In this document: positions 1 through 55,263 of the stretch, piece by piece
How the letters are laid out: the number at the start of each line of letters is the position of its first letter
Numbering within the stretch: the first letter of the stretch is position 1
Assembly (NCBI GenBank): GCA_002287215.1
Contig: LMVO01000004.1
Location: 1-55,263, forward strand
DNA length: 55,263 bases
From: Methanocorpusculum parvum
GTDB taxonomy: Archaea > Halobacteriota > Methanomicrobia > Methanomicrobiales > Methanocorpusculaceae
Direction of reading: 5' to 3'
Made by a program: the position numbers and the translations under genes
The notes under the pieces: generated by a model
Seen by the model: only the letters and a program-made list of their open reading frames with translations
The model's database searches: none
What the model was told of the DNA's origin: nothing

Positions 1-107
1 GGGGAGGGGGAGGAGGGGGAGGGGGGGGGAGAAGGGGAGAAGGAGGAGGAGGAAGAGGAAGAGGAAGAAGGGGAAGAGGGGGAGAGGGGGAGAGGGGAGA
101 GGAGGGA
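1..107. repeat. Purine-rich low-complexity tract (GGGGA/GGA/GAA)
   Basis: The + strand is almost purely G and A for 107 bases and ends at the stop codon of the leftward MoaB-like gene. Runs of four to nine G occur several times, so G-quadruplex formation is possible. It lies downstream of that gene and probably holds no coding sequence. It is the left edge of a purine-rich zone that gives way to pyrimidine-rich sequence on the other side of the AT-rich origin core. The window starts inside it, so its full length is unknown. Confidence 0.85.
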
Positions 108-596
108 TCACTGGTTTGCATGGGTCAGGATGTGGGTGATTTCAGGAATGATGATCTCTTCTGTTGCGAGTTTGACGGCTTTGGGAGAGCCGGGGATGCA
201 GAAGATCACCCGGCCTTTGTTGATGCCGGCTGCGGCACGGGAAAGGATGACAGCGTTTCCGACCTGGGCATAGCTTTTCTGACGGAAGAGTTCGCCGAAT
301 CCGTCCATGGTTTTTATGAAGAGGGGGGAAACCGCTTCGATGGTGCAGTCATCATGGGTAAGACCTGTGCCGCCGTTCACGACGATGCAGTTGGCCTGAT
401 CCAGGGCAGAGAGAACTGCGGATCTGATGTCTGAGATGTCGTCTTTGACGATGACTGCAGAAACAATAGGAATGCCGGCCTGTTCGAATGCTTCAGTGAT
501 GATCTTTCCGGAGAGGTCGGTTTTTTCTGTGCGGGTGGTTGAAACGGTGATGACGGCCGTCTTTATCGAAACAGTTTCCCGGTGTTCTCTTGACAT
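108..596 (-). CDS. MoaB/MogA-family molybdopterin biosynthesis protein
   Basis: This 162-aa protein belongs to the MoaB/MogA family, which adenylylates molybdopterin before metal insertion (molybdenum or tungsten cofactor, needed for example by formylmethanofuran dehydrogenase). Visible family signatures are the glycine-rich VVNGGTGLTHDD (MPT-binding GGTG loop followed by Asp-Asp) and IFCIPGSPKAV near the C-terminus. The reading frame stays open upstream to 887, but that extension is Pro/Leu/Ser-rich and unlike the family; the ATG at 596 gives the normal MoaB length and was chosen for that reason. The gene points away from the predicted origin. MoaB and MogA cannot be separated with certainty here. 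Confidence 0.85.
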   Translation of the reverse strand: MSREHRETVSIKTAVITVSTTRTEKTDLSGKIITEAFEQAGIPIVSAVIVKDDISDIRSAVLSALDQANCIVVNGGTGLTHDDCTIEAVSPLFIKTMDGFGELFRQKSYAQVGNAVILSRAAAGINKGRVIFCIPGSPKAVKLATEEIIIPEITHILTHANQ

Positions 597-896
597 AAGA
601 GAAGTGTATGAGTTCAAAGATAATAGGTTGTTCTCCTGTTTTGAATCGGAAAAGGGCAGCAGAGGGAGCAGATAAGTAACAAAGGAGGGGAGGGAGATGA
701 GCAGGAGATGAGGATTTATGCGAGGATTTTTGAGGGGGAGGGGTTGGAGGGGGATATGAAAAGGAGCTGCAGAGGGTGAAAAAAGAGTGCGGGTTGAATC
801 AATAATCAGTGTTGAAAAGCGGAGGTTGGTGAGTTGGGTAATGAAGGATATCGATGAAATTTTTTTCTGTTTATCAAATATTTGCAAAAGAAGTCC
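597..896. other. Non-coding, purine-rich left flank of the origin
   Basis: About 300 bases lie between the MoaB-like start and the first origin box. The + strand is rich in G and A, with GGGGAGG-like clusters around 685-760. The leftward frame across it is open but has proline- and leucine-rich low-complexity translation and no family resemblance, so I do not call it a gene. No clear promoter for the MoaB-like gene could be fixed. Confidence 0.5.
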
Positions 897-922
897 CCCA
901 CCCCTTTATTGCGAGTGGAAAA
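897..922 (-). other. Origin recognition box (left copy)
   Basis: On the - strand this reads TTTTCCACTCGCAATAAAGG followed by GGTGGG. It is a perfect 26-base reverse complement of 1242-1267. A TTCCA head followed by an A-rich middle and a terminal G run is typical of archaeal ORB elements bound by Orc1/Cdc6. The G run points away from the AT-rich core. Confidence 0.8.
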
Positions 923-1241
923 ATTATTTTTGAATCACTGAAAAAATGTTTTTCATTTTATGTATTTTTGAAATCATAATTAATTAGACTTTTGATTATA
1001 TAAACGTTTTCTTTTTTTACATCAAAAATAAAAACAAAATAAAAACAAAAAAAACGATGAAACAGCAGCCAAAAAATATTTTTTCAAAGAAAAAAAATTA
1101 CAAAAATACGGACAAAAGCAAATGATATATATACATGAACCAAAATTTTTTGTTTTCTGGATAGATGATATATAAAGCATTCGAATAAACTCCATTTCTT
1201 ACCTGCATTTCTTTTGCATTTCTTTTGCATTCTCCAAAAAG
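923..1241. other. AT-rich core of predicted replication origin (oriC)
   Basis: This segment of about 320 bases, very rich in A and T, lies between two perfectly inverted 26-bp boxes and 460 bases upstream of orc1/cdc6, the usual layout of an archaeal origin with a duplex-unwinding element. It contains long A and T runs (for example 1009-1060) and a short tandem repeat of TTTCTTTTGCA at about 1208-1230. The only open frame across it encodes a low-complexity peptide and is not accepted. Flanking genes diverge from it. Confidence 0.8.
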
Positions 1242-1267
1242 TTTTCCACTCGCAATAAAGGGGTGGG
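1242..1267 (+). other. Origin recognition box (right copy)
   Basis: This is the perfect inverted partner of 897-922, with TTTTCCACTCG facing the AT-rich core and the GGGGTGGG end facing outward toward orc1/cdc6. The 26/26 identity over 320 bases of otherwise diverged sequence argues for selection on a binding site. Confidence 0.8.
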
Positions 1268-1403
1268 TCCCTTAAATCGCTTACAATCATTTCAAATCAG
1301 CAAACGCTCCATCAAACACCTGGTTATCACCATCTAACAATCAATCACCATTTCTCCCCTCAACTTTTAACTCCCCCTAACTCTAACTCCCGCTTCAACC
1401 CCC

Positions 1404-1558
1404 CCAATTTACCCCATATTCTGTCTTCTTCCTCCTCCCCTCCCTCCAATTTACCCCATATTCTGTCTTCTTCCTCTTCTCCTCCCTCCAATTTACCCCA
1501 TATTCTGTCCTCCTGTCCTCTCTTCCCCTCAATTTATCCCACACCTTCCCCTCCCCTC
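1404..1558 (+). repeat. 42-bp tandem repeat, three full copies plus a degenerate fourth
   Basis: Copies begin at 1404, 1446 and 1488, each 42 bases long, and each starts with CCAATTTACCCCATATTCTG followed by a variable pyrimidine-rich half. A decayed fourth copy starts near 1530. There are no spacers, so this is not a CRISPR array. It sits between the right origin box and orc1/cdc6 in a zone (1320-1620) of C/T-rich + strand with no gene. Iterons at an origin or simple slippage expansion are both possible. Confidence 0.85.
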
Positions 1559-1630
1559 TTACATCAGTTCACTATCATCCATCCGTCTTATCTCCCCTCA
1601 GAGATTCCCTTCACAGATCCCCCCACTTAT

Positions 1631-1648
1631 TTCCACTCGCAGTAGTGG
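1631..1648 (+). promoter_or_regulatory. Degenerate origin-box-like site at the orc1/cdc6 5' end
   Basis: TTCCACTCGC matches the head of the two 26-bp boxes exactly, followed by a diverged tail ending in TGG. It lies 50 bases upstream of the chosen orc1 start. Orc1/Cdc6 binding here could autoregulate its own gene; that is inference from position. Confidence 0.55.
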
Positions 1649-1698
1649 TACATTATCAGGAAAAAAAACCATATAAGATATCCAAGGAAAAATTTACA

Positions 1699-2976
1699 AT
1701 GGAAAGCGAACCCTACAAGTCGACAGGTCTCTTTAAAAGATATATCAATCCTAATAAAATTTTTCAAAATCGTGAGGTCCTGCGACACAGTTACAGTCCA
1801 AAGGAACTCCCGCACAGAATGGATCAGATCGATTCGATCGCTGAGATCCTCGCTCCCGCTCTTCAGGGTGCGACTCCTTCCAACATCCTCATCTACGGAA
1901 AAACCGGGACCGGCAAGACAGCCACGGTCAAATTTGTCGGAGCCGAGCTGGAAAACGAGAGCTCGGAGTTTTCCCCGTGCAGACTTGTCCATCTCAACTG
2001 TGAAACCATCGATACCCAGTACCGCGTTCTTGCCCAGATCGCAAACCATGTCAGCGGTCATGATCTGAAAGCAAGCGACCGGGTCAAAAACATCATCCCT
2101 GCCACCGGATGGCACACCGATCAGGTGTATTCGGAACTCAAAAACGTCCTTGAACAGGCCGGGGGTCTCCAGATCATCGTCTTGGACGAGATCGACAAAC
2201 TGGTCAAAAAAAGCGGAGACGACACACTCTATAATCTGACGCGCATAAACAGCGACCTGTTTTCATCGCGTGTATGTATCATCGGCATCTCAAACGATCT
2301 CACCTTCAAAGACTTTCTCGATCCGCGTGTGCTCTCCTCCCTCTCGGAAGAAGAGATGGTCTTCCCTCCGTACAATGCCGATCAGCTCAGGGACATCCTG
2401 CATCAGCGTGCCGAGATGGCGTTTTTCCCGGACGTCGTTTCCGATGAAGTGATCGGTCTCTGCGCAGCACGCGCAGCCCAGGAACACGGCGACGCACGCC
2501 GCGCTCTTGATCTCTTACGCGTCTCCGGCGAACTTGCCGAACGCGAAGGAGCCGAACGCGTCATGGTAAAACATGTCAACGGCGCCCAGGAAAATATCGA
2601 GACCGATACAATGAGTGAGTGCGTCAAAACTCTCCCCGCACAAAGCAAGATAGTATTGTGTTCGATGCTTCTCATGGCGGCCTCCGGTCAGAAAGTTTTC
2701 ACCAGCGGCTCGGTCATCAACGTCTACCGCGAAGTCGCCGCGGAACTTGACACTGAAGCATTGAGTCACCGCCGCGTCTCGGATCTGATAAACGAGCTCA
2801 ATATGCTTGGAATCATCACCACCCGCGTTGTCTCTCACGGCCGCCACGGCAGAACGACGGAAATTTATTTTAAGAGTCCGACCAATGACATACGTACTGT
2901 GATCATGAACGATTCACGGTTTCAGGAATGCGGCATTCTGCATCCTCTGGTAAAAAATCATGAAAAAGGTGAGTAA
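1699..2976 (+). CDS. orc1: Orc1/Cdc6 replication initiator
   Basis: This 425-aa AAA+ ATPase recognises origin boxes and is thought to load the MCM helicase. Walker A (GKTGTGKT) is at residues 67-74 and Walker B (IIVLDEID) at about 159-166. The AAA+ lid (EEHGDARRALDLLRVSGELA region) and a C-terminal winged-helix domain follow, with the expected family length of 400-430 residues. An in-frame GTG at 1645 would add 18 residues, but it overlaps an origin-box-like site; the ATG at 1699 has AAGGA about 11 bases upstream and begins the conserved region, so I prefer it. The gene lies beside the predicted origin, as is usual for cognate Orc1. An Lrp-type gene starts two bases after the stop. Confidence 0.95.
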   Translation: MESEPYKSTGLFKRYINPNKIFQNREVLRHSYSPKELPHRMDQIDSIAEILAPALQGATPSNILIYGKTGTGKTATVKFVGAELENESSEFSPCRLVHLNCETIDTQYRVLAQIANHVSGHDLKASDRVKNIIPATGWHTDQVYSELKNVLEQAGGLQIIVLDEIDKLVKKSGDDTLYNLTRINSDLFSSRVCIIGISNDLTFKDFLDPRVLSSLSEEEMVFPPYNADQLRDILHQRAEMAFFPDVVSDEVIGLCAARAAQEHGDARRALDLLRVSGELAEREGAERVMVKHVNGAQENIETDTMSECVKTLPAQSKIVLCSMLLMAASGQKVFTSGSVINVYREVAAELDTEALSHRRVSDLINELNMLGIITTRVVSHGRHGRTTEIYFKSPTNDIRTVIMNDSRFQECGILHPLVKNHEKGE

Positions 2977-2978
2977 AA

Positions 2979-3470
2979 ATGGATGAAAAGGACACCCTAA
3001 TCCTAAAGGAACTCCGGAAAAACAGCAGGATCCCTGTAAGCGATCTTGCCGTTATGCTGGAAGTATCCGAGAGCGATGTGACAAAAAGGATCGCCAGCCT
3101 TTGTCAGGCAGGTATTCTTCGCCGGTGTACGGCAGTCATCGACTACTCGGCATTAGGTGTCGATGATGTTTCCGTTATACTCTCCCTTAAGGTAACACCG
3201 GAAAAAGGCCTGGGATACGACGGTATCGCAGAAAAACTCGCCAGATTCCCCCAGGTAGAGAGCATCCGGCTCCTTACCGGAAGCTACGATTTCCAGGTGA
3301 CCATCACCGGCCAGTCCATGGCGGAGATCTCCCGGTTCGTCGCCGAGCAGATCGCATCCATCGACGGCGTCAGGGAAACCATGACCCAGATCGTGATGCG
3401 GACGTATAAGGAACAGGGCGTGGAAATGGCCCGGCCCGGAAACCGGGACAGACAGCTGATCACGTTCTAA
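2979..3470 (+). CDS. Lrp/AsnC-family transcriptional regulator
   Basis: The 163-aa protein has an N-terminal helix-turn-helix (DTLILKELRKNSRIPVSDLA, residues about 5-24, then a recognition helix) and a C-terminal RAM/ligand-binding half with the LLTGSYDFQVTI pattern typical of the family. It starts two bases after orc1/cdc6 and is followed after 12 bases by an aminotransferase. Lrp plus aminotransferase is a frequent pairing in archaea and suggests control of amino-acid metabolism, although the target is not shown by sequence. Its effector is unknown. Confidence 0.9.
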   Translation: MDEKDTLILKELRKNSRIPVSDLAVMLEVSESDVTKRIASLCQAGILRRCTAVIDYSALGVDDVSVILSLKVTPEKGLGYDGIAEKLARFPQVESIRLLTGSYDFQVTITGQSMAEISRFVAEQIASIDGVRETMTQIVMRTYKEQGVEMARPGNRDRQLITF

Positions 3471-3482
3471 ATCGGGTCAATC

Positions 3483-4646
3483 ATGCGAAATTTTGTATCA
3501 AAAGTAGCTGCCGAGATCCCGCCTTCAGGTATCAGAAAGTTCTTCGACCTCGTCCTCACGATGGATAACGATCAGGTTATCAGTCTGGGCGTCGGGGAGC
3601 CGGATTTCGATACCCCCTGGAACGTATCAAAAGCTGCCATCACGTCCATAGAGAAAGGGCTGACCATGTACACCTCGAACCGCGGTCTGCCTGATCTCTG
3701 TTCAGCTCTTTCCAAAGATCTGGAAAAAAGGTATCATACCCCATACTCGCCAAACGAGATCATCGTAACGACCGGCGTGTCGGAAGGTTTCGATGTCGCC
3801 GTACGCGCTGTGGTCAATCCGGGAGATGAGGTCATCGTTGTCGATCCGTGTTTTGTCTCATACAAATCCGAAGTGATCATGGCGGGAGGAAAACCCGTCT
3901 CTCTTCCCTGCGATGCGAAGGATCAGTTCAAAGTGACGCCTGACGCGCTGATGGAGAAGATCACGCAAAACAGCAAAACACTGATCATCAACTTCCCAAA
4001 CAATCCGACCGGCGGGGTCATGGGGAGAGATGATCTGAAAGCAATCGCTGATATCATCATCGATCATGATCTTCTGCTGATATCGGATGAGGTCTATTCG
4101 GAACTGACCTATGAGGGTTCTCATGTATCGGCAGCGTCGATCGACGGGCTGTGGGATCGGACGATCACCCTGAACGGATTTTCCAAGGCATATGCGATGA
4201 CCGGATGGCGGCTTGGCTATCTTTGCGCGCCAAAAGAGATCTGCGATGCCGCACTCAAGATCCATCAGTATGTGATGATGTCTGCTCCGACGGCTTCCCA
4301 GTTTGCTGCGATCGAAGCACTGAAAAACGCCGAGGATTCAAAGAACGAGATGGTCGCCGAGTACAGGATCAGAAGGAACCTGTTCGTGAAAGGTCTCAAT
4401 GATGTCGGTCTTCCCTGTCATATCCCGAAAGGAGCGTTTTATGCGTTTCCGTCCATCGAAGGCACCGGTCTTTCCGATGAGGAGTTTGCCGAACGCCTCT
4501 TAAAAGAGCAGCAGGTAGCCGTTGTTCCGGGCAGCGCATTTGGTGAAAGCGGCGTTGGTCACATCCGTACGTGTTATGCGGTGGACCGTGCAAAACTTAC
4601 CGAGGCCGTGCGCAGGATCGGGGTCTTTGTCGAGTCGCTTTCGTGA
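3483..4646 (+). CDS. Class I/II PLP-dependent aminotransferase
   Basis: The 387-aa protein is a fold-type I aminotransferase in the aspartate/aromatic/alanine group. The PLP-binding lysine is K235 in LNGFSKAYAMTGWRLG; NFPNNPTGG (Asn-Pro region) and SDEVYSEL (PLP-contacting Asp/Tyr) are also present. The N-terminal FFDLVLTMDNDQVISLGVGE segment is typical of archaeal AspC-like or MJ0959-type enzymes. The start ATG follows the Lrp stop by 12 bases, so the two are probably cotranscribed. Substrate specificity cannot be read from sequence. Confidence 0.9.
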   Translation: MRNFVSKVAAEIPPSGIRKFFDLVLTMDNDQVISLGVGEPDFDTPWNVSKAAITSIEKGLTMYTSNRGLPDLCSALSKDLEKRYHTPYSPNEIIVTTGVSEGFDVAVRAVVNPGDEVIVVDPCFVSYKSEVIMAGGKPVSLPCDAKDQFKVTPDALMEKITQNSKTLIINFPNNPTGGVMGRDDLKAIADIIIDHDLLLISDEVYSELTYEGSHVSAASIDGLWDRTITLNGFSKAYAMTGWRLGYLCAPKEICDAALKIHQYVMMSAPTASQFAAIEALKNAEDSKNEMVAEYRIRRNLFVKGLNDVGLPCHIPKGAFYAFPSIEGTGLSDEEFAERLLKEQQVAVVPGSAFGESGVGHIRTCYAVDRAKLTEAVRRIGVFVESLS

Positions 4647-4656
4647 ACTATAATAA

Positions 4657-4678
4657 CCCCTTCATTTCGAGTGGAAAG
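4657..4678 (-). promoter_or_regulatory. Origin-box-like site upstream of polB
   Basis: The + strand CCCCTTCATTTCGAGTGGAA matches the left origin box (CCCCTTTATTGCGAGTGGAA) at 18 of 20 positions; over 22 bases 19 match. It lies 26 bases before the DNA polymerase D small-subunit start, in the promoter zone. It could bring the polymerase gene under Orc1/Cdc6 control or act as an outlying box of the origin. Confidence 0.6.
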
Positions 4679-4703
4679 TTAATTTAACCTGAACCATTTT
4701 TTT

Positions 4704-6119
4704 ATGGATAAACGTGAGATCGTCGCTAGGTTTGCCGATGCCGGATTTCTGGTACATCACCAGGTCGTGAACTATATCAGCGAATGCGGCGGAACCGGGG
4801 TCATCGAAGGGATCCTTGCCTCTCTTCCAAACGGTGTGACTGTCGTTACGCCAAAGGAAGTTCCGGCTATGACCCCTCTTCGGACCGACCGTCTGGATGT
4901 CGGCGTCAGCAGAACGCCCGAGATCCTTTGCGGGCGGGAGGGGAGTTCGATCCCTCTCGCGGATCCAGAATCGTCTTACGCGATGTTTCGCGACCGGTAC
5001 GATGCATTGGCCGGGATGCTGCGCGGAAGGGTGAATCCGATCCCGATCGAAGCTCTTGTGAGAACAGGCAACCGGTTCACTGATCAGGAGATCGGTCTTG
5101 CAGGCATGGTGACCACGATCTCAACCAGCGCGAAAGGTCACCGGGTCGTTGAGGTGGAGGATCCGACCGGATCGATCAAGGTGCTTTTCAACAAAAACCG
5201 TGACGGGTTTGCCGAGGCCGAATCGATCATCCCTGACGAGGTCATCGGCGTGAAAGGTCAGCTGGCGCGCGACAGTATGGGCAGGACCCAGATGGTCTTT
5301 TCCGATACGCTGTTTCGGCCGGAGATCCCGCTGACGAATACGATATCCCCGTCGAAAGAAAAAGGAAAAGCTGTGTTCATCTCTGATATCCATGTCGGCA
5401 GCAATACGTTTCTGCCAAAAGCTTGGGAAAAGTTCTCGGAATGGATGCATGAACGCAAAGACATCGGCTATCTGCTGATCGCCGGCGATGTGGTGGACGG
5501 GATCGGTATTTATCCGGATCAGGACAAGGAGCTGGAGATCAAGACCATCTATGAACAGTATGATCATGTCGGCGACCTTATGGCGGCACTGCCTGACAGG
5601 CTGAAGATCGTGATCTCGCCGGGCAATCACGATGCGGTGAGAGGAGCCGAGCCCCAGCCTGCTCTGCCGGAAGAGTTTCGCAGAAATTTTCCGGAGAACG
5701 TCACCTTTGTTGAAAATCCGGCAGTCGTCAATATCCAGTCGGTCAGCGTCCTTATGTATCACGGGCGAAGTATCGATGATCTGATCAAGTTCATTCCCGG
5801 CGCTTCATACACAAAACCCGGAGAGATCATGCAGGCAATGCTCAAGCGCCGGCATCTCGGCCCGATCTACGGACAAAGAACGCCGCTTCTTTCCACGGAC
5901 AAAGATGCTCTTGTTATTCGCGATGTGCCCGATATCATCCACACCGGCCATATCCATATCAGCGATGTCATCTCGTACCGCGGGGTCCTTGGCATAAATG
6001 CCGGAACATGGCAGTCGCAGACTTCTTTCCAGAAACTGATGAACATCACCCCGACGCCGGCGGAGGCAGTAGTTGTGGATCTTTTCACGCTTGCCTATGA
6101 AAAATTCTGCTTTCTTTAA
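4704..6119 (+). CDS. polB: DNA polymerase D small subunit (DP1)
   Basis: This 471-aa protein is the exonuclease subunit of the euryarchaeal replicative polymerase PolD. Residues about 140-215 form an OB fold (TRTGN...VEVEDPTGSIKVLF region). The C-terminal calcineurin-like phosphoesterase domain carries the metal ligands: SDIHVGSN, GDVVDGIG, SPGNHDAV and HTGHIHISD. The N-terminal part is the variable region of DP1. Length is slightly short but within family range. The large subunit polC is not in the window. An origin-box-like element sits in its promoter region. Confidence 0.95.
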   Translation: MDKREIVARFADAGFLVHHQVVNYISECGGTGVIEGILASLPNGVTVVTPKEVPAMTPLRTDRLDVGVSRTPEILCGREGSSIPLADPESSYAMFRDRYDALAGMLRGRVNPIPIEALVRTGNRFTDQEIGLAGMVTTISTSAKGHRVVEVEDPTGSIKVLFNKNRDGFAEAESIIPDEVIGVKGQLARDSMGRTQMVFSDTLFRPEIPLTNTISPSKEKGKAVFISDIHVGSNTFLPKAWEKFSEWMHERKDIGYLLIAGDVVDGIGIYPDQDKELEIKTIYEQYDHVGDLMAALPDRLKIVISPGNHDAVRGAEPQPALPEEFRRNFPENVTFVENPAVVNIQSVSVLMYHGRSIDDLIKFIPGASYTKPGEIMQAMLKRRHLGPIYGQRTPLLSTDKDALVIRDVPDIIHTGHIHISDVISYRGVLGINAGTWQSQTSFQKLMNITPTPAEAVVVDLFTLAYEKFCFL

Positions 6120-6229
6120 CTGATTTCGCTTTTCTCTTTGGGATATTGTAAAAGGATTAGTATTATTAGCTCCTCCGCCCATTAACATAAGGAGAAACCA
6201 TTCCCATTTCACGGAGGTTTTCTATACCT

Positions 6230-8314
6230 ATGGATTTGATCTATCTCGCTCCAATATGTGCCGTTTTAGGCCTTCTCTTTGCCATCTACTCCTTCTCTAT
6301 CGTGAAGAAAGAGCCGGCAGGCGATGAGAAGATGCAGAAGATCGCTGCCGCCATTCACCTTGGCGCAATGGTCTTTCTGAATCGTCAGTATCGTGCAATC
6401 GGAGCTTTTGTCGTCGTTATTGCAGTCATTCTCGCTATCCTCATCTCCCCGTGGGCCGCACTCTGTTATGTTATCGGTGCAGGACTCTCGGCAGCTGCCG
6501 GATATATCGGAATGCACAGCGCAACAAAAGCAAACGTAAGAACAACCAATGCAGCAAAACGCGGAATCGCGGACGCAGTAAAAGTATCCTTTGCAAGCGG
6601 TTCGGTCATGGGTATGTCCGTGGTCGGCCTTGGACTCCTTGGTCTTTCCATCGTGTTCATCATCCTTGTAACGATCAACGGCGGATTTGCCAGCGTTGTC
6701 GGTGTCAACACTGTTGTGTCGATCCTTGCATCGTTTGGTTTCGGTGCCTCTTCCGTTGCTCTCTTCGCCCGTGTCGGCGGCGGTATCTTTACCAAAGCAG
6801 CCGATGTCGGAGCCGACCTTGTCGGTAAAGTCGAAGCAGGCATCCCTGAAGATGATCCGAGAAACCCGGCAGTCATCGCAGACAATGTCGGTGACAATGT
6901 CGGTGATGTTGCAGGTATGGGTGCCGATCTTTTCGAATCCTATGTCGGTTCGATCATCGCATCCATGGCTCTTGGTGTTGCAGGCGCAGCATTTGCGTCC
7001 CAGCTCTTTGGCGAAACCATCGCCCCGTTAAACCTTATTCTTCTTCCGATGCTCATTGCAGCATTCGGTATCATCGCAGCCGCAGTCGGAACGCTCTTCG
7101 TTCGCACAAAGAAGAACGAAAGCTCCGCGATCCACAAAGCATTCAATACCGGTCTTATTGTCGCAATCATCATCTCCATCATCTCGACCTACAGTATAAC
7201 GAGTATCCTCTTATACGGTCAGTTCGGTATGGGATTCATGTTTGCCGCCCCTCTTGGTATGGGTATCTGGTTTGCAACCATCGCAGGTCTTATTGCAGGT
7301 TTCATGATCGGTCTTATCACGGAGTACTACACTTCGTTCGATTACAAGCCGACCTTAGGCATTGCAAAATCCTGTCAGACGGGTGCGGCCACTGATATCA
7401 TCAGCGGATTTGCAAAAGGTATGGAGTCGACCGTCTGGCCGGTTCTTATCATCTCAGTTGCCATCTTCATTGCCTACCAGTTTGCCGGCATGTACGGTAT
7501 CGGTATCGCTGCCGTTGGTATGCTGTCCACCCTTGGTATCTCCCTTGCAGTCGATGCATACGGTCCGGTCGCGGACAATGCAGGCGGTATCGCCGAGATG
7601 TCCCATCAGGATCACTCTGTTCGTGATATCACCGACACGCTTGATGCAGTCGGCAACACGACCGCAGCAATCGGAAAAGGATTTGCTATCGGCTCAGCCG
7701 CTCTTACCGGTCTTGCGCTTTTCAGCGCCTACGCACTCGCCGTCGGCATTGAGACGATCGATATTCTGAACACCAGAGTGTTCATCGGTATCCTCCTTGG
7801 AGGCATGCTTCCGTTCCTCTTCTCTGCCCTCACTATGACCGCAGTCGGCGATGCAGCTCAGCAGATCGTTGTTGAAGTACGCCGTCAGTTCAAAGAGATC
7901 AAAGGCCTGATGGAAGGAACTGCAGATCCTGACTACACGTCAGCCGTCTCGATCGCCACGAAAGCAGCAATCAAAAAGATGATGCTTCCGGGTCTTCTTG
8001 CAATCGTTGCACCTCTCGCCGTTGGATTTATCCTTGGTCCGCTGGCTCTCGGCGGTCTTTTAGTCGGATCACTTGTCTGCGGATTCCTTCTTGCAGTTAC
8101 GATGGCAAATGCAGGCGGAGCATGGGACAATGCAAAGAAGTATATCGAACTCGGTAACTTCGGCGGCAAAGGTTCAAACGCTCACAAAGCAGCTGTCGTC
8201 GGTGACACCGTCGGTGACCCGTTCAAAGACACGTCCGGACCTTCGATCAACATTCTGATCAAACTTATGTCGATGATCTCACTGGTATTCGTACCGGTCC
8301 TTCTTCTTCTGTAA
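6230..8314 (+). CDS. hppA: Membrane-integral pyrophosphatase, K+-dependent type
   Basis: The 694-aa, highly hydrophobic protein couples PPi hydrolysis to ion pumping across the cytoplasmic membrane. The catalytic motif DVGADLVGKVEAGIPEDDPR is followed by DNVGDNVGDVAGMGADLFES, and a second acidic site DNAGGIAEM and C-terminal VVGDTVGDPFKDTSGPS are intact. At the K+-switch position it reads GNTTAAIGKG with Ala479 and Gly482, the signature of K+-dependent enzymes; K+-independent ones have Lys there. H+ versus Na+ pumping cannot be decided by eye. A GGAGG ribosome site lies about 12 bases before the ATG. It stands alone. Confidence 0.97.
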   Translation: MDLIYLAPICAVLGLLFAIYSFSIVKKEPAGDEKMQKIAAAIHLGAMVFLNRQYRAIGAFVVVIAVILAILISPWAALCYVIGAGLSAAAGYIGMHSATKANVRTTNAAKRGIADAVKVSFASGSVMGMSVVGLGLLGLSIVFIILVTINGGFASVVGVNTVVSILASFGFGASSVALFARVGGGIFTKAADVGADLVGKVEAGIPEDDPRNPAVIADNVGDNVGDVAGMGADLFESYVGSIIASMALGVAGAAFASQLFGETIAPLNLILLPMLIAAFGIIAAAVGTLFVRTKKNESSAIHKAFNTGLIVAIIISIISTYSITSILLYGQFGMGFMFAAPLGMGIWFATIAGLIAGFMIGLITEYYTSFDYKPTLGIAKSCQTGAATDIISGFAKGMESTVWPVLIISVAIFIAYQFAGMYGIGIAAVGMLSTLGISLAVDAYGPVADNAGGIAEMSHQDHSVRDITDTLDAVGNTTAAIGKGFAIGSAALTGLALFSAYALAVGIETIDILNTRVFIGILLGGMLPFLFSALTMTAVGDAAQQIVVEVRRQFKEIKGLMEGTADPDYTSAVSIATKAAIKKMMLPGLLAIVAPLAVGFILGPLALGGLLVGSLVCGFLLAVTMANAGGAWDNAKKYIELGNFGGKGSNAHKAAVVGDTVGDPFKDTSGPSINILIKLMSMISLVFVPVLLLL

Positions 8315-8459
8315 GTCTGGATCAGAAAATCATTCTTTTTTTAAAGCGTATTCATCCGGCCGGCATACCGCGTCTATTCTGTTTTTCAAAATACTCCGGG
8401 ATATCTGCGGATCTCTGAAAATGACAGAATACGAAATGTATGTTAAAAATGAGGAAATG

Positions 8460-8789
8460 TTACTCGTGGATCATCACGAGCATCATTTTAAATCGTGAAA
8501 GGGGATGGACCGCATGCGGGATCTTTGCCGGCATGATCAGCATCTCTCCCTCCTTGACAAAATGGGATACCCCGCCAATGGGGATCTCAGCCTCTCCTTC
8601 AAGGACGATCACGAGAGCATCGTACGGAGCAGAATGTTCAGAAAGTCCTTCCCCCTTCTCAAAAGCAAATGCCGTCACCGTACCGCTTTTTTTATTGATG
8701 ACCATCCGGGATACGACCGAGCCCTCCTGATAATCGGTGAGACCCTTCAAAGGCAGAGGCGTTCCGATCAGATCTTTTGTCTCTTTCAT
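8460..8789 (-). CDS. Small cupin-domain protein
   Basis: A 109-aa single-domain cupin. The two cupin motifs are degenerate but visible: a first around SEHSAPYDALVIVLEGEAEI (His and Glu as likely metal ligands) and a second GEMLIMPAKIPHAVHPL. Such proteins bind a divalent metal or a small ligand; the function is unknown. The ATG at 8789 was chosen; a TTG at 8810 in the same frame with a GGAG a few bases upstream is a plausible alternative adding seven residues. Confidence 0.8.
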   Translation of the reverse strand: MKETKDLIGTPLPLKGLTDYQEGSVVSRMVINKKSGTVTAFAFEKGEGLSEHSAPYDALVIVLEGEAEIPIGGVSHFVKEGEMLIMPAKIPHAVHPLSRFKMMLVMIHE

Positions 8790-8976
8790 GATTTCATATC
8801 GGCGTCCCAATCATATAAACTCTCCAATCATAACAATTTGGAACGCATCCAGCGATTGCTTTGCAGTTTCAATCGCTTCATTACTGCTTCTTAGACTATA
8901 TTTCCGGCGAAAAGGTGAAATGCCTGTTGTTGATATAGATATACAGTAAGTCAACAAAAAGAGAGGAAGTGATCTT

Positions 8977-9411
8977 ATGGATAAAAAATTCATCTGTTAT
9001 TGCGGTCTTTACTGTGGAAATTGCGCCGTCAAGGCAAAGATCGAGCCGTCTGCCAAAATCTTGTATCAGGAAATGAAAGCAGCAGGATTTGAGGAGATCA
9101 TCCATTTCTTCCCCGGAGGTGATGGTTTCTGGCCGTTTTTGAAAGACATGGCCGAGAACGGGACCTGCATTTCATGCCGCGAAGGAAGCGGTATGCCCGA
9201 TTGTGCGGTAAGGATCTGCGCAAAAGAGAAAGGGGTGGAGCTGTGCGCCGAATGCAAAGAATACCCGTGCGGGCATATCGAGGAGTTTTATAATGGATAT
9301 CCGTTCCTGAAAAAAGACAATGATCTGTTACGTGAAAAAGGCCGGGAGGCATGGGGAAAGCTTCAGGATGACCGCCTGGTTGAGGGGTTTGTGTATCGGG
9401 GTGAAAAATAG
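8977..9411 (+). CDS. DUF3795-type cysteine-rich protein
   Basis: The 144-aa protein begins FICYCGLYCGNCAVK and carries further cysteines in GTCISCREGSGMPDCAVRIC and ELCAECKEYPCG. This spacing, with about twelve cysteines, matches the DUF3795 family of probable zinc- or iron-sulfur-binding proteins common in anaerobes. No catalytic function is established. A GAGGAAGTGA stretch upstream gives the ribosome site for the ATG at 8977. It is monocistronic as far as can be seen; the 252 bases after it (9412-9663) hold only a GTTTATCC/GGATAAAC inverted repeat. Confidence 0.8.
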   Translation: MDKKFICYCGLYCGNCAVKAKIEPSAKILYQEMKAAGFEEIIHFFPGGDGFWPFLKDMAENGTCISCREGSGMPDCAVRICAKEKGVELCAECKEYPCGHIEEFYNGYPFLKKDNDLLREKGREAWGKLQDDRLVEGFVYRGEK

Positions 9412-9663
9412 AGATAAAAAAAATCCTAAGAGCCTCGGGGATGTTTATCCTCAGTACGCTCTTCGCTTTTTGAATCTGGGTTGGGGGATAAACCCGTAAC
9501 GTCTGTCCTTAACGATAGTCATACTGCGATCAGCCGGACCGGACGGAAATCCTTCGTTCCCGGCCTTGGCAGTTTGAATATCACTCCGCTTTTTGAAGTG
9601 GGTTTGCATCATGATAATTTCTTATCCGAGGTCTTCCGTCATAAACATATTTTTCGGAGATAT

Positions 9664-10146
9664 TTAGAACCAGCGCATCATCACAACGGCGTCCTCCCCG
9701 TCCTTGTAATACTCGCCAAACAAAATGACATCTTCATACCCGATCTTTTTGTAAAAAGCTCTTGCCGGCGTATTTTCGACCCGCACTTCCAGACTGCATC
9801 CGGTACATCCCTGCATGAAAAAATCCCGTTCGAGTTTACGGAGCAGAAGTCTGCCGATCCCAAATCCCCGCATATCGGGAGAAACGGCAAGATTACAGAT
9901 ATGCCCGTATTTTTCCTGATCGGTCTCTTCTATAGCCCCTGCTGAAAACCCGATGATCCGTCCTTGCGCCTCTGCTACATAAAACGATGTCAGAAAAACC
10001 GTCATCATCTCAAGCATTGCCTTATAATCCCAGGGATCTGGGAAACAGAGAAGCTCGACCCGGTATATATCCGGAATATCTTCGATCGTTGCTTTCCTGA
10101 TCAGACAGCCGGCGGCGGTCCCGCCCACTCCTCTAAAGGTTACCAT
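9664..10146 (-). CDS. GNAT N-acetyltransferase, RimI-like
   Basis: This 160-aa GNAT-fold protein resembles archaeal RimI/Ard1-type protein N-terminal acetyltransferases. The acetyl-CoA pyrophosphate-binding motif reads RGFGIGRLLLRKLE, preceded by the beta-strand HICNLAVSPDMR; the C-terminal ENTPARAFYKKIGYE motif is also typical. The start ATG at 10146 is divergent from the DUF1015 gene at 10186 with only 39 bases between them, so the promoters overlap, and a palindrome lies in that gap. Small-molecule substrates remain possible. Confidence 0.85.
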   Translation of the reverse strand: MVTFRGVGGTAAGCLIRKATIEDIPDIYRVELLCFPDPWDYKAMLEMMTVFLTSFYVAEAQGRIIGFSAGAIEETDQEKYGHICNLAVSPDMRGFGIGRLLLRKLERDFFMQGCTGCSLEVRVENTPARAFYKKIGYEDVILFGEYYKDGEDAVVMMRWF

Positions 10147-10166
10147 TTGCTATTTTTACTATTGGG

Positions 10167-10195
10167 CGCTAACCAATATAGCATAATGGTTAGCG
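10167..10195. promoter_or_regulatory. 9-bp inverted repeat spanning the DUF1015 start codon
   Basis: CGCTAACCA at 10167-10175 is the exact reverse complement of TGGTTAGCG at 10187-10195, with an 11-base A/T-rich spacer. The start codon of the rightward gene (10186-10188) lies at the edge of the right arm. It could be an operator shared by the divergent GNAT gene or an RNA hairpin masking the start. Confidence 0.6.
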
Positions 10196-11439
10196 TATAC
10201 CCCTTCACCGGTCTTCGCCCCGCTCCGGATGCATACCGAAGCGTGCCGTCAGTCCCGTACGATGTCATCAGCGCTGAAGAGGCTGCTGCAGAAATAGAAA
10301 AAAATGAACGTTCTCTTCTTCGGGTCATTCGTCCCGATGCGGAACTCATGGATATCGATCCGCATGATGATCGTATTTATGCGAGGGCTGCAGAAATGTT
10401 TGCCAAGATGAAGGCAGAGGGACTTTTCATTGAAGACGATACACCCTCTTTCTATATCTATCAGATAACCCTTGACGGCGAGATCTTCACGGGCCTCGTC
10501 TCCTGTGTCTCGGTAGCTGAATACAATGATGATACGATAAAAAAACACGAACTGACACGGTACGATAAAGAAGAGGACAGGACCCGGCATATCGACGCGG
10601 TCTCCGCTCACACCGGTCAGGTCTTTTTACTCTACAAGGACTCCGGCCTCATCCATCAGACCCTGGTCAGCATCGCCGCCGCCCACACGCCCGACGGCGA
10701 ATATATTTCTGCCGGCGGCAATCTCCACCAGATCTTCCGGGTGGCGGATCCCTCTGACGTTGAAAAGATCACCGGACTTTTTGCCGGGATTCCCAACCTC
10801 TACATCGCCGACGGTCACCACCGGGCGAAGTCGTCTGCCAATGTTCTCGAAAGACGGCTCTCTGAAGGTCGTGCGACCTCTGATGCGGAAAAGTTCATGA
10901 GTGTCCTCTTTGCGCATGACTCGGTCCGCATCTACGGATATCACCGTCTCATCAGGGACCTCGCCGGCATGAATGCCGACCAATTTTTAGGCGATCTCTC
11001 TCTCAGATTTACCATCACTCCGTTAAAAAAGGTCGACGTATCCAAAAATATGATTCCCGTCAAAAACGACGGATCGATGCACATCATCCATCTGTATCTT
11101 GAAAGCCAGTGGTATGAACTGACCCGCCCGGTCGATCCCGCCGCTGACGCCATTTCACGGCTCGATGTTTCTGTTCTGCAGGAACTCGTCTTAGATGACA
11201 TGCTTGCGATCTTCGATCCCCGCGGCGATCCGCGTATCTCCTTTGTCGGCGGCATCGCCCCGCTTGCCGACGTGATCCGGGATGTCGACAACGGAGAGTT
11301 CTCGGCGGCATTCATCATGCAGCCGGTAACTGCCCAGCAGGTGATCGATGTCGCCGACGCCGGACTGATTATGCCGCCGAAGTCGACCTGGTTCGAGCCG
11401 AAACTTCTCTCCGGCATGGTCATCCACGAGATCCGCTGA
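10186..11439 (+). CDS. DUF1015 family protein
   Basis: The 417-aa protein matches the widely conserved but uncharacterised DUF1015 family. Diagnostic segments are the N-terminal FTGLRPAPD and VPYDVIS, and the central LYIADGHHRAKSS with its paired histidines, suggestive of a phosphate or metal site. The frame is open further upstream, but the ATG at 10186 begins the conserved N-terminus and follows the divergent GNAT gene. Family members often sit near serine or one-carbon metabolism genes; no such link is visible here. Confidence 0.88.
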   Translation: MVSVYPFTGLRPAPDAYRSVPSVPYDVISAEEAAAEIEKNERSLLRVIRPDAELMDIDPHDDRIYARAAEMFAKMKAEGLFIEDDTPSFYIYQITLDGEIFTGLVSCVSVAEYNDDTIKKHELTRYDKEEDRTRHIDAVSAHTGQVFLLYKDSGLIHQTLVSIAAAHTPDGEYISAGGNLHQIFRVADPSDVEKITGLFAGIPNLYIADGHHRAKSSANVLERRLSEGRATSDAEKFMSVLFAHDSVRIYGYHRLIRDLAGMNADQFLGDLSLRFTITPLKKVDVSKNMIPVKNDGSMHIIHLYLESQWYELTRPVDPAADAISRLDVSVLQELVLDDMLAIFDPRGDPRISFVGGIAPLADVIRDVDNGEFSAAFIMQPVTAQQVIDVADAGLIMPPKSTWFEPKLLSGMVIHEIR

Positions 11440-11517
11440 CAAGCGTTCAGCATCTCCTCTCTTTTTTTCGATCTGGCTATACCTACTTAAACCCTCAGGG
11501 GAAAGAGTAATGCATCA

Positions 11518-12687
11518 ATGCAAACATTCGATTTGATTCTCATCGGGGTCGGCACAACAGGAAAAACTCTTGCAAAACGATATGCGGCGGCAGGAAAATC
11601 AGTCGCGGTGATAGAAAAATCCGCTGACATACAGGACGGGATCTCTGCTGATCAGGCGGATATCGTATCGCATTTTCTCGGACACAAATCGGATTTTGTG
11701 ATGCTCCATCCCGGTCTCTCCTTTGATGAAAAGGATATATGGTACAGGCGAGCCATCCAGGAGAAGCGCAGGTTTCAGGCAGCCCGCGCTAAAGAGGATC
11801 TTGATGAGCTGGAAAAACTTGACAATGTATCCGTATTTCGGGGGTCAGGGTCGGTCATCTTTGAAAATGAGGTAAGGATCCTGTCCTCAAAGGAGACATC
11901 GGTCATCTCCGGATCAAAGATCGTGTCTGCTTTCGTACACCGGTCACCGTTTCCGGAGATCAGCGGGCTTGACACCTGCCCGACTGCTTATACACGTGAG
12001 AAGCTCATGGATCTTGAGGACCTTCCGCGTCGTCTCGTCATTCTCGGCGGGGGTCGGGCAGGGCTTGAAACTGCTTCGATCTATGCCGGATTTGGATCTG
12101 CCGTCACCGTCTTAGAGGAACATATGACGGTTCTCGCAGAAGAAGATGAAGACATCTCTGCAGAAATAAAAAAAGTTCTTGAAGAACGGGGTGTTACCTT
12201 TAAATCCGGCTCCTGTGTCGAAAAAATAGCAATAGAAAAGGGTTCATCGCTGATCTCTTTCACCTCAGATGGACAAAAACAGGAGATTTCCGCCGACGCG
12301 ATTTTGCTATGCTCCTCTGGGGATCATGCCGCAAATGACGATCCCCGGACGCCCTCAGGTATGTGCATCTCCCCGCCTTTTTCGCGTATTGGACAAACTG
12401 AACGTGAGGCACGGGCTGCCGGCTGCAGTGTTCTGATCGCAAAACTTGCTGTAAGCAGGATTTCAAAGGCAAAGGTCACCGGTCAGACGGCCGGGATGAT
12501 GAAAACGGTCATCGATGCAGATACAAAAAAAATTCTCGGCGCCGGTTTGTTTTGTGCGGGGTCGGATGAACTCATCAGCATCATACAACTGGCAATGGAT
12601 CAGGATACTGACTACACAGTTTTGCGGGACCAGGTGTTCCCCCATCTGACCATTGCCGAAGCGTTCAACGAATTATTTTCGGTTTGA
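11518..12687 (+). CDS. FAD/NAD(P)-dependent pyridine nucleotide-disulfide-type oxidoreductase lacking the redox disulfide
   Basis: The 389-aa protein has the fold of dihydrolipoamide dehydrogenase-like flavoenzymes: an N-terminal FAD-binding GVGTTGKTLAKRYAAAG, a central NAD(P)-binding VILGGGRAGLETASIYAGFG (residues about 180-200), and a C-terminal dimerisation domain ending HLTIAEAFNELF. The CxxxxC active-site pair normally found near residue 40-45 is absent; the region reads GISADQADIVSHF. A disulfide reductase role is therefore unlikely. At 389 residues it is also shorter than the usual 450-470. Substrate unknown. Confidence 0.85.
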   Translation: MQTFDLILIGVGTTGKTLAKRYAAAGKSVAVIEKSADIQDGISADQADIVSHFLGHKSDFVMLHPGLSFDEKDIWYRRAIQEKRRFQAARAKEDLDELEKLDNVSVFRGSGSVIFENEVRILSSKETSVISGSKIVSAFVHRSPFPEISGLDTCPTAYTREKLMDLEDLPRRLVILGGGRAGLETASIYAGFGSAVTVLEEHMTVLAEEDEDISAEIKKVLEERGVTFKSGSCVEKIAIEKGSSLISFTSDGQKQEISADAILLCSSGDHAANDDPRTPSGMCISPPFSRIGQTEREARAAGCSVLIAKLAVSRISKAKVTGQTAGMMKTVIDADTKKILGAGLFCAGSDELISIIQLAMDQDTDYTVLRDQVFPHLTIAEAFNELFSV

Positions 12688-12701
12688 GAGAGCGGGATCT
12701 A

Positions 12702-13508
12702 TTATTTTTTCTGTACAGGGACCTGGATCTCCGAGAGCCAATCATCTTCGCTCTCCTTGTTCCAGATTCCGTCGATGTAACATTCTCTGGGGCTTCCCGT
12801 TACAGTGTACCCGTTTTCCTCGATCCATTTGAACACGAATGCATATGCCCTGCCTAGATCACTATAGTGTCCTTTGTGCATTACCGATACTGCGGTGACG
12901 GCCGGCATTTTTTTGAATATGATACCGTCAACTTCATTGCCGAATCGGTCGACCGCTTCACAATACTCGACATTGATGTCTTTTTCCCGGCATTCTGCGT
13001 CGAGATAGACAACAAAGCAGTATCCCGGCACCGTACATTTGAGATCAGGGTTTGCTTTTGCACACGCAGCGCCTATTGCCGGGATCTCCGTGAAGTATGC
13101 ATCATAGTTTGGGATCGTCATTTTTTTCGAGTAGACGATACACTCGGGAATTTCTTTGATGGTTGCCTGATAATTCATAAAATATTCCTCCTCCTTTCCT
13201 TGTAAAATGAAATCGATTCGGGAGAGCTGATCGTTTTTCTCTGCAATGTCGGTTTCGAGCTGCAGTTTCCGCTTTGTCAGGATCTCTTTTGCATCTTTGC
13301 CTGCGAGAATGTTTCTGATCTCGTCGATCGAAAGACCCGCCTGACGCAGGGACTGTATATAGTGAAGCTTGACGAGCTGATCGGTCGTGTAATACCGATA
13401 GCGTGCCAGATCGACTTTTTCCGGTTGAAGAAGCCCGATCTCGTCATAATACCGCAGAGTTTTTACGGTAGTTTTACTCAGCTTTGAGAACTCGCCGATC
13501 TTAAACAT
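12702..13508 (-). CDS. MerR-family regulator with GyrI-like effector domain
   Basis: A 268-aa protein with the MerR winged helix at the N-terminus (IGEFSKLSKTTVKTLRYYDE, then IGLLQP), a coiled-coil dimerisation helix (about 75-110), and a GyrI/BmrR-like ligand-binding domain (GHYSDLGRAYAFVFKWIEEN near the C-terminus). Such proteins sense hydrophobic drugs or metabolites. Two adjacent ATG codons at 13511 and 13508 are possible; GGTG lies 5 bases before the second, so I use 13508. Its stop is 14 bases from the convergent flavoenzyme. Confidence 0.9.
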   Translation of the reverse strand: MFKIGEFSKLSKTTVKTLRYYDEIGLLQPEKVDLARYRYYTTDQLVKLHYIQSLRQAGLSIDEIRNILAGKDAKEILTKRKLQLETDIAEKNDQLSRIDFILQGKEEEYFMNYQATIKEIPECIVYSKKMTIPNYDAYFTEIPAIGAACAKANPDLKCTVPGYCFVVYLDAECREKDINVEYCEAVDRFGNEVDGIIFKKMPAVTAVSVMHKGHYSDLGRAYAFVFKWIEENGYTVTGSPRECYIDGIWNKESEDDWLSEIQVPVQKK

Positions 13509-13555
13509 CATCTCACCCAAGTTACGTTTTTATTTGTGTGATAAATTCAGTATCT

Positions 13556-13576
13556 ACTCTCCGGCAGCGGGAGAGT
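13556..13576. terminator. Short hairpin between MerR gene and the 269-aa unknown
   Basis: ACTCTCC and GGAGAGT form a 7-bp stem around GGCAGCG. It lies downstream of the leftward 269-aa gene and upstream of the MerR gene, so it may end transcription of the former. No long T run adjoins it, which weakens the call. Confidence 0.35.
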
Positions 13577-13623
13577 TGGCATGTTTATACATTGTTTTTT
13601 CCAAAAAAAGAAATGATGCGAAC

Positions 13624-14433
13624 TCACGCATACCCGGGCGGGTGTTCGTCGGTTTTCTTCTCTTCTTCTTTGCAGCCGTAGAACTTTTCAAAGAATGCGG
13701 TGAAGTTCTTTTCGCATTTGGTGATGAGACCTTCGTCCACATTTTCCTTGGGGATATTTTTTGCCAGTTCGGCGGAGAGGATCTCGATCAGCTGGAAGGC
13801 GGAGTCGGGTGTCATCGTGATCTTGGTCTCGGTCCCGTTGTAGAGGACGAGTTCAAGGTTCAGGATCCAGAGCGGCGTATCGCCTTCCCGTTTGTAGGTG
13901 TTGACATCGATCATGTGCCAGTCTTCGTCCATGGTTCCGGCCGAAAGCGTGTAAGCCTGCTGGACACGGTTTCCGTAGAGCGATGTCAGATGCTGGATGA
14001 TCCAGACCGCACTTTTCTGTTTGTCATCTTTGATCGCATAGAGGAGATCATCGAAAAATGCCGCTGAGTTGACATGGCATGCCGTCATGAGGACCATGGT
14101 TGCGTTCGCTCCAAGCAGCATGGACATGGCATTGACGAGTTTCGGGAAGGTTTTTCGGTCGATCGGGTCGATGAGATGATACTCAAAGACTTCCCTTACA
14201 GGTTCAAGAATGGCGGGATTCGTTTCCAGGATATCTGCAAAGGAACCGAGATCTGTAAGAAATTGTTCGGGAACCGGTTTGTGCGTATCGTTTGGCTGTT
14301 CTTCAGGCTGAGGGACCGTCTCCTCTGCAGAAGCTTTTTTCCGGGAGGTTTTTGCCGGTTTTGGTTCAGTCGGTTTTTCCAGTTTGGGTTTTACCGTTCG
14401 TTTTTTCGGCGCAGGAGAGGGGGTGTCACTCAT
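13624..14433 (-). CDS. Unknown protein with lysine/proline-rich disordered N-terminal tail
   Basis: I do not recognise this 269-aa protein. Residues 1-60 are rich in Lys, Pro, Thr and Glu (for example PKKRTVKPKLEKPTEPKP), look disordered and could bind nucleic acid or act as a linker. Residues about 60-255 look globular and mixed alpha/beta, with SAFFDDLLYAIKDDKQKSAV and WILNLELVLYNGTETKITMT; there is no obvious catalytic motif or membrane segment. It lies just downstream of the frh operon in the same direction, separated by a terminator-like hairpin, so it probably has its own promoter. Confidence 0.7.
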   Translation of the reverse strand: MSDTPSPAPKKRTVKPKLEKPTEPKPAKTSRKKASAEETVPQPEEQPNDTHKPVPEQFLTDLGSFADILETNPAILEPVREVFEYHLIDPIDRKTFPKLVNAMSMLLGANATMVLMTACHVNSAAFFDDLLYAIKDDKQKSAVWIIQHLTSLYGNRVQQAYTLSAGTMDEDWHMIDVNTYKREGDTPLWILNLELVLYNGTETKITMTPDSAFQLIEILSAELAKNIPKENVDEGLITKCEKNFTAFFEKFYGCKEEEKKTDEHPPGYA

Positions 14434-14501
14434 GATACAAGGTACATCGTTTAGAGATGAAAAGATGTTCGTTTGAGATCGTCGGCGATGAATGAATGGT
14501 C

Positions 14502-14531
14502 TAAAAAAAGTGTACCCGAGAGGGTGGGTAC
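14502..14531 (-). terminator. Terminator-like hairpin after frhB
   Basis: On the - strand GTACCC and GGGTAC form a stem around an 8-base loop and are followed by seven T (14502-14508). It lies 23 bases after the frhB stop and is well placed to end the frhADGB transcript. Confidence 0.6.
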
Positions 14532-14553
14532 TCTGGTAAGCCGGTTACACCGT

Positions 14554-15426
14554 TCAGATGTAGGGGTTACGCAGTGGTTTGAGAGCAGCGTGGTCCTTGT
14601 GGGCCCTGTGCTCAAGGTACTTCTGGTTTTTGGTGATCTTCTCGGTTGCGAGTTTCTCGACGAGTTCAAGACCCGGCTTGACGCCGTCCATTGACTCGGC
14701 AATGATCCAGCCTGCTTCGACTGCCTTGTTGAAGGCTGCCTCGCCGGCTGCGGAACGGACGAAGACGGTTGACCATCCATCGGGGGTTCCAACAGATCCG
14801 GTTGAGATATCTGCCATGTTTGCGACGTAGTCAAGACAGACGTGGCATCCGGGCTGCTCATATTTGTGAGTGACCTTTAAGGGGATCTGTGAGTTTACAC
14901 CGCGTTCGGTGTAGACGGAGAATTTGCCCTTTCCGATGTCCATCTTGGTGACATTTTCGATCTTGGTTGCACAGTGGTCTTCGACCATCTGGAAGAGTCC
15001 CTGGTAGGGGAAGTTTTCCATACAGAAGATACCGAGTGCAAGTACAATCTTGTCGGGGACGTCACGCAGACCGACCGGGTAGAGCTGTCCTTTACGAACG
15101 GCCTGGATCTGACACGGGGTTCCGACGATACCGATCTTGTCAAGACCATAGCTGCGGGTCGCCTCTTTGATCAGTGCAAGGTTCGGTGAGACTGAGTATT
15201 TGGTTCCACGGCTGGCGAAGAGTTCTTCTACCGTAGTGGCGATCATTGGTTCAGGCTTGTACGGCTCTGATCCTGGTCCTGCGACGATTGCTCCGTCAAT
15301 AATGCCTGTCTCAAGTGCGTAGGCAAACATTGATGTGACGATTCCTCCGTCCTGGGCCTTTGCGAGAATGTCTTCACAGCCGGATTTGGCTTTGTAGACT
15401 GCCTTGTATTGTCCAAGATATTCCAT
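14554..15426 (-). CDS. frhB: F420-reducing hydrogenase beta subunit FrhB
   Basis: This 290-aa iron-sulfur flavoprotein carries FAD and the F420-binding site of the cytoplasmic F420-reducing [NiFe] hydrogenase, so it is where electrons reach F420. Visible features are AQDGGIVTSMFAYALE near the N-terminus, VGTPCQIQAVRKGQLYP, and cysteines in GIFCMENFPY and GCHVCLDYVANMADIS. Length is normal for FrhB (about 280-290). It is the last gene of the operon, 20 bases after frhG. F420H2 made here feeds the methylene- and methenyl-H4MPT steps of methanogenesis. Confidence 0.96.
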   Translation of the reverse strand: MEYLGQYKAVYKAKSGCEDILAKAQDGGIVTSMFAYALETGIIDGAIVAGPGSEPYKPEPMIATTVEELFASRGTKYSVSPNLALIKEATRSYGLDKIGIVGTPCQIQAVRKGQLYPVGLRDVPDKIVLALGIFCMENFPYQGLFQMVEDHCATKIENVTKMDIGKGKFSVYTERGVNSQIPLKVTHKYEQPGCHVCLDYVANMADISTGSVGTPDGWSTVFVRSAAGEAAFNKAVEAGWIIAESMDGVKPGLELVEKLATEKITKNQKYLEHRAHKDHAALKPLRNPYI

Positions 15427-15446
15427 TTTTTTCGCCTCCAGGACCC

Positions 15447-16358
15447 TCAGGGTTTCATAACCTCTGCAATGAGGTTAGTAATTGATTCATACTGTCCACA
15501 GACGTCGAAGCTGAAGAAGCTTCTCGGGCACTGTGCGTAGCATGCTCCGCATTTGATACAGAGATCGCGTTCGATCTGCGGTTTGCCGTACTGCATTGTG
15601 ACTGCACGGACCGGGCAGGCTGCTGCGCAGCTTCCGCAGCCGCAGCAGAGACCCTGGTTGATGACTTCGGTCATCAGGTCGCAGCCGCATGCTTCGGTTC
15701 CTGCTGCCGCAAGGTTCATGAGGGGCGTAAGGTATGCGGTTGCAAGTGCCTTCTGCTCGTCGTTTCCTTTCAGTAACAGGTATGCCATAAGGCAGACGTT
15801 TCTGATCTGCTGCGGCGTCGGCGCACAAGCGGGGATATAGACATCCACCTTGATCAGGTCGCCGATCGGCAGGTAACCCTCATGCTGGGGTTGGTTCTGC
15901 TGGCCTCCGCGGCAGAAACGGGTCGTGTTTCCGTAGCAGGCGCAGCCTCCGAGAGCCACAACAATTGCTGCGTTCTCACGGGTTTCTAAAATCTCTTCCA
16001 TTGAGCACTCGTCGTTGATACAGACGGAACCCTCGACTAATGCGACATCCATTTTGGGGATGTGACGCACATCGGCGAGAGTCAGACAGTAGACGAGGTC
16101 AGCGTATTTATCGAGGATTGTAAGTAATCCTTCGTAGTTATCTGCAAGGGACACGAGACATCCGGTACAACCGCTCATGTGTACATGTCCTACAGTAATC
16201 TTGTCAGCCACTGGCTTCTCCTCCTTTGGTTTTGTAATAATTGGCTTTTGTTCGACCTTTGCGTCAGCTGGTTTTGCACCAGGCTTTGCGTCCTGTTTTC
16301 CCTCGCTGACAGCCTCATTACCGAACAGTAAGCCTTTGAGTTTATCTAGTAATCCCAT
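15447..16358 (-). CDS. frhG: F420-reducing hydrogenase gamma subunit FrhG, with N-terminal extension
   Basis: A 303-aa hydrogenase small subunit. The proximal-cluster motif HMSGCTGCLVSLADNYEG has Cys64 and Cys67; two ferredoxin motifs, CCGCGSCAAACPVRAV and CIKCGACYAQCPRSF, near the C-terminus pass electrons to FrhB. The ATG at 16358 was chosen; the frame is open upstream but overlaps frhD. Residues 1-52 are an unusual extension: an amphipathic helix (MGLLDKLKGLLFG) followed by a Lys/Pro/Ala-rich linker, ahead of where FrhG normally starts. The ATG lies 3 bases after the frhD stop, so the two are likely coupled. Confidence 0.95.
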   Translation of the reverse strand: MGLLDKLKGLLFGNEAVSEGKQDAKPGAKPADAKVEQKPIITKPKEEKPVADKITVGHVHMSGCTGCLVSLADNYEGLLTILDKYADLVYCLTLADVRHIPKMDVALVEGSVCINDECSMEEILETRENAAIVVALGGCACYGNTTRFCRGGQQNQPQHEGYLPIGDLIKVDVYIPACAPTPQQIRNVCLMAYLLLKGNDEQKALATAYLTPLMNLAAAGTEACGCDLMTEVINQGLCCGCGSCAAACPVRAVTMQYGKPQIERDLCIKCGACYAQCPRSFFSFDVCGQYESITNLIAEVMKP

Positions 16359-16360
16359 TT

Positions 16361-16843
16361 TCAGCTCTCTAATTCCTGTAAGATGACATTTACAGTTTTG
16401 GGAACAGCTCCTTGAACTTCCGGACTTAATTCGAGGGCAAAGTCCTCCGAGTCCGGAGCAGGAATATACCCGGGCTGGCACCCGATAATAACAATATCCA
16501 TTTTTCCTTTCAGTCTGCCGATCGGATCGAGCAGATTTCCGGAATGGGCGTCCATGTAACGTTCACCTCTGCCCTCAGGCAGAAGATCGGCGGGGATCTT
16601 GGTAACGTCTCCGGGTTTTCCCCCGAAGTCCATTGCATCCACAATGATCAGCTTCTTTGTGACTTCCGGATCCAGCATGGAAAAGATGAGGTGAGGGCCG
16701 CCAAGGCCTACATCCATTGCTTTTACATTGTCGGGAAGTTCGCAGTCAGCCAAAGCTCTGATCACCACGGGACCAAATCCGTCGTCGCCGAAGAGTTCGT
16801 TACCGACACCGGCGATTATTATTTCTGGGAACAGTCCATCCAT
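16361..16843 (-). CDS. frhD: Hydrogenase maturation endopeptidase FrhD
   Basis: The 160-aa HycI/HyaD-type protease removes the C-terminal peptide of the large subunit after nickel insertion. The N-terminal AGVGNELFGDDGFG contains Glu16, and LIIVDAMDFGG and DAHSGNL (His100) supply the other probable nickel-sensing ligands. It lies 9 bases downstream of frhA, its expected substrate, in the standard frhADGB order. Confidence 0.95.
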   Translation of the reverse strand: MDGLFPEIIIAGVGNELFGDDGFGPVVIRALADCELPDNVKAMDVGLGGPHLIFSMLDPEVTKKLIIVDAMDFGGKPGDVTKIPADLLPEGRGERYMDAHSGNLLDPIGRLKGKMDIVIIGCQPGYIPAPDSEDFALELSPEVQGAVPKTVNVILQELES

Positions 16844-16852
16844 GGTATATGC

Positions 16853-18220
16853 TTACTCAAGGAGCTTCTGTGCAACGAGCTTGTTGTTTTCATCCAGCAC
16901 AATCATGTGGGTTGCGCAGGAAACACAGGGGTCGTATGCACGGACGATAACTTCTGCAAGTTCCCAGGGTGCGCCGGTAAGTGCACGGCTGCAGGTCGGG
17001 AAGTTCCAGGTGGTCGGAACAAGCATGGAGAACCACTCGACTTTGCCGTTGCGTACCTTTGCAAGGTGAACGTCGCATCCGCGTGGTGCTTCATTTGCTG
17101 CCCATCCGATCTCGCCGTCTCCCTGTGGGATGACGTCTGCACAAACCGGGGCGCTGGTGTCAATTGCATCAACTGCCTCGATCATCTTGTAGATACAGTC
17201 CATGTATTCCATTGCACGGGCAATGTTTAATCCCATTGCGCCTTTGCGGTCATAGTTCTGGTATTTTACAAGACGTGCACGGGGACCGACCTCAACAGGC
17301 TGTCCGTCGTACAGGGGTACGCCGGTGCATGCCTGCATCTGCGGCCAGGCTTTCGTGCCTGCTTTTGTGGTTCCGCCGATCGGGTATGCGGGGTCTTCGA
17401 GAGTGATCTCTTCTTCGCCCATATACCAGTCCCAGGGTCTGACTTCAAGCCAGCGTGCCGGGTCCCACTCAGGATTAAGATCAAGGGAGGAGCTGCCGTA
17501 CATCGGAGCTGCTGCCATGTAACCCTGGTTGTGGTAACCGAGGTCTTTTGGAATGGCAACTTCGCGGCCGCACATCTCTGCCCAGTCACGTTTCATGTAG
17601 TTCTCTTCGAGAGCAATCATGAACTCCATCTGTTCACGGGCAAGCTTGAGTCCCTGCTTTGCAAGATCGAAGATCTTTGCTTTTGCACGGGGAGTGATAT
17701 TTTTGTACATACCTCCAACACGGGGGTTGGACGGGTGTACTGCTTCGCCGCCGACTATTTCGCCGATGGTCTGACCGATCATACGAAGGGTCTGGATACG
17801 CTTTGCGACAGATCTGACCGGCTCTTCTGGGCTGAAGGGGTTGACCTTGATGTCGGTTCCTGGCAGATATAAATCAGGCAGTGCAAGGATATCATGCAGA
17901 GCATGGGAGTGCAGCCTGTTGGCGCACTGTAAAATCACGCGCAGGAGATATGCGTCGTCTGGGATCTCAACACCCATTGATGCTTCCATTGCCTCAGTTG
18001 CGGCAAGCGTGTGGGCAATCGGACAGATACCGCACACACGGGAAGCGATCTTTGGGACCTGCTCATAGGTTTTACCGATGGCAAGTTTCTCTACTCCACG
18101 AACCGGGGTGATAGAAAGCCAGTCTCCGCGCTCAATGATGCCTTCATCGTTTACTTTTAAAACGAGCTTGGAGTGACCTTCATGTCTGGTGGTCGGGGAA
18201 ATTTCTACTACTTTCGACAA
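16853..18220 (-). CDS. frhA: F420-reducing hydrogenase alpha subunit FrhA
   Basis: The 455-aa catalytic subunit holds the Ni-Fe centre that splits H2. The N-terminal motif RVCGICPIAH (Cys63, Cys66) and the C-terminal DPCVSCATH (Cys432, Cys435, His438) ligate the metals; all are cysteine rather than selenocysteine. The last 17 residues after His438 are the extension that FrhD would remove. The gene is first in the leftward operon and is preceded by a 427-base non-coding region with TATA-like and palindromic sequences. Confidence 0.97.
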   Translation of the reverse strand: MSKVVEISPTTRHEGHSKLVLKVNDEGIIERGDWLSITPVRGVEKLAIGKTYEQVPKIASRVCGICPIAHTLAATEAMEASMGVEIPDDAYLLRVILQCANRLHSHALHDILALPDLYLPGTDIKVNPFSPEEPVRSVAKRIQTLRMIGQTIGEIVGGEAVHPSNPRVGGMYKNITPRAKAKIFDLAKQGLKLAREQMEFMIALEENYMKRDWAEMCGREVAIPKDLGYHNQGYMAAAPMYGSSSLDLNPEWDPARWLEVRPWDWYMGEEEITLEDPAYPIGGTTKAGTKAWPQMQACTGVPLYDGQPVEVGPRARLVKYQNYDRKGAMGLNIARAMEYMDCIYKMIEAVDAIDTSAPVCADVIPQGDGEIGWAANEAPRGCDVHLAKVRNGKVEWFSMLVPTTWNFPTCSRALTGAPWELAEVIVRAYDPCVSCATHMIVLDENNKLVAQKLLE

Positions 18221-18647
18221 TGTTTTCGCCTCATCCTAAATTATTTAGGTTTTCAAACAGCTATACAGGAATATTACCATTGTCCTTTTGGATTAATGAC
18301 ACGTACAGATGTACGCTAATCTTATTCTCTTTCGCGATGCTAATTAATGGTTTCCTATTTGATCGAAAAAATCAATGACTTATTTTTAGATTTTTTTCAA
18401 AAATAGTTGTAGTTGATATATAATTAGTATTAAATTGTACAAAATTATAATTAAGTACAACGAATTGCCAGATTCGCCTTATATGCTCTTCTTTTCCCCT
18501 CTCACAGGGCACGCGCTCTCTGGCTGGCTAATCTTCCCGAAACAAAGTAACTGATTTTCCCCTGATTTTTTGCGAACGTTAATGAGTCTTTCCCGAAAAA
18601 AGAATCAGCGGATCCCTGTAAAATGCCGATTTTGTTTATAAATAAAC
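18221..18647. promoter_or_regulatory. frh operon upstream region
   Basis: A 427-base AT-rich stretch without a gene. On the - strand a TATA-like AATTATATATC lies at about 18416-18427, which would give a leader of some 170 bases. A perfect palindrome CGTACAGATGTACG (18302-18315) sits between it and the frhA start, where it could act as an operator or roadblock. The right part (18480-18640) shows nothing I can interpret. Confidence 0.5.
18302..18315. promoter_or_regulatory. Palindrome in the frhA leader (possible operator)
   Basis: CGTACA-GA-TGTACG is a perfect 6+2+6 dyad located 82 bases upstream of the frhA start codon. Its size fits a dimeric helix-turn-helix protein. No regulator can be assigned from sequence. 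Confidence 0.45.
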
Positions 18648-19673
18648 TCAATACTGAACAAATCCCGGGATCTGTCTCTGAACTTCGTTGATCACATCTT
18701 TCAGCGGTTTTTTCAATCCAGCCGCTGCTATTTTCATATCTTCAAACTCAGGTTTTGCTGAAATGATACGTCCCGCGTGTTTTGAAACCTTGACCCGCAC
18801 AGAAAATTCCTCACCGGAGATCATAAACCGATACGCTTTCCTTTCGCGTTCTGCCACGATCCGCGGCTCCTCTTTTACCCGCACTCCAAGCGTTCCCGTC
18901 TCCTCCATCAGGATCTCGGTCAGGGCACGGTACCGTTCAAGGGTCGTGATCACCGATATCATAAAAACAGGACGATGCTTTTTCCCGAATCCCTGGGTAA
19001 CGAACACATCAACGGCCCCGGATGCCAAAAGCCGCTCGACAGCATAGCCGATCACCTCTCCGGACACGTCATCGATATTCGTCTCGAGAATAACGATCCG
19101 TTCCTCCGTCAGATCAAAGATATCGCCCTCAACGATCAACAGCCCCGACTCCTTTGCATAGCCGGTTTTTTCCGGCGTCATCGAAGGGATCGACTGCCGA
19201 AAAACCGCAAGATGTGCCAGAAGCGAGGCGCCGGCCGGCGTCGTACGTTCCATCTTTGCAGAGCTTTCGGCAGCCGGCATTCTGTGCCGTGCGCAGATCT
19301 CCAGTGTTTCAGGCAGACAGATCCCAAGTGCCGGCGGTTTTGCATACACCGGACAGGAAAGAAGATCCATTGCATCCAATAGTGCAAGCGGGCACAACAC
19401 CTCCGTCAAAACCCCGGAAGGGGAAAACGCTCCTTCATGAAACTTCGAAAACACGGCCTCCAGATCCGAAAAAACCGCATATGCCTTTTCCTGAGCGGCC
19501 GCCGAAAGATCCAGCGCCTCCATAACCTTTTTTGGATCCTCTCCTCTCATTTTGGAGACAACATCCGCGGCATTTTTTCCTATATCCTTTGCATCGCCAA
19601 GATCAGTCAGAGCCGCCGCTAAGGCGGCTCCGCTGATACCCGCGGTACCGGGATCAATGAATAACGTTCTCAT
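18648..19673 (-). CDS. larC: LarC-type nickel insertion protein (nickel-pincer cofactor biosynthesis)
   Basis: The 341-aa protein belongs to the LarC (DUF111) family. LarC inserts nickel into pyridinium-3,5-bisthiocarboxylic acid mononucleotide to make the nickel-pincer cofactor of lactate racemase and related enzymes. Signatures are the N-terminal FIDPGTAGISGAALAAALTD (family DPxxGxSGDM) and the C-terminal ETNIDDVSGEVIGYAVERLL followed by VTQGFGKKHRP. The N-terminal Asp/Met of the family motif is replaced by Ala, and the protein is at the short end of the family. Its start overlaps the stop of the 614-aa gene by four bases. Neither larB, larE nor larA is in the window. Confidence 0.85.
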   Translation of the reverse strand: MRTLFIDPGTAGISGAALAAALTDLGDAKDIGKNAADVVSKMRGEDPKKVMEALDLSAAAQEKAYAVFSDLEAVFSKFHEGAFSPSGVLTEVLCPLALLDAMDLLSCPVYAKPPALGICLPETLEICARHRMPAAESSAKMERTTPAGASLLAHLAVFRQSIPSMTPEKTGYAKESGLLIVEGDIFDLTEERIVILETNIDDVSGEVIGYAVERLLASGAVDVFVTQGFGKKHRPVFMISVITTLERYRALTEILMEETGTLGVRVKEEPRIVAERERKAYRFMISGEEFSVRVKVSKHAGRIISAKPEFEDMKIAAAGLKKPLKDVINEVQRQIPGFVQY

Positions 19674-21514
19674 TCCGGAAACGGTTTTTTCATCTCAGCA
19701 TAGATCGACTGGGCAAGCTTTGCCACCTCGGCCGCCTTATCGTTTGCGCCCGGAATCGACCGGGTCAGATATGCACCGTTTTCCGCCTCTTTTGCCGCTG
19801 TTTTCGCGTCCATATCAAACAAAGCGGCAACCGCGGCCGGAACCGTGATATTGATGATCGTATGTCCGATATACTGAAGCTCCTGGGCAATGATCGCTCC
19901 GCACTGGAGAGCGATACCCCAGTTGGGATCATCTTTGTTTTTACCCTCGAGGGCAAAAGCCGGCACCTCTTTTCCGCTCAGATTCTCCACATGATAGGGT
20001 CTGCCGTCGATGTTCACGTCATAGGAAACATAGGAATCAAAACCCCAGTAACGCTCGGTGAACTTATCCGTGCGTCTTCCATGCGACCTCAGCTCCGTGA
20101 ATTTCAGATCGATCTCATGCCCCGTGAACCCTGAAAGGATCGCAGAACCCCGCTTTTCAACATACGCTCTGCGTTCTTCGTCCAGAAGTTTTGCCGCATC
20201 TGCCACTGTTTTCCCATTCTTCATCATTTCATAGGTCAGATCCGCTCTGCGGCAGACAGCCCGGTCGCGAACTCCTTCGGATGCCAGGATGCAGACGTTG
20301 GTGATCTTTCCCCGGGAAACCTGCTCGGCTTTCCTTGCGATGGTGTTCAGACTGCAGATGGCAAGTTCCGGATCGATAAATGAATTCATCTTATATTCCC
20401 GGATAACCTCAGCTGCCGCAAACACGTCTCCGCCGTTCTGCAGTAAAAGCCGGAGCGCCGGCACGATGTCTCCAAGCACATGGCCTAACGGAGCATTCAC
20501 CGGCCCTCCGGAAAAACCTGCGCCGATCATCGGCGCTTCTTCAAACCCGGCAAAGATCTCGGAAAACGCCATCGATCCGATAACCGACGGTCCGCCCACA
20601 TCTTTGAGGATAAGAGCAAAGTCTCCTAAAAGAGTTGCCGTGTCATACTCTTCACGGGTCCCCCGGATATGCAGTTTTTCCGGCAGGTTTGCCGCATCAC
20701 GGGCGCCTTTTCCCGCCATATACGACGAGTTGACGGCGCCGAATTTTCCAAACTCTTCACCCAGGATCGCATCAGGGTGGACGATCTCCATTATCACCGT
20801 TGCGCCGATCAGTGCCGGCCAGAGACCAAGGGGCGTCACTCCCGCACCTGCCATGGCATTGAGCATTGCTTTTGTTCCGACCTGTGCGCCGTTGTAGGCA
20901 AGCTCCGGGATGTTGTAGTCTTCGCCAAGTGCCGAGTGACCATAGATCGTCCCGCCGGAGATGAATCCGGGAAGGGTCGATCCGTCGACTTTTGTCAGCT
21001 TCTTCTCCTCAAGGGCTTTGTAGATCGCCATGTAGGCCGGAAATGCCTGGATCCTGTGGGTGGATTTTCCGGTAACCAACGCAATAGCGCTGGTCCTGGC
21101 TCCGCCTGCATGCATGCGTGCCATTGCGCCGAGTTTTCTGTTCCCGAGAGGGACGCCCGAGCGTGCTGCCGATCCCGCAAAATAAGCGAGAGCGGCAACG
21201 ATCAAAGCGGCATTTTCAGGAGCCGCTCCTGAGCTCATTGCCGCCTTTACGGCTTTTTCGATCACCGTATCCAGGGGAAGTTCACCGAGCGCCGCGTCGA
21301 GAATCGTCATTTTTTCCGCACAGCTGGTCTTCTTTCCGGAGATCGAACAGAATACGTCTTCCGCGATCGAGTTGGCAGCCGCATAGACGGGAAGTACAAG
21401 AGAACCGTGCCCCTTCGTTGCCGCCTCCAGTTTATCGTTGGACAGAGAATCCGGCTGATAGGTTGCCGCCATCGATGCGGCTAAGATAATGTTTTGTTTC
21501 GTGTTGTCAGTCAT
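19670..21514 (-). CDS. Unknown 614-aa conserved-looking protein cotranscribed with larC
   Basis: I cannot assign this large soluble-looking protein with confidence. It is Ala/Gly-rich, without signal peptide or clear membrane segments. Notable patterns are GAMARMHAGGARTSAIALVT, ISGGTIYGHSALGEDYNIPE, EIVHPDAILGEEFGKFGAV, GAGFSGGPVNAPLGHVLGD and LRSHGRRTDKFTERYWGFDS; the ordered glycines, histidines and acidic residues look like an enzyme active site. A methanogen-restricted DUF (DUF2193 came to mind) is possible but unverified. It ends in a four-base ATGA overlap with larC, so the two are translationally coupled. That makes it a candidate nickel-pincer-dependent enzyme or a helper of LarC; this is inference from position. 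Confidence 0.7.
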   Translation of the reverse strand: MTDNTKQNIILAASMAATYQPDSLSNDKLEAATKGHGSLVLPVYAAANSIAEDVFCSISGKKTSCAEKMTILDAALGELPLDTVIEKAVKAAMSSGAAPENAALIVAALAYFAGSAARSGVPLGNRKLGAMARMHAGGARTSAIALVTGKSTHRIQAFPAYMAIYKALEEKKLTKVDGSTLPGFISGGTIYGHSALGEDYNIPELAYNGAQVGTKAMLNAMAGAGVTPLGLWPALIGATVIMEIVHPDAILGEEFGKFGAVNSSYMAGKGARDAANLPEKLHIRGTREEYDTATLLGDFALILKDVGGPSVIGSMAFSEIFAGFEEAPMIGAGFSGGPVNAPLGHVLGDIVPALRLLLQNGGDVFAAAEVIREYKMNSFIDPELAICSLNTIARKAEQVSRGKITNVCILASEGVRDRAVCRRADLTYEMMKNGKTVADAAKLLDEERRAYVEKRGSAILSGFTGHEIDLKFTELRSHGRRTDKFTERYWGFDSYVSYDVNIDGRPYHVENLSGKEVPAFALEGKNKDDPNWGIALQCGAIIAQELQYIGHTIINITVPAAVAALFDMDAKTAAKEAENGAYLTRSIPGANDKAAEVAKLAQSIYAEMKKPFPE

Positions 21515-21556
21515 GAGATGTTCACCCCTCGTTTTGTGAGAGTTGGATGTTCAAAC

Positions 21557-21569
21557 CATATATAGATTT
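21557..21569 (-). promoter_or_regulatory. TATA box for the 614-aa gene/larC unit
   Basis: On the - strand AAATCTATATATGG lies 43-55 bases upstream of the ATG at 21514, placing a start site about 20 bases before the start codon. It is a good archaeal TATA element. Confidence 0.6.
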
Positions 21570-21703
21570 CACAATAGGCCACAACTAATTAAATTTATCT
21601 CTGCCGTCAGAGCAAAATAGATAGAGTGGCAATGGTTTAGCCGCTTGCAAACGATCCGGCATCTGCGCTGGCAGAAGACCTTTTTAGAAAAAAGTGATTG
21701 GGA

Positions 21704-22639
21704 TTATACGCTGAGCTCTTCGCGAAGTTCTGCGAGGGTCGCCTTCCTCTCCGCGTAGGCATCGTGCTGATGGATACTCTCCTCATTCGTCTGCCGGATC
21801 GTGATATGGGTATCCCCGGGCAGGTCAACGAACGTGGAAACGACTCTTCTTGCCATCTCACGAACACAGTCTTCGACGAATCTGGCGTTCTTATGAGCTG
21901 CCATCACGACATAGCTTTCATCGCCGCGTTTCAGGAGTTCGTAGATCTTTGCGCTCATCGACTCCTTGAGGACCGTCACGATCTTTTCGAGCGGGACAAT
22001 GATATCGCCGTCCGTCTCCACACAAAGGAAACCCCGTCCGCGCTGGTTGTGGCTTGCCATCGGGATCTCGTTGAAGAACGCATCGATCTTCTCTTCGGGG
22101 ATCTCGAGCTGCTCCATCACATGCATCGCATGATCCTTCATGATGTTTTGTGCGCAGGGACATGCCGTGATACCCGTTACCTCGGCGCCGACGCTTTTTC
22201 TGACGATCGGCTTGCCGTTCGTCCTCTCGGCAACTGCGTGGGCATATACATTGATGACCTCCTGACATGACGTCTTGGAGACCGGGGTCTCACGGTTCAT
22301 CATATAGAAGCTTTTCATGAAAACCTCCGTACGGTCTGCATATTCATGATGATCGAGAAGTTTTCGTGAAACGATCCCGCATACATCCTCAATACCTTTG
22401 ACATCACCGCTCGTTGCCTGCTGGAGCACCTCATCGATCACTTCAAAATTTCTGGAAAGGTTTGCGCCTTTCAGACTGCTTGGCAGATCGACAAACACAT
22501 CAAACTCTGAGATGAAAATAGCCGGCCGGGTCTTCCCGGGTCTGCCGACCTCGACAAGTTTTCTGACATTTTTCACACCAACACGCGTCAGGCTGATTCT
22601 CACATCCGGGGCGGTGGACTGCACATCTGGTAATGACAT
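21704..22639 (-). CDS. mptA: GTP cyclohydrolase MptA (archaeal type)
   Basis: This 311-aa Fe(II)-dependent enzyme converts GTP to 7,8-dihydro-neopterin 2',3'-cyclic phosphate, the first step of methanopterin synthesis. It belongs to the COG1469/FolE2 group: the N-terminal TRVGVKNVRKLVEVG, the metal-binding segment TGITACPCAQNIMKDHAMHV, and IPMASHNQRGRGFLCVET are clear. Length is as expected. The start ATG is at 22639. It is divergent from the KARI-like gene. Confidence 0.96.
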   Translation of the reverse strand: MSLPDVQSTAPDVRISLTRVGVKNVRKLVEVGRPGKTRPAIFISEFDVFVDLPSSLKGANLSRNFEVIDEVLQQATSGDVKGIEDVCGIVSRKLLDHHEYADRTEVFMKSFYMMNRETPVSKTSCQEVINVYAHAVAERTNGKPIVRKSVGAEVTGITACPCAQNIMKDHAMHVMEQLEIPEEKIDAFFNEIPMASHNQRGRGFLCVETDGDIIVPLEKIVTVLKESMSAKIYELLKRGDESYVVMAAHKNARFVEDCVREMARRVVSTFVDLPGDTHITIRQTNEESIHQHDAYAERKATLAELREELSV

Positions 22640-22723
22640 TATATATCGTGTCCTGTTTTCGTTACTTTGCCGTTTTTGGGTTTAAAGGCAAGTCAACGTG
22701 TAACTATGTGTATGGGGATGAGG

Positions 22724-22734
22724 GTATATAATTT
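22724..22734 (+). promoter_or_regulatory. TATA box for the KARI-like gene
   Basis: GTATATAATTT is a strong archaeal TATA element. A start site about 25 bases downstream would fall near 22750, after the ATG at 22742, which supports the ATG at 22769 as the start. Confidence 0.55.
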
Positions 22735-22768
22735 TATACGTATGCGGACTCCATCTACTCCTGAAGAT

Positions 22769-23746
22769 ATGATGCGGAAATATCCTGTGACTGATAATGA
22801 TATCGGTTTAATTGCTGGAAAATGCGTCGCGATCCTTGGTTACGGCTCGCAGGGCCGCGCCCAGGCCGGAAATCTTCGTGACAGCGGCGTCAATGTCATC
22901 ATCGGGAACCGGCCGGGAAAAAGCTTCGATCAGGCCGTTTCCGACGGGTTTTCCGTCATGTCAGTGCAGAATGCGGTCATGCGCTCTGATATCCTTGCAG
23001 TTTTCTTCCCCGATGAATCCGCGGCGGAGATCTATGCAGAAGACATCGCTCCGTCTCTCAAAGAGGGCCAGTGTCTGGTGTTCGCCCATGGATTCAACAT
23101 CCATTTCGGCTTCATAACTCCGCCGGAATACACCGACGTCGTCCTCGTCGCGCCAAAAGGGGTCGGACCCATGGTCAGAAAACTGTATCAGGAAGGGTCC
23201 GGGGTCCCCGCACTCGTCTCCGTCCATCAGGATCACACCGGGCGCGCACTGAACACGGCCCTCGGGTTTGCGGCAGGTATCGGCTCGGCCCGTTCGGCAG
23301 TTCTCGCCTCGACGTTTCGAGACGAAACCGAAACCGATCTTTTTGGCGAACAGGCCGTCATCTGCGGCGGTCTCCCGGCCTTGATATCTGCGGCGTATGA
23401 CACCCTCGTCGATGCCGGCTATCCTCCGGAACTTGCCTTCTCCGAGTGCGCCCATGAAGTGAAACTGGTCGTCGATCTCATCTATGAAGGAGGTTTTGCA
23501 AAAATGCATGACTTCGTCTCAAAAACCGCAGGTTACGGCGGGATCACCCGCGGCGGCCGGGTCATCGGCGAAGATTCCAGAAAAGAGATGACAACGATCC
23601 TCAACGAGATACGCAGCGGGGAGTTCGCGGATGAATGGATGGCCGAGAAGCGTTCCGGGAGTAAAACGTATACCGGCCTTGTTGAACAGGTCAAAAAGAG
23701 CGATATCGAGACGACCGGAAAAACATTCCGCGATCTCCTGAAATGA
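22769..23746 (+). CDS. Divergent ketol-acid reductoisomerase (IlvC-like)
   Basis: The 325-aa protein has the class I KARI layout: a Rossmann domain starting with VAILGYGSQGRAQAGNLRDS, FAHGFNIHFG, then a helical domain with ETETDLFGEQAVICGG and ECAHEVKLVVDLIYEGG carrying the Mg2+-binding Asp and Glu residues. KARI makes branched-chain amino-acid precursors. Two usual motifs differ: PKGPGHxVR reads PKGVGPMVR, and NTAEYG reads KTAGYG. It may be a paralogue with altered substrate. In-frame starts at 22667 and 22742 exist; the TATA box and alignment to the family N-terminus favour 22769. Its stop abuts that of convergent recQ. Confidence 0.82.
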   Translation: MMRKYPVTDNDIGLIAGKCVAILGYGSQGRAQAGNLRDSGVNVIIGNRPGKSFDQAVSDGFSVMSVQNAVMRSDILAVFFPDESAAEIYAEDIAPSLKEGQCLVFAHGFNIHFGFITPPEYTDVVLVAPKGVGPMVRKLYQEGSGVPALVSVHQDHTGRALNTALGFAAGIGSARSAVLASTFRDETETDLFGEQAVICGGLPALISAAYDTLVDAGYPPELAFSECAHEVKLVVDLIYEGGFAKMHDFVSKTAGYGGITRGGRVIGEDSRKEMTTILNEIRSGEFADEWMAEKRSGSKTYTGLVEQVKKSDIETTGKTFRDLLK

Positions 23747-25228
23747 TCAGTTCGAAAAACAGAGTTTCCTGACGGTTTTTCCCTCAAGGCGAAGCTTTCC
23801 CTCCCGGAGAAGCCCGCTGACCTCCCGTTCGAGCTCCTCCCTCTCCCGCCCTTTCGCCGCGCCGAAGTACGGGTTTGAGTTCAACTGAAGCCTCACCGTC
23901 TTCGCCCGCTCGAGGCCGAGAAGGAACGAGATGAACTCCGGCGTCGTCAGCATCCCGTCGACTTCCTTTGCTCCGGCAAGGATCATCTTTGCCGGACTGC
24001 CAGCCGGCGGCGCCTGTTTTACCTTCCGGTCCCCGCAGACATCGCAGTTGCCGCAGGCCCTGATCTCCTCGTCAAAATACGATAAGAGGAGCCGTCTTCT
24101 GCACGATCCTGCCGTACAGTACGCATACATCTGATCCAGCTTCTCTTTTGCGATCTCCGACTTTTTCGGATCGGCGAACTCCCGCCCGAGCATACTTTCG
24201 ATCTTGCGCCGGTCTCCCGCGGAGTAAAACAGCAGACATTCCCCGGGCCTGCCGTCCCTGCCGGCTCTCCCCGTCTCCTGATAATACGACTCGATATCCT
24301 TTGGCATATGGGCATGGATCACATACCTGACATCCGGCTTGTCGATCCCCATGCCGAAGGCGACCGTAGCACAGATTACTCTGATCGAGTTGTTCAGAAA
24401 TCCTTCCTGGACCCTGCTCCGTTCCGGTGTCGGCAGACCCGCATGATACGGATTTGCCAGGATATGCACCTTTCGGAGACGCTCCGCCAGATCCTCGGTG
24501 CTTGCCCGGGAAAAACAGTAGATGATCCCCGGATCATCCTTGTGGGCAGTGACATAACTGATGATCTTCTGCATCCTGACCTGGGCGTTCGGCTCGGAAA
24601 ATGCCGAGTACCGAAGATTTTTCCGGTCGAAACTGCCGATAAACTCCGCCGGATCTTTGAGCCGCAGCTCGTTTGCGATATCCTCACGGACCCGCCGGGT
24701 AGCCGTCGCCGTAAAAGCGGCGATCGGCACATCAGGGAACTTGTCCCGCAGATATTTGATCTCCCGGTACTCGGGCCGGAACTGATGTCCCCACATCGAG
24801 ATACAGTGCGCTTCGTCCACGGCAAAAAGTGCGACCTTGCAGCCGGCAAGCGTCGCAAAAAATGCCGGGGTCACGGCCCGCTCCGGCGAAACATACAGGA
24901 TCCGGATCTTTCCTTCCCGCATCTCCCGCTCGACCCTCTGCCGTTCATCGTAGGTCTGCAGACTGTTGAGAGTCTCAACCGTCACTCCCTGATTCGAAAG
25001 AGCGTCCACCTGATCCTTCATCAGCGCGATCAGGGGAGAGATAACGATCGTCATCCCTTCAAGCATCATTGCCGGAAGCTGATAACAAAGGGATTTTCCC
25101 CCGCCGGTCGCCATCACCGCGAGTACATCCCTCCCGCCGACGATCGTCTCGATGATCTCCTGCTGATTGGGACGAAACGTCTGATGATGGAAGTATCTTT
25201 CAAGTGTCTGCTGTATCGCTTTCGTCAT
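23747..25228 (-). CDS. recQ: RecQ-family DNA helicase
   Basis: The 493-aa SF2 helicase unwinds DNA 3' to 5' in repair. Motif I is VMATGGGKSLCYQLPAMM, motif II is AVDEAHCISMWGHQFRPEYR (DEAH plus aromatic loop), and motif VI is QETGRAGRDGRPGECLLF. A zinc site (CRRRLLLSYF...CGNCDVCGD) follows. The C-terminal part is short, with a reduced winged helix and no HRDC domain, as in many archaeal RecQ-like proteins. Its stop is directly adjacent to that of the KARI-like gene. Confidence 0.93.
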   Translation of the reverse strand: MTKAIQQTLERYFHHQTFRPNQQEIIETIVGGRDVLAVMATGGGKSLCYQLPAMMLEGMTIVISPLIALMKDQVDALSNQGVTVETLNSLQTYDERQRVEREMREGKIRILYVSPERAVTPAFFATLAGCKVALFAVDEAHCISMWGHQFRPEYREIKYLRDKFPDVPIAAFTATATRRVREDIANELRLKDPAEFIGSFDRKNLRYSAFSEPNAQVRMQKIISYVTAHKDDPGIIYCFSRASTEDLAERLRKVHILANPYHAGLPTPERSRVQEGFLNNSIRVICATVAFGMGIDKPDVRYVIHAHMPKDIESYYQETGRAGRDGRPGECLLFYSAGDRRKIESMLGREFADPKKSEIAKEKLDQMYAYCTAGSCRRRLLLSYFDEEIRACGNCDVCGDRKVKQAPPAGSPAKMILAGAKEVDGMLTTPEFISFLLGLERAKTVRLQLNSNPYFGAAKGREREELEREVSGLLREGKLRLEGKTVRKLCFSN

Positions 25229-25347
25229 GAAATTTTATGCCAATGCCATTCTTCACCTGTATTTTGGTGCTGACGGGGTATGCATTTTTCTCTTGTCCCC
25301 GGTAATCACCGCTCAGCTTTTGGGAGTGAACGATTTTGTTTATTTGT

Positions 25348-26493
25348 TTATACCAGATACGCAGAAAAATCAGATACCAGCGCCCTGTCAAGTTCCTGCT
25401 CATTCCCGACGCTTGTCTCCGTAAACAGGAAAGCGAACAACCCCATTTCCGGCGCTTCAATTTTGCGAATGTCCAGGACATGTTCAAACTCATTGCAGAG
25501 TCTGCCGTAATCGAATCTGCCGCTTTCTATCTCTTTTCCGCCTTTGTCGATCAGTATCATGCTGTAGATCTTTCCGGATTTTTTGGCGAGGATCTTGGCA
25601 AAATCCGGCTTGATCTGATGCAGATAGCAGTCAACTGTGTTGACACCGTACGCAAAATACGCTATATCCGTAGAACAGGAGCCGGCGAACCTCAGCGGAT
25701 TGAATTCGATCGGGATGATATCGTCTTCTGTGACCCTGACCTCTATGTGCATCGGAAAATCGGTTATATGCAGTTTAGTATTGATCCGTTCAAGGAATAG
25801 GGTAAACGGCTGAAGATACTCCAGCATGATCTCTGCGGATGTATAATATATCCTGTCTCTGACATCGCTTTCGGATGCAAACCGGTGCGTCAGGATATTC
25901 AGTATGACCGGCTTTCCTTCTGTATCGTAATAAGCGTCGATCGCATACTCCGTACCCCTGATATACTGCTCGAGAAGGAATGTTGAACCGATCACGGTTT
26001 CCGGAAAATCCGCCGCCCATGTTTTGCTATTCTCCTCAATGTCGGACACGGCATTTCTCAGATCGGTCTCATTGAACAGCGCATAAACGCCGACGCTGAA
26101 AAATCCGACGGATGGTTTCAGAATGACCGGATACGGCAGTTTTGCATGATCGCCGCTTCGAAGCTGATCCAGGGTGACTTCTTCGAAAAACAAATTCGGA
26201 TAGAGGCCGGATACCGTTTTACGAAACAGCGCCTTGTCTTTTAGAATACTGATCTTACGGATTATCCCGCTCTCAGGCAGATTCGTATAGATCCAGTCAA
26301 GGGCATGTTCGGAAACGGTGTAGAGTCGTTCGCCGTCATGATACCTCTTTACTGCCTCTTTCGTGCTTATGAAATTAAGGGCATTTCCTCTGCTGTTGGA
26401 AACTGCGTATGCGTTTTCAAGTACGGGAACGCCGTTTTTTGCGAGATATTCAAGCAGAAGATCGGAAATGTAGGGCTCTTCTAAAATTATCAT
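25348..26493 (-). CDS. ATP-grasp domain protein
   Basis: A 381-aa ATP-grasp ligase-type protein. YPVILKPSVGFFSVGVYAL is the ATP-binding Lys/Gly-rich loop, LLEQYIRGTEYAIDAYYD the central strand pair, and IIPIEFNPLRFAG the Mg2+-binding Glu/Asn. Such enzymes join a carboxylate to an amine, thiol or hydroxyl through an acyl phosphate. The substrate is unknown; amino-acid ligases and BL00235-like proteins are closest in layout. It is followed by the leftward recQ after 119 bases and may share a promoter with no other gene. Confidence 0.85.
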   Translation of the reverse strand: MIILEEPYISDLLLEYLAKNGVPVLENAYAVSNSRGNALNFISTKEAVKRYHDGERLYTVSEHALDWIYTNLPESGIIRKISILKDKALFRKTVSGLYPNLFFEEVTLDQLRSGDHAKLPYPVILKPSVGFFSVGVYALFNETDLRNAVSDIEENSKTWAADFPETVIGSTFLLEQYIRGTEYAIDAYYDTEGKPVILNILTHRFASESDVRDRIYYTSAEIMLEYLQPFTLFLERINTKLHITDFPMHIEVRVTEDDIIPIEFNPLRFAGSCSTDIAYFAYGVNTVDCYLHQIKPDFAKILAKKSGKIYSMILIDKGGKEIESGRFDYGRLCNEFEHVLDIRKIEAPEMGLFAFLFTETSVGNEQELDRALVSDFSAYLV

Positions 26494-26534
26494 AAATGTA
26501 CCTCTTGAAATGATAGAAAAATAGGGATCTGATT

Positions 26535-28034
26535 TCAGATACCCGGAATGTAGGATGCCTGTTCTTTATAATAGGGTATATACACGATCCGCGAGTTCTC
26601 CACCGTGAAGTTGTATCTGAGAACCTGCAGGATCCCCGGCTTTTCCGTCTCGTATCTGAGATAGAGAAACTCCGTCAGCTCGCGTGCCGTACTCTGATTG
26701 ATGAAAATGGGCCGATATTCCCCATCCCGGCCGCCCATCACCTCAACGATCTCCGGGTTTCTGATCGTCAGATCGATCTCCCAGGGTTCAGCAAGATAGC
26801 GGGGGATATCGGCCGCACAAATATAATAGCTGCGTTTTCCGGCAATATTTGGAAGTCCTGTCGATGTATCCCCGCCGGCGAGCCGGTCGGTCACCTCGAA
26901 GTTCACATCGAAGCGCCAGAACGGAATATATTCAGGTTCCACTCCTTTCATCGCCACCATCGCCAGAAGATCGGGTTTTGCCAGATCATACGGCACGATT
27001 TTTACGGTGTCGGCGGTGATATCCAGAAGATGGCCGCACCCCTTGCACGGGATCACCACCTCGCCCCACGGCTGTTTTACCTCCTCTCCGCAGAGCGGGC
27101 ACTGAAGCACGGTCGATTCATGGTTCAGGATCTCCTGATCGGTCAGCTGTTTTGGGATCCTGACCGCAGGACGAAGCGTCGAGATGTGCTGCATCGTCCC
27201 TGCCGCCGTAAACGTTTTTCCCTCCCTGAACGCCGGATATCCCGCCATACACAGGGCGATACCCAGAAGAAGCAGAATGATCTGGAACATCTCGACCAGA
27301 TGATACGGTCCCGCATGGATGAGCATCGCGATCGAGGAACCGATCATGATCCCTCCCGCCGCAAGGGAGAGGATCATCATCCTTGTCCGGGCGGTGAGAT
27401 TGATCGGCGCCGTTCCGCCGAGAACTTCGCCTTTCACCCCATCCACGACCGCGGTGAAATGACCGCCTTTGTACTCGTAATGGGCGATCCAGACCGGAGC
27501 ATACACCAGTTCGAACACCTTCGGGATCAGAAACGACTTTTTCAGCGTGATCGTGTCGATCCGCTTCTCAACGGCATTTTTGATCATTCCGTGCACCGCT
27601 TCCCGGCCGCGTCTGCTTGCCTCGACCGCCGATCCTCCCGGCTCCATCGAAACGACCGAACCCCGCACATACGGGATCTCGCCGCCGGGATCCAGCCAGA
27701 GCTTTTCAATGCCGTATTTGCCCGTATCGCAGGCACACTCCGTCCAGATGAACTCCTCGTCGATAAGCTCCTCGAAGATGTTTCGGATCACGTTCCCCGT
27801 CTGCTCGGTGTACTCCGAGTACCCGCAGGCAACGGCTTTTCCCTGGGCGACAAACCGCCAGAACGGCAGATACAGCAGATAAAGTTCGCTCACGACCGCA
27901 TGCTGCGCCAGACCCGGGGCTTTTATCCCTTTTGCAAACCAGGTACGAAGCGTCCGGTCGGCGACCCCTTTGGTGATCTTGGCTTTGTACCGGAACTCGG
28001 CGACCTGATCCTCGACTGAACGTTCAAGCCCCAT
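26535..28034 (-). CDS. Unknown membrane protein with zinc ribbon (499 aa)
   Basis: I do not recognise a named family. Residues 1-200 are soluble and include YLLYLPFWRFVAQGKAVACG; two membrane helices lie at about 225-275 (MILSLAAGGIMIGSSIAML, then IILLLLGIALCMAGY). A zinc ribbon CPLCGEEV...CKGCGHLL follows, and the C-terminal third repeats a PEYIPFWRFDVNF motif similar to the N-terminal one. Its ATG has GGAGGG upstream and overlaps the stop of the 261-aa gene by 11 bases. The shared PFW motif suggests the two proteins are related and form one complex at the membrane. Confidence 0.75.
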   Translation of the reverse strand: MGLERSVEDQVAEFRYKAKITKGVADRTLRTWFAKGIKAPGLAQHAVVSELYLLYLPFWRFVAQGKAVACGYSEYTEQTGNVIRNIFEELIDEEFIWTECACDTGKYGIEKLWLDPGGEIPYVRGSVVSMEPGGSAVEASRRGREAVHGMIKNAVEKRIDTITLKKSFLIPKVFELVYAPVWIAHYEYKGGHFTAVVDGVKGEVLGGTAPINLTARTRMMILSLAAGGIMIGSSIAMLIHAGPYHLVEMFQIILLLLGIALCMAGYPAFREGKTFTAAGTMQHISTLRPAVRIPKQLTDQEILNHESTVLQCPLCGEEVKQPWGEVVIPCKGCGHLLDITADTVKIVPYDLAKPDLLAMVAMKGVEPEYIPFWRFDVNFEVTDRLAGGDTSTGLPNIAGKRSYYICAADIPRYLAEPWEIDLTIRNPEIVEVMGGRDGEYRPIFINQSTARELTEFLYLRYETEKPGILQVLRYNFTVENSRIVYIPYYKEQASYIPGI

Positions 28035-28809
28035 CCTTTCCCTCCTTTCGTTTGAGGCTGATCATACCCAGCATCTCGCTCTGATACAAAAAGAAGATCA
28101 GCAGTCCGGCCACCAGAAGAAACAGCCAGGGACTGAAATAAACGGCGGTCAGGGAAAGGATCATCACCGGGATACAGGCGATCAGCGCGGTTTTCCGCCA
28201 GTTCACCGGCTCTTTGATCGGATGCCACTCGTCATAGACCCGACCGGACCCGGCGTCCACCTCGACCATATAGATGGAGTTTTTCACTTTGTAACTGATC
28301 AGCCAGAGCGGAATACCGATCAGCTCCTCCGCCCGGGCGATCCCGTGGAGCTCGGGATAATACACGCCGGCAAAGACTGTTGCCGGCAGAATCGCCGCAT
28401 CCTGCGGCACCGGGACCACGGAAGAATTTTCCCGCTGCATATTCTGCAGACCGGAAAGGAGCGTTCCGCAGGCAGGACGGTAAACGACCACTTCATTGCA
28501 ACCGTCTTCCCGCGTGTATTTCCAGAAGGGATAGTAGAGCATGACCGCTTTCCCGAACCTGATCTTTTCGGCCGGGATAAGCGGTTTGGTGTCCGACTCC
28601 AGCCACATGCGTGCGATCTCACGCGCCCGCTCCTCGCTGACAAAAGGAGGGATCACGCCGGAGCACTGCAGAGAAGCAGGTATTCCTTCTGGTGTTTCTG
28701 CCATAAATGAGTCAATATATTTACGTACATTCAGATAGATGTTTTCTTGCCTATCCGCGAAAAAATCCAGCGGGCAGCATCCGATAGCGAGCATATTTAT
28801 ATCTTGCAT
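28024..28809 (-). CDS. Unknown membrane protein with PFWK motif (261 aa)
   Basis: This protein of about 261 residues has a soluble N-terminal region with VMLYYPFWKYTREDGCNEVV, matching the PFWRF motif of the downstream 499-aa protein, and two hydrophobic helices near the C-terminus (ALIACIPVMILSLTAVYFS and WLFLLVAGLLIFFLYQ), ending in a Lys-rich tail. The start is uncertain: ATG at 28809 is used, but ATGs at 28794 and 28704 are possible. It is divergent from the AMP-ligase gene. Function unknown. Confidence 0.7.
   Translation of the reverse strand: MQDINMLAIGCCPLDFFADRQENIYLNVRKYIDSFMAETPEGIPASLQCSGVIPPFVSEERAREIARMWLESDTKPLIPAEKIRFGKAVMLYYPFWKYTREDGCNEVVVYRPACGTLLSGLQNMQRENSSVVPVPQDAAILPATVFAGVYYPELHGIARAEELIGIPLWLISYKVKNSIYMVEVDAGSGRVYDEWHPIKEPVNWRKTALIACIPVMILSLTAVYFSPWLFLLVAGLLIFFLYQSEMLGMISLKRKEGKDGA
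28793..28803 (+). promoter_or_regulatory. TATA box for the AMP-ligase gene
   Basis: ATATTTATATC lies about 50 bases before the ATG at 28850, predicting a transcript start near 28828 and a leader of about 20 bases. It lies inside the N-terminal region of the divergent gene if that gene starts at 28809. Confidence 0.5.
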
Positions 28810-28849
28810 GCACACAAATATACATCAAAGTATATTGTTGTGATAATGG

Positions 28850-30343
28850 ATGCTGAATATAACCACGTTTCTCGATGCAAACTCCTGCCGTCTGGCAAAA
28901 CCGGTCTTTTTCTGTCCGGAACGAAATACCTCCTACACCTCCGCTGAAATACTCTCGATAAGTTCCGCGATCGCCCGTGATCTCCTCTCACTCGGTGCCG
29001 TGAAAGGCGACCGTATCCTCCTCTATATGAACAGCAGCCCCGAATACCTCTTCTCCTACTTCGCCGTATGGAGGATCGGCTGCGTCTCGGTTCCCACAAA
29101 TCGCGTCTATACCCCAAGCGAACTTGCCTATATGGCGAAAAACTCGGGCGCGAAGATCTTCATCACCGATCCAAACGGCGTCTCCGCCGCCCGCGATCTG
29201 CAGGTCAGGATCTATGTCCCCGGAGACATCGAATCCCTGCGCGGCGAACCCCGTCTCCTGCCGGCACACACCGAACACGACGACCTCTGCCAGCTGCAGT
29301 ATACGTCCGGAACGACAGGCAAACCCAAAGGAGCGATGCTTACCCACGGAAACTGGCTCGCCGCGATCCACAACATCTGCGATGTGCTGACCTACAAACA
29401 AAACGACGTCTATCTCGGCATCTACCCGATGGGGCATGTCGGCCTCGCCTGGGGCATCGCCGCGATGCGGGCCGGCGCCCTCTTCGTTATGATGGAGAGG
29501 TATGAGTATCAAAAATATCTCGATCTCTGCAAAGAGCACAAAGTCACCGTTCTCGCGGGCATGCCGCCGGTGATCCACTCCCTCACCGAAGCTCCGCCCG
29601 GACCGGAGGAGAGCCTTTCGACCGTCAGGGAGATCATCTCCGGCGGCGGTCCTCTCCACCACGATATCTGGAAAAAGTTCCATTACCGGTACAACATCCC
29701 GGTCATCAACGCCTACGGTCTTTCAGAGACGGTCGTCATAGGCACCGGGACCGTGATCCGCCCCGAGGATTATGCATCCGCCGACCGGTTCCAGAGCGTG
29801 GGCCACCCGGTCTGTTTCTCGGAAGTCAAGATCGTTGACGAGACCGACTCCTCGATCGAATTGCCGGTCGATACCCCTGGCGAGATCGCTCTGCGGGGGC
29901 CCGCTGTCGCCAAAGGATACTGGAACATGCCAAAAGAGACCGCCGCCTCGTTCCTTGAGGACGGCTGGTTCCTCACGGGGGACGTCGGGTACCTCGACAA
30001 AGATCTCAGACTCTTCCTCACTGACAGGAAAAAGGACATGATCGTCATGTCCGGCTGGAAAATTTATCCGACCGAGGTCGAAGAGGTCCTCATCGGTCAC
30101 GAAGGGGTCGCCGAGATCGCGGTCTTCGGGATCCCCGACGAACATCGGGGCGAGATGCCGGTCGCCGCCGTCGTTTGGCGGAGGGGCTGGGACAGCTCAT
30201 CAAAGGAAGACTCTCTCGCTGCATATGCAAAAGAGCGTCTTGCGGGATACAAAGTTCCCCGCAAAATCATCACGGTGGACGCCCTCCCCCGGGTAAACGG
30301 CTGGAAGCTCCTGAGACGGGAACTTCGCGAACAATACTCATAA
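28850..30343 (+). CDS. AMP-forming acyl-CoA synthetase/ligase
   Basis: The 497-aa ANL-superfamily enzyme activates a carboxylic acid with ATP and transfers it to CoA. The P-loop-like YTSGTTGKPKGAMLTHGNW, the INAYGLSET motif, WFLTGDVGYLDKD, and hinge RKKDMIVMSGWKIYP are all intact; the C-terminal catalytic lysine is in PRVNGWKLLRREL. The N-terminal domain starts directly with the fold (about 497 residues versus 520-560 in many relatives). It is followed after 19 bases by the ECF transporter, so import and activation of one compound is a reasonable guess. The acid is unknown. Confidence 0.92.
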   Translation: MLNITTFLDANSCRLAKPVFFCPERNTSYTSAEILSISSAIARDLLSLGAVKGDRILLYMNSSPEYLFSYFAVWRIGCVSVPTNRVYTPSELAYMAKNSGAKIFITDPNGVSAARDLQVRIYVPGDIESLRGEPRLLPAHTEHDDLCQLQYTSGTTGKPKGAMLTHGNWLAAIHNICDVLTYKQNDVYLGIYPMGHVGLAWGIAAMRAGALFVMMERYEYQKYLDLCKEHKVTVLAGMPPVIHSLTEAPPGPEESLSTVREIISGGGPLHHDIWKKFHYRYNIPVINAYGLSETVVIGTGTVIRPEDYASADRFQSVGHPVCFSEVKIVDETDSSIELPVDTPGEIALRGPAVAKGYWNMPKETAASFLEDGWFLTGDVGYLDKDLRLFLTDRKKDMIVMSGWKIYPTEVEEVLIGHEGVAEIAVFGIPDEHRGEMPVAAVVWRRGWDSSSKEDSLAAYAKERLAGYKVPRKIITVDALPRVNGWKLLRRELREQYS

Positions 30344-30362
30344 AAAAATCAAATAACGCATC

Positions 30363-32306
30363 ATGAAATCACGTGATATAGCACTCGTCGGCATTTTACT
30401 TGCCGCCGGAGCAATTGCCCGATACATCTCCTTATTCGTACCGGGCGCGATCGTCGCGAATCTGACGATCGCCTTCTACTGCCTTGCGATCATCCTCGTC
30501 GTCCCGAAGTTCAAAGAAGCTCTCGGGATAGGCGTTGTAGCCGGAATCATCTGTGCCGTCTTTTCGCACTCGATCTTTCCTCTTGGAAACCTCATCTCCG
30601 AGCCGATCGGTGCCGTGGTCTGTTTAGCGGTGTATAAACTCGTCAAGGATCATACCCGCCTTGCCCCGGCAATTTCAACTGCGATCGCCACCCCTGCGAG
30701 CGGATTCACCTTCATCACCGTCACCTGTTTCGTGATGTTCTTCACCACCGAAACGACCGTTGCGACCGTTCTCGCATTCGCGATTGCCCTGATCCCGATC
30801 GTGATGGGCGCCATGATCGTGAACGTGATCATCGCCCAGATCATCGCGATGCCCGCGACCTCGGTCATGCAGAAGACGAAGACCGTCATCAAAACCGCCC
30901 ACACCGAGGCAGCGCCGAGCGATTCGGTCTCACTGGACAAACTTACGTTCACCTATCAGGCGGCAGATACGCCGGCTCTCGACAATGTCTCGCTCAAAAT
31001 AAATCCAGGCGAATTCATCGTCGTCAACGGTCCATCAGGAGCCGGAAAAACCACACTTGCCCGAGCGGTATCAGGAATTCTTGCTCACGCATATGGGGGA
31101 ACTGTTGTAGGGAACGTCTCTCTTTACGGGAAATATGCCGATGAGTACAAAGACGTGACCGAACTTTCGGCAAAGGTCGGCATGGTCTTTGACGATGCCG
31201 ACGCCCAGCTGATCTTCACCACGGTCGAGGAAGAGATCCTCACCGGTCTGGAGACCCGCGATCTCCCTGAGACCGAGGTCAGAAAGAAACTCGACGAGAT
31301 CTACAAGATCACCTGCACGGGTCACTTAACGGACCGTGCCCCGCATAACCTCTCCGGGGGTCAGAAACAGCGGGTCGCGATGGCCGCGGCCCTTTCCCGG
31401 GAGACCCCCCTCCTCGTTCTGGACGAGGCGACCTCCGAGCTGGACAAAAACGCCAGACGCCAGGTGTACACACTGCTGAAAAGCATGACGGCAAAGGGTC
31501 ATACAATCGTTTTGATCGAACACATGATCGATGAGACGATCGGCTATGCCACCCGGATGATCACGATGAACGACGGGACAATCGTGTACGACGGCGTTCC
31601 GCGGCTGGATGAGACCAGCTGCCCTGCGCTTGAAAAGACCGCTCCGACCCATGAAGTCGTTTTGGAAGCGACCCACGTCACGCACAAATTTCCCGAGGTC
31701 CTTGCGTTGGATGATGTCTCGGTCTCCTTCTTCAAGGGAGAGATCGCGGCGATCCTGGGTGAGAACGGATCGGGAAAGACGACGCTTGTCAAACATCTGA
31801 ACGGTCTTCTCCGTCCTGATGTTGGCTCGGTCCTGCTGAAGGGCGAGGACATCGCCTGCCGGTCGATCCCGGAGATCGCGAAGCATGTCGGTCTGGTGTT
31901 CCAGAATCCTGACACGATGCTGTTTGAAAACACCTGCGAGAAGGAGATCCTGTTCGGTCTGAGGAACATCGGCAAGTCCGATGCTTCGCCGGCGGCTTCT
32001 CTTGCGGCCGTGGGCCTTGCCGGCAAAGCGAAGATGAATCCCCGTCATCTGAGCCGGGGCGAGCGGCAGAAGCTTGCTCTTGCCTGCGTTATTGCGACGG
32101 GTCAGGAGATCGTTATTATGGATGAGCCGACGACGGGTCTCGACCCGAAGGAGTCGTATGAGATCATGCGTGTTCTGACCGGGATGAGGAATGCGGGCAA
32201 GACGATCCTTATGGTGACCCATGACCCTGTGCTCGCGGGTAAGTATGCGGACCGGATCATCGAGATGGAAGCGGGTAAAATAACCGCTGTCCGGGGAGGT
32301 GAGTGA
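30363..32306 (+). CDS. ECF transporter: S component fused to two ATPase domains
   Basis: The 647-aa protein joins three modules. Residues 1-180 are a hydrophobic S-component-like domain (start IALVGILLAAGAIARYISLF). ATPase 1 has Walker A GPSGAGKTT at 223 and signature LSGGQKQR near 330; ATPase 2 has Walker A GENGSGKTT at 466 and signature LSRGERQK near 563. Both Walker B motifs (LLVLDEATSE and IVIMDEPTTG) are intact. ECF importers take up vitamins or metals, usually from separate S, A, A' and T proteins. The substrate cannot be named; no riboswitch is visible upstream. The T component follows at once. Confidence 0.9.
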   Translation: MKSRDIALVGILLAAGAIARYISLFVPGAIVANLTIAFYCLAIILVVPKFKEALGIGVVAGIICAVFSHSIFPLGNLISEPIGAVVCLAVYKLVKDHTRLAPAISTAIATPASGFTFITVTCFVMFFTTETTVATVLAFAIALIPIVMGAMIVNVIIAQIIAMPATSVMQKTKTVIKTAHTEAAPSDSVSLDKLTFTYQAADTPALDNVSLKINPGEFIVVNGPSGAGKTTLARAVSGILAHAYGGTVVGNVSLYGKYADEYKDVTELSAKVGMVFDDADAQLIFTTVEEEILTGLETRDLPETEVRKKLDEIYKITCTGHLTDRAPHNLSGGQKQRVAMAAALSRETPLLVLDEATSELDKNARRQVYTLLKSMTAKGHTIVLIEHMIDETIGYATRMITMNDGTIVYDGVPRLDETSCPALEKTAPTHEVVLEATHVTHKFPEVLALDDVSVSFFKGEIAAILGENGSGKTTLVKHLNGLLRPDVGSVLLKGEDIACRSIPEIAKHVGLVFQNPDTMLFENTCEKEILFGLRNIGKSDASPAASLAAVGLAGKAKMNPRHLSRGERQKLALACVIATGQEIVIMDEPTTGLDPKESYEIMRVLTGMRNAGKTILMVTHDPVLAGKYADRIIEMEAGKITAVRGGE

Positions 32307-32307
32307 A

Positions 32308-33075
32308 ATGGAAGATATTATGCAGTATATCCCGGGGAACCGGTTCGTTCACCGGTTGTCGCCGATGACGAAGATCTTCTTCGCGGTCGGTATGATGTTT
32401 GCGGCGATCTTTACCTCGAATCCGCTGCTCCTGTCGGCGATGGTGGTGTTTGTGCTGGCGTTCGCGGCGATCGGCGGGCTTTTGAAGCCGCTTATCCGTC
32501 AGGTGCCTCTGCTGATCATTCTCGGTCTTGCTCTGGTCGTTTTGACCGTGCTGACGAGTGCGTCGGGCGATGTGCTGTTCACGCTTCTGCCGAACGGGAT
32601 GTTCCCGGTGACGACGGGAGCGATCATGTTCGCGGTGCAGATGGCTCTCCGGTTTGCGGTGCTGATCTTCTCGTTCCAGCTGCTGGTCATCTCGACCCAG
32701 CCGCGTGATCTGGTGAACGCTCTCTATACGCTGCGGATCCCGGGTGATTATGCTTTGATGTTTCTGATCGCGATCCGGTTTATCCCGACTCTGCAGAGAG
32801 AGGGTGTCAGGATCAATGAGGCTCAGCTTTCCCGCGGGTATTCGCCCGGAGGAGGCGTTATCGGGAAACTGAAGCAGCTTGGCCCGGTTATGCTCCCGCT
32901 GATGCTGAATTCGCTTGCGAAGGCGGATACGCTGGGTCTGACGATCGATATGCGGGGATACAGGAAAGCGTCGGATCACCGGAGAAAGATGGTCTACCAT
33001 GCGGCAGATCTCGTGACGGTATTGATCGTCGCGGCGATCTTTGCAGGCATCGTGTATGTGACGTTTATCCTGTGA
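32308..33075 (+). CDS. ECF transporter transmembrane component EcfT
   Basis: The 255-aa membrane protein has the EcfT/CbiQ architecture: four to six helices and two coupling motifs (AQLSRGYSPG and DMRGYRK) that contact the ATPases. GGAGGTGAG lies immediately before the ATG at 32308, overlapping the end of the fused S-A-A' gene; a GTG at 32299 in frame is less likely. Followed by a hairpin and T run. It completes the transporter. Confidence 0.92.
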   Translation: MEDIMQYIPGNRFVHRLSPMTKIFFAVGMMFAAIFTSNPLLLSAMVVFVLAFAAIGGLLKPLIRQVPLLIILGLALVVLTVLTSASGDVLFTLLPNGMFPVTTGAIMFAVQMALRFAVLIFSFQLLVISTQPRDLVNALYTLRIPGDYALMFLIAIRFIPTLQREGVRINEAQLSRGYSPGGGVIGKLKQLGPVMLPLMLNSLAKADTLGLTIDMRGYRKASDHRRKMVYHAADLVTVLIVAAIFAGIVYVTFIL

Positions 33076-33102
33076 GGGGGGTTCCCTCTTTTTTTATTTT
33101 TT
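33074..33102 (+). terminator. Terminator after ecfT
   Basis: GAGGG and CCCTC form a short stem starting in the ecfT stop codon region and are followed by a T-rich run (CTCTTTTTTTATTTTTT). This fits termination of the AMP-ligase/ECF transcript. Confidence 0.6.
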
Positions 33103-33255
33103 AGTAGGAGTTACGCGGTGTTGGTGCGGATTAAACTCAGGAAGGAGTATGCTGGGTGTGGAAACATGAGAAAAAACCAACCGCGAATCCGATTCATCTC
33201 GCCCGTAGGGCGGATTCGCGCCGATTCGCGGTGGGATTTCTCTTGTGTCCGCAGA
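33095..33255. repeat. Truncated dispersed repeat with GCGAATC/GATTCGC inverted arms
   Basis: Starts with TTTTAGTAGGAGTTACGCGG (shared with 40565-40587 and, inverted, 37493-37516) and ends GATTCGCGGTGGGATTTCTC, nearly identical to the end of the 38322-38471 element. Inside, CCGCGAATCC and GGATTCGCG face each other. It lacks the hairpin half of the full element. Confidence 0.65.
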
Positions 33256-33303
33256 ATCTCAACCCCCTCTCCATCATTGAGATCTACCCTTGAATCTCGT
33301 TTA

Positions 33304-33495
33304 TTATTTTCCAATGATCAATTCTAATCCATCATCAGATATTTGCATTTTATTTATGGGAATGCCATATTCCTTTGCACATTTACGTAATGCCGCTTCA
33401 TCATCTTCAGCAATAGATCCAGATGCCGGGGTATGATGAGTATTCGCAGGTGAATTTCCGGCAGGGTCTGTCGGAGAAGGAGAAGAGGGCGCTGT
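33304..33495 (-). pseudogene. Possible gene remnant (C-terminal fragment)
   Basis: The leftward frame ends at a TAA at 33304-33306 and reads a Pro/Ser/Thr-rich linker (SSPSPTDPAGNSPANTHHTP) then a plausible helical domain (DDEAALRKCAKEYGIPINKM) ending LELIIGK. It has no start codon before an upstream in-frame stop at 33496-33498. It looks like the tail of a broken gene, but it overlaps the rightward fragment at 33423-33587, and only one of the two may ever have been coding. Confidence 0.3.
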
Positions 33496-33587
33496 TTAAG
33501 GGGATGCGGGTGTACGGGTTTGATGAAAAGAAGAATCACGGAACACGGTATTTCAATTGTGTTTTGAAGAATCTTGGGGGCACATAG
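33423..33587 (+). pseudogene. Possible small gene or remnant (54 aa)
   Basis: An ATG-initiated frame of 54 codons reads protein-like sequence (YDEYSQVNFRQGLSEKEKRA, then a KGMRVYGFDEKKNHGTRYFN segment). Third codon positions are mostly G, as in neighbouring rightward genes. No ribosome site was found. It may be the C-terminal end of a lost gene or a small real gene; function unknown. Confidence 0.35.
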
Positions 33588-34338
33588 GACCTGCCCCCCG
33601 TTTATTGTGTTGGGGTTTGGGGGCAGGTTGCCGAAATCTACATGCCCCGGAATCTAGTTTATTTTAGGCTCTTTTTTGACAAAATGGCTTCTTTGCTGAG
33701 TTTTTGATGTGGGGGCACATTTTTCCCGAAACTCTCTTTTTTGTAGGAATTAGGGGTATATTTAGGGTTTTGAAAATTTTCCCAGGGTTTTGAGAAAAAT
33801 GTGCCCCCTGGAACGGGACTCTGTTTGGAAGGAATTTGCCGGATGCGGACACATGAGAAATCCCCCGCGAATAATATCAGGGATCCTGGGACCCTTCCCG
33901 GAAACATTTCCCCCGATGAAATTTTGTTCATTTTTCGCAAATCAAAGATTTGGTTGCAAGTCTATCGACTTGGTCGCAAGGCAAAGCCTTGCTCAGCTTT
34001 GGGCGAGCCTTGCGGCTCACCCCGCCTCAGCTAAGATCGCCGGCTACGCCGTCGATCCGCCTCCGCTAATGGATCTAAAGGTCCCCGCTTCCACTCGCGA
34101 ATAGGCTTTTCCATTCTAAAATCACCTCCCGCCGATCAATTTGACCATTTTTTAATGATGGTTTTCGGCTGGTAAATATTGAAATCGCCAGCATTCGGCG
34201 TATTTTTTCTTTGGAGCGGGGTGTTTTTGATCCTCGGACCCTTTTTTTCGAATCGAAACGGTCATTTTCGCGTGGAGATATTTGGAAATCCTTATACCGT
34301 CTTTATCCTAATATCTTCTCAATGCCATCCCCCTGACC
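33588..34338. other. Gene-poor region with inverted repeats
   Basis: No acceptable gene here. It contains a perfect 15-bp inverted repeat (33711-33725 and 33794-33808, GGGGGCACATTTTTC and complement), a segment at 33825-33885 resembling the one at 33140-33190 (GGAAGGA...ACATGAGAAA...CCGCGAAT), and a run of small hairpins at 33936-34018. The segment 34110-34338 before the TetR gene is AT-rich and shows nothing more. Confidence 0.6.
33936..34018. repeat. Chain of small hairpins with a 19-20 base period
   Basis: Three consecutive units begin CGCAA/TGCAA/CGCAA and end GGT/GGT/GCT, each with its own stem: AAATC-AAA-GATTT, CAAGT-CTATCG-ACTTG (with overlap), and CAAGGC-AAA-GCCTTG. A fourth GAGCC-TTGC-GGCTC follows at 34005-34018. 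The stem sequences differ while pairing is kept. Function unknown. Confidence 0.55.
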
Positions 34339-34938
34339 ATGGATCAAAGACGACAAAAACCAAACGATCTGCGCTTCATCAAGGCCGAACATGTCATACG
34401 GTCATCCTTCATCCATCTCATCGCCGAGAAAGGATTCGAAGACCTCTCCGTAACCGACATAGTCACGCATGCAGAGATCGGTCGCGGGACATTTTACCTC
34501 CATTACAAAGACAAACATGACCTCCTGCATACATTCGAAAAGGAACTTACCGCCGACATGCAGGAAATAATCCGGAGCATACAGACCACAGGCATCGCAG
34601 CCGTCGGCGAGATCACGATCAGGCTCTTCACCTACTTTGAAGACCATATCCTGACAATGCAGGCACTTTTCGGAGAGAAAGGCGATTTCGGATTCAGGAA
34701 CCGGATCAAGGAAATGGTCTGGTACGATGAATTTTCCCGGATATTCGCCCAGGGCATACGGGAAAAAGGATCCTCGGTCCCCGTTGAGTATCTGGCATCC
34801 TACATCGAGTCATCCATCCATAGCCTCTTTCTTACCTGGCTCAAAAAAGAGAAACGGGAGAGCCCGGAGGAGATCACGGGCATCATACTCGAACTTATGC
34901 TGACTGCGATGAGGCCGGCAGGCTCCGGATCGCCGTGA
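34339..34938 (+). CDS. TetR-family transcriptional regulator
   Basis: The 199-aa protein has a TetR N-terminal helix-turn-helix (FIHLIAEKGFEDLSVTDIVT then HAEIGRGTFYLHYKDKHDLL) and an all-helical ligand-binding domain in the C-terminal part of the RcdA/TetR_C_8-like type. It precedes an SDR gene by 82 bases in the same direction, and is the likely regulator of it. The upstream region has TATA-like ATACCG/TATCC elements but no clear operator. Confidence 0.9.
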   Translation: MDQRRQKPNDLRFIKAEHVIRSSFIHLIAEKGFEDLSVTDIVTHAEIGRGTFYLHYKDKHDLLHTFEKELTADMQEIIRSIQTTGIAAVGEITIRLFTYFEDHILTMQALFGEKGDFGFRNRIKEMVWYDEFSRIFAQGIREKGSSVPVEYLASYIESSIHSLFLTWLKKEKRESPEEITGIILELMLTAMRPAGSGSP

Positions 34939-35020
34939 AGGGTGGTCAACCGGAATTAATGAACAGTTCGTCAAAAATAGTGTATCATTATATGGTGATA
35001 TCCCCTAAAGACAGATTGTT

Positions 35021-35788
35021 ATGAAAAATTATTTTGATTTGACCGGACGTGTCGCCGTGATCACCGGAGCCTCCTCCGGACTTGGCGTTCAGATGGCAAA
35101 AGCATTGGCAAATCAGGGGGCTGACATCGCGATCCTTGCAAGAAGAAAGGAAAAACTCGAACAGGCCGCAAAAGAGATCGCGGCTCTCGGTGTTAAGTGT
35201 ATCCCGGTGAAGTGCGACATCACGGATACGGCCCAGATCGAAGAGGCAAAAAAGGAGATCCTCGCCAAATTAGGCAGGATCGACATCCTGGTGAACAGTG
35301 CCGGGACCGGCGGGGTCGCACCCACAGTTGATGTATCCGACGAAATGCTCATGAATGAGATCAATATCGACCTTGTCGGGACATTCAAGATGGCCCGTGC
35401 GGTCGCTCCGGAAATGATCAAGCAGGGATTTGGGCGGATAATCAACATCGCTTCGATGTATGGGCTTGTCGGGAACATGATCGCGCCTTCCGCAGCATAT
35501 CACGCGGCAAAAGGCGGTGTCGTGAATCTGACCCGGGCCCTCGCAGCCGAATGGGGAAAGGACGGGATCACCGTCAACTCGATCTGCCCGGGGTATTTTG
35601 TCACTGAACTGACCGAGTCGACCCTGAAAACAGAGCAGTTTGCCGCTTATGCAAAAGGAGCGATCCCTGTAGGACGGTACGGCGATGAGGGAGAACTCGA
35701 TTCGACTGTCATCTATCTTGCCTCTCCTGCTTCGAACTTTGTTACCGGAATGAATATCGCGGTCGACGGAGGATACACCTGTATCTGA
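35021..35788 (+). CDS. Short-chain dehydrogenase/reductase
   Basis: A 255-aa classical SDR. Cofactor motif TGASSGLGVQMAKAL, NSAGTGG, catalytic Ser in INIASMYGLVG, and YHAAK (Tyr/Lys) are present; the C-terminal FVTGMNIAVDGGYT is typical of FabG and gluconate 5-dehydrogenase relatives. An Arg-rich segment after the second strand (LARRKEKL) suggests NADP(H). The substrate cannot be inferred. It lies downstream of a TetR gene that probably regulates it. Confidence 0.92.
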   Translation: MKNYFDLTGRVAVITGASSGLGVQMAKALANQGADIAILARRKEKLEQAAKEIAALGVKCIPVKCDITDTAQIEEAKKEILAKLGRIDILVNSAGTGGVAPTVDVSDEMLMNEINIDLVGTFKMARAVAPEMIKQGFGRIINIASMYGLVGNMIAPSAAYHAAKGGVVNLTRALAAEWGKDGITVNSICPGYFVTELTESTLKTEQFAAYAKGAIPVGRYGDEGELDSTVIYLASPASNFVTGMNIAVDGGYTCI

Positions 35789-35842
35789 GATCAGAATAGA
35801 ACGGATCCCATCTCATTTTTTCCTTGCCGGACCCGGCGTTTT

Positions 35843-36052
35843 CTATCTCACGTGTGCAGCTTCTTCGCACTCCGGAAGGATAGCTCTTCCTGCGGCTGTT
35901 ATTTTCACAAAAAACTGATCATCGCAGATCAGACCTATCACCTTCCCTTTGCAGTAGATACAGTATTCACCAAACATTTTCCTGTACGAGATCTCCGACG
36001 GATCACCTATCTGACCGCAGACATACTCAACAAAATCCAATTTTGATGCCAT
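35843..36052 (-). CDS. Short TfoX N-terminal-domain protein
   Basis: The 69-aa protein matches the N-terminal domain of TfoX/Sxy (KMFGEYCIYCKGKVIGLICD and FFVKITAAGRAILPECEEA). Normal domains continue for another 20-40 residues after the PxCEEAP segment; here the frame stops after AAHVR, so it is truncated or naturally short. Its ATG overlaps the stop of the DMT transporter in a TAATG arrangement, meaning translational coupling. No competence role is implied in an archaeon. Confidence 0.75.
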   Translation of the reverse strand: MASKLDFVEYVCGQIGDPSEISYRKMFGEYCIYCKGKVIGLICDDQFFVKITAAGRAILPECEEAAHVR

Positions 36053-37125
36053 TACTTCTCCTCATGCACATGTACGTGATGCATATCCTCCCCGTGCGGA
36101 TGATCATGTTCCAGCCGTTCATGCGTATGTTCATGACTATGTTCTTCGAATACAGGCGGATCATGCACATGGGAATGATGCCCGTCATCATGCCGGTGGC
36201 GGTGTTCATGGATCATCCGTTCATGGATATGGAAATGGGTATGTCCTCCCGTCGCCGCAAAATACGCTCCCAGAACCATGATCCCTGCCGCCAAAGCAAA
36301 AAGCGGGGTAAGCGGCGTCCGGAACACCGCAAATGAGATCCCCGCCCCGATAAACGGCGCCACCGCATAAAACGCGCTCGTCCTCGCGGCGCCCAGATCC
36401 CTCTGCGCCCGAACATACAGATAGATCGACAGCCCGTACGCAAAAAACCCCAGAACCAGCGCCGCCGCCACGCTCACGAGATCGGTCTGCATCCCGGAAG
36501 CAAGCGCCGCGATCAAAAGAGCCCCGAACCCGGCTCCGAATCCCTTAACCACGACGATCTGCATCGGATTTTTCAGCGAAAGCATCCGCGTGCAGTTGTT
36601 CTCCACACCCCAGCAGACACACGCGAGGATGACAAGGATCGACCCGGCAGAAAACGAAAAACTGCTCATATCCTCAACCGTCAAAAGAACACTCCCCGCT
36701 ACGATCAGCACGATCGCGATCCACAGCCTTCTGCCGATCGCCTCCCGAAATATCAGGAGGGCGACAAGTACCGTCACCACGATCTCGAAATTATTCAGAA
36801 GCGAGGCGTTCGCCGCAGTCGTGAGAGAAAGACCCAGCATCAATAAAATCGGCGCCGCGATATCCAAAAGGATCATACCGATCACAAACGGCAGATCTTT
36901 TTTTGCAAGCGGCGCCTCCTTTTGCTCCCGGTTCCTCGCCCGCGTCACAAGATTCACCGCAAACATCCCGATTCCCGCTCCAAGATACAACAGGGCTGCC
37001 ATCAGCTCGGGAGACGTCGTATTGAGCAGGATCTTTGCCACCGGAGAGCTGATACCATACAAAACAGCCGCCAGAATCGCAAACCCGATCGCCAGTCTGC
37101 CTGCGGAAACATGCATACCTTCCAT
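36052..37125 (-). CDS. EamA/DMT-family transporter with histidine-rich tail
   Basis: A 357-aa membrane protein with ten predicted helices in two EamA repeats (first helix AIGFAILAAVLYGISSPVAK). The C-terminal 65 residues are a cytoplasmic- or surface-exposed tail with about 25 histidines in HxH and HDH patterns (for example HDDGHHSHVHDPP and LEHDHPHGEDMHHVHVHEE). Such tails bind Zn, Ni or Co, so metal export or metal-regulated transport is likely; the DMT family itself moves many metabolites. The stop overlaps the start of the TfoX-like gene. Confidence 0.85.
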   Translation of the reverse strand: MEGMHVSAGRLAIGFAILAAVLYGISSPVAKILLNTTSPELMAALLYLGAGIGMFAVNLVTRARNREQKEAPLAKKDLPFVIGMILLDIAAPILLMLGLSLTTAANASLLNNFEIVVTVLVALLIFREAIGRRLWIAIVLIVAGSVLLTVEDMSSFSFSAGSILVILACVCWGVENNCTRMLSLKNPMQIVVVKGFGAGFGALLIAALASGMQTDLVSVAAALVLGFFAYGLSIYLYVRAQRDLGAARTSAFYAVAPFIGAGISFAVFRTPLTPLFALAAGIMVLGAYFAATGGHTHFHIHERMIHEHRHRHDDGHHSHVHDPPVFEEHSHEHTHERLEHDHPHGEDMHHVHVHEEK

Positions 37126-37611
37126 TGGTCCCGGACGGTGATGAGGTTTTTCATATTGAGGATGTCAAATTGAAATGTCGATTTGTTGGGCAGAGTAATA
37201 ATTAATTAGATGATCCTTTTTGGGTTGTACTTCGGTTTTGTGTATGGGATTTTTTTTGATGGGCGCATTCATCACACGAAATTCACGAAAAAATCCACGA
37301 AAACACGAAAAAGAAAGAATAGGCTGGGTGGGGAACGATGTAGTTCCCCTCCCCCGTCCCCCACACGAAAACCACAAAAATCAACTAAATGCACCAAAAG
37401 GGGGACAGGGGCGGAGGTGGGTGAATCTGCGGTTGGTATTTTCTCTTGAATCCAAACCAGACCATCTCCCCTCCGAATCGGATTTTGATCAACTCCGCGT
37501 AAGTCCTATCAAAAATAAGGGCATGTATTTCAAGACCTACTATTGCACCATTAAGTCACAAATACATTCAAATAATCTTCAATATAATACCCTAACTAAT
37601 TAGATGATTAT
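37126..37611. other. Non-coding AT-rich stretch with short repeats
   Basis: 486 bases without an acceptable gene. It holds four CACGAAA-type repeats (37275-37312), a G/C-rich hairpin-like block at 37325-37420, the dispersed motif at 37493-37516, and a 12-bp direct repeat TAATTAGATGAT at 37203-37214 and 37597-37608, close to both ends. The promoter of the zinc-finger gene is probably the AT-rich end (AATATAATAC at about 37581-37590). Confidence 0.5.
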
Positions 37612-38103
37612 ATGCCCCCACACAACCCGCCACAACAGATTGGAGATAATTATATTTGCGCAGGATGTGGCGGACAATTTAAACTGCACGAGTTAAAACA
37701 TTGCCCTGAGTGCGGATATTATTATTGTCCAGCATGTTATCGCAAACATCGATGTATAGATTTGGGAGACGGTGTCGCAGCAATCAGAAAGGGAGACCTG
37801 ATTACTCCGTCTAAAAAGACTCTTCTCAATTATATTGACCCAACAAAAATACGCAAATTCTGCTCAAAATGCGGAAATGTGTTCCATCCCAATGACTTAA
37901 TTCAATGTCAGGACTGCGGCATGTGGTTTTGCAGGGAGTGTGCAAAGAATCATACATGTGACCCTGAGCTAAGAAAGAAATGGTTACAAGTCCACAATCC
38001 AAAAAAGTTCAAAGCAGAATATAAGAAACGCGACCTAAGACCACTCATAGCGGTTGGAATAATCTGTGTAATAATTATTATACTCATAATCGTGTTTCAT
38101 TAA
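37612..38103 (+). CDS. Tandem zinc-finger protein with C-terminal membrane anchor
   Basis: The 163-aa protein has two similar treble-clef zinc fingers, each with eight potential ligands: CAGCGGQFKLHELKHCPECG followed by YYYCPACYRKHRC (about 16-48), and CSKCGNVFHPNDLIQCQDCG followed by MWFCRECAKNHTC (about 84-116). They resemble AN1/RING-like fingers. A single C-terminal helix (LIAVGIICVIIIILIIVF) would anchor it with the fingers in the cytoplasm. Base composition is more AT-rich than the neighbours, and it lies between repeat copies, suggesting transfer. Function unknown. Confidence 0.78.
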   Translation: MPPHNPPQQIGDNYICAGCGGQFKLHELKHCPECGYYYCPACYRKHRCIDLGDGVAAIRKGDLITPSKKTLLNYIDPTKIRKFCSKCGNVFHPNDLIQCQDCGMWFCRECAKNHTCDPELRKKWLQVHNPKKFKAEYKKRDLRPLIAVGIICVIIIILIIVFH

Positions 38104-38321
38104 CTTCCCCTCTTTTATTGCAGTGTACAAACAGGAAAAGCTGGATGAGGGTGCGAGAAGTTTTCCCTCGCTCCCTGAGAGATATTTGTCTATTATTCCA
38201 CACGCATTCGATACGTGAAATCAGCATTCATTCCCGGAAAAAGAGATGTATTTTATCCTGATTCCAAAAATAGGATGCCACGCCGCGGACCGGTTCAAAA
38301 AAAGAGAGAATGAGAACATAA
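38104..38321. other. Short gap without a gene
   Basis: About 218 bases between the zinc-finger gene and the repeat element. A T-rich start suggests termination of the zinc-finger gene. No further feature was identified. Confidence 0.4.
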
Positions 38322-38471
38322 GAAAAACCCGCACGCGGGTTTTTCCTCAGCATTTTTCCAGACGGCGTGCGATTCCTGCGTAGGCGATCAGCCGGAGCAG
38401 AGCACGACGGCGCAAGGAAAATGCGATTCGCGGAGATTCGCGGAGATTCGCGGTGGGATTCTCTTGTGTCC
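38322..38471 (+). repeat. Dispersed ~150-bp element, copy A
   Basis: Begins with a 24-base hairpin (GAAAAACCCGC-AC-GCGGGTTTTTC, 38322-38345), continues CAGCATTTTTCCAGACGGCG, GCGATTCCTGCGTAGGCGAT and CGGAGCAGAGCACGACGGCG, and ends with repeats of GATTCGCGG and TGGGATTCTCTTGTGTCC. It matches copy C directly and copy B in reverse. It sits just upstream of the HNH gene. Confidence 0.85.
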
Positions 38472-38622
38472 AAACGAATGCCTTACACGATATCATTGTG
38501 CCTCTCATATATATGTCAGTTTTTTACTTTTGACATCAAACTGCGTAACTTCAATTATAAGTTCACCATTTTTCAAAAAGTTATATTATGTATTAACAAA
38601 AAGTATTTATTACCGTGAAAAA

Positions 38623-39171
38623 ATGCCAGTTTCAAAAATAACTAAAAACACAACTTTAAAAAAATCCGCAACAAAAAAGACACCCGCTAAGGCACCTAAA
38701 ACATCTGTTAAAAAGACTAATTCTGCTGCAACAACTCCTATTTATAAACCAGGCGGATTATTCTCAAAAAAGACTAAAGAGATTGTATTGCGCCGCCAAA
38801 ATTGCATGTGCCCTTTATGTGGCGCTCATTTAGATTACACAAATGATGGGGGTTCCAATCTTGGAGATAAATGGAATGCTCACCATATATTACCTCGTGA
38901 ACAAAACGGAGATAATGATCCGAAAAATTGTGCTGTGTTATGTAAAGTTTGTCATGATAGGATACATAAAATACAAAAAGCGTTTCCAAATGAGAATTTA
39001 AAGCAGGCAGTACAACGTCTTGATGATATAGTGGAGATTAAAAATTCTTCTTCATTAATTATAAACACTGGGAGGAATTTTAATAATACTTTACAATATT
39101 ACAAAGCTCACTTCTCTGGAAAGAGACCAAGAGGTGTATCTCTATCTCCAGACCCTAGAAGAATTTTCTAA
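38623..39171 (+). CDS. HNH endonuclease
   Basis: A 182-aa protein with a Lys/Thr-rich basic N-terminal tail (1-50) and an HNH nuclease domain. Zinc-knuckle cysteines are in NCMCPLCGAHL (Cys63, Cys66), the catalytic region is WNAHHILPREQNGDNDPKNC, and the distal knuckle is LCKVCHDRIH. Such proteins occur in mobile elements, restriction systems and phages. The ATG at 38623 was chosen because the upstream frame overlaps the repeat element and is unlike protein. AT-rich composition suggests recent acquisition. No partner methylase or integrase is nearby. Confidence 0.85.
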   Translation: MPVSKITKNTTLKKSATKKTPAKAPKTSVKKTNSAATTPIYKPGGLFSKKTKEIVLRRQNCMCPLCGAHLDYTNDGGSNLGDKWNAHHILPREQNGDNDPKNCAVLCKVCHDRIHKIQKAFPNENLKQAVQRLDDIVEIKNSSSLIINTGRNFNNTLQYYKAHFSGKRPRGVSLSPDPRRIF

Positions 39172-39364
39172 ACCTAGTTTACTTGATATTGGAAACAAGA
39201 AAATCTGTTCAAAAAAAATCGCGGTTGGAAAAACATCATGGCAAAAAATATTTTTGCCAAGACCCCCACACCCGGTCGCCCTCCCGAATCTCACTTTCAG
39301 CCGCCGAATCCTTCCCTTCCCGCATCACTGGATTTATCTGTATCCGGAGTAATATACTGAATAA

Positions 39365-39952
39365 ATGCCCTTATCCGTTCTTGCCATCACCACATCCCCG
39401 CGTCGTCACGGCAATACTGAATCCGCTCTCGACAAGGTGCTCGAATCGTTTTCCGGGATGTCTGTTGAAAAGGTCGTCTTAAACGATCTCGACATCGCGC
39501 CGTGCAAAGGCTGCGGCAAATGCGAAAAAACCGGCGTATGCATCCATCAGGACGACTTCGTCGAACTGGCAGAAAAGATCCGGGCGTGTGATCTTCTCGT
39601 CTTCGCCTCCCCGGTCTACTCCATGTCGGTCTGCGCCCAGGCGAAAATGCTCATCGACCGCTGCCAGGTGTTCTGGTCGCGAAAGTATGTCCTGCATGAT
39701 CTGCCAAAACCCGAAGGAAAAAAGTTCGGGATCTTCATCTCGGCGGCAGGCCAGACCCGGTCCGGGATCTTCGATCACACGGTCCCGGTGGCGCAGTTTT
39801 TATTCGACGTGTCCCAGATCCCGGCGTCACGTCTCAGTTTTCTGCTCCTGCCGGGTCTGGATAAAAGAAATGACTTCAAAAACAGTCCCGATTCGATCGC
39901 CCGGGCAAAAGAGGCAGGAGACGCTATGGCGGCACTGATGGTGGAATCATGA
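39365..39952 (+). CDS. Iron-sulfur flavoprotein / NADPH-dependent FMN reductase family
   Basis: The 195-aa protein has a flavodoxin-like fold; the N-terminal TTSPRRHGNTESALDKVL holds the FMN-phosphate loop, CKGCGKCEKTGVC is a compact four-Cys cluster motif typical of archaeal Isf proteins, and DLLVFASPVYSMSVCAQAK follows. Isf proteins bind FMN and a [4Fe-4S] cluster and can reduce O2 or H2O2 in methanogens. It overlaps the next paralogue by four bases (ATGA). Confidence 0.88.
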   Translation: MPLSVLAITTSPRRHGNTESALDKVLESFSGMSVEKVVLNDLDIAPCKGCGKCEKTGVCIHQDDFVELAEKIRACDLLVFASPVYSMSVCAQAKMLIDRCQVFWSRKYVLHDLPKPEGKKFGIFISAAGQTRSGIFDHTVPVAQFLFDVSQIPASRLSFLLLPGLDKRNDFKNSPDSIARAKEAGDAMAALMVES

Positions 39953-40551
39953 TAAAAATGCTCGTGATCAACGGAAGCCCGAGAAAGGGCGGGAATACGG
40001 AGACGGTCCTGGATGCCTTCATCGAAGGAGCACAGGAGGCGGGCGCCGATGTCGAAAAGATCCGGCTGGTCGAGATCGATCACAAAAACTGCAGAGGATG
40101 TAATGCCTGCCATAAAACCGGGATATGCATTATCAAAGATGAGCTGACGCCGGTGTTCGATAAGCTCCTTACTGCGGATATCCTGGTTCTGGCGTCCCCG
40201 ATCTACTCGATGACGGTGACGGCGGAGATGAAGTCGTTTATCGACCGGGGCCAGTTTTTGTGGGCGCAGAAGTTTTTCACGAAGACGCTCTCCTTCAGCG
40301 AAGAGCATCTGGCGAAGCATACGGGTGTGTTTTTTGCGACGTCAGGCCAGAGCATGCGGTCTATTTTCGATTCGGCGTTTCCGGTGGTCAGGGTGTTTTT
40401 CAATGACGCGGGGTTCTCTTATACGGAGAATGTGTTGTTCCCGGGAATGGATAAGCACGGCGGGGTGAAGGGATGGCCGGAGAGTCTGGTCGAGGCAAGA
40501 GAGCGGGGAAAAGAGATCGTGAAGAAGATGGATATGAAATTGAAGGCCTGA
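39949..40551 (+). CDS. Iron-sulfur flavoprotein paralogue
   Basis: The 200-aa paralogue of the preceding gene begins MLVINGSPRKGGNTETVLDA, with CRGCNACHKTGIC as the cluster motif and ILVLASPIYSMTVTAEMKSF. The two are clearly alike in every motif, pointing to tandem duplication followed by divergence, and the four-base overlap means they are made together, possibly as a heterodimer. Physiological role unknown; oxygen detoxification is a family-level guess. Confidence 0.88.
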   Translation: MIKMLVINGSPRKGGNTETVLDAFIEGAQEAGADVEKIRLVEIDHKNCRGCNACHKTGICIIKDELTPVFDKLLTADILVLASPIYSMTVTAEMKSFIDRGQFLWAQKFFTKTLSFSEEHLAKHTGVFFATSGQSMRSIFDSAFPVVRVFFNDAGFSYTENVLFPGMDKHGGVKGWPESLVEARERGKEIVKKMDMKLKA

Positions 40552-40605
40552 CCCTTCACTGTTTTTTATTTAGGAGTAGCGCGGTGTGGAAGCATGAAAA
40601 AAAAA

Positions 40606-40740
40606 CCAACCGCGAATCTCCGCGAATTAACGCGAATCGCATTTTCCTTACGTTCGGGTGCTCTGCTCCGGCTTATCGCCTACGCAGGAATCGCACCCTC
40701 TCTTGAAAAATGCTGGGAAAAACCCGCGTGCGGGTTTTTC
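40606..40740 (-). repeat. Dispersed ~150-bp element, copy B (inverted)
   Basis: In reverse orientation to copies A and C. The hairpin GAAAAACCCGC-GT-GCGGGTTTTTC is at 40717-40740, and GCTCTGCTCCGGCTTATCGC with CTACGCAGGAATCGCA marks the middle. With copy C it forms a large inverted pair around a 47-base AT-rich spacer. Confidence 0.85.
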
Positions 40741-40787
40741 TGTTGTTTGATTATTTTTTATTAAACAAAGAGAAAAGTTAACGGAGA

Positions 40788-40920
40788 GAAAAACCGGCAC
40801 GCCGGTTTTTCCTTAGCATTTTTCCAGCCGGCGTGCGATTCCTGCGTAGGCGATAAGCCGGAGCAGAGCACGACGGCGCAAGGAAAATGCGATTCGTGGG
40901 AATTAGCGGAGATTCGCGGT
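40788..40920 (+). repeat. Dispersed ~150-bp element, copy C
   Basis: The hairpin here is GAAAAACCGGC-AC-GCCGGTTTTTC (40788-40811): two stem pairs are swapped relative to copies A and B while pairing is kept. The rest (AGCATTTTTCCAGCCGGCGT to AAGGAAAATGCGATTCG) closely matches copy A. Confidence 0.85.
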
Positions 40921-40992
40921 TAAATTATCTCTGTGTTCCCCACCAAACCGTACCTTTCCCGTATTGAATAAAAAACCAACCCCGCACAACTC

Positions 40993-41838
40993 CTATTTCA
41001 TCAGTGCCGAGTATCCTCTAATCACTTTTTTCTTCCAGAACTCTTCCGGATCGTCTTCCAAAAGAGCCTCGGCGGTATGCAGATCCGCCCGGGCACAGAC
41101 CGCTTCCCGGGCAAGCGAGCGTTTCACCTCGCGTTTCTGCCGCATCGGCGTAAAGGAAAGGTCACAGACCACATCCCAGAATACGAGTCCCCCGGCCGGT
41201 GCCGGATGGACCCGGGCCGTTGGAGAGGTGAGCAGCTCGTCGATGACATCCGGTCCGGTGAGGCCGAGGCCGACGGTCTGCAAAGCCCCGGCCATACCCC
41301 GGACCATGTTCCAGAGAAAACTCTTCGCGGCGACCTCGAAGACCGGGCAGCCGTCCACTCCCTCGAAGACCGCGGCGCGGGTCACGGTCCGGACAGGGTC
41401 ACGGCCCGCCTCCATTTTTGCAAACCCGCTGAAGTTGTGGGTGCCTGCCAGGCGGCACGCCGCGTCCTGCATTCCGGAAACATCCGCAGGATAGGGAAAA
41501 TAATACCGGTAGCTCCGCTCCTTTGCTGCGTATCTCGGATAAAATTCGTCGTCGACTTCGGCGGCGCCGAGACACCAGATATCGTCCGGCAGATGAAAAT
41601 TCAGCGCCTCGACGGCGAGTTCCGGTCGGTTGGTCGTGATCGAAAACAGCTGTCTTCTCGCACTCACCCCTTTATCGGTCCGTCCGGCCGTCCGGAAATG
41701 CGCCTCTTTCGCGTCGGAAAAGAGCCCGAGCTCGATCCCGCCGGCCACAAACTCCCCTTCCACGGTCCGTTTATGCGGCTGGTACTGGGAGCCCGCGAAG
41801 TTCTGTCCCCGGTAGCCTGCAAGGAACGCGAGCTTCAT
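40993..41838 (-). CDS. truA: tRNA pseudouridine synthase A
   Basis: The 281-aa enzyme makes pseudouridine at positions 38-40 of the tRNA anticodon arm. The catalytic aspartate is in TAGRTDKGVSARRQ; YRYYFPYP and FLWNMVRGMAGALQTVG are other conserved TruA segments. Its ATG overlaps the stop of the PHP gene by four bases, so the two are coupled. Confidence 0.95.
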   Translation of the reverse strand: MKLAFLAGYRGQNFAGSQYQPHKRTVEGEFVAGGIELGLFSDAKEAHFRTAGRTDKGVSARRQLFSITTNRPELAVEALNFHLPDDIWCLGAAEVDDEFYPRYAAKERSYRYYFPYPADVSGMQDAACRLAGTHNFSGFAKMEAGRDPVRTVTRAAVFEGVDGCPVFEVAAKSFLWNMVRGMAGALQTVGLGLTGPDVIDELLTSPTARVHPAPAGGLVFWDVVCDLSFTPMRQKREVKRSLAREAVCARADLHTAEALLEDDPEEFWKKKVIRGYSALMK

Positions 41839-42533
41839 CTCACCCGCCGGGGTTTGAGCCTGGAGGTCTGCCGGCGGACCTTTCGAACGACGTTGTGGAA
41901 CGACTGGGACGTGTAGGTCCGAATCGGCGTCTTTTTACATCTGCTCTCGATCTTTCCCTTTCTGATCGCGTCTAGGATCGAGGGGACCGTCCGTTCCTCC
42001 GCGTCGATGATATTGATCCCGTAGCCGACGAACTGACAGGTGTGGGCATCCGACCCGGCGGTCATGGGTATATGGTATTTTTTTGCGAACTTTGCGGCAC
42101 GATTGTTCGCCGTTCCGATATAGTATCTGCTGTTGAACACTTCGATCGCGTCGGCTTCCCGCAGGGCTTTTGGCGCGTGGAGACCGACCGCGTGCCGCCA
42201 CCGGTGGTAGGGGTGGGGAATGACCGTGAGGAAGCCTTCTGCTTTTGCCTCCCGGATCGTTTCGATCGCGTCCTTTCCCGGCGCAAAGGCCTTCGTCGTT
42301 CCAAGAACGAGGACATGTCCCTGTCTGGTCGAGACCTCGATCCCCGGAATGATCAGGATCCCGGGATCTTTCAGCCCGAGCGCCTGCTTTGCTCCCTCGG
42401 TCGTGTCATGATCTGTTATCGAGATCGCATCAAGTCCGCGTTCCTTTGCTTTGGCTATGACCTTTTCGACGGAACACTTTCCGTCTGCCGATGCGTTTGT
42501 GTGGATATGCAGATCGCAGGTTATCAGAACCAT
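41835..42533 (-). CDS. PHP-domain metal-dependent phosphoesterase
   Basis: The 232-aa protein has the PHP metal-binding motifs DLHIHTNASADG at the N-terminus, ISITDHDTTEG, GIEVSTRQGHVLVLG, and C-terminal TAGSDAHTCQFVG. Such proteins hydrolyse phosphoesters, for example nucleoside bisphosphates or histidinol phosphate. The ATG at 42533 was chosen because it starts the first motif; the frame extends further upstream into the divergent promoter. It is cotranscribed with truA. Confidence 0.9.
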   Translation of the reverse strand: MVLITCDLHIHTNASADGKCSVEKVIAKAKERGLDAISITDHDTTEGAKQALGLKDPGILIIPGIEVSTRQGHVLVLGTTKAFAPGKDAIETIREAKAEGFLTVIPHPYHRWRHAVGLHAPKALREADAIEVFNSRYYIGTANNRAAKFAKKYHIPMTAGSDAHTCQFVGYGINIIDAEERTVPSILDAIRKGKIESRCKKTPIRTYTSQSFHNVVRKVRRQTSRLKPRRVR

Positions 42534-42580
42534 CTTAAGGTAATTACTATGTAAGTACAAAAACATAAGGATAACATACA

Positions 42581-44008
42581 ATGCATGTTCTCTTTCCCAC
42601 AGGACGCCAGAGTGCACCCTCCCTCGGTCTGGCTTTATCCAAGGTAACAGAGTTCACCTGTGAGATCATCGAAACAGGCGAAATCGCGTCGTTTTTAACA
42701 CCCGCAACGCTTGAGAAGCTGATTGCCGATCATCCCTGCGATCTTGCGGTCGTTTCCGGTATGTGCACGGCTTCTTTTTCCGGGGTGGAAAGGAGAACGG
42801 GCGTTCCGGTCCGCAAAGGAACGCGCCATGCGGCCGATATGGGGATCTGCGTCCCTCTGATAGCGGCCGGCAGGCTTTCTGCGGATATGCCGGCCGATGA
42901 TATGCTTTTGGAAGAGAAGGCAAAGGCCGCCCGTGAGGCTCTGGTTATCTCGGAGAGCGGGGCGGATGCGTTTTTTACGATCCGGGGGGTGAAGATCGGG
43001 GGGTCTTCGCGGATCAAGGTGATCCATGAGATCATGGATGCTCACCGGCATCCCGCCCTTCGGGATGCGGTTATCCGCGCAAAGAAACACGGCGCGGATA
43101 TCGTGGATCTCGGGTTCGGGTTCGATGCGACCGCTGATGATGTGGTCAGGTGTTTTTCGATGGCGGGGGATCTGGATATTCCGCTTTCGATCGATACGCT
43201 GGATCCCGAACTGATCGAGGCGTCGCTTTTCCGTGCGGATCTGATCCTCTCTCTCACAAAGGAGACGATCCCGCTTCTCGCAGAAAAGATCCTGGAATCG
43301 GGATCCGCCGTGGTTCTGATCCCGCGGGAAGGCGCATCACTCGAGGAGACGGTCGATTCGGCGCTTCAGGCCGGGCTTTTCAAGATCCTCGCCGATCCGC
43401 TGCTCCAGCCGCCTCTTTCGGGGATGACCCGGTCCCTTGCAGGATATTTGGCAAATATGCCCTGTCCGAAGATCCTCGGCTGCGTGAATGTTGTGGAGAT
43501 GATGGATGCCGACAGTCCGGGGATATGCGCCATGCTCGCATCGGTCGCGGCCGAGACGGGCGCCGCGTGTCTTTTGATCTCCGAGCACTCGGACAAGACC
43601 CGGGGGACGACCGCCGAGATGCGGCGTGCGGTCGAGATGATGACCTTGTCAAAGGGCCGGCCGTATCCGAAGGATACCGGACTCGATCTTCTGATTTTGA
43701 AGGAGAAACGTCTCCGTCGGGAACCTCCTCTCCTGTATGAGGAGATAAAGGACGCCGGGGCCCCTTCAGAGTCCCTCGTCTATGATCCGAAAGGAAACTT
43801 CCGGATCGGAATCGAGAACGGGTACATCGTTGCCGTGAGGAATGGAAAGGCGATCCGGGGAACGTCGTGGTATGATGTTTTCTCAGAGATCCTCGCGGAA
43901 GACGGGGTTTCGCTGCTGGATCACGCAGGCTATCTTGGAAAAGAGCTGTATAAAGCGGAGCTTGCCCTTCGCTTCGGCAGAAGTTTCGAGCAGGACGGGA
44001 AGTTTTAG
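42581..44008 (+). CDS. Dihydropteroate-synthase-like protein
   Basis: The 475-aa protein belongs to the archaeal dihydropteroate synthase-related group (MJ0107-like). The central TIM-barrel part reads AKKHGADIVDLGFGFDATAD and LDIPLSIDTLDPELIEASLF, matching DHPS pterin-binding segments; an N-terminal 150-residue domain and C-terminal domain of about 110 residues are family-specific. A role in methanopterin or cobamide-related pterin metabolism is plausible, but no activity is established that I can cite with certainty. It is followed two bases later by the CbiZ fusion. Confidence 0.82.
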   Translation: MHVLFPTGRQSAPSLGLALSKVTEFTCEIIETGEIASFLTPATLEKLIADHPCDLAVVSGMCTASFSGVERRTGVPVRKGTRHAADMGICVPLIAAGRLSADMPADDMLLEEKAKAAREALVISESGADAFFTIRGVKIGGSSRIKVIHEIMDAHRHPALRDAVIRAKKHGADIVDLGFGFDATADDVVRCFSMAGDLDIPLSIDTLDPELIEASLFRADLILSLTKETIPLLAEKILESGSAVVLIPREGASLEETVDSALQAGLFKILADPLLQPPLSGMTRSLAGYLANMPCPKILGCVNVVEMMDADSPGICAMLASVAAETGAACLLISEHSDKTRGTTAEMRRAVEMMTLSKGRPYPKDTGLDLLILKEKRLRREPPLLYEEIKDAGAPSESLVYDPKGNFRIGIENGYIVAVRNGKAIRGTSWYDVFSEILAEDGVSLLDHAGYLGKELYKAELALRFGRSFEQDGKF

Positions 44009-44010
44009 GT

Positions 44011-44934
44011 ATGCGGTATTATCTGCGAAAGAATGTTCTGATCGTCAGAGGAGATTTCCGGGCGGCGAGCAGCGGTGTGGACGGCGGCCTTGCGGATGTC
44101 AGGTCGATTCTGAACATCTCGATTCCCTCGCAGTTTTCGGATGACGCCTCAGCGCACATCGCCCGCGTGTCGATGGAGAACGGATTTTTACAACCCTATT
44201 TCGGGCTTCTGACTGCTCTGCCGATCACGAATCTCTGCATTGCCAGATACGACTATGTCACGGTTTTTGTCACGGCCGCCGTTTCAGACCGGAACCGGAC
44301 GATCAATATCATTGTGACCTGTGAGAGGCCGCTGACCGATGCCGCTCTGCTTGGGGCAATGATGACGGCGACCGAAGCAAAAATGCAGGTGATCACGGCG
44401 AGAAAAGTTCCCGGCAGCGCTCTTTCTACGGACGCAGTTGTCGTTGCCTGTGAAAAGTCCGACGGTCCTGCCGAGGCGTTCGCGGGACCCCTGACCGGGA
44501 CCGGGATGCGGATCTCGAAAGCCGTTTCCCATGCCCTGACGGAGGCGCTTGTCCGGTTCGATAATTATCTTCTGTCCACCTGGGGGGTGACCCGCGGATG
44601 GTCCCGGGGACATCCGGCGATCGTTTCGCGGCGGCGTCCCTCATTTTTTATTTACAGCCGGTACGGGGGGGATCACTGGAACGAGTGGATCCCGGAGGAC
44701 TGCCCGTATTATCCGTGTCATAATTATTCTGATCAGCAGTGCAGTTTCTGCTACTGCCCGCTCTATCCCTGTATGGACACTGAGCTTGGTCAGCTGATCG
44801 ATACGCCCAACGGGAAGATCTGGAGCTGCATGGACTGCCGTCTGGTCCACGAACCTGCGGTGGCGAATCATCTTCTGCGAAATCCCGAAGCAGATGTTCT
44901 TGAACTGAAGTCAGTAAAAAAGAAAAATATTTAG
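44011..44934 (+). CDS. cbiZ: Adenosylcobinamide amidohydrolase CbiZ fused to cysteine-rich domain
   Basis: The N-terminal 210 residues match CbiZ, which removes the aminopropanol arm of salvaged adenosylcobinamide to give adenosylcobyric acid (motifs SGVDGGLADVRSILN, ALSTDAVVVACEK, GTGMRISKAVSHALTEAL). Residues 231-285 are a cysteine-rich domain (CPYYPCHNYSDQQCSFCYC, then PLYPCMD and IWSCMDCRLVHEP) able to bind zinc or an iron-sulfur cluster. The fusion may help bind or recognise the corrinoid. Stop overlaps the convergent DUF1858 gene by four bases. Confidence 0.88.
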   Translation: MRYYLRKNVLIVRGDFRAASSGVDGGLADVRSILNISIPSQFSDDASAHIARVSMENGFLQPYFGLLTALPITNLCIARYDYVTVFVTAAVSDRNRTINIIVTCERPLTDAALLGAMMTATEAKMQVITARKVPGSALSTDAVVVACEKSDGPAEAFAGPLTGTGMRISKAVSHALTEALVRFDNYLLSTWGVTRGWSRGHPAIVSRRRPSFFIYSRYGGDHWNEWIPEDCPYYPCHNYSDQQCSFCYCPLYPCMDTELGQLIDTPNGKIWSCMDCRLVHEPAVANHLLRNPEADVLELKSVKKKNI

Positions 44935-45116
44935 AGTCCGAGCTTTTTTGCAAGCTCTTCTAAGGGGATGCCGTGGACCATTGCGGCCTCGCGGATGGTC
45001 TCGTTGTTTGCGATCGCGCAGCCGAGGCAGCCCATACCGAAGCTCTGAAGGGTTGCTGCGGACTCAGGTTTCTCGCGGAGAAGGTCGGCGATAGTTGAAT
45101 CAAGTGTGATTGCCAT
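44931..45116 (-). CDS. DUF1858 small protein
   Basis: The 61-aa protein matches DUF1858, a small helical domain with a CxxC motif (FGMGCLGCAIANNETIREAA). It is found alone or fused to hydrogenase or disulfide-related proteins and is thought to bind a metal or act in redox. Its stop overlaps the convergent cbiZ stop by four bases. Function unknown. Confidence 0.85.
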   Translation of the reverse strand: MAITLDSTIADLLREKPESAATLQSFGMGCLGCAIANNETIREAAMVHGIPLEELAKKLGL

Positions 45117-45173
45117 GGTACTATGTTGGCGGGATTACTACTTGATATTTGCGAAGAAGATACTCAAAAAAGA

Positions 45174-46397
45174 TTAATGAGATGATGCATGGGATGATGC
45201 TTTCTTCTCGAAAGTGATGACCTCTTTCCATGCAAGATCGACCCATTCGCCGTTTTCGAGCCGCATCACATCGTATGAAGGATAGGCATCCCCTTTCTCG
45301 TCGAAGACGATCGTTCCGGTGAGTCCGACATGCCGGATATTGTCAAGACCCTCTCTGATCCCGTCCGCCGTGTATCCGCTGTTTTCTATTGCCTGGGACA
45401 CGACGATCATCGTATCATGTCCGTAGATCGAGTCGCGGACCATCAGGGCTTCATGGAATTTTTCTACATAATGCTCCTCGTAGGAGGGGTCCGAGATCCT
45501 TCTCGACTGGGAAAACCCGATGAGACCTTCGGAGTATGCACCGACTTCCAGCGGGACCTGCCGGTTGGTCACCATGTCAGAGCCGAACCATGCCGGGTGA
45601 AGCCCTTCCGCCTCCGCGGCTTTCATGATCTCCACACACTGACTCGGGTTGACGATCAGAAGAACAGACTGCGGCTGGGTTTTCTTCATCTCTGCGATGA
45701 TCGCGCCCGCGTTCAGCGTGTCGGAGTCAGGGACCCCTATGCAGGATACGATATGCATATCCGGATATGAGGTCTCGACTTCGTTGAGGAATGCATATCT
45801 CAGGCTTTTTCCGTAACTGGTGTTAAGATAGATCATCATAACATTTTGCGTATCGTTACGTCCGCCGATGATCTTTGCCATGCCTGCCCCGAGGTAGATG
45901 TCGGAAGAGACCGTTCTGTAGACATAATTTCCGTATGCCGAGAGGCCCGCGGATGTTGCCGAAGGAGAGATCAGGACGATCTCATATGACTCCGCATACG
46001 GGGCAAGTGCGAGCGTCACGGTACTCGTCAATGCGCCGATGACGACCGGGATGCCTTGTTCTTTGATCTCTTTGAACTGTTCTTTTGCCAGAGTGACGTT
46101 TCCTTTGTTGTCATAATACTCTGCCCTGACCGGGACGCCCCGGATGCCTCCCGCATTATTGATATCCTCGATCGCGAGTTCGATCCCCCGCATATACTCG
46201 ACGCCGAACTCCGCCATCTCTCCTTCGAAAGGCAGGGAAACCGCGACGACCACTTCATTTTCCGGAAAATCGCTGGTGATGATCGTTCCAAACGGGTGGA
46301 ATGCGATGATAAACATGAGGATCGTCAGAACGATGATGCCAATAGTGATGTACTTCGCTGCTTTTGTCTGCGGCGGTTTTTCATGATGACCCGACAT
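45174..46397 (-). CDS. Membrane-anchored LivK-like periplasmic-binding protein
   Basis: The 407-aa protein has a single N-terminal helix (YITIGIIVLTILMFIIAFHP) and then a type I periplasmic-binding fold of the branched-chain amino-acid (LivK) family: VVAVSLPFEGEMAEFGVEYM, INNAGGIRGVPVRAEYYDN, VVIGALTSTVTLALAPYAES and LISPSATSAGLSAYGNYVYR. The helix is likely an uncleaved anchor. No LivH/M/F/G permease or ATPase lies nearby. It directly abuts the Nramp-5TMR gene (TAA followed by ATG), so the two are made together, perhaps as ligand sensor and membrane partner. Confidence 0.9.
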   Translation of the reverse strand: MSGHHEKPPQTKAAKYITIGIIVLTILMFIIAFHPFGTIITSDFPENEVVVAVSLPFEGEMAEFGVEYMRGIELAIEDINNAGGIRGVPVRAEYYDNKGNVTLAKEQFKEIKEQGIPVVIGALTSTVTLALAPYAESYEIVLISPSATSAGLSAYGNYVYRTVSSDIYLGAGMAKIIGGRNDTQNVMMIYLNTSYGKSLRYAFLNEVETSYPDMHIVSCIGVPDSDTLNAGAIIAEMKKTQPQSVLLIVNPSQCVEIMKAAEAEGLHPAWFGSDMVTNRQVPLEVGAYSEGLIGFSQSRRISDPSYEEHYVEKFHEALMVRDSIYGHDTMIVVSQAIENSGYTADGIREGLDNIRHVGLTGTIVFDEKGDAYPSYDVMRLENGEWVDLAWKEVITFEKKASSHASSH

Positions 46398-48368
46398 TTA
46401 CTTCTCCTCCTTTTCTGGGTCTTTTGATTCGTTTTCGGTCCGGGTCTTTTTTCTTCCGAGGAGGCTCTCTGTTCCTGCGGCAAAGACGATGTGTTCTTTG
46501 GCGAAGTAGGCAAACAGCGCTACACCCAGCGTGTTGACGATGGTGATCGGCAAAAACGTGCTTGCGACGATCGCGACGATCTCTTCGACTGTCTGAGTGC
46601 CGAAGATGATCCCGCACCCAGGAACGATGATGAGCAGATGTATCCACTCGATGACAACGGTCACCAAAACCGCCTTGAAGATGGTGACTCTTCCCTGCCA
46701 CCACCGGACGGCAAATCCGGCGATAAGGCCGGCCGCGAGAATGGCAAGCGAGCATCCGATCGCCGTCGGCCCGCCCTGGGCAAGACGGTAGACGCATCCG
46801 ATGAGACCGGCGAGGCCGCCGATCAGCGGGCCGCCCAAAAGGCCGGCGACGATCGGACCGATCGCGCTGAAGTTGAAGATGAGACCGTTGACATCGATCC
46901 CCCGAAACACGCCGTAGATGGAAAGCCCGCCGCCCAATGCGACGGTCCACAGTTTATCGGTGAAGTTCGCGGCTCCGCGGACGAGTTTTTTGAACATCTC
47001 CGTCTTTGTGAAGACGAAGAGCACGACCACGATCACGAGCATGCGTTCGATCAACGGGATGCCGTTTTGCAGGAACGAGGATTCTATCAGCAATGCCACA
47101 TAGATCGAAAGTCCGCTGCCGATCCCCATGACGGCCATCCAGAGCCGGGACCCTTTTGCATACTTCGGCAGTCTGCTGTCGAGGTAGATGACGATGAATC
47201 CGAAGATACCAAACAGGATCGCCGAAAACGCCGCGATCTGACGGATGACCGTCATTGGATCGGCGATCACCATTGCGAGAATGACCACGCCGGTGAAAAC
47301 GAGGAGTGTTATCTGATACAGATTGTGTTCACTGGGCAGAGCTTTGCCTTTGTCTTCGCCCAGATGGCGGACCACTTTGGCGAGAGCTCTGGCGCGTGCA
47401 TCCATACCAACAACGACGGCGCCAAAGAAAATCACCGCGACGAACATCAGAAACACAGACGGCCCGTAGGGGATCGAACTGAAGATATAGAGGATCTGGG
47501 TGATCAGTGTATCAAGGGTGATCTTCGCTCCGTGCGGCATGAAGGATACGGCGTATCCCGCATAGCCGAGAAACATGAAACCGATCGTGACGACTGCGAC
47601 AAAGAAGAACCCTGTCATGACGTCGAAATTCACACTGCGGATATATTTTCTGAAAAAAGATTCGTTCTGGAGGGTGCACTCCTGTTTGTCTTCAGTGTGT
47701 ATCTTTGTTTTCTGGGAAAGCCAGACCGAGTAGAGCATGAGGTTCAGTCCGGATCCGACGACTCCCAGGATCGCGAGGATCGCCATCTCGGAACCGGCAG
47801 GGATGGAGGGGACCAGTCCGTCGAGAATGAGGTTGAAGGAGAGCGGGAACTGGGTCAGGGCGATGAGGATGACGCCGGCAAGTATGCTTATCAGGACTGC
47901 CATGACCGGTTCGAGGATCTCGTACGAACTGGTTCTGATGACGGCGAGTGTCAACACCAGCAGAAATACTGCTATCAGAAAGACCGAGTAGATGCCGGGA
48001 AGCAGATAGTCCAGAAATGTCGCGGAGAATACGAGCATCGCGCCGATCGCAAACATTTCCATGAGGTAGGAGATGATGATCAGATACGAGCCCCAGTTTT
48101 TCGGTCCGGGCAGACGGTTCAGGGCGTCGAAGATCGTCTGGTTGGTCGCGAGGGTATAACGGGCGATCCCGTTGGTGAATGCGTATTTGAAGATGAGGGT
48201 GATGATGACGACCCAGATCAGGGCAGGACCGTAGTGAGCTCCGATTTCTATCGCTTCAGTAACTCCGGCTTCGCCTGCCGCGGTGATCGCGAGCAGAAGA
48301 CCTGGTCCGAAGAATACAAAGTTATTTTGAAACCATTTTCGCAGGCGGGATATGAGCGGTTCTTTCAT
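46398..48368 (-). CDS. Degenerate Nramp-like transporter fused to LytS-type 5TM receptor domain
   Basis: The 656-aa membrane protein has an N-terminal Nramp-like part of about 11 helices (first helix FFGPGLLLAITAAGEAGVTE) and a C-terminal domain of about 150 residues (roughly 465-625). That domain reads NFSAIGPIVAGLLGGPLIGG and LAGLIGCVYRLAQGGPTAIG, and matches the 5TM receptor domain of LytS-YhcK histidine kinases. The metal-binding DPGN of helix 1 is replaced by AGEAG and the MPH of helix 6 by NLMLYSVW, so canonical Mn/Fe transport is doubtful. It is followed without gap by the LivK-like protein. The combined architecture is one I do not know as described. Confidence 0.85.
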   Translation of the reverse strand: MKEPLISRLRKWFQNNFVFFGPGLLLAITAAGEAGVTEAIEIGAHYGPALIWVVIITLIFKYAFTNGIARYTLATNQTIFDALNRLPGPKNWGSYLIIISYLMEMFAIGAMLVFSATFLDYLLPGIYSVFLIAVFLLVLTLAVIRTSSYEILEPVMAVLISILAGVILIALTQFPLSFNLILDGLVPSIPAGSEMAILAILGVVGSGLNLMLYSVWLSQKTKIHTEDKQECTLQNESFFRKYIRSVNFDVMTGFFFVAVVTIGFMFLGYAGYAVSFMPHGAKITLDTLITQILYIFSSIPYGPSVFLMFVAVIFFGAVVVGMDARARALAKVVRHLGEDKGKALPSEHNLYQITLLVFTGVVILAMVIADPMTVIRQIAAFSAILFGIFGFIVIYLDSRLPKYAKGSRLWMAVMGIGSGLSIYVALLIESSFLQNGIPLIERMLVIVVVLFVFTKTEMFKKLVRGAANFTDKLWTVALGGGLSIYGVFRGIDVNGLIFNFSAIGPIVAGLLGGPLIGGLAGLIGCVYRLAQGGPTAIGCSLAILAAGLIAGFAVRWWQGRVTIFKAVLVTVVIEWIHLLIIVPGCGIIFGTQTVEEIVAIVASTFLPITIVNTLGVALFAYFAKEHIVFAAGTESLLGRKKTRTENESKDPEKEEK

Positions 48369-48472
48369 CGATTCTATCTATTTTTTGCAGGTCTGAGGTT
48401 ATATACTCTTGGAGTTGGGTGATAAAAAGACGGGTTTTGCCAGGTTTACCGGGCGTTTATCTGAGAAATTCC

Positions 48473-49429
48473 TCACAATGCGTTGAATGCGGCAGCTGAT
48501 GCTCCGAGAAGAGGGGCTTTACCTTCAAGGGCGGAGATGCGGATCTCCGGGGCGGGGAGATATCTGTCGATATGTTCGGTCATTTTTCTGGCGATGAGGG
48601 AAGGATAGTTTCTGACGATCGGGCCGTCCATTATGATCAGGTCGGGGTTGTAGGCCGCGATTATCGAGGAGAGCCCCCGTCCGTTTATTTTTGCAAGTTC
48701 ATCAGAGAAGGAGATGAAGAGCGGGCTCCCCTGTTCAGCGGCATACAGGATCTGACCGGCGTTCAGCATGGATTTTGGATCATATTCGATCCGGTCCAGA
48801 CTCCATGCCCGGAAAAAGTTCGGGATGCCTTTTCCGCTCGCGTAGGCTTCCCAGTGTCCGGTCCCTCCGCATCCGCAGGGAAGATCCCATGTCGTGTCGA
48901 CGAGAAGATGGCCGGCTTCGGAGGCGTTTCCGTTCGCACCGCAGAACAGTCTGCCCCGTTCCAGCACGCCGGCGCCGATCCCGGTGGAAAAGGTCAGATA
49001 GACGAGCGCTGCCGCATCCTTTGCTCCGCCGAAATGATACTCGCCCAGAGCGCCGGCTTTGCAGTCGGTCATCATCCTTACCGGGATCTTGAACATCTCC
49101 TGCAGGGGTTTTACAAGGAAGATCGTTTCACATTTCATGTTGGGCGAGCCGGTGACCGAACCGGTTTTCAGATCGACGGGTCCTGCGGTGCTGATACCGA
49201 TCGCTTTTGGTGAAATGCCTGTTTCTGCGGTCAGTTCTTTGATCATCGTGCTGATGCGGAGCTGAATGTCCATGCAGTTTGTCAGGTCTTTGACCTCATT
49301 TTGGGAGAATGCCAGAATTTTTCCCTCTTCGTCAACGATCCCCGCACGGAGGTTGGTGGCGCCAAGATCGACCGCGGCAACATACGACAGATCATCCATA
49401 TTATTGGTAGATGTGTTCTTCTCGGTCAT
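48473..49429 (-). CDS. ROK-family kinase/regulator
   Basis: The 318-aa protein has the ROK layout: AVDLGATNLRAGIVDEEGKI (ATP phosphate loop), LTFSTGIGAGVLERGRLFCG, and the zinc-binding GHLLVDTTW...CGCGGTGHWEAYASG with the His/Cys ligands. No DNA-binding domain precedes it, so it is more likely a sugar kinase (glucokinase-type) than a repressor. ATG at 49429 was used; 49399 is an alternative removing ten residues. Substrate unproven. Confidence 0.88.
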   Translation of the reverse strand: MTEKNTSTNNMDDLSYVAAVDLGATNLRAGIVDEEGKILAFSQNEVKDLTNCMDIQLRISTMIKELTAETGISPKAIGISTAGPVDLKTGSVTGSPNMKCETIFLVKPLQEMFKIPVRMMTDCKAGALGEYHFGGAKDAAALVYLTFSTGIGAGVLERGRLFCGANGNASEAGHLLVDTTWDLPCGCGGTGHWEAYASGKGIPNFFRAWSLDRIEYDPKSMLNAGQILYAAEQGSPLFISFSDELAKINGRGLSSIIAAYNPDLIIMDGPIVRNYPSLIARKMTEHIDRYLPAPEIRISALEGKAPLLGASAAAFNAL

Positions 49430-49491
49430 CAACTCTCTCTTTATCTGCGGTGTATCTTAAAAACAGGACTTCAGTTTTTTCGGTTAAGATC

Positions 49492-49516
49492 GCACCGCGT
49501 AAGTCCCATCCAAAAT
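49492..49516 (+). repeat. Short dispersed motif CACCGCGTAAGTCC
   Basis: The sequence GCACCGCGTAAGTCCCATCC matches 37493-37516 (CTCCGCGTAAGTCCTATC) and, inverted, 33095-33120 and 40565-40587. It lies in the 258-base gap between ROK and nadX. Nature unknown. Confidence 0.5.
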
Positions 49517-49690
49517 CTAAACCGGCAAGTTCACTGCTATCCGGTTTTCGACGCTCAAAGTCATCTGCCGGGTGCTCGGCTGTCAGCCGGGAGATATCCA
49601 GGAATATCAAAAATGATCCCTTCTTATTTCCTGCACGCATGCAGACGGCACAATCCTTAACTATCTATAATCCGAAACTCTGTACCAATT

Positions 49691-50449
49691 ATGATTACCG
49701 TCGGGCTTTTAGGGTGCGGAAATATCGGTCATGTGATCGCAAAAGGTCAGGAAAACTTCAGGATTACGGCAGTATATGATTCGGTTTCTGCACGTGCGGA
49801 GGCATTCGGCAAAGAGTTCGGCGCAGCTCCTTATGATGATTTTGCGGCATTTCTTCAGGAGCCTACCGATATCGTCGTCGAGGCCGCATCCGTTGCGGCG
49901 GCAACCACTCATGCAGAGAGCATTCTACTGGCGGGAAAGGATCTTGTCATTATGAGTGTCGGGGCACTCGCTGATGTATCTTTTCGTGAAGAACTCATCC
50001 AGACTGCCCGCGAGATGAAGAAAAAGATCCACATCCCCTCCGGGGCTATCATGGGACTTGACAATATCCGTGTGGGCCAGATCTCCGGAATCGATAAATT
50101 CGTTCTCCGCACAACAAAAAATCCCAAATCCCTCTCGCGTGAAGCCGAGGAAAAGACCTGCATCTTCTCGGGAAAAGCCTACGACTGTGTTCATCAGTAC
50201 CCAAAGAACACGAACGTTGCCGAGTCTCTTTCGATCGCCTGCGGCAGAGATGTGGATGTTGAGCTCTGGATGGATCCGAATGAAGACCGGAACATGCATG
50301 AGATCTTCTTCGAAGGGGAGTTCGGCGAGGCATATATCCGCGTCAGAAACGTCCCGTCTCCGGACAACCCGGCGACCAGTTATCTTGCGGCCCTTTCGAT
50401 CCTGTCGCTTCTGCAGAATCTGGACAATCCTTTGGTGATCGGCGCATGA
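49691..50449 (+). CDS. nadX: L-aspartate dehydrogenase
   Basis: The 252-aa enzyme oxidises aspartate to iminoaspartate for NAD synthesis, replacing aspartate oxidase in many anaerobes. The Rossmann motif is GLLGCGNIGHVIAKGQ, and the C-terminal YPKNTNVAESLSIACGRDVD is characteristic of the family. It overlaps nadA by four bases (GCATGA), giving the expected operon nadX-nadA-nadC. Confidence 0.94.
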   Translation: MITVGLLGCGNIGHVIAKGQENFRITAVYDSVSARAEAFGKEFGAAPYDDFAAFLQEPTDIVVEAASVAAATTHAESILLAGKDLVIMSVGALADVSFREELIQTAREMKKKIHIPSGAIMGLDNIRVGQISGIDKFVLRTTKNPKSLSREAEEKTCIFSGKAYDCVHQYPKNTNVAESLSIACGRDVDVELWMDPNEDRNMHEIFFEGEFGEAYIRVRNVPSPDNPATSYLAALSILSLLQNLDNPLVIGA

Positions 50450-51348
50450 ACTTTGCAAAGGAAATACGCAGGCTCGCCGCCGAAAAAGGCGCTCTGATCC
50501 TCGCACACAATTATCAGCCGGCAGAGATCCAGGATCTTGCCGACATCACCGGCGACTCGCTCGAACTTGCCAGAAAAGCAAAGGAAGCAAAGGAGGCGAC
50601 GCTCGTTTTCTGCGGGGTGTATTTCATGGCAGAGACGGCGAAGATCCTTTCGCCGGAAAAAACCGTCCTGATCCCAAGGCCCGAAGCGGGCTGTCCGCTT
50701 GCCGATCAGCTGACGCCGTCTTCTGTCCGTGCGGCAAAAGAGGCTCACCCGGGATCGCCGTTCGTTGTGTATGTGAACTCGAACGCGGCGACGAAAGCCG
50801 AGTGCGATATCACCTGTACGTCTGCGAATGCCGCGGATGTCGTCCGCTCCCTTAAGGAAGATACGATCCTTTTCGGTCCGGATGCGAATCTTGCCGCGTA
50901 TGCGCAGCGGATGGTTCCGGAAAAGACGATCATCCCGGTCCCGAAGAACGGGGGCTGCCCGACTCATCACCAGTTTACCGTCCGGGATGTTTTGGCCGCA
51001 CGCCGCGAGTATCCGGACGCCTCGGTCATCTGCCACCCGGAGTGTTCCCCCGAGGTCCAGCTGGCATCCGATCTTGTCGGGTCGACCGGGTATATGATCC
51101 GGAGATCCGGTGAAAAGAAGGAGTGGGTTATTCTGACAGAGAAGGGGATCATCCACCCTCTGCAGAAAAAGTATCCGCATGTTTTGTTCCATGGAATAGA
51201 TACGGCGGTCTGTCCGACCATGAAGCTCATTACTGAAGAGGATCTCTACATTACGCTCAGAGACGGCGTCTTTCCGATCCAGGTGCCGGAGAGTATTGGA
51301 CAGCGTGCCCGTCTTGCGATCGAGCGGATGATCGAGGCATCGGTATAG
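50446..51348 (+). CDS. nadA: Quinolinate synthase A
   Basis: The 300-aa [4Fe-4S] enzyme condenses iminoaspartate with dihydroxyacetone phosphate to quinolinate. The three cluster cysteines lie in VFCGVYFMAETAK, DITCTSANAADV and SVICHPECSPEV; GGCPTHHQFTVRD is also conserved. It overlaps nadX and is followed by nadC with no gap. Confidence 0.96.
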   Translation: MNFAKEIRRLAAEKGALILAHNYQPAEIQDLADITGDSLELARKAKEAKEATLVFCGVYFMAETAKILSPEKTVLIPRPEAGCPLADQLTPSSVRAAKEAHPGSPFVVYVNSNAATKAECDITCTSANAADVVRSLKEDTILFGPDANLAAYAQRMVPEKTIIPVPKNGGCPTHHQFTVRDVLAARREYPDASVICHPECSPEVQLASDLVGSTGYMIRRSGEKKEWVILTEKGIIHPLQKKYPHVLFHGIDTAVCPTMKLITEEDLYITLRDGVFPIQVPESIGQRARLAIERMIEASV

Positions 51349-52176
51349 ATGATCCCGACCGATCAGCTTCTCGCGTTTGTCGCCGAGGATGTTTCCGCAG
51401 GTGATATCACGACCCTTGCTCTTTTGGAAGACAAGGCCGTTTCGGCGCATATCGAGGCGCGGGAGGAGATGGTCGTGTCAGGGGTCGAGGAGTGTGTCTG
51501 GCTTTTTAAGAATGCCGGAGTTCTCACCGATGTTCATGTGAGCGACGGGTCGACTGCTCATTCCGGCGAGCATATCATTTCGCTTAAGGGTTCGGTACAT
51601 GCCATACTTTCATTAGAACGGACGTGTCTGAATCTTCTCGGGCGGATGAGCGGCATTGCTTCTTCTGCGGCAAAGGCATCCCGCCTTGTTTCGGTCGTGA
51701 ATGATCATGTCCGTGTTGCCGGAACGAGAAAGACGGCGCCGGGTCTCCGCTTTTTTGATAAGAAAGCATTGATCGCCGGCGGCGCTCTGCCTCACCGGCA
51801 CACTCTTTTTGATCAGTTTCTGATCAAGGATACCCACCGGGCATTTATGCCGGTCGACGAGGCGGTAAGAAAATGCCGGGAGTATTCCGATAAGACGATC
51901 GAGTGTGAGGTGGAGTCAGCCGAGGATGCTCTTCTTGCGGCAAAGACCGGCGCTGATATTATTATGTTCGATAATATGACTCCGGATCTTATCCGCGAGG
52001 CGATCGCCGCTCTTGAGGCGGCGGGTCTTCGCGGAGAGGTGACGCTGGAGATATCGGGCGGGATCACGCCCGAGACTGTAGATAAATATGCCGGGATCGA
52101 TGTGGATGTGATCAGTATGGGGGCCCTGACGCATTCGGTCCGGTGTGCCGATGTCAGTCTGGAGGTCGATTTGTAG
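51349..52176 (+). CDS. nadC: Nicotinate-nucleotide pyrophosphorylase
   Basis: The 275-aa quinolinate phosphoribosyltransferase completes the three-gene NAD de novo route. RKTAPGLRFFDKKALIAGG, HRHTLFDQFLIKDTH and LEISGGITPETVDKYAGIDV are hallmark segments. Its ATG directly follows the nadA stop (TAG then ATG). Confidence 0.96.
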   Translation: MIPTDQLLAFVAEDVSAGDITTLALLEDKAVSAHIEAREEMVVSGVEECVWLFKNAGVLTDVHVSDGSTAHSGEHIISLKGSVHAILSLERTCLNLLGRMSGIASSAAKASRLVSVVNDHVRVAGTRKTAPGLRFFDKKALIAGGALPHRHTLFDQFLIKDTHRAFMPVDEAVRKCREYSDKTIECEVESAEDALLAAKTGADIIMFDNMTPDLIREAIAALEAAGLRGEVTLEISGGITPETVDKYAGIDVDVISMGALTHSVRCADVSLEVDL

Positions 52177-52235
52177 ATGCATGTCAGGCTGTCGGCCGCC
52201 GCGGTTCTTTTTGAGGGGCGCGGAGGTAGTTTTCT

Positions 52236-52727
52236 ATGAACTGGCGTATTCGGGAGATGGAGGATGATGACTGGGATCTGGTGAGTCAGATTTATCAGGC
52301 GGCACTGTTGGAAGGGATCTCGACGTTTGAGACGGTCTGTCCGCCTTTTGAGGTCTGGGACAAGGCGCATCTGCAGGACTGCCGGTATGTTATGCTTGTC
52401 GGGAATACAGTTGTCGGCTGGTGCGCCCTGAGTCCGACGTCTGCCCGGGAAGCCTATAAGGGAGTTGTGGAGGTCAGTATTTATTTTGACAAGGCATTCC
52501 GGGGTTTAGGTCTGGGCACCCATCTCCTTGATCATCTCTGCAGAAAAAGCCAGGAGAAAGGGTACTGGTGTTTGTTTGTGAATATTTTGTCGATTAATCC
52601 TGCGAGTATCGGCCTCCATATCAAGTGCGGTTTTCGGGAGGTCGGGTATCGTGAACGGATCGCGAAAGACCGGTTCGGTCAGTGGCAGAATACGATCGTG
52701 ATGGAGCGAAGAAACGCGATCACCTAG
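52236..52727 (+). CDS. GNAT acetyltransferase, phosphinothricin-acetyltransferase-like
   Basis: A 163-aa GNAT protein with WRIREMEDDDWDLVSQIYQA at the N-terminus, the CoA-binding FRGLGLGTHLLDHLCRKSQE and the C-terminal NPASIGLHIKCGFREVGYRE motif, which together resemble Pat/Bar-type and L-amino-acid N-acetyltransferases. Substrate unknown. It follows nadC by 59 bases and ends before a hairpin. Confidence 0.88.
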   Translation: MNWRIREMEDDDWDLVSQIYQAALLEGISTFETVCPPFEVWDKAHLQDCRYVMLVGNTVVGWCALSPTSAREAYKGVVEVSIYFDKAFRGLGLGTHLLDHLCRKSQEKGYWCLFVNILSINPASIGLHIKCGFREVGYRERIAKDRFGQWQNTIVMERRNAIT

Positions 52728-52759
52728 GTCTGCCGTCACCGTTTTTTTACAAAATTTTG

Positions 52760-52790
52760 CACCGCTCTCATTCAGTGGGAGCGGTGTTTT
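52760..52790 (+). terminator. Hairpin terminator after the GNAT gene
   Basis: CACCGCTCTCA and TGGGAGCGGTG form an 11-bp stem (one G-T pair) around TTCAG, followed by TTTT. Its place between the GNAT stop and the RPA promoter fits a terminator for the nad/GNAT transcript. Confidence 0.65.
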
Positions 52791-52830
52791 CTGCATTTGC
52801 CGGGGCATTATCGCACCGCGCGGTCAGGGG

Positions 52831-52838
52831 TTTATATG
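52831..52838 (+). promoter_or_regulatory. TATA box for the RPA operon
   Basis: TTTATATGG lies 33-40 bases before the RPA start codon, giving a start site near 52860 and a short leader that includes GGAG at 52861-52864 as ribosome site. Confidence 0.65.
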
Positions 52839-52870
52839 GTTGCAAGTTAATCTGTTATTTGGAGATCAAC

Positions 52871-54472
52871 ATGGACGCACAGCAGATCCAGCAGATTACC
52901 GACAGAATCTCCCAGAACTTAGTGTCTAAAGGAGTTTCGCCGGATAAGCACAGCATTTCAGAGAAACTTACGCTCTATATCAATGAGTTTGGCGTGGTGC
53001 CGTTCGAAGCGGAGCGCAAAGTGCTTTCTGATCAGTATAAACAGCACAAGATCCCTGAGGAGGCAAAGCCCGCCGCGGGTTCTTCGTCAGGCGACCTCGT
53101 ACATATTGCCGATATCCAGCCCAATGACTGGGTCAGTGTGGAGGTGAAGGTCGTTTCTTTGCAGGCGCCGAACTCTCCGGCGATCGCGCAGAGCGGGATT
53201 TTTGCAGACAGTACCGGCGCGGTGCGTTTTGTCGTTTTTTCCAAGGCGTCAGAGCTGCCGAAGCTTGAACTCGAGAAATGGTACCGGATCGATTCAGCGG
53301 TGGTCGATTCGTTTAAGGGCGTTGCCAATCTGAAGCTTCATTCCGGGTCCCGCGTTACGGAGATCGAGGATGACCGGTGTCTGGTTCCGTCCGAGCCTGC
53401 CAAGTTAAACGAGCTGAAAGCCGGGGTCGTTTCCTGTATCCACGTGAAGTATATCGAGGAGTGGGAGTCGAGGAGTGACCGGATGATGCAGAGCGGCCTT
53501 GTTGCTGATGAGTCCGGGAGGATGAAGTTTGTTTTGTGGCAGGATCCTGATAAGGAGAAGCTGATCCCGGGCGCAGTGTATAATATATTTTATGCAAGCG
53601 TGGATGAGTACAACGGAAGGCTTTCCCTGACGCTGAACTCGGCGGTGTGGATCCAGGACGAGGATGCTGAGATCTCGGTTCCGGTGTCTGCGGGAAGTTC
53701 CGCTCCAAAAGAGCCCCTGCCGGTTTCTTCTATACGCGATCTTTCGGTCGGCTATGCTTCTCTCCGGGTCAAGTTTGTTGAGGAGTGGGAGTCTAAGAGC
53801 GAACGGATGATGCAGACCGGTCTTGTCGGGGATGAGACGGGGAGGATCAAATTTGTTTTGTGGCAGGATGAGTCCAAGGAGCGTCTGGAACTCGGACGCG
53901 TTTATGAGATCATCAATGCTAAAGTGGATGAGTTTAACGGCCGTCTTTCGATCAGTCTGAATCCGGCGACGTATTCGGCAGAGGAGCCGACGGCGGATAT
54001 AGCGGTCGGGACGCGTATGGATGAGGTGTCCGGGACGATCGTGCAGGTTTCGAAAGGGTCCGGCCTTGTCCGGCGCTGTCCGGTGGAGGGATGCAACCGT
54101 GTTCTTTCCCGGCAGAACTTCTGCCCGATCCATGAGATCCAGAACTCTTTCAATTATGATCTCCGGATCAAGGGTGTTGTGGATAATGGTCAGCGGGCGT
54201 ATAATGTTCTTGTGAACCGGGAGGTCACGGAGGCGCTTTCCGGTATGACGATGGATCAGGCGATCGAGATCGCTTCGAACAGTCCCCTTGGTCTGGAGGA
54301 GATCCAGTCGGTGCTTACGGAGCGTCTGTGCGGGCGCTATGTGAAGTGTTTCGGTACTGATTTTGACGGCAGGATCCTGGTGAAGTCTGCGGAGTTTATC
54401 CGTCTTGATCCAAATGTCACTGCCGAACTTATGAATCGCGCAGGTGCATCTGCGGGAGGTAACGGGATATGA
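52871..54472 (+). CDS. rpa: Replication protein A (single-stranded DNA-binding)
   Basis: The 533-aa archaeal RPA binds single-stranded DNA in replication and repair. It has an N-terminal helical region, an OB fold at about 70-170, two near-identical OB folds (repeat start at residues 192 and 300; EEWESRSDRMMQSGLV and EEWESKSERMMQTGLV), and a fourth with a zinc finger (Cys403, Cys408, Cys418, His421). The frame is open upstream but the ATG at 52871 has GGAG and a TATA box. It overlaps the partner gene by four bases. Confidence 0.92.
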   Translation: MDAQQIQQITDRISQNLVSKGVSPDKHSISEKLTLYINEFGVVPFEAERKVLSDQYKQHKIPEEAKPAAGSSSGDLVHIADIQPNDWVSVEVKVVSLQAPNSPAIAQSGIFADSTGAVRFVVFSKASELPKLELEKWYRIDSAVVDSFKGVANLKLHSGSRVTEIEDDRCLVPSEPAKLNELKAGVVSCIHVKYIEEWESRSDRMMQSGLVADESGRMKFVLWQDPDKEKLIPGAVYNIFYASVDEYNGRLSLTLNSAVWIQDEDAEISVPVSAGSSAPKEPLPVSSIRDLSVGYASLRVKFVEEWESKSERMMQTGLVGDETGRIKFVLWQDESKERLELGRVYEIINAKVDEFNGRLSISLNPATYSAEEPTADIAVGTRMDEVSGTIVQVSKGSGLVRRCPVEGCNRVLSRQNFCPIHEIQNSFNYDLRIKGVVDNGQRAYNVLVNREVTEALSGMTMDQAIEIASNSPLGLEEIQSVLTERLCGRYVKCFGTDFDGRILVKSAEFIRLDPNVTAELMNRAGASAGGNGI

Positions 54473-55074
54473 ATTCAGGTTCTGTATCAAACGGCCAGTT
54501 TATGTCTTATGAGCGTGAGCCGGCAAAGCGTGTGTTCGCTGCTGAACTGCGCGAGGCGTCAAAGATGATCAAAGATTCTGAGGATGAGAAGAGTCCGGTG
54601 TATCTTCTGCTGCCGACCGGCGAGCGGTGTAATCGTGTTCTGATTGCCGGGGCGATTACGCAGAAGGATAAGGTGGGTGATCAGAATATTCTGTATCGTG
54701 CGCGGGTTTCGGATCCGACCGGAATATTTTATATCAACGCAAGTTCGTATCAGCCTGAGGCGATGCATCAGCTTGCGAAGATCGATACTTCCACTCCGTC
54801 GTTTGTGGTGGTGGTCGGCAAGCCGAATGCTTACACGACGCCTGACGGGAAAACCCTGATTTCTGTGCGTGCGGAGTCGATTGTTGTTGTGGATCAGGAG
54901 ACACGCGATCTGTGGGTCCAGGATGCGGCGCGTTCTACCCTTGACAGGATGGACGCTCTTGTTTCGGATGTTCCTTCTGCGGATGTCGTTCTTGCGCGCG
55001 AGACTTATCATTTATCGGCGGAACACTGGAAAAAGATGGTTTCTGACGCTCTCTCCCGGATCATGCAGCTGTGA
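54469..55074 (+). CDS. RPA-associated OB-fold protein (COG3390-like)
   Basis: The 201-aa protein matches the archaeal RPA-interacting family found next to RPA genes. YEREPAKRVFAAELREASKM and RVLIAGAITQKDKVGDQNIL, then an OB fold with YRARVSDPTGIFYINASSYQ, are characteristic. It overlaps the RPA gene by four bases and probably forms a stable complex with it. Confidence 0.9.
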   Translation: MNSGSVSNGQFMSYEREPAKRVFAAELREASKMIKDSEDEKSPVYLLLPTGERCNRVLIAGAITQKDKVGDQNILYRARVSDPTGIFYINASSYQPEAMHQLAKIDTSTPSFVVVVGKPNAYTTPDGKTLISVRAESIVVVDQETRDLWVQDAARSTLDRMDALVSDVPSADVVLARETYHLSAEHWKKMVSDALSRIMQL

Positions 55075-55243
55075 TTCCATTCAAAATCTTCTTTTTCCGA
55101 ATATCATTCCGGAGTCTTTATATGCCGCAATACCTAACATTATTACCTCACAAACCAATCGGTCAGTGATGAACGATGCCGGATATATTTCCGGTTTTGT
55201 TCTATCTCTGATTCGGTGGGTTTATAAGTGATTGGAGGTAACT

Positions 55244-55263
55244 ATGTTACCTCGCAAGGCTCT
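55244..55263 (+). CDS. Start of a further gene (truncated by window)
   Basis: A perfect GGAGGT ribosome site (55234-55239) lies four bases before an ATG, followed by codons for LPRKA to the window edge. The identity cannot be judged. A TATA-like TTTATAAG precedes it at about 55220. Confidence 0.5.

Follow-up and report, generated by a model that had tools for sequence, protein, structure and literature searches.

Two adjoining genes of Methanocorpusculum parvum encode an Nramp-related carrier fused to a LytS-type receptor domain (5TMR) and a LivK-like substrate-binding protein (SBP). The preferred reading of the pair, given a chance approaching even, is a binding-protein-dependent LeuT-fold importer, probably for an amino-acid-like solute. 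The genes were found in a 55,263 bp stretch of contig LMVO01000004.1 (assembly GCA_002287215.1), referred to here as the window (Table 1). No RNA families or tRNAs were found in the window. New here are the pairing of fusion and SBP, the single origin of this linkage, the GE[S/A]G motif of SBP-linked fusions, a linkage signature in extracellular loops and the count of LivH/LivM-type permeases in the genus (0/25 genomes).

Table 1. Features of the gene pair, with positions in the window.
Feature	Position	Strand	Basis
Nramp-related/5TMR fusion gene, 656 aa	46398..48368	(-)	ORF; PF01566 and PF07694; AF2 model
Nramp-related carrier domain (residues 20-435) with an inferred 11 transmembrane helices	47064..48311	(-)	
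G32-E33-A34-G35 in TM1, replacing the metal-binding DPGN of canonical Nramps	48264..48275	(-)	Alignments and tallies
G205-S206-G207-L208-N209 in TM6, where canonical Nramps have the MPH region	47742..47756	(-)	Aligned by profile with Bacteroides fragilis Nramp
Receptor domain of LytS type (residues 434-625), made up of H0 with its E-R pair and the six-helix 5TMR	46494..47069	(-)	PF07694; H0 alignment
LivK-like SBP, 407 aa, predicted N-terminal membrane anchor at residues 12-33	45174..46397	(-)	ORF; Peripla_BP_6
Junction: AGGAGG ribosome-site-like stretch within the fusion gene; fusion TAA, then SBP ATG	46395..46411	(-)	Sequence reading

The membrane partner of the SBP had domain matches to Nramp and 5TMR only. 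Residues 37-265 matched Nramp (PF01566, E = 1.7e-15, 57.4 bits, cut-off 29.8), residues 21-397 matched NCBIfam Nramp_1 (100.3 bits, cut-off 50) and residues 457-624 matched 5TM-5TMR_LYT (PF07694, E = 1.5e-36, 126 bits, cut-off 24.6). The Nramp-like/5TM-receptor fusion proposed in the first-pass annotation was thus confirmed, as both Pfam matches lie above cut-off in one ORF and the C-terminal helices match the 5TMR_LYT profile. The AF2 model (pLDDT 82, pTM 0.75) has the fold of canonical Nramp/SLC11 proteins, and the matches listed in a fold search with it were Nramp and other LeuT-fold proteins, so that the fold evidence covers the Nramp part. Lysine and arginine made up 33 of 158 inside residues and 2 of 105 outside residues. 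Scanning of genome contigs yielded a single relative.

An NRAMP-5TMR fusion was reported in 2024 in Commun Biol and said to be prevalent in archaea (PMC11109136). The parts of that paper available name NRAMP-5TMR as an architecture with the domain order seen here, 5TMR at the C-terminus, and contain no metal-site analysis. The terms "substrate-binding protein" and "solute-binding" do not occur in its main text. A literature search found no report of an Nramp-5TMR fusion paired with an SBP. The earlier statement that no system of this composition had been described therefore stands for the SBP pairing and falls for the fusion.

The loss of metal ligands suggested at first pass was borne out. 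The DPGN motif of Escherichia coli MntH aligned with G-E-A-G of the fusion. GE[S/A]G was present in 34/34 SBP-linked fusions and in 81/82 rows of alignment A2, and GExG in 48/48 fusions. The Asp of DPGN, which is said to be conserved throughout SLC11 (PMC8806188), was kept in 0/34 SBP-linked and 0/14 other fusions; Gly took its place in all 48 fusions tallied and in 82/82 A2 rows. The fusion likewise lacks the canonical MPH motif of TM6. G205 and S206 of the replacement are invariant across A2, in a register that differs when E. coli MntH is aligned by MAFFT. The signature of Nramp-related Mg transporters (NRMT) is DxxG-TxxA/T (PMC8806188); its DxxG site was absent, the first position being Gly in all fusions tallied.

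Glutamates E33 in TM1 and E104 in TM3 are conserved acids in the fusions and might hold a cation. Equivalence of E104 to DraNramp E134 was dropped since two alignments disagreed. These acids are compatible with an Nramp-related importer of divalent cations, in which the SBP would bind a metal complex or have a regulatory role. Such a reading would also suit the match of the fold to metal transporters, the NCBIfam name (Nramp metal transporter) and the ABC-3 permease, ATPase and ZnuA-like ORFs found downstream, in convergent orientation, at some loci of family f2. It is considered unlikely, given the Asp to Gly exchange, the replaced MPH region, the missing DxxG and an SBP pocket and fold of amino-acid type. 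A precedent for the preferred importer reading is PxpT, which has been placed in the NRAMP family (TC 2.A.55) and was required for growth on 5-oxoproline, although its authors leave metal transport possible (PMC13274462). For its homologue YcsG, import of Mn2+ has been reported (PMC10448178), and metal transport may thus persist in Nramp relatives that lack DPGN. PxpT and YcsG resemble the window carrier as Nramp relatives tied to an amino-acid derivative, being located in 5-oxoproline operons, but the portions of these reports consulted show neither an SBP nor a 5TMR for them.

The SBP matched Peripla_BP_6 (E = 4.5e-34). Its AF2 model (pLDDT 87) has a helix at residues 12-33, and no cysteine is present within residues 1-70. 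The profile match and the predicted helix agree with the anchored type I binding protein described earlier. The best fold match was the Leu-bound structure 4n0q (TMt 0.89), and the top matches were amino-acid-binding proteins. A LivJ-type pocket is retained across the SBPs, with S79 in 34/35, T102 in 35/35, D121 in 34/35 and Y150 in 34/35, and position 226 is D or E in 34/35 (E226 in the window). These five residues we take to be ligand contacts of the LivJ/LivK type. With its Peripla_BP_6 fold and amino-acid pocket residues the protein was classed as LivK-like (HAAT).

The core pocket residues are those of the LivK/LivJ-type SBPs of LivFGHM branched-chain amino acid ABC importers. Unlike in those systems, a permease of the LivH/LivM family (PF02653) was found in 0/25 Methanocorpusculum genomes, of which 12 were at least 90% complete; the control was detected in 12/14 known genomes. 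The absence of permease genes noted beside the pair thus extends to the genus, and a LivFGHM partner encoded elsewhere in the genome was rejected. The genome itself had one Peripla_BP_6 match.

The SBP start codon directly follows the fusion stop codon, with AGGAGG just upstream. With gene starts set mechanically as the longest ORF, the spacing was -49 to +3 nt in 31/33 measured pairs, which overlap or abut, and in 15 of these 31 the overlap was exactly 4 nt. At L039, which belongs to another family, the SBP gene is upstream of the fusion. The abutting arrangement put forward at first pass was upheld, and the pair is conserved in relatives, being present in several genera related to Methanocorpusculum. 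Both genes were present in 18 of the 25 genus genomes, neither in five, the SBP alone in two and the fusion alone in none (Fisher p = 0.0004, relatedness uncorrected). The SBP is at the contig start in both SBP-only genomes.

The SBP-linked label changed once on the fusion tree in 100% of 200 bootstrap trees. Support for the branch of the SBP-linked clade was 68/98 (bootstrap 68%), and the tree tool flagged long branches, including L039. Fusions shorter than 580 aa were left out of the tree and tallies; the exception in the tree is L103 (415 aa), a partial row. For L034 and L103 the SBP-linked label was assigned by sequence, their contigs stopping before any SBP gene. The distance correlation between SBP and carrier was 0.92 with L082, L038 and L097 left out, and most of this reflects shared ancestry. 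L082 was also left out of the full-length alignment. The tree includes 17 related fusions without an adjoining SBP, which shows that the fusion architecture does not depend on one. These relatives would be expected if the two genes were merely co-transcribed and served separate functions, the carrier working without the SBP and the SBP being a sensor. That explanation is very improbable, as the genes are jointly present or absent, their overlap is conserved and the fusions carry an extracellular signature specific to linkage.

Other neighbours varied, and a wider operon was rejected since the SBP gene was the sole neighbour recurring throughout the locus maps. ORF clusters c21 and c22 were seen in close Methanocorpusculum relatives as well as at a single f6 locus and a single f2 locus. 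A ROK-kinase-like gene was recognised by eye upstream of the fusion in close relatives. The ABC-3 permease was assigned by profile at L037, and the ATPase and ZnuA-like ORFs accompanying it by eye. A Bmp protein gene is divergent in part of f1 (profile match at L101), and a deoxyribosyltransferase gene is near some SBP-less copies (profile match at L056).

Twenty-three positions were conserved only in SBP-linked fusions, L057 and L058 being left out of this analysis. By predicted topology 14 are in extracellular loops and nine in membrane helices, all of the Nramp domain; none is cytoplasmic and none is in the 5TMR. The loop enrichment was significant against 80 of 656 residues (p = 1.8e-8) and against the Nramp part alone (436 residues, p = 3.5e-6). 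After thinning at 85% identity 12/21 sites were in extracellular Nramp loops. The pattern was absent from unrelated tree splits; among 38 splits with at least eight specific sites, only the SBP-linked clade and a nested 32-row subset exceeded 0.30.

Helix H0 of the fusion aligned with H0 of the LytS-type pyruvate receptors BtsS and YpdA, which share H0 and a six-helix 5TMR with it, and the domain was classed as a LytS-type receptor on PF07694 and H0. In a tally of 116 fusions, whose P proteins include near-copies of the window fusion, the H0 polar pair has E in 101 and BtsS N70, R72, R99 and C110 are all kept in at least 76. The window fusion keeps R99 and C110 but lacks the NXR motif of LytS-type receptors, reading N-F-S with Ser for R72. 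It also differs from BtsS and YpdA in having no kinase and in carrying the 5TMR at the C-terminus of a carrier. No kinase or other output domain was found in the window protein or in five other scanned fusions, nor any output domain among the precomputed domains of 120 listed proteins. Five SBP-less fusions (L040, L041, L042, L044 and L045) are immediately preceded by a co-directional gene for a receiver-HisKA_2-HATPase kinase. A divergent kinase-type gene adjoins seven SBP-linked fusions of one subclade, encoding PAS-HATPase at L095 and L099 and represented by ORFs of the same cluster at L034, L035, L038, L100 and L103.

The complete receptor domain, its retained BtsS residues and these kinase genes fit a sensor. 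The pair could accordingly be a transceptor or receptor, in which the SBP loads an Nramp-like domain that signals with little or no transport, the LytS-type domain adds another sensor and the output runs through a distinct soluble kinase. Receptors derived from transporters exist, for example yeast Ssy1 (PMC12958826). This is possible but rather doubtful: no kinase-cluster ORF was found within two genes of the fusion in Methanocorpusculum loci, the scanned fusions have no output domain, the window fusion has Ser for R72 and the 5TMR holds no linkage-specific site. The sensor-transporter idea of the first-pass annotation was retained in part, for the fused receptor domain and the kinase genes beside some relatives. 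Its proposal that the 5TMR reads the SBP is not favoured because the linkage-specific sites are all in the Nramp domain and no output domain was found in the six scanned fusions or listed for the 120 proteins.

In the preferred importer reading an amino-acid-like solute would be caught outside the cell by the LivK-like protein, for which a membrane anchor is predicted. This protein would dock on the external side of the Nramp-related domain, which would bring the solute in. The LytS-type domain would dimerise or gate the carrier and in some relatives may also signal to a separate kinase. The gene linkage and the extracellular signature suggest SBP-dependent secondary transport of this kind. 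By analogy the pair would resemble TRAP and TTT systems, which combine a binding protein with a secondary carrier. It differs from them in that its SBP is LivK-like and its membrane partner matches only Nramp and 5TMR, with no DctQM or TctAB subunits beside the SBP.

A 2018 review recognised three families of SBP-dependent transporters: ABC, TRAP and TTT (PMC5812351). A fourth binding-protein-dependent class is tentatively proposed, a plausible rather than a probable one. It would consist of an Nramp-derived LeuT-fold carrier whose metal site was exchanged for an organic solute, an anchored type I SBP that docks on the outer loops of this carrier, and an integral, S-component-like receptor domain by which the carrier is gated or its state reported. 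If true, a LeuT-fold carrier fed by a binding protein would stand beside ABC, TRAP and TTT and, this fold being very widespread among carriers, would offer a test of how alternating access can be driven by docking. It would also inform the choice between metals and organic solutes for Nramp relatives without DPGN (PxpT versus YcsG), and "Nramp family divalent metal transporter" would be a misleading name for these archaeal proteins.

The window lies in an archaeal 1.7-Mb assembly, and the named close homologues belong to Methanocorpusculum. It encodes an Nramp-related carrier with a C-terminal LytS-type 5TMR domain (the fusion), followed by a LivK-like binding protein (SBP). The two genes meet stop-to-start (TAA then ATG), and an AGGAGG lies within the end of the fusion gene ahead of the SBP start. 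With this arrangement, the position of the SBP start would suit translational coupling to the fusion gene. A small ORF just downstream of the SBP gene, on the same strand, presumably resembles DUF1858, judged by eye. Feature positions are collected in the table.

Positions of the gene pair, the loop sites and related features (L-numbers are loci of relatives)
Feature	Position	Strand	Detail
Fusion gene	46398-48368	minus	656-aa protein
SBP gene	45174-46397	minus	407-aa protein
Small ORF	44934-45119	minus	~61 aa
Extracellular loop sites of the fusion	residues 39, 41, 42, 44, 45, 125, 174, 193, 275, 279, 280, 291, 293, 294		14 sites
Nramp-related, tandem 5TMRs	L140:6328-9708	minus	three copies, 1126 aa
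Nramp-related, tandem 5TMRs	L046:5069-7606	plus	two copies
Nramp-related, tandem 5TMRs	L049:4412-7003	minus	two copies
Standalone 5TMR protein	L064:4873-5646	plus	~257 aa
SBP-less fusion	L055:4737-6657	minus	seemingly split or shortened
SBP-less fusion	L056:5023-6941	minus	seemingly split or shortened
SBP-less fusion	L054:5048-6340	minus	seemingly split or shortened
Soluble receiver-histidine-kinase	L040:3980-5080	plus
Soluble receiver-histidine-kinase	L041:3680-4990	plus
Soluble receiver-histidine-kinase	L042:7102-8391	minus
Soluble receiver-histidine-kinase	L044:7072-8169	minus
Soluble receiver-histidine-kinase	L045:4071-5156	plus
Peripla_BP_6-Peptidase_C13	L143:4180-6318	minus	~710 aa
Peripla_BP_6-Peptidase_C13	L145:185-2326	plus	~710 aa
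Peripla_BP_6-Peptidase_C13	L146:2575-4701	plus	~710 aa
Peripla_BP_6-Peptidase_C13	L147:1681-3819	minus	~710 aa
Peripla_BP_6 + Bmp (PnrA-like)	L153:1642-3870	minus
Tandem double Peripla_BP_6	L141:2295-4580	minus

The pair is conserved in relatives. Spacing was -49 to +3 nt in 31 of 33 fusion-SBP pairs, with a 4-nt overlap common to 15 of the 33; one gene is broken in each of the two wide-spaced pairs (L038, L086). At L039, from a different family, the SBP gene is upstream of the fusion. Among 25 Methanocorpusculum genomes, 12 of them at least 90% complete, 18 contained both genes, five neither, two the SBP only and none the fusion only (Fisher p 0.0004, relatedness not corrected). Hits in the two SBP-only genomes begin at contig starts. 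PF02653 (LivH/LivM family) was found in none of the 25 genomes, with controls positive in 12 of 14, which agrees with the earlier description of an SBP without permease genes.

On a 63-row tree the SBP-linked label (36 rows) needs one change, as in 100% of 200 bootstrap trees. The branch of the SBP-linked clade has support of 68/98, with a long-branch warning on this tree. SBP-linked-type and SBP-less copies occur together in five genomes (G037, G049, G055, G079, G111); in G055 the contig ends at the SBP-linked-type fusion, and the SBP is found on a different contig. The SBP was found in none of the eight genomes of genus g2, of the same family. Six of these (G006, G012, G036, G060, G086, G106) contain SBP-less fusion sequence, split over two ORFs in G006 and G060, and a seventh (G082) has a piece. 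Some SBP-less fusions of g2 and of genome G003 are seemingly split or shortened. Across 392 phylum genomes the sole full-length fusion outside the order, among the matches listed, was that of G438, with no SBP in the 16-kb stretch around it.

The best fold matches of the SBP are LivK-type proteins, the first being 4n0q with leucine (TMt 0.89). LivJ residues S79, T102, D121 and Y150 are retained in 34, 35, 34 and 34 of 35 SBP homologues, and the E226 position is D or E in 34. We take these residues to hold amino and carboxyl groups. Side-chain pocket positions 202, 227 and 276 are variable in the LivJ comparison. The solute would be amino-acid-like, an assignment at class level only. The N-terminus of the window SBP is a predicted anchor; the SBPs of L089-L091 carry a lipobox-like SGC. 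Other genomes of the order encode Peripla_BP_6 fused to a C-terminal Peptidase_C13 (legumain/caspase-like); L143 and L145 have a separate SBP gene next to it, as do L149 and L150 by layout. A Peripla_BP_6-Bmp fusion and a tandem double Peripla_BP_6 protein were also seen.

Fusion topology was taken from AF2 helices, fixed before sites were computed, and agrees with the positive-inside rule (K+R 33/158 inside, 2/105 outside). A site counted as SBP-linkage-specific if it was conserved in 85% or more of the 34 SBP-linked fusions and no more than 30% of the 14 SBP-less ones shared it. There were 23 such sites: 14 in extracellular Nramp loops, nine in Nramp helices, and none in cytoplasmic regions or the 5TMR domain. 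The earlier proposal that this domain reads the SBP thus lost ground. The loop excess gave p 1.8e-8 against 80/656 residues of the whole fusion and p 3.5e-6 within the Nramp part (436 residues). Thinned at 85% identity, 12 of 21 sites were in these loops (p 5.9e-7 and 4.9e-5, respectively). Control counts were 4/29 for SBP-less-specific sites (70% threshold), 6/51 and 1/39 for splits inside the SBP-linked clade, and 6/73 and 20/153 for two SBP-less subclades. Of 44 tree splits examined, 38 had at least eight specific sites; a loop fraction above 0.30 was reached only in the SBP-linked clade (0.61) and in a 32-row subset nested within it (0.71), followed by 3/10 and 4/14. This clustering in extracellular loops, not seen for unrelated tree splits, points to a partner on the carrier's outer face, and the SBP would be that partner. 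Such docking is likely, on statistical grounds dependent on the predicted topology.

Alignment with the E. coli pyruvate receptors BtsS and YpdA covers the complete receptor. Helix H0 is part of the match, with its polar pair (E in 101 and R in 79 of 116 fusions), and the alignment bears out the LytS-type assignment of the C-terminal helices. The BtsS pyruvate site is reported to be formed by R72, R99, C110 and S113 (PMC10653868). N70, R72, R99 and C110 are jointly retained in at least 76 of the 116 fusions, and Ala replaces S113 in 93. Because the window fusion reads N, S, R, C at positions 70, 72, 99 and 110, its 5TMR ligand, if any, may differ from that of BtsS. 5TMR copy number is variable, with two in L046, L049, L057 and L058 and three in L140. 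Standalone 5TMR proteins, a type that is the second 5TMR of the window's own genome, were seen in L064, L065, L066 and, at 263 aa, L072; no output domain was found in that of L064. Domain scans found no output domain after the 5TMR in the window protein or five further fusions, and none was among the precomputed domains of 120 listed homologous proteins.

Kinase genes neighbour the fusions of certain relatives, so signalling by way of a separate kinase may occur in at least some of them. A Response_reg-HisKA_2-HATPase gene is directly upstream, on the same strand, of five SBP-less fusions (L040, L041, L042, L044, L045), and the two may form a distinct carrier-kinase pair. In one subclade, seven SBP-linked fusions (L034, L035, L038, L095, L099, L100, L103) have a divergently oriented ORF from this kinase cluster as neighbour; the L095 and L099 ORFs gave PAS-HATPase profile matches. 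No kinase-cluster ORF was within two genes of the fusion at Methanocorpusculum loci. An importer is nevertheless ranked ahead of a signalling role, since the 5TMR has no linkage-specific site.

The composition had been considered undescribed. This does not hold for the Nramp-5TMR fusion, in print since 2024 (PMC11109136); no report of its pairing with an SBP was found by title and abstract start, with most subscription papers outside coverage. A 2018 review counts three families of SBP-dependent transporters, ABC, TRAP and TTT (PMC5812351). PxpT, reported as required for 5-oxoproline use (PMC13274462), is a precedent for an Nramp-family protein tied to an organic solute, whereas its homologue YcsG, claimed as a Mn2+ importer (PMC10448178), cuts the other way.

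In the proposed mechanism, an amino-acid-like solute bound by the SBP would be handed over to the carrier through docking of the SBP on the outer loops. The carrier, in which small and acidic residues stand in place of the metal motif, would bring the solute into the cell via a LeuT-fold cycle. For the 5TMR the model foresees dimerisation or gating of the carrier, or reporting to a kinase where one exists. The SBP and fusion are read as a likely importer for an amino-acid-like solute.
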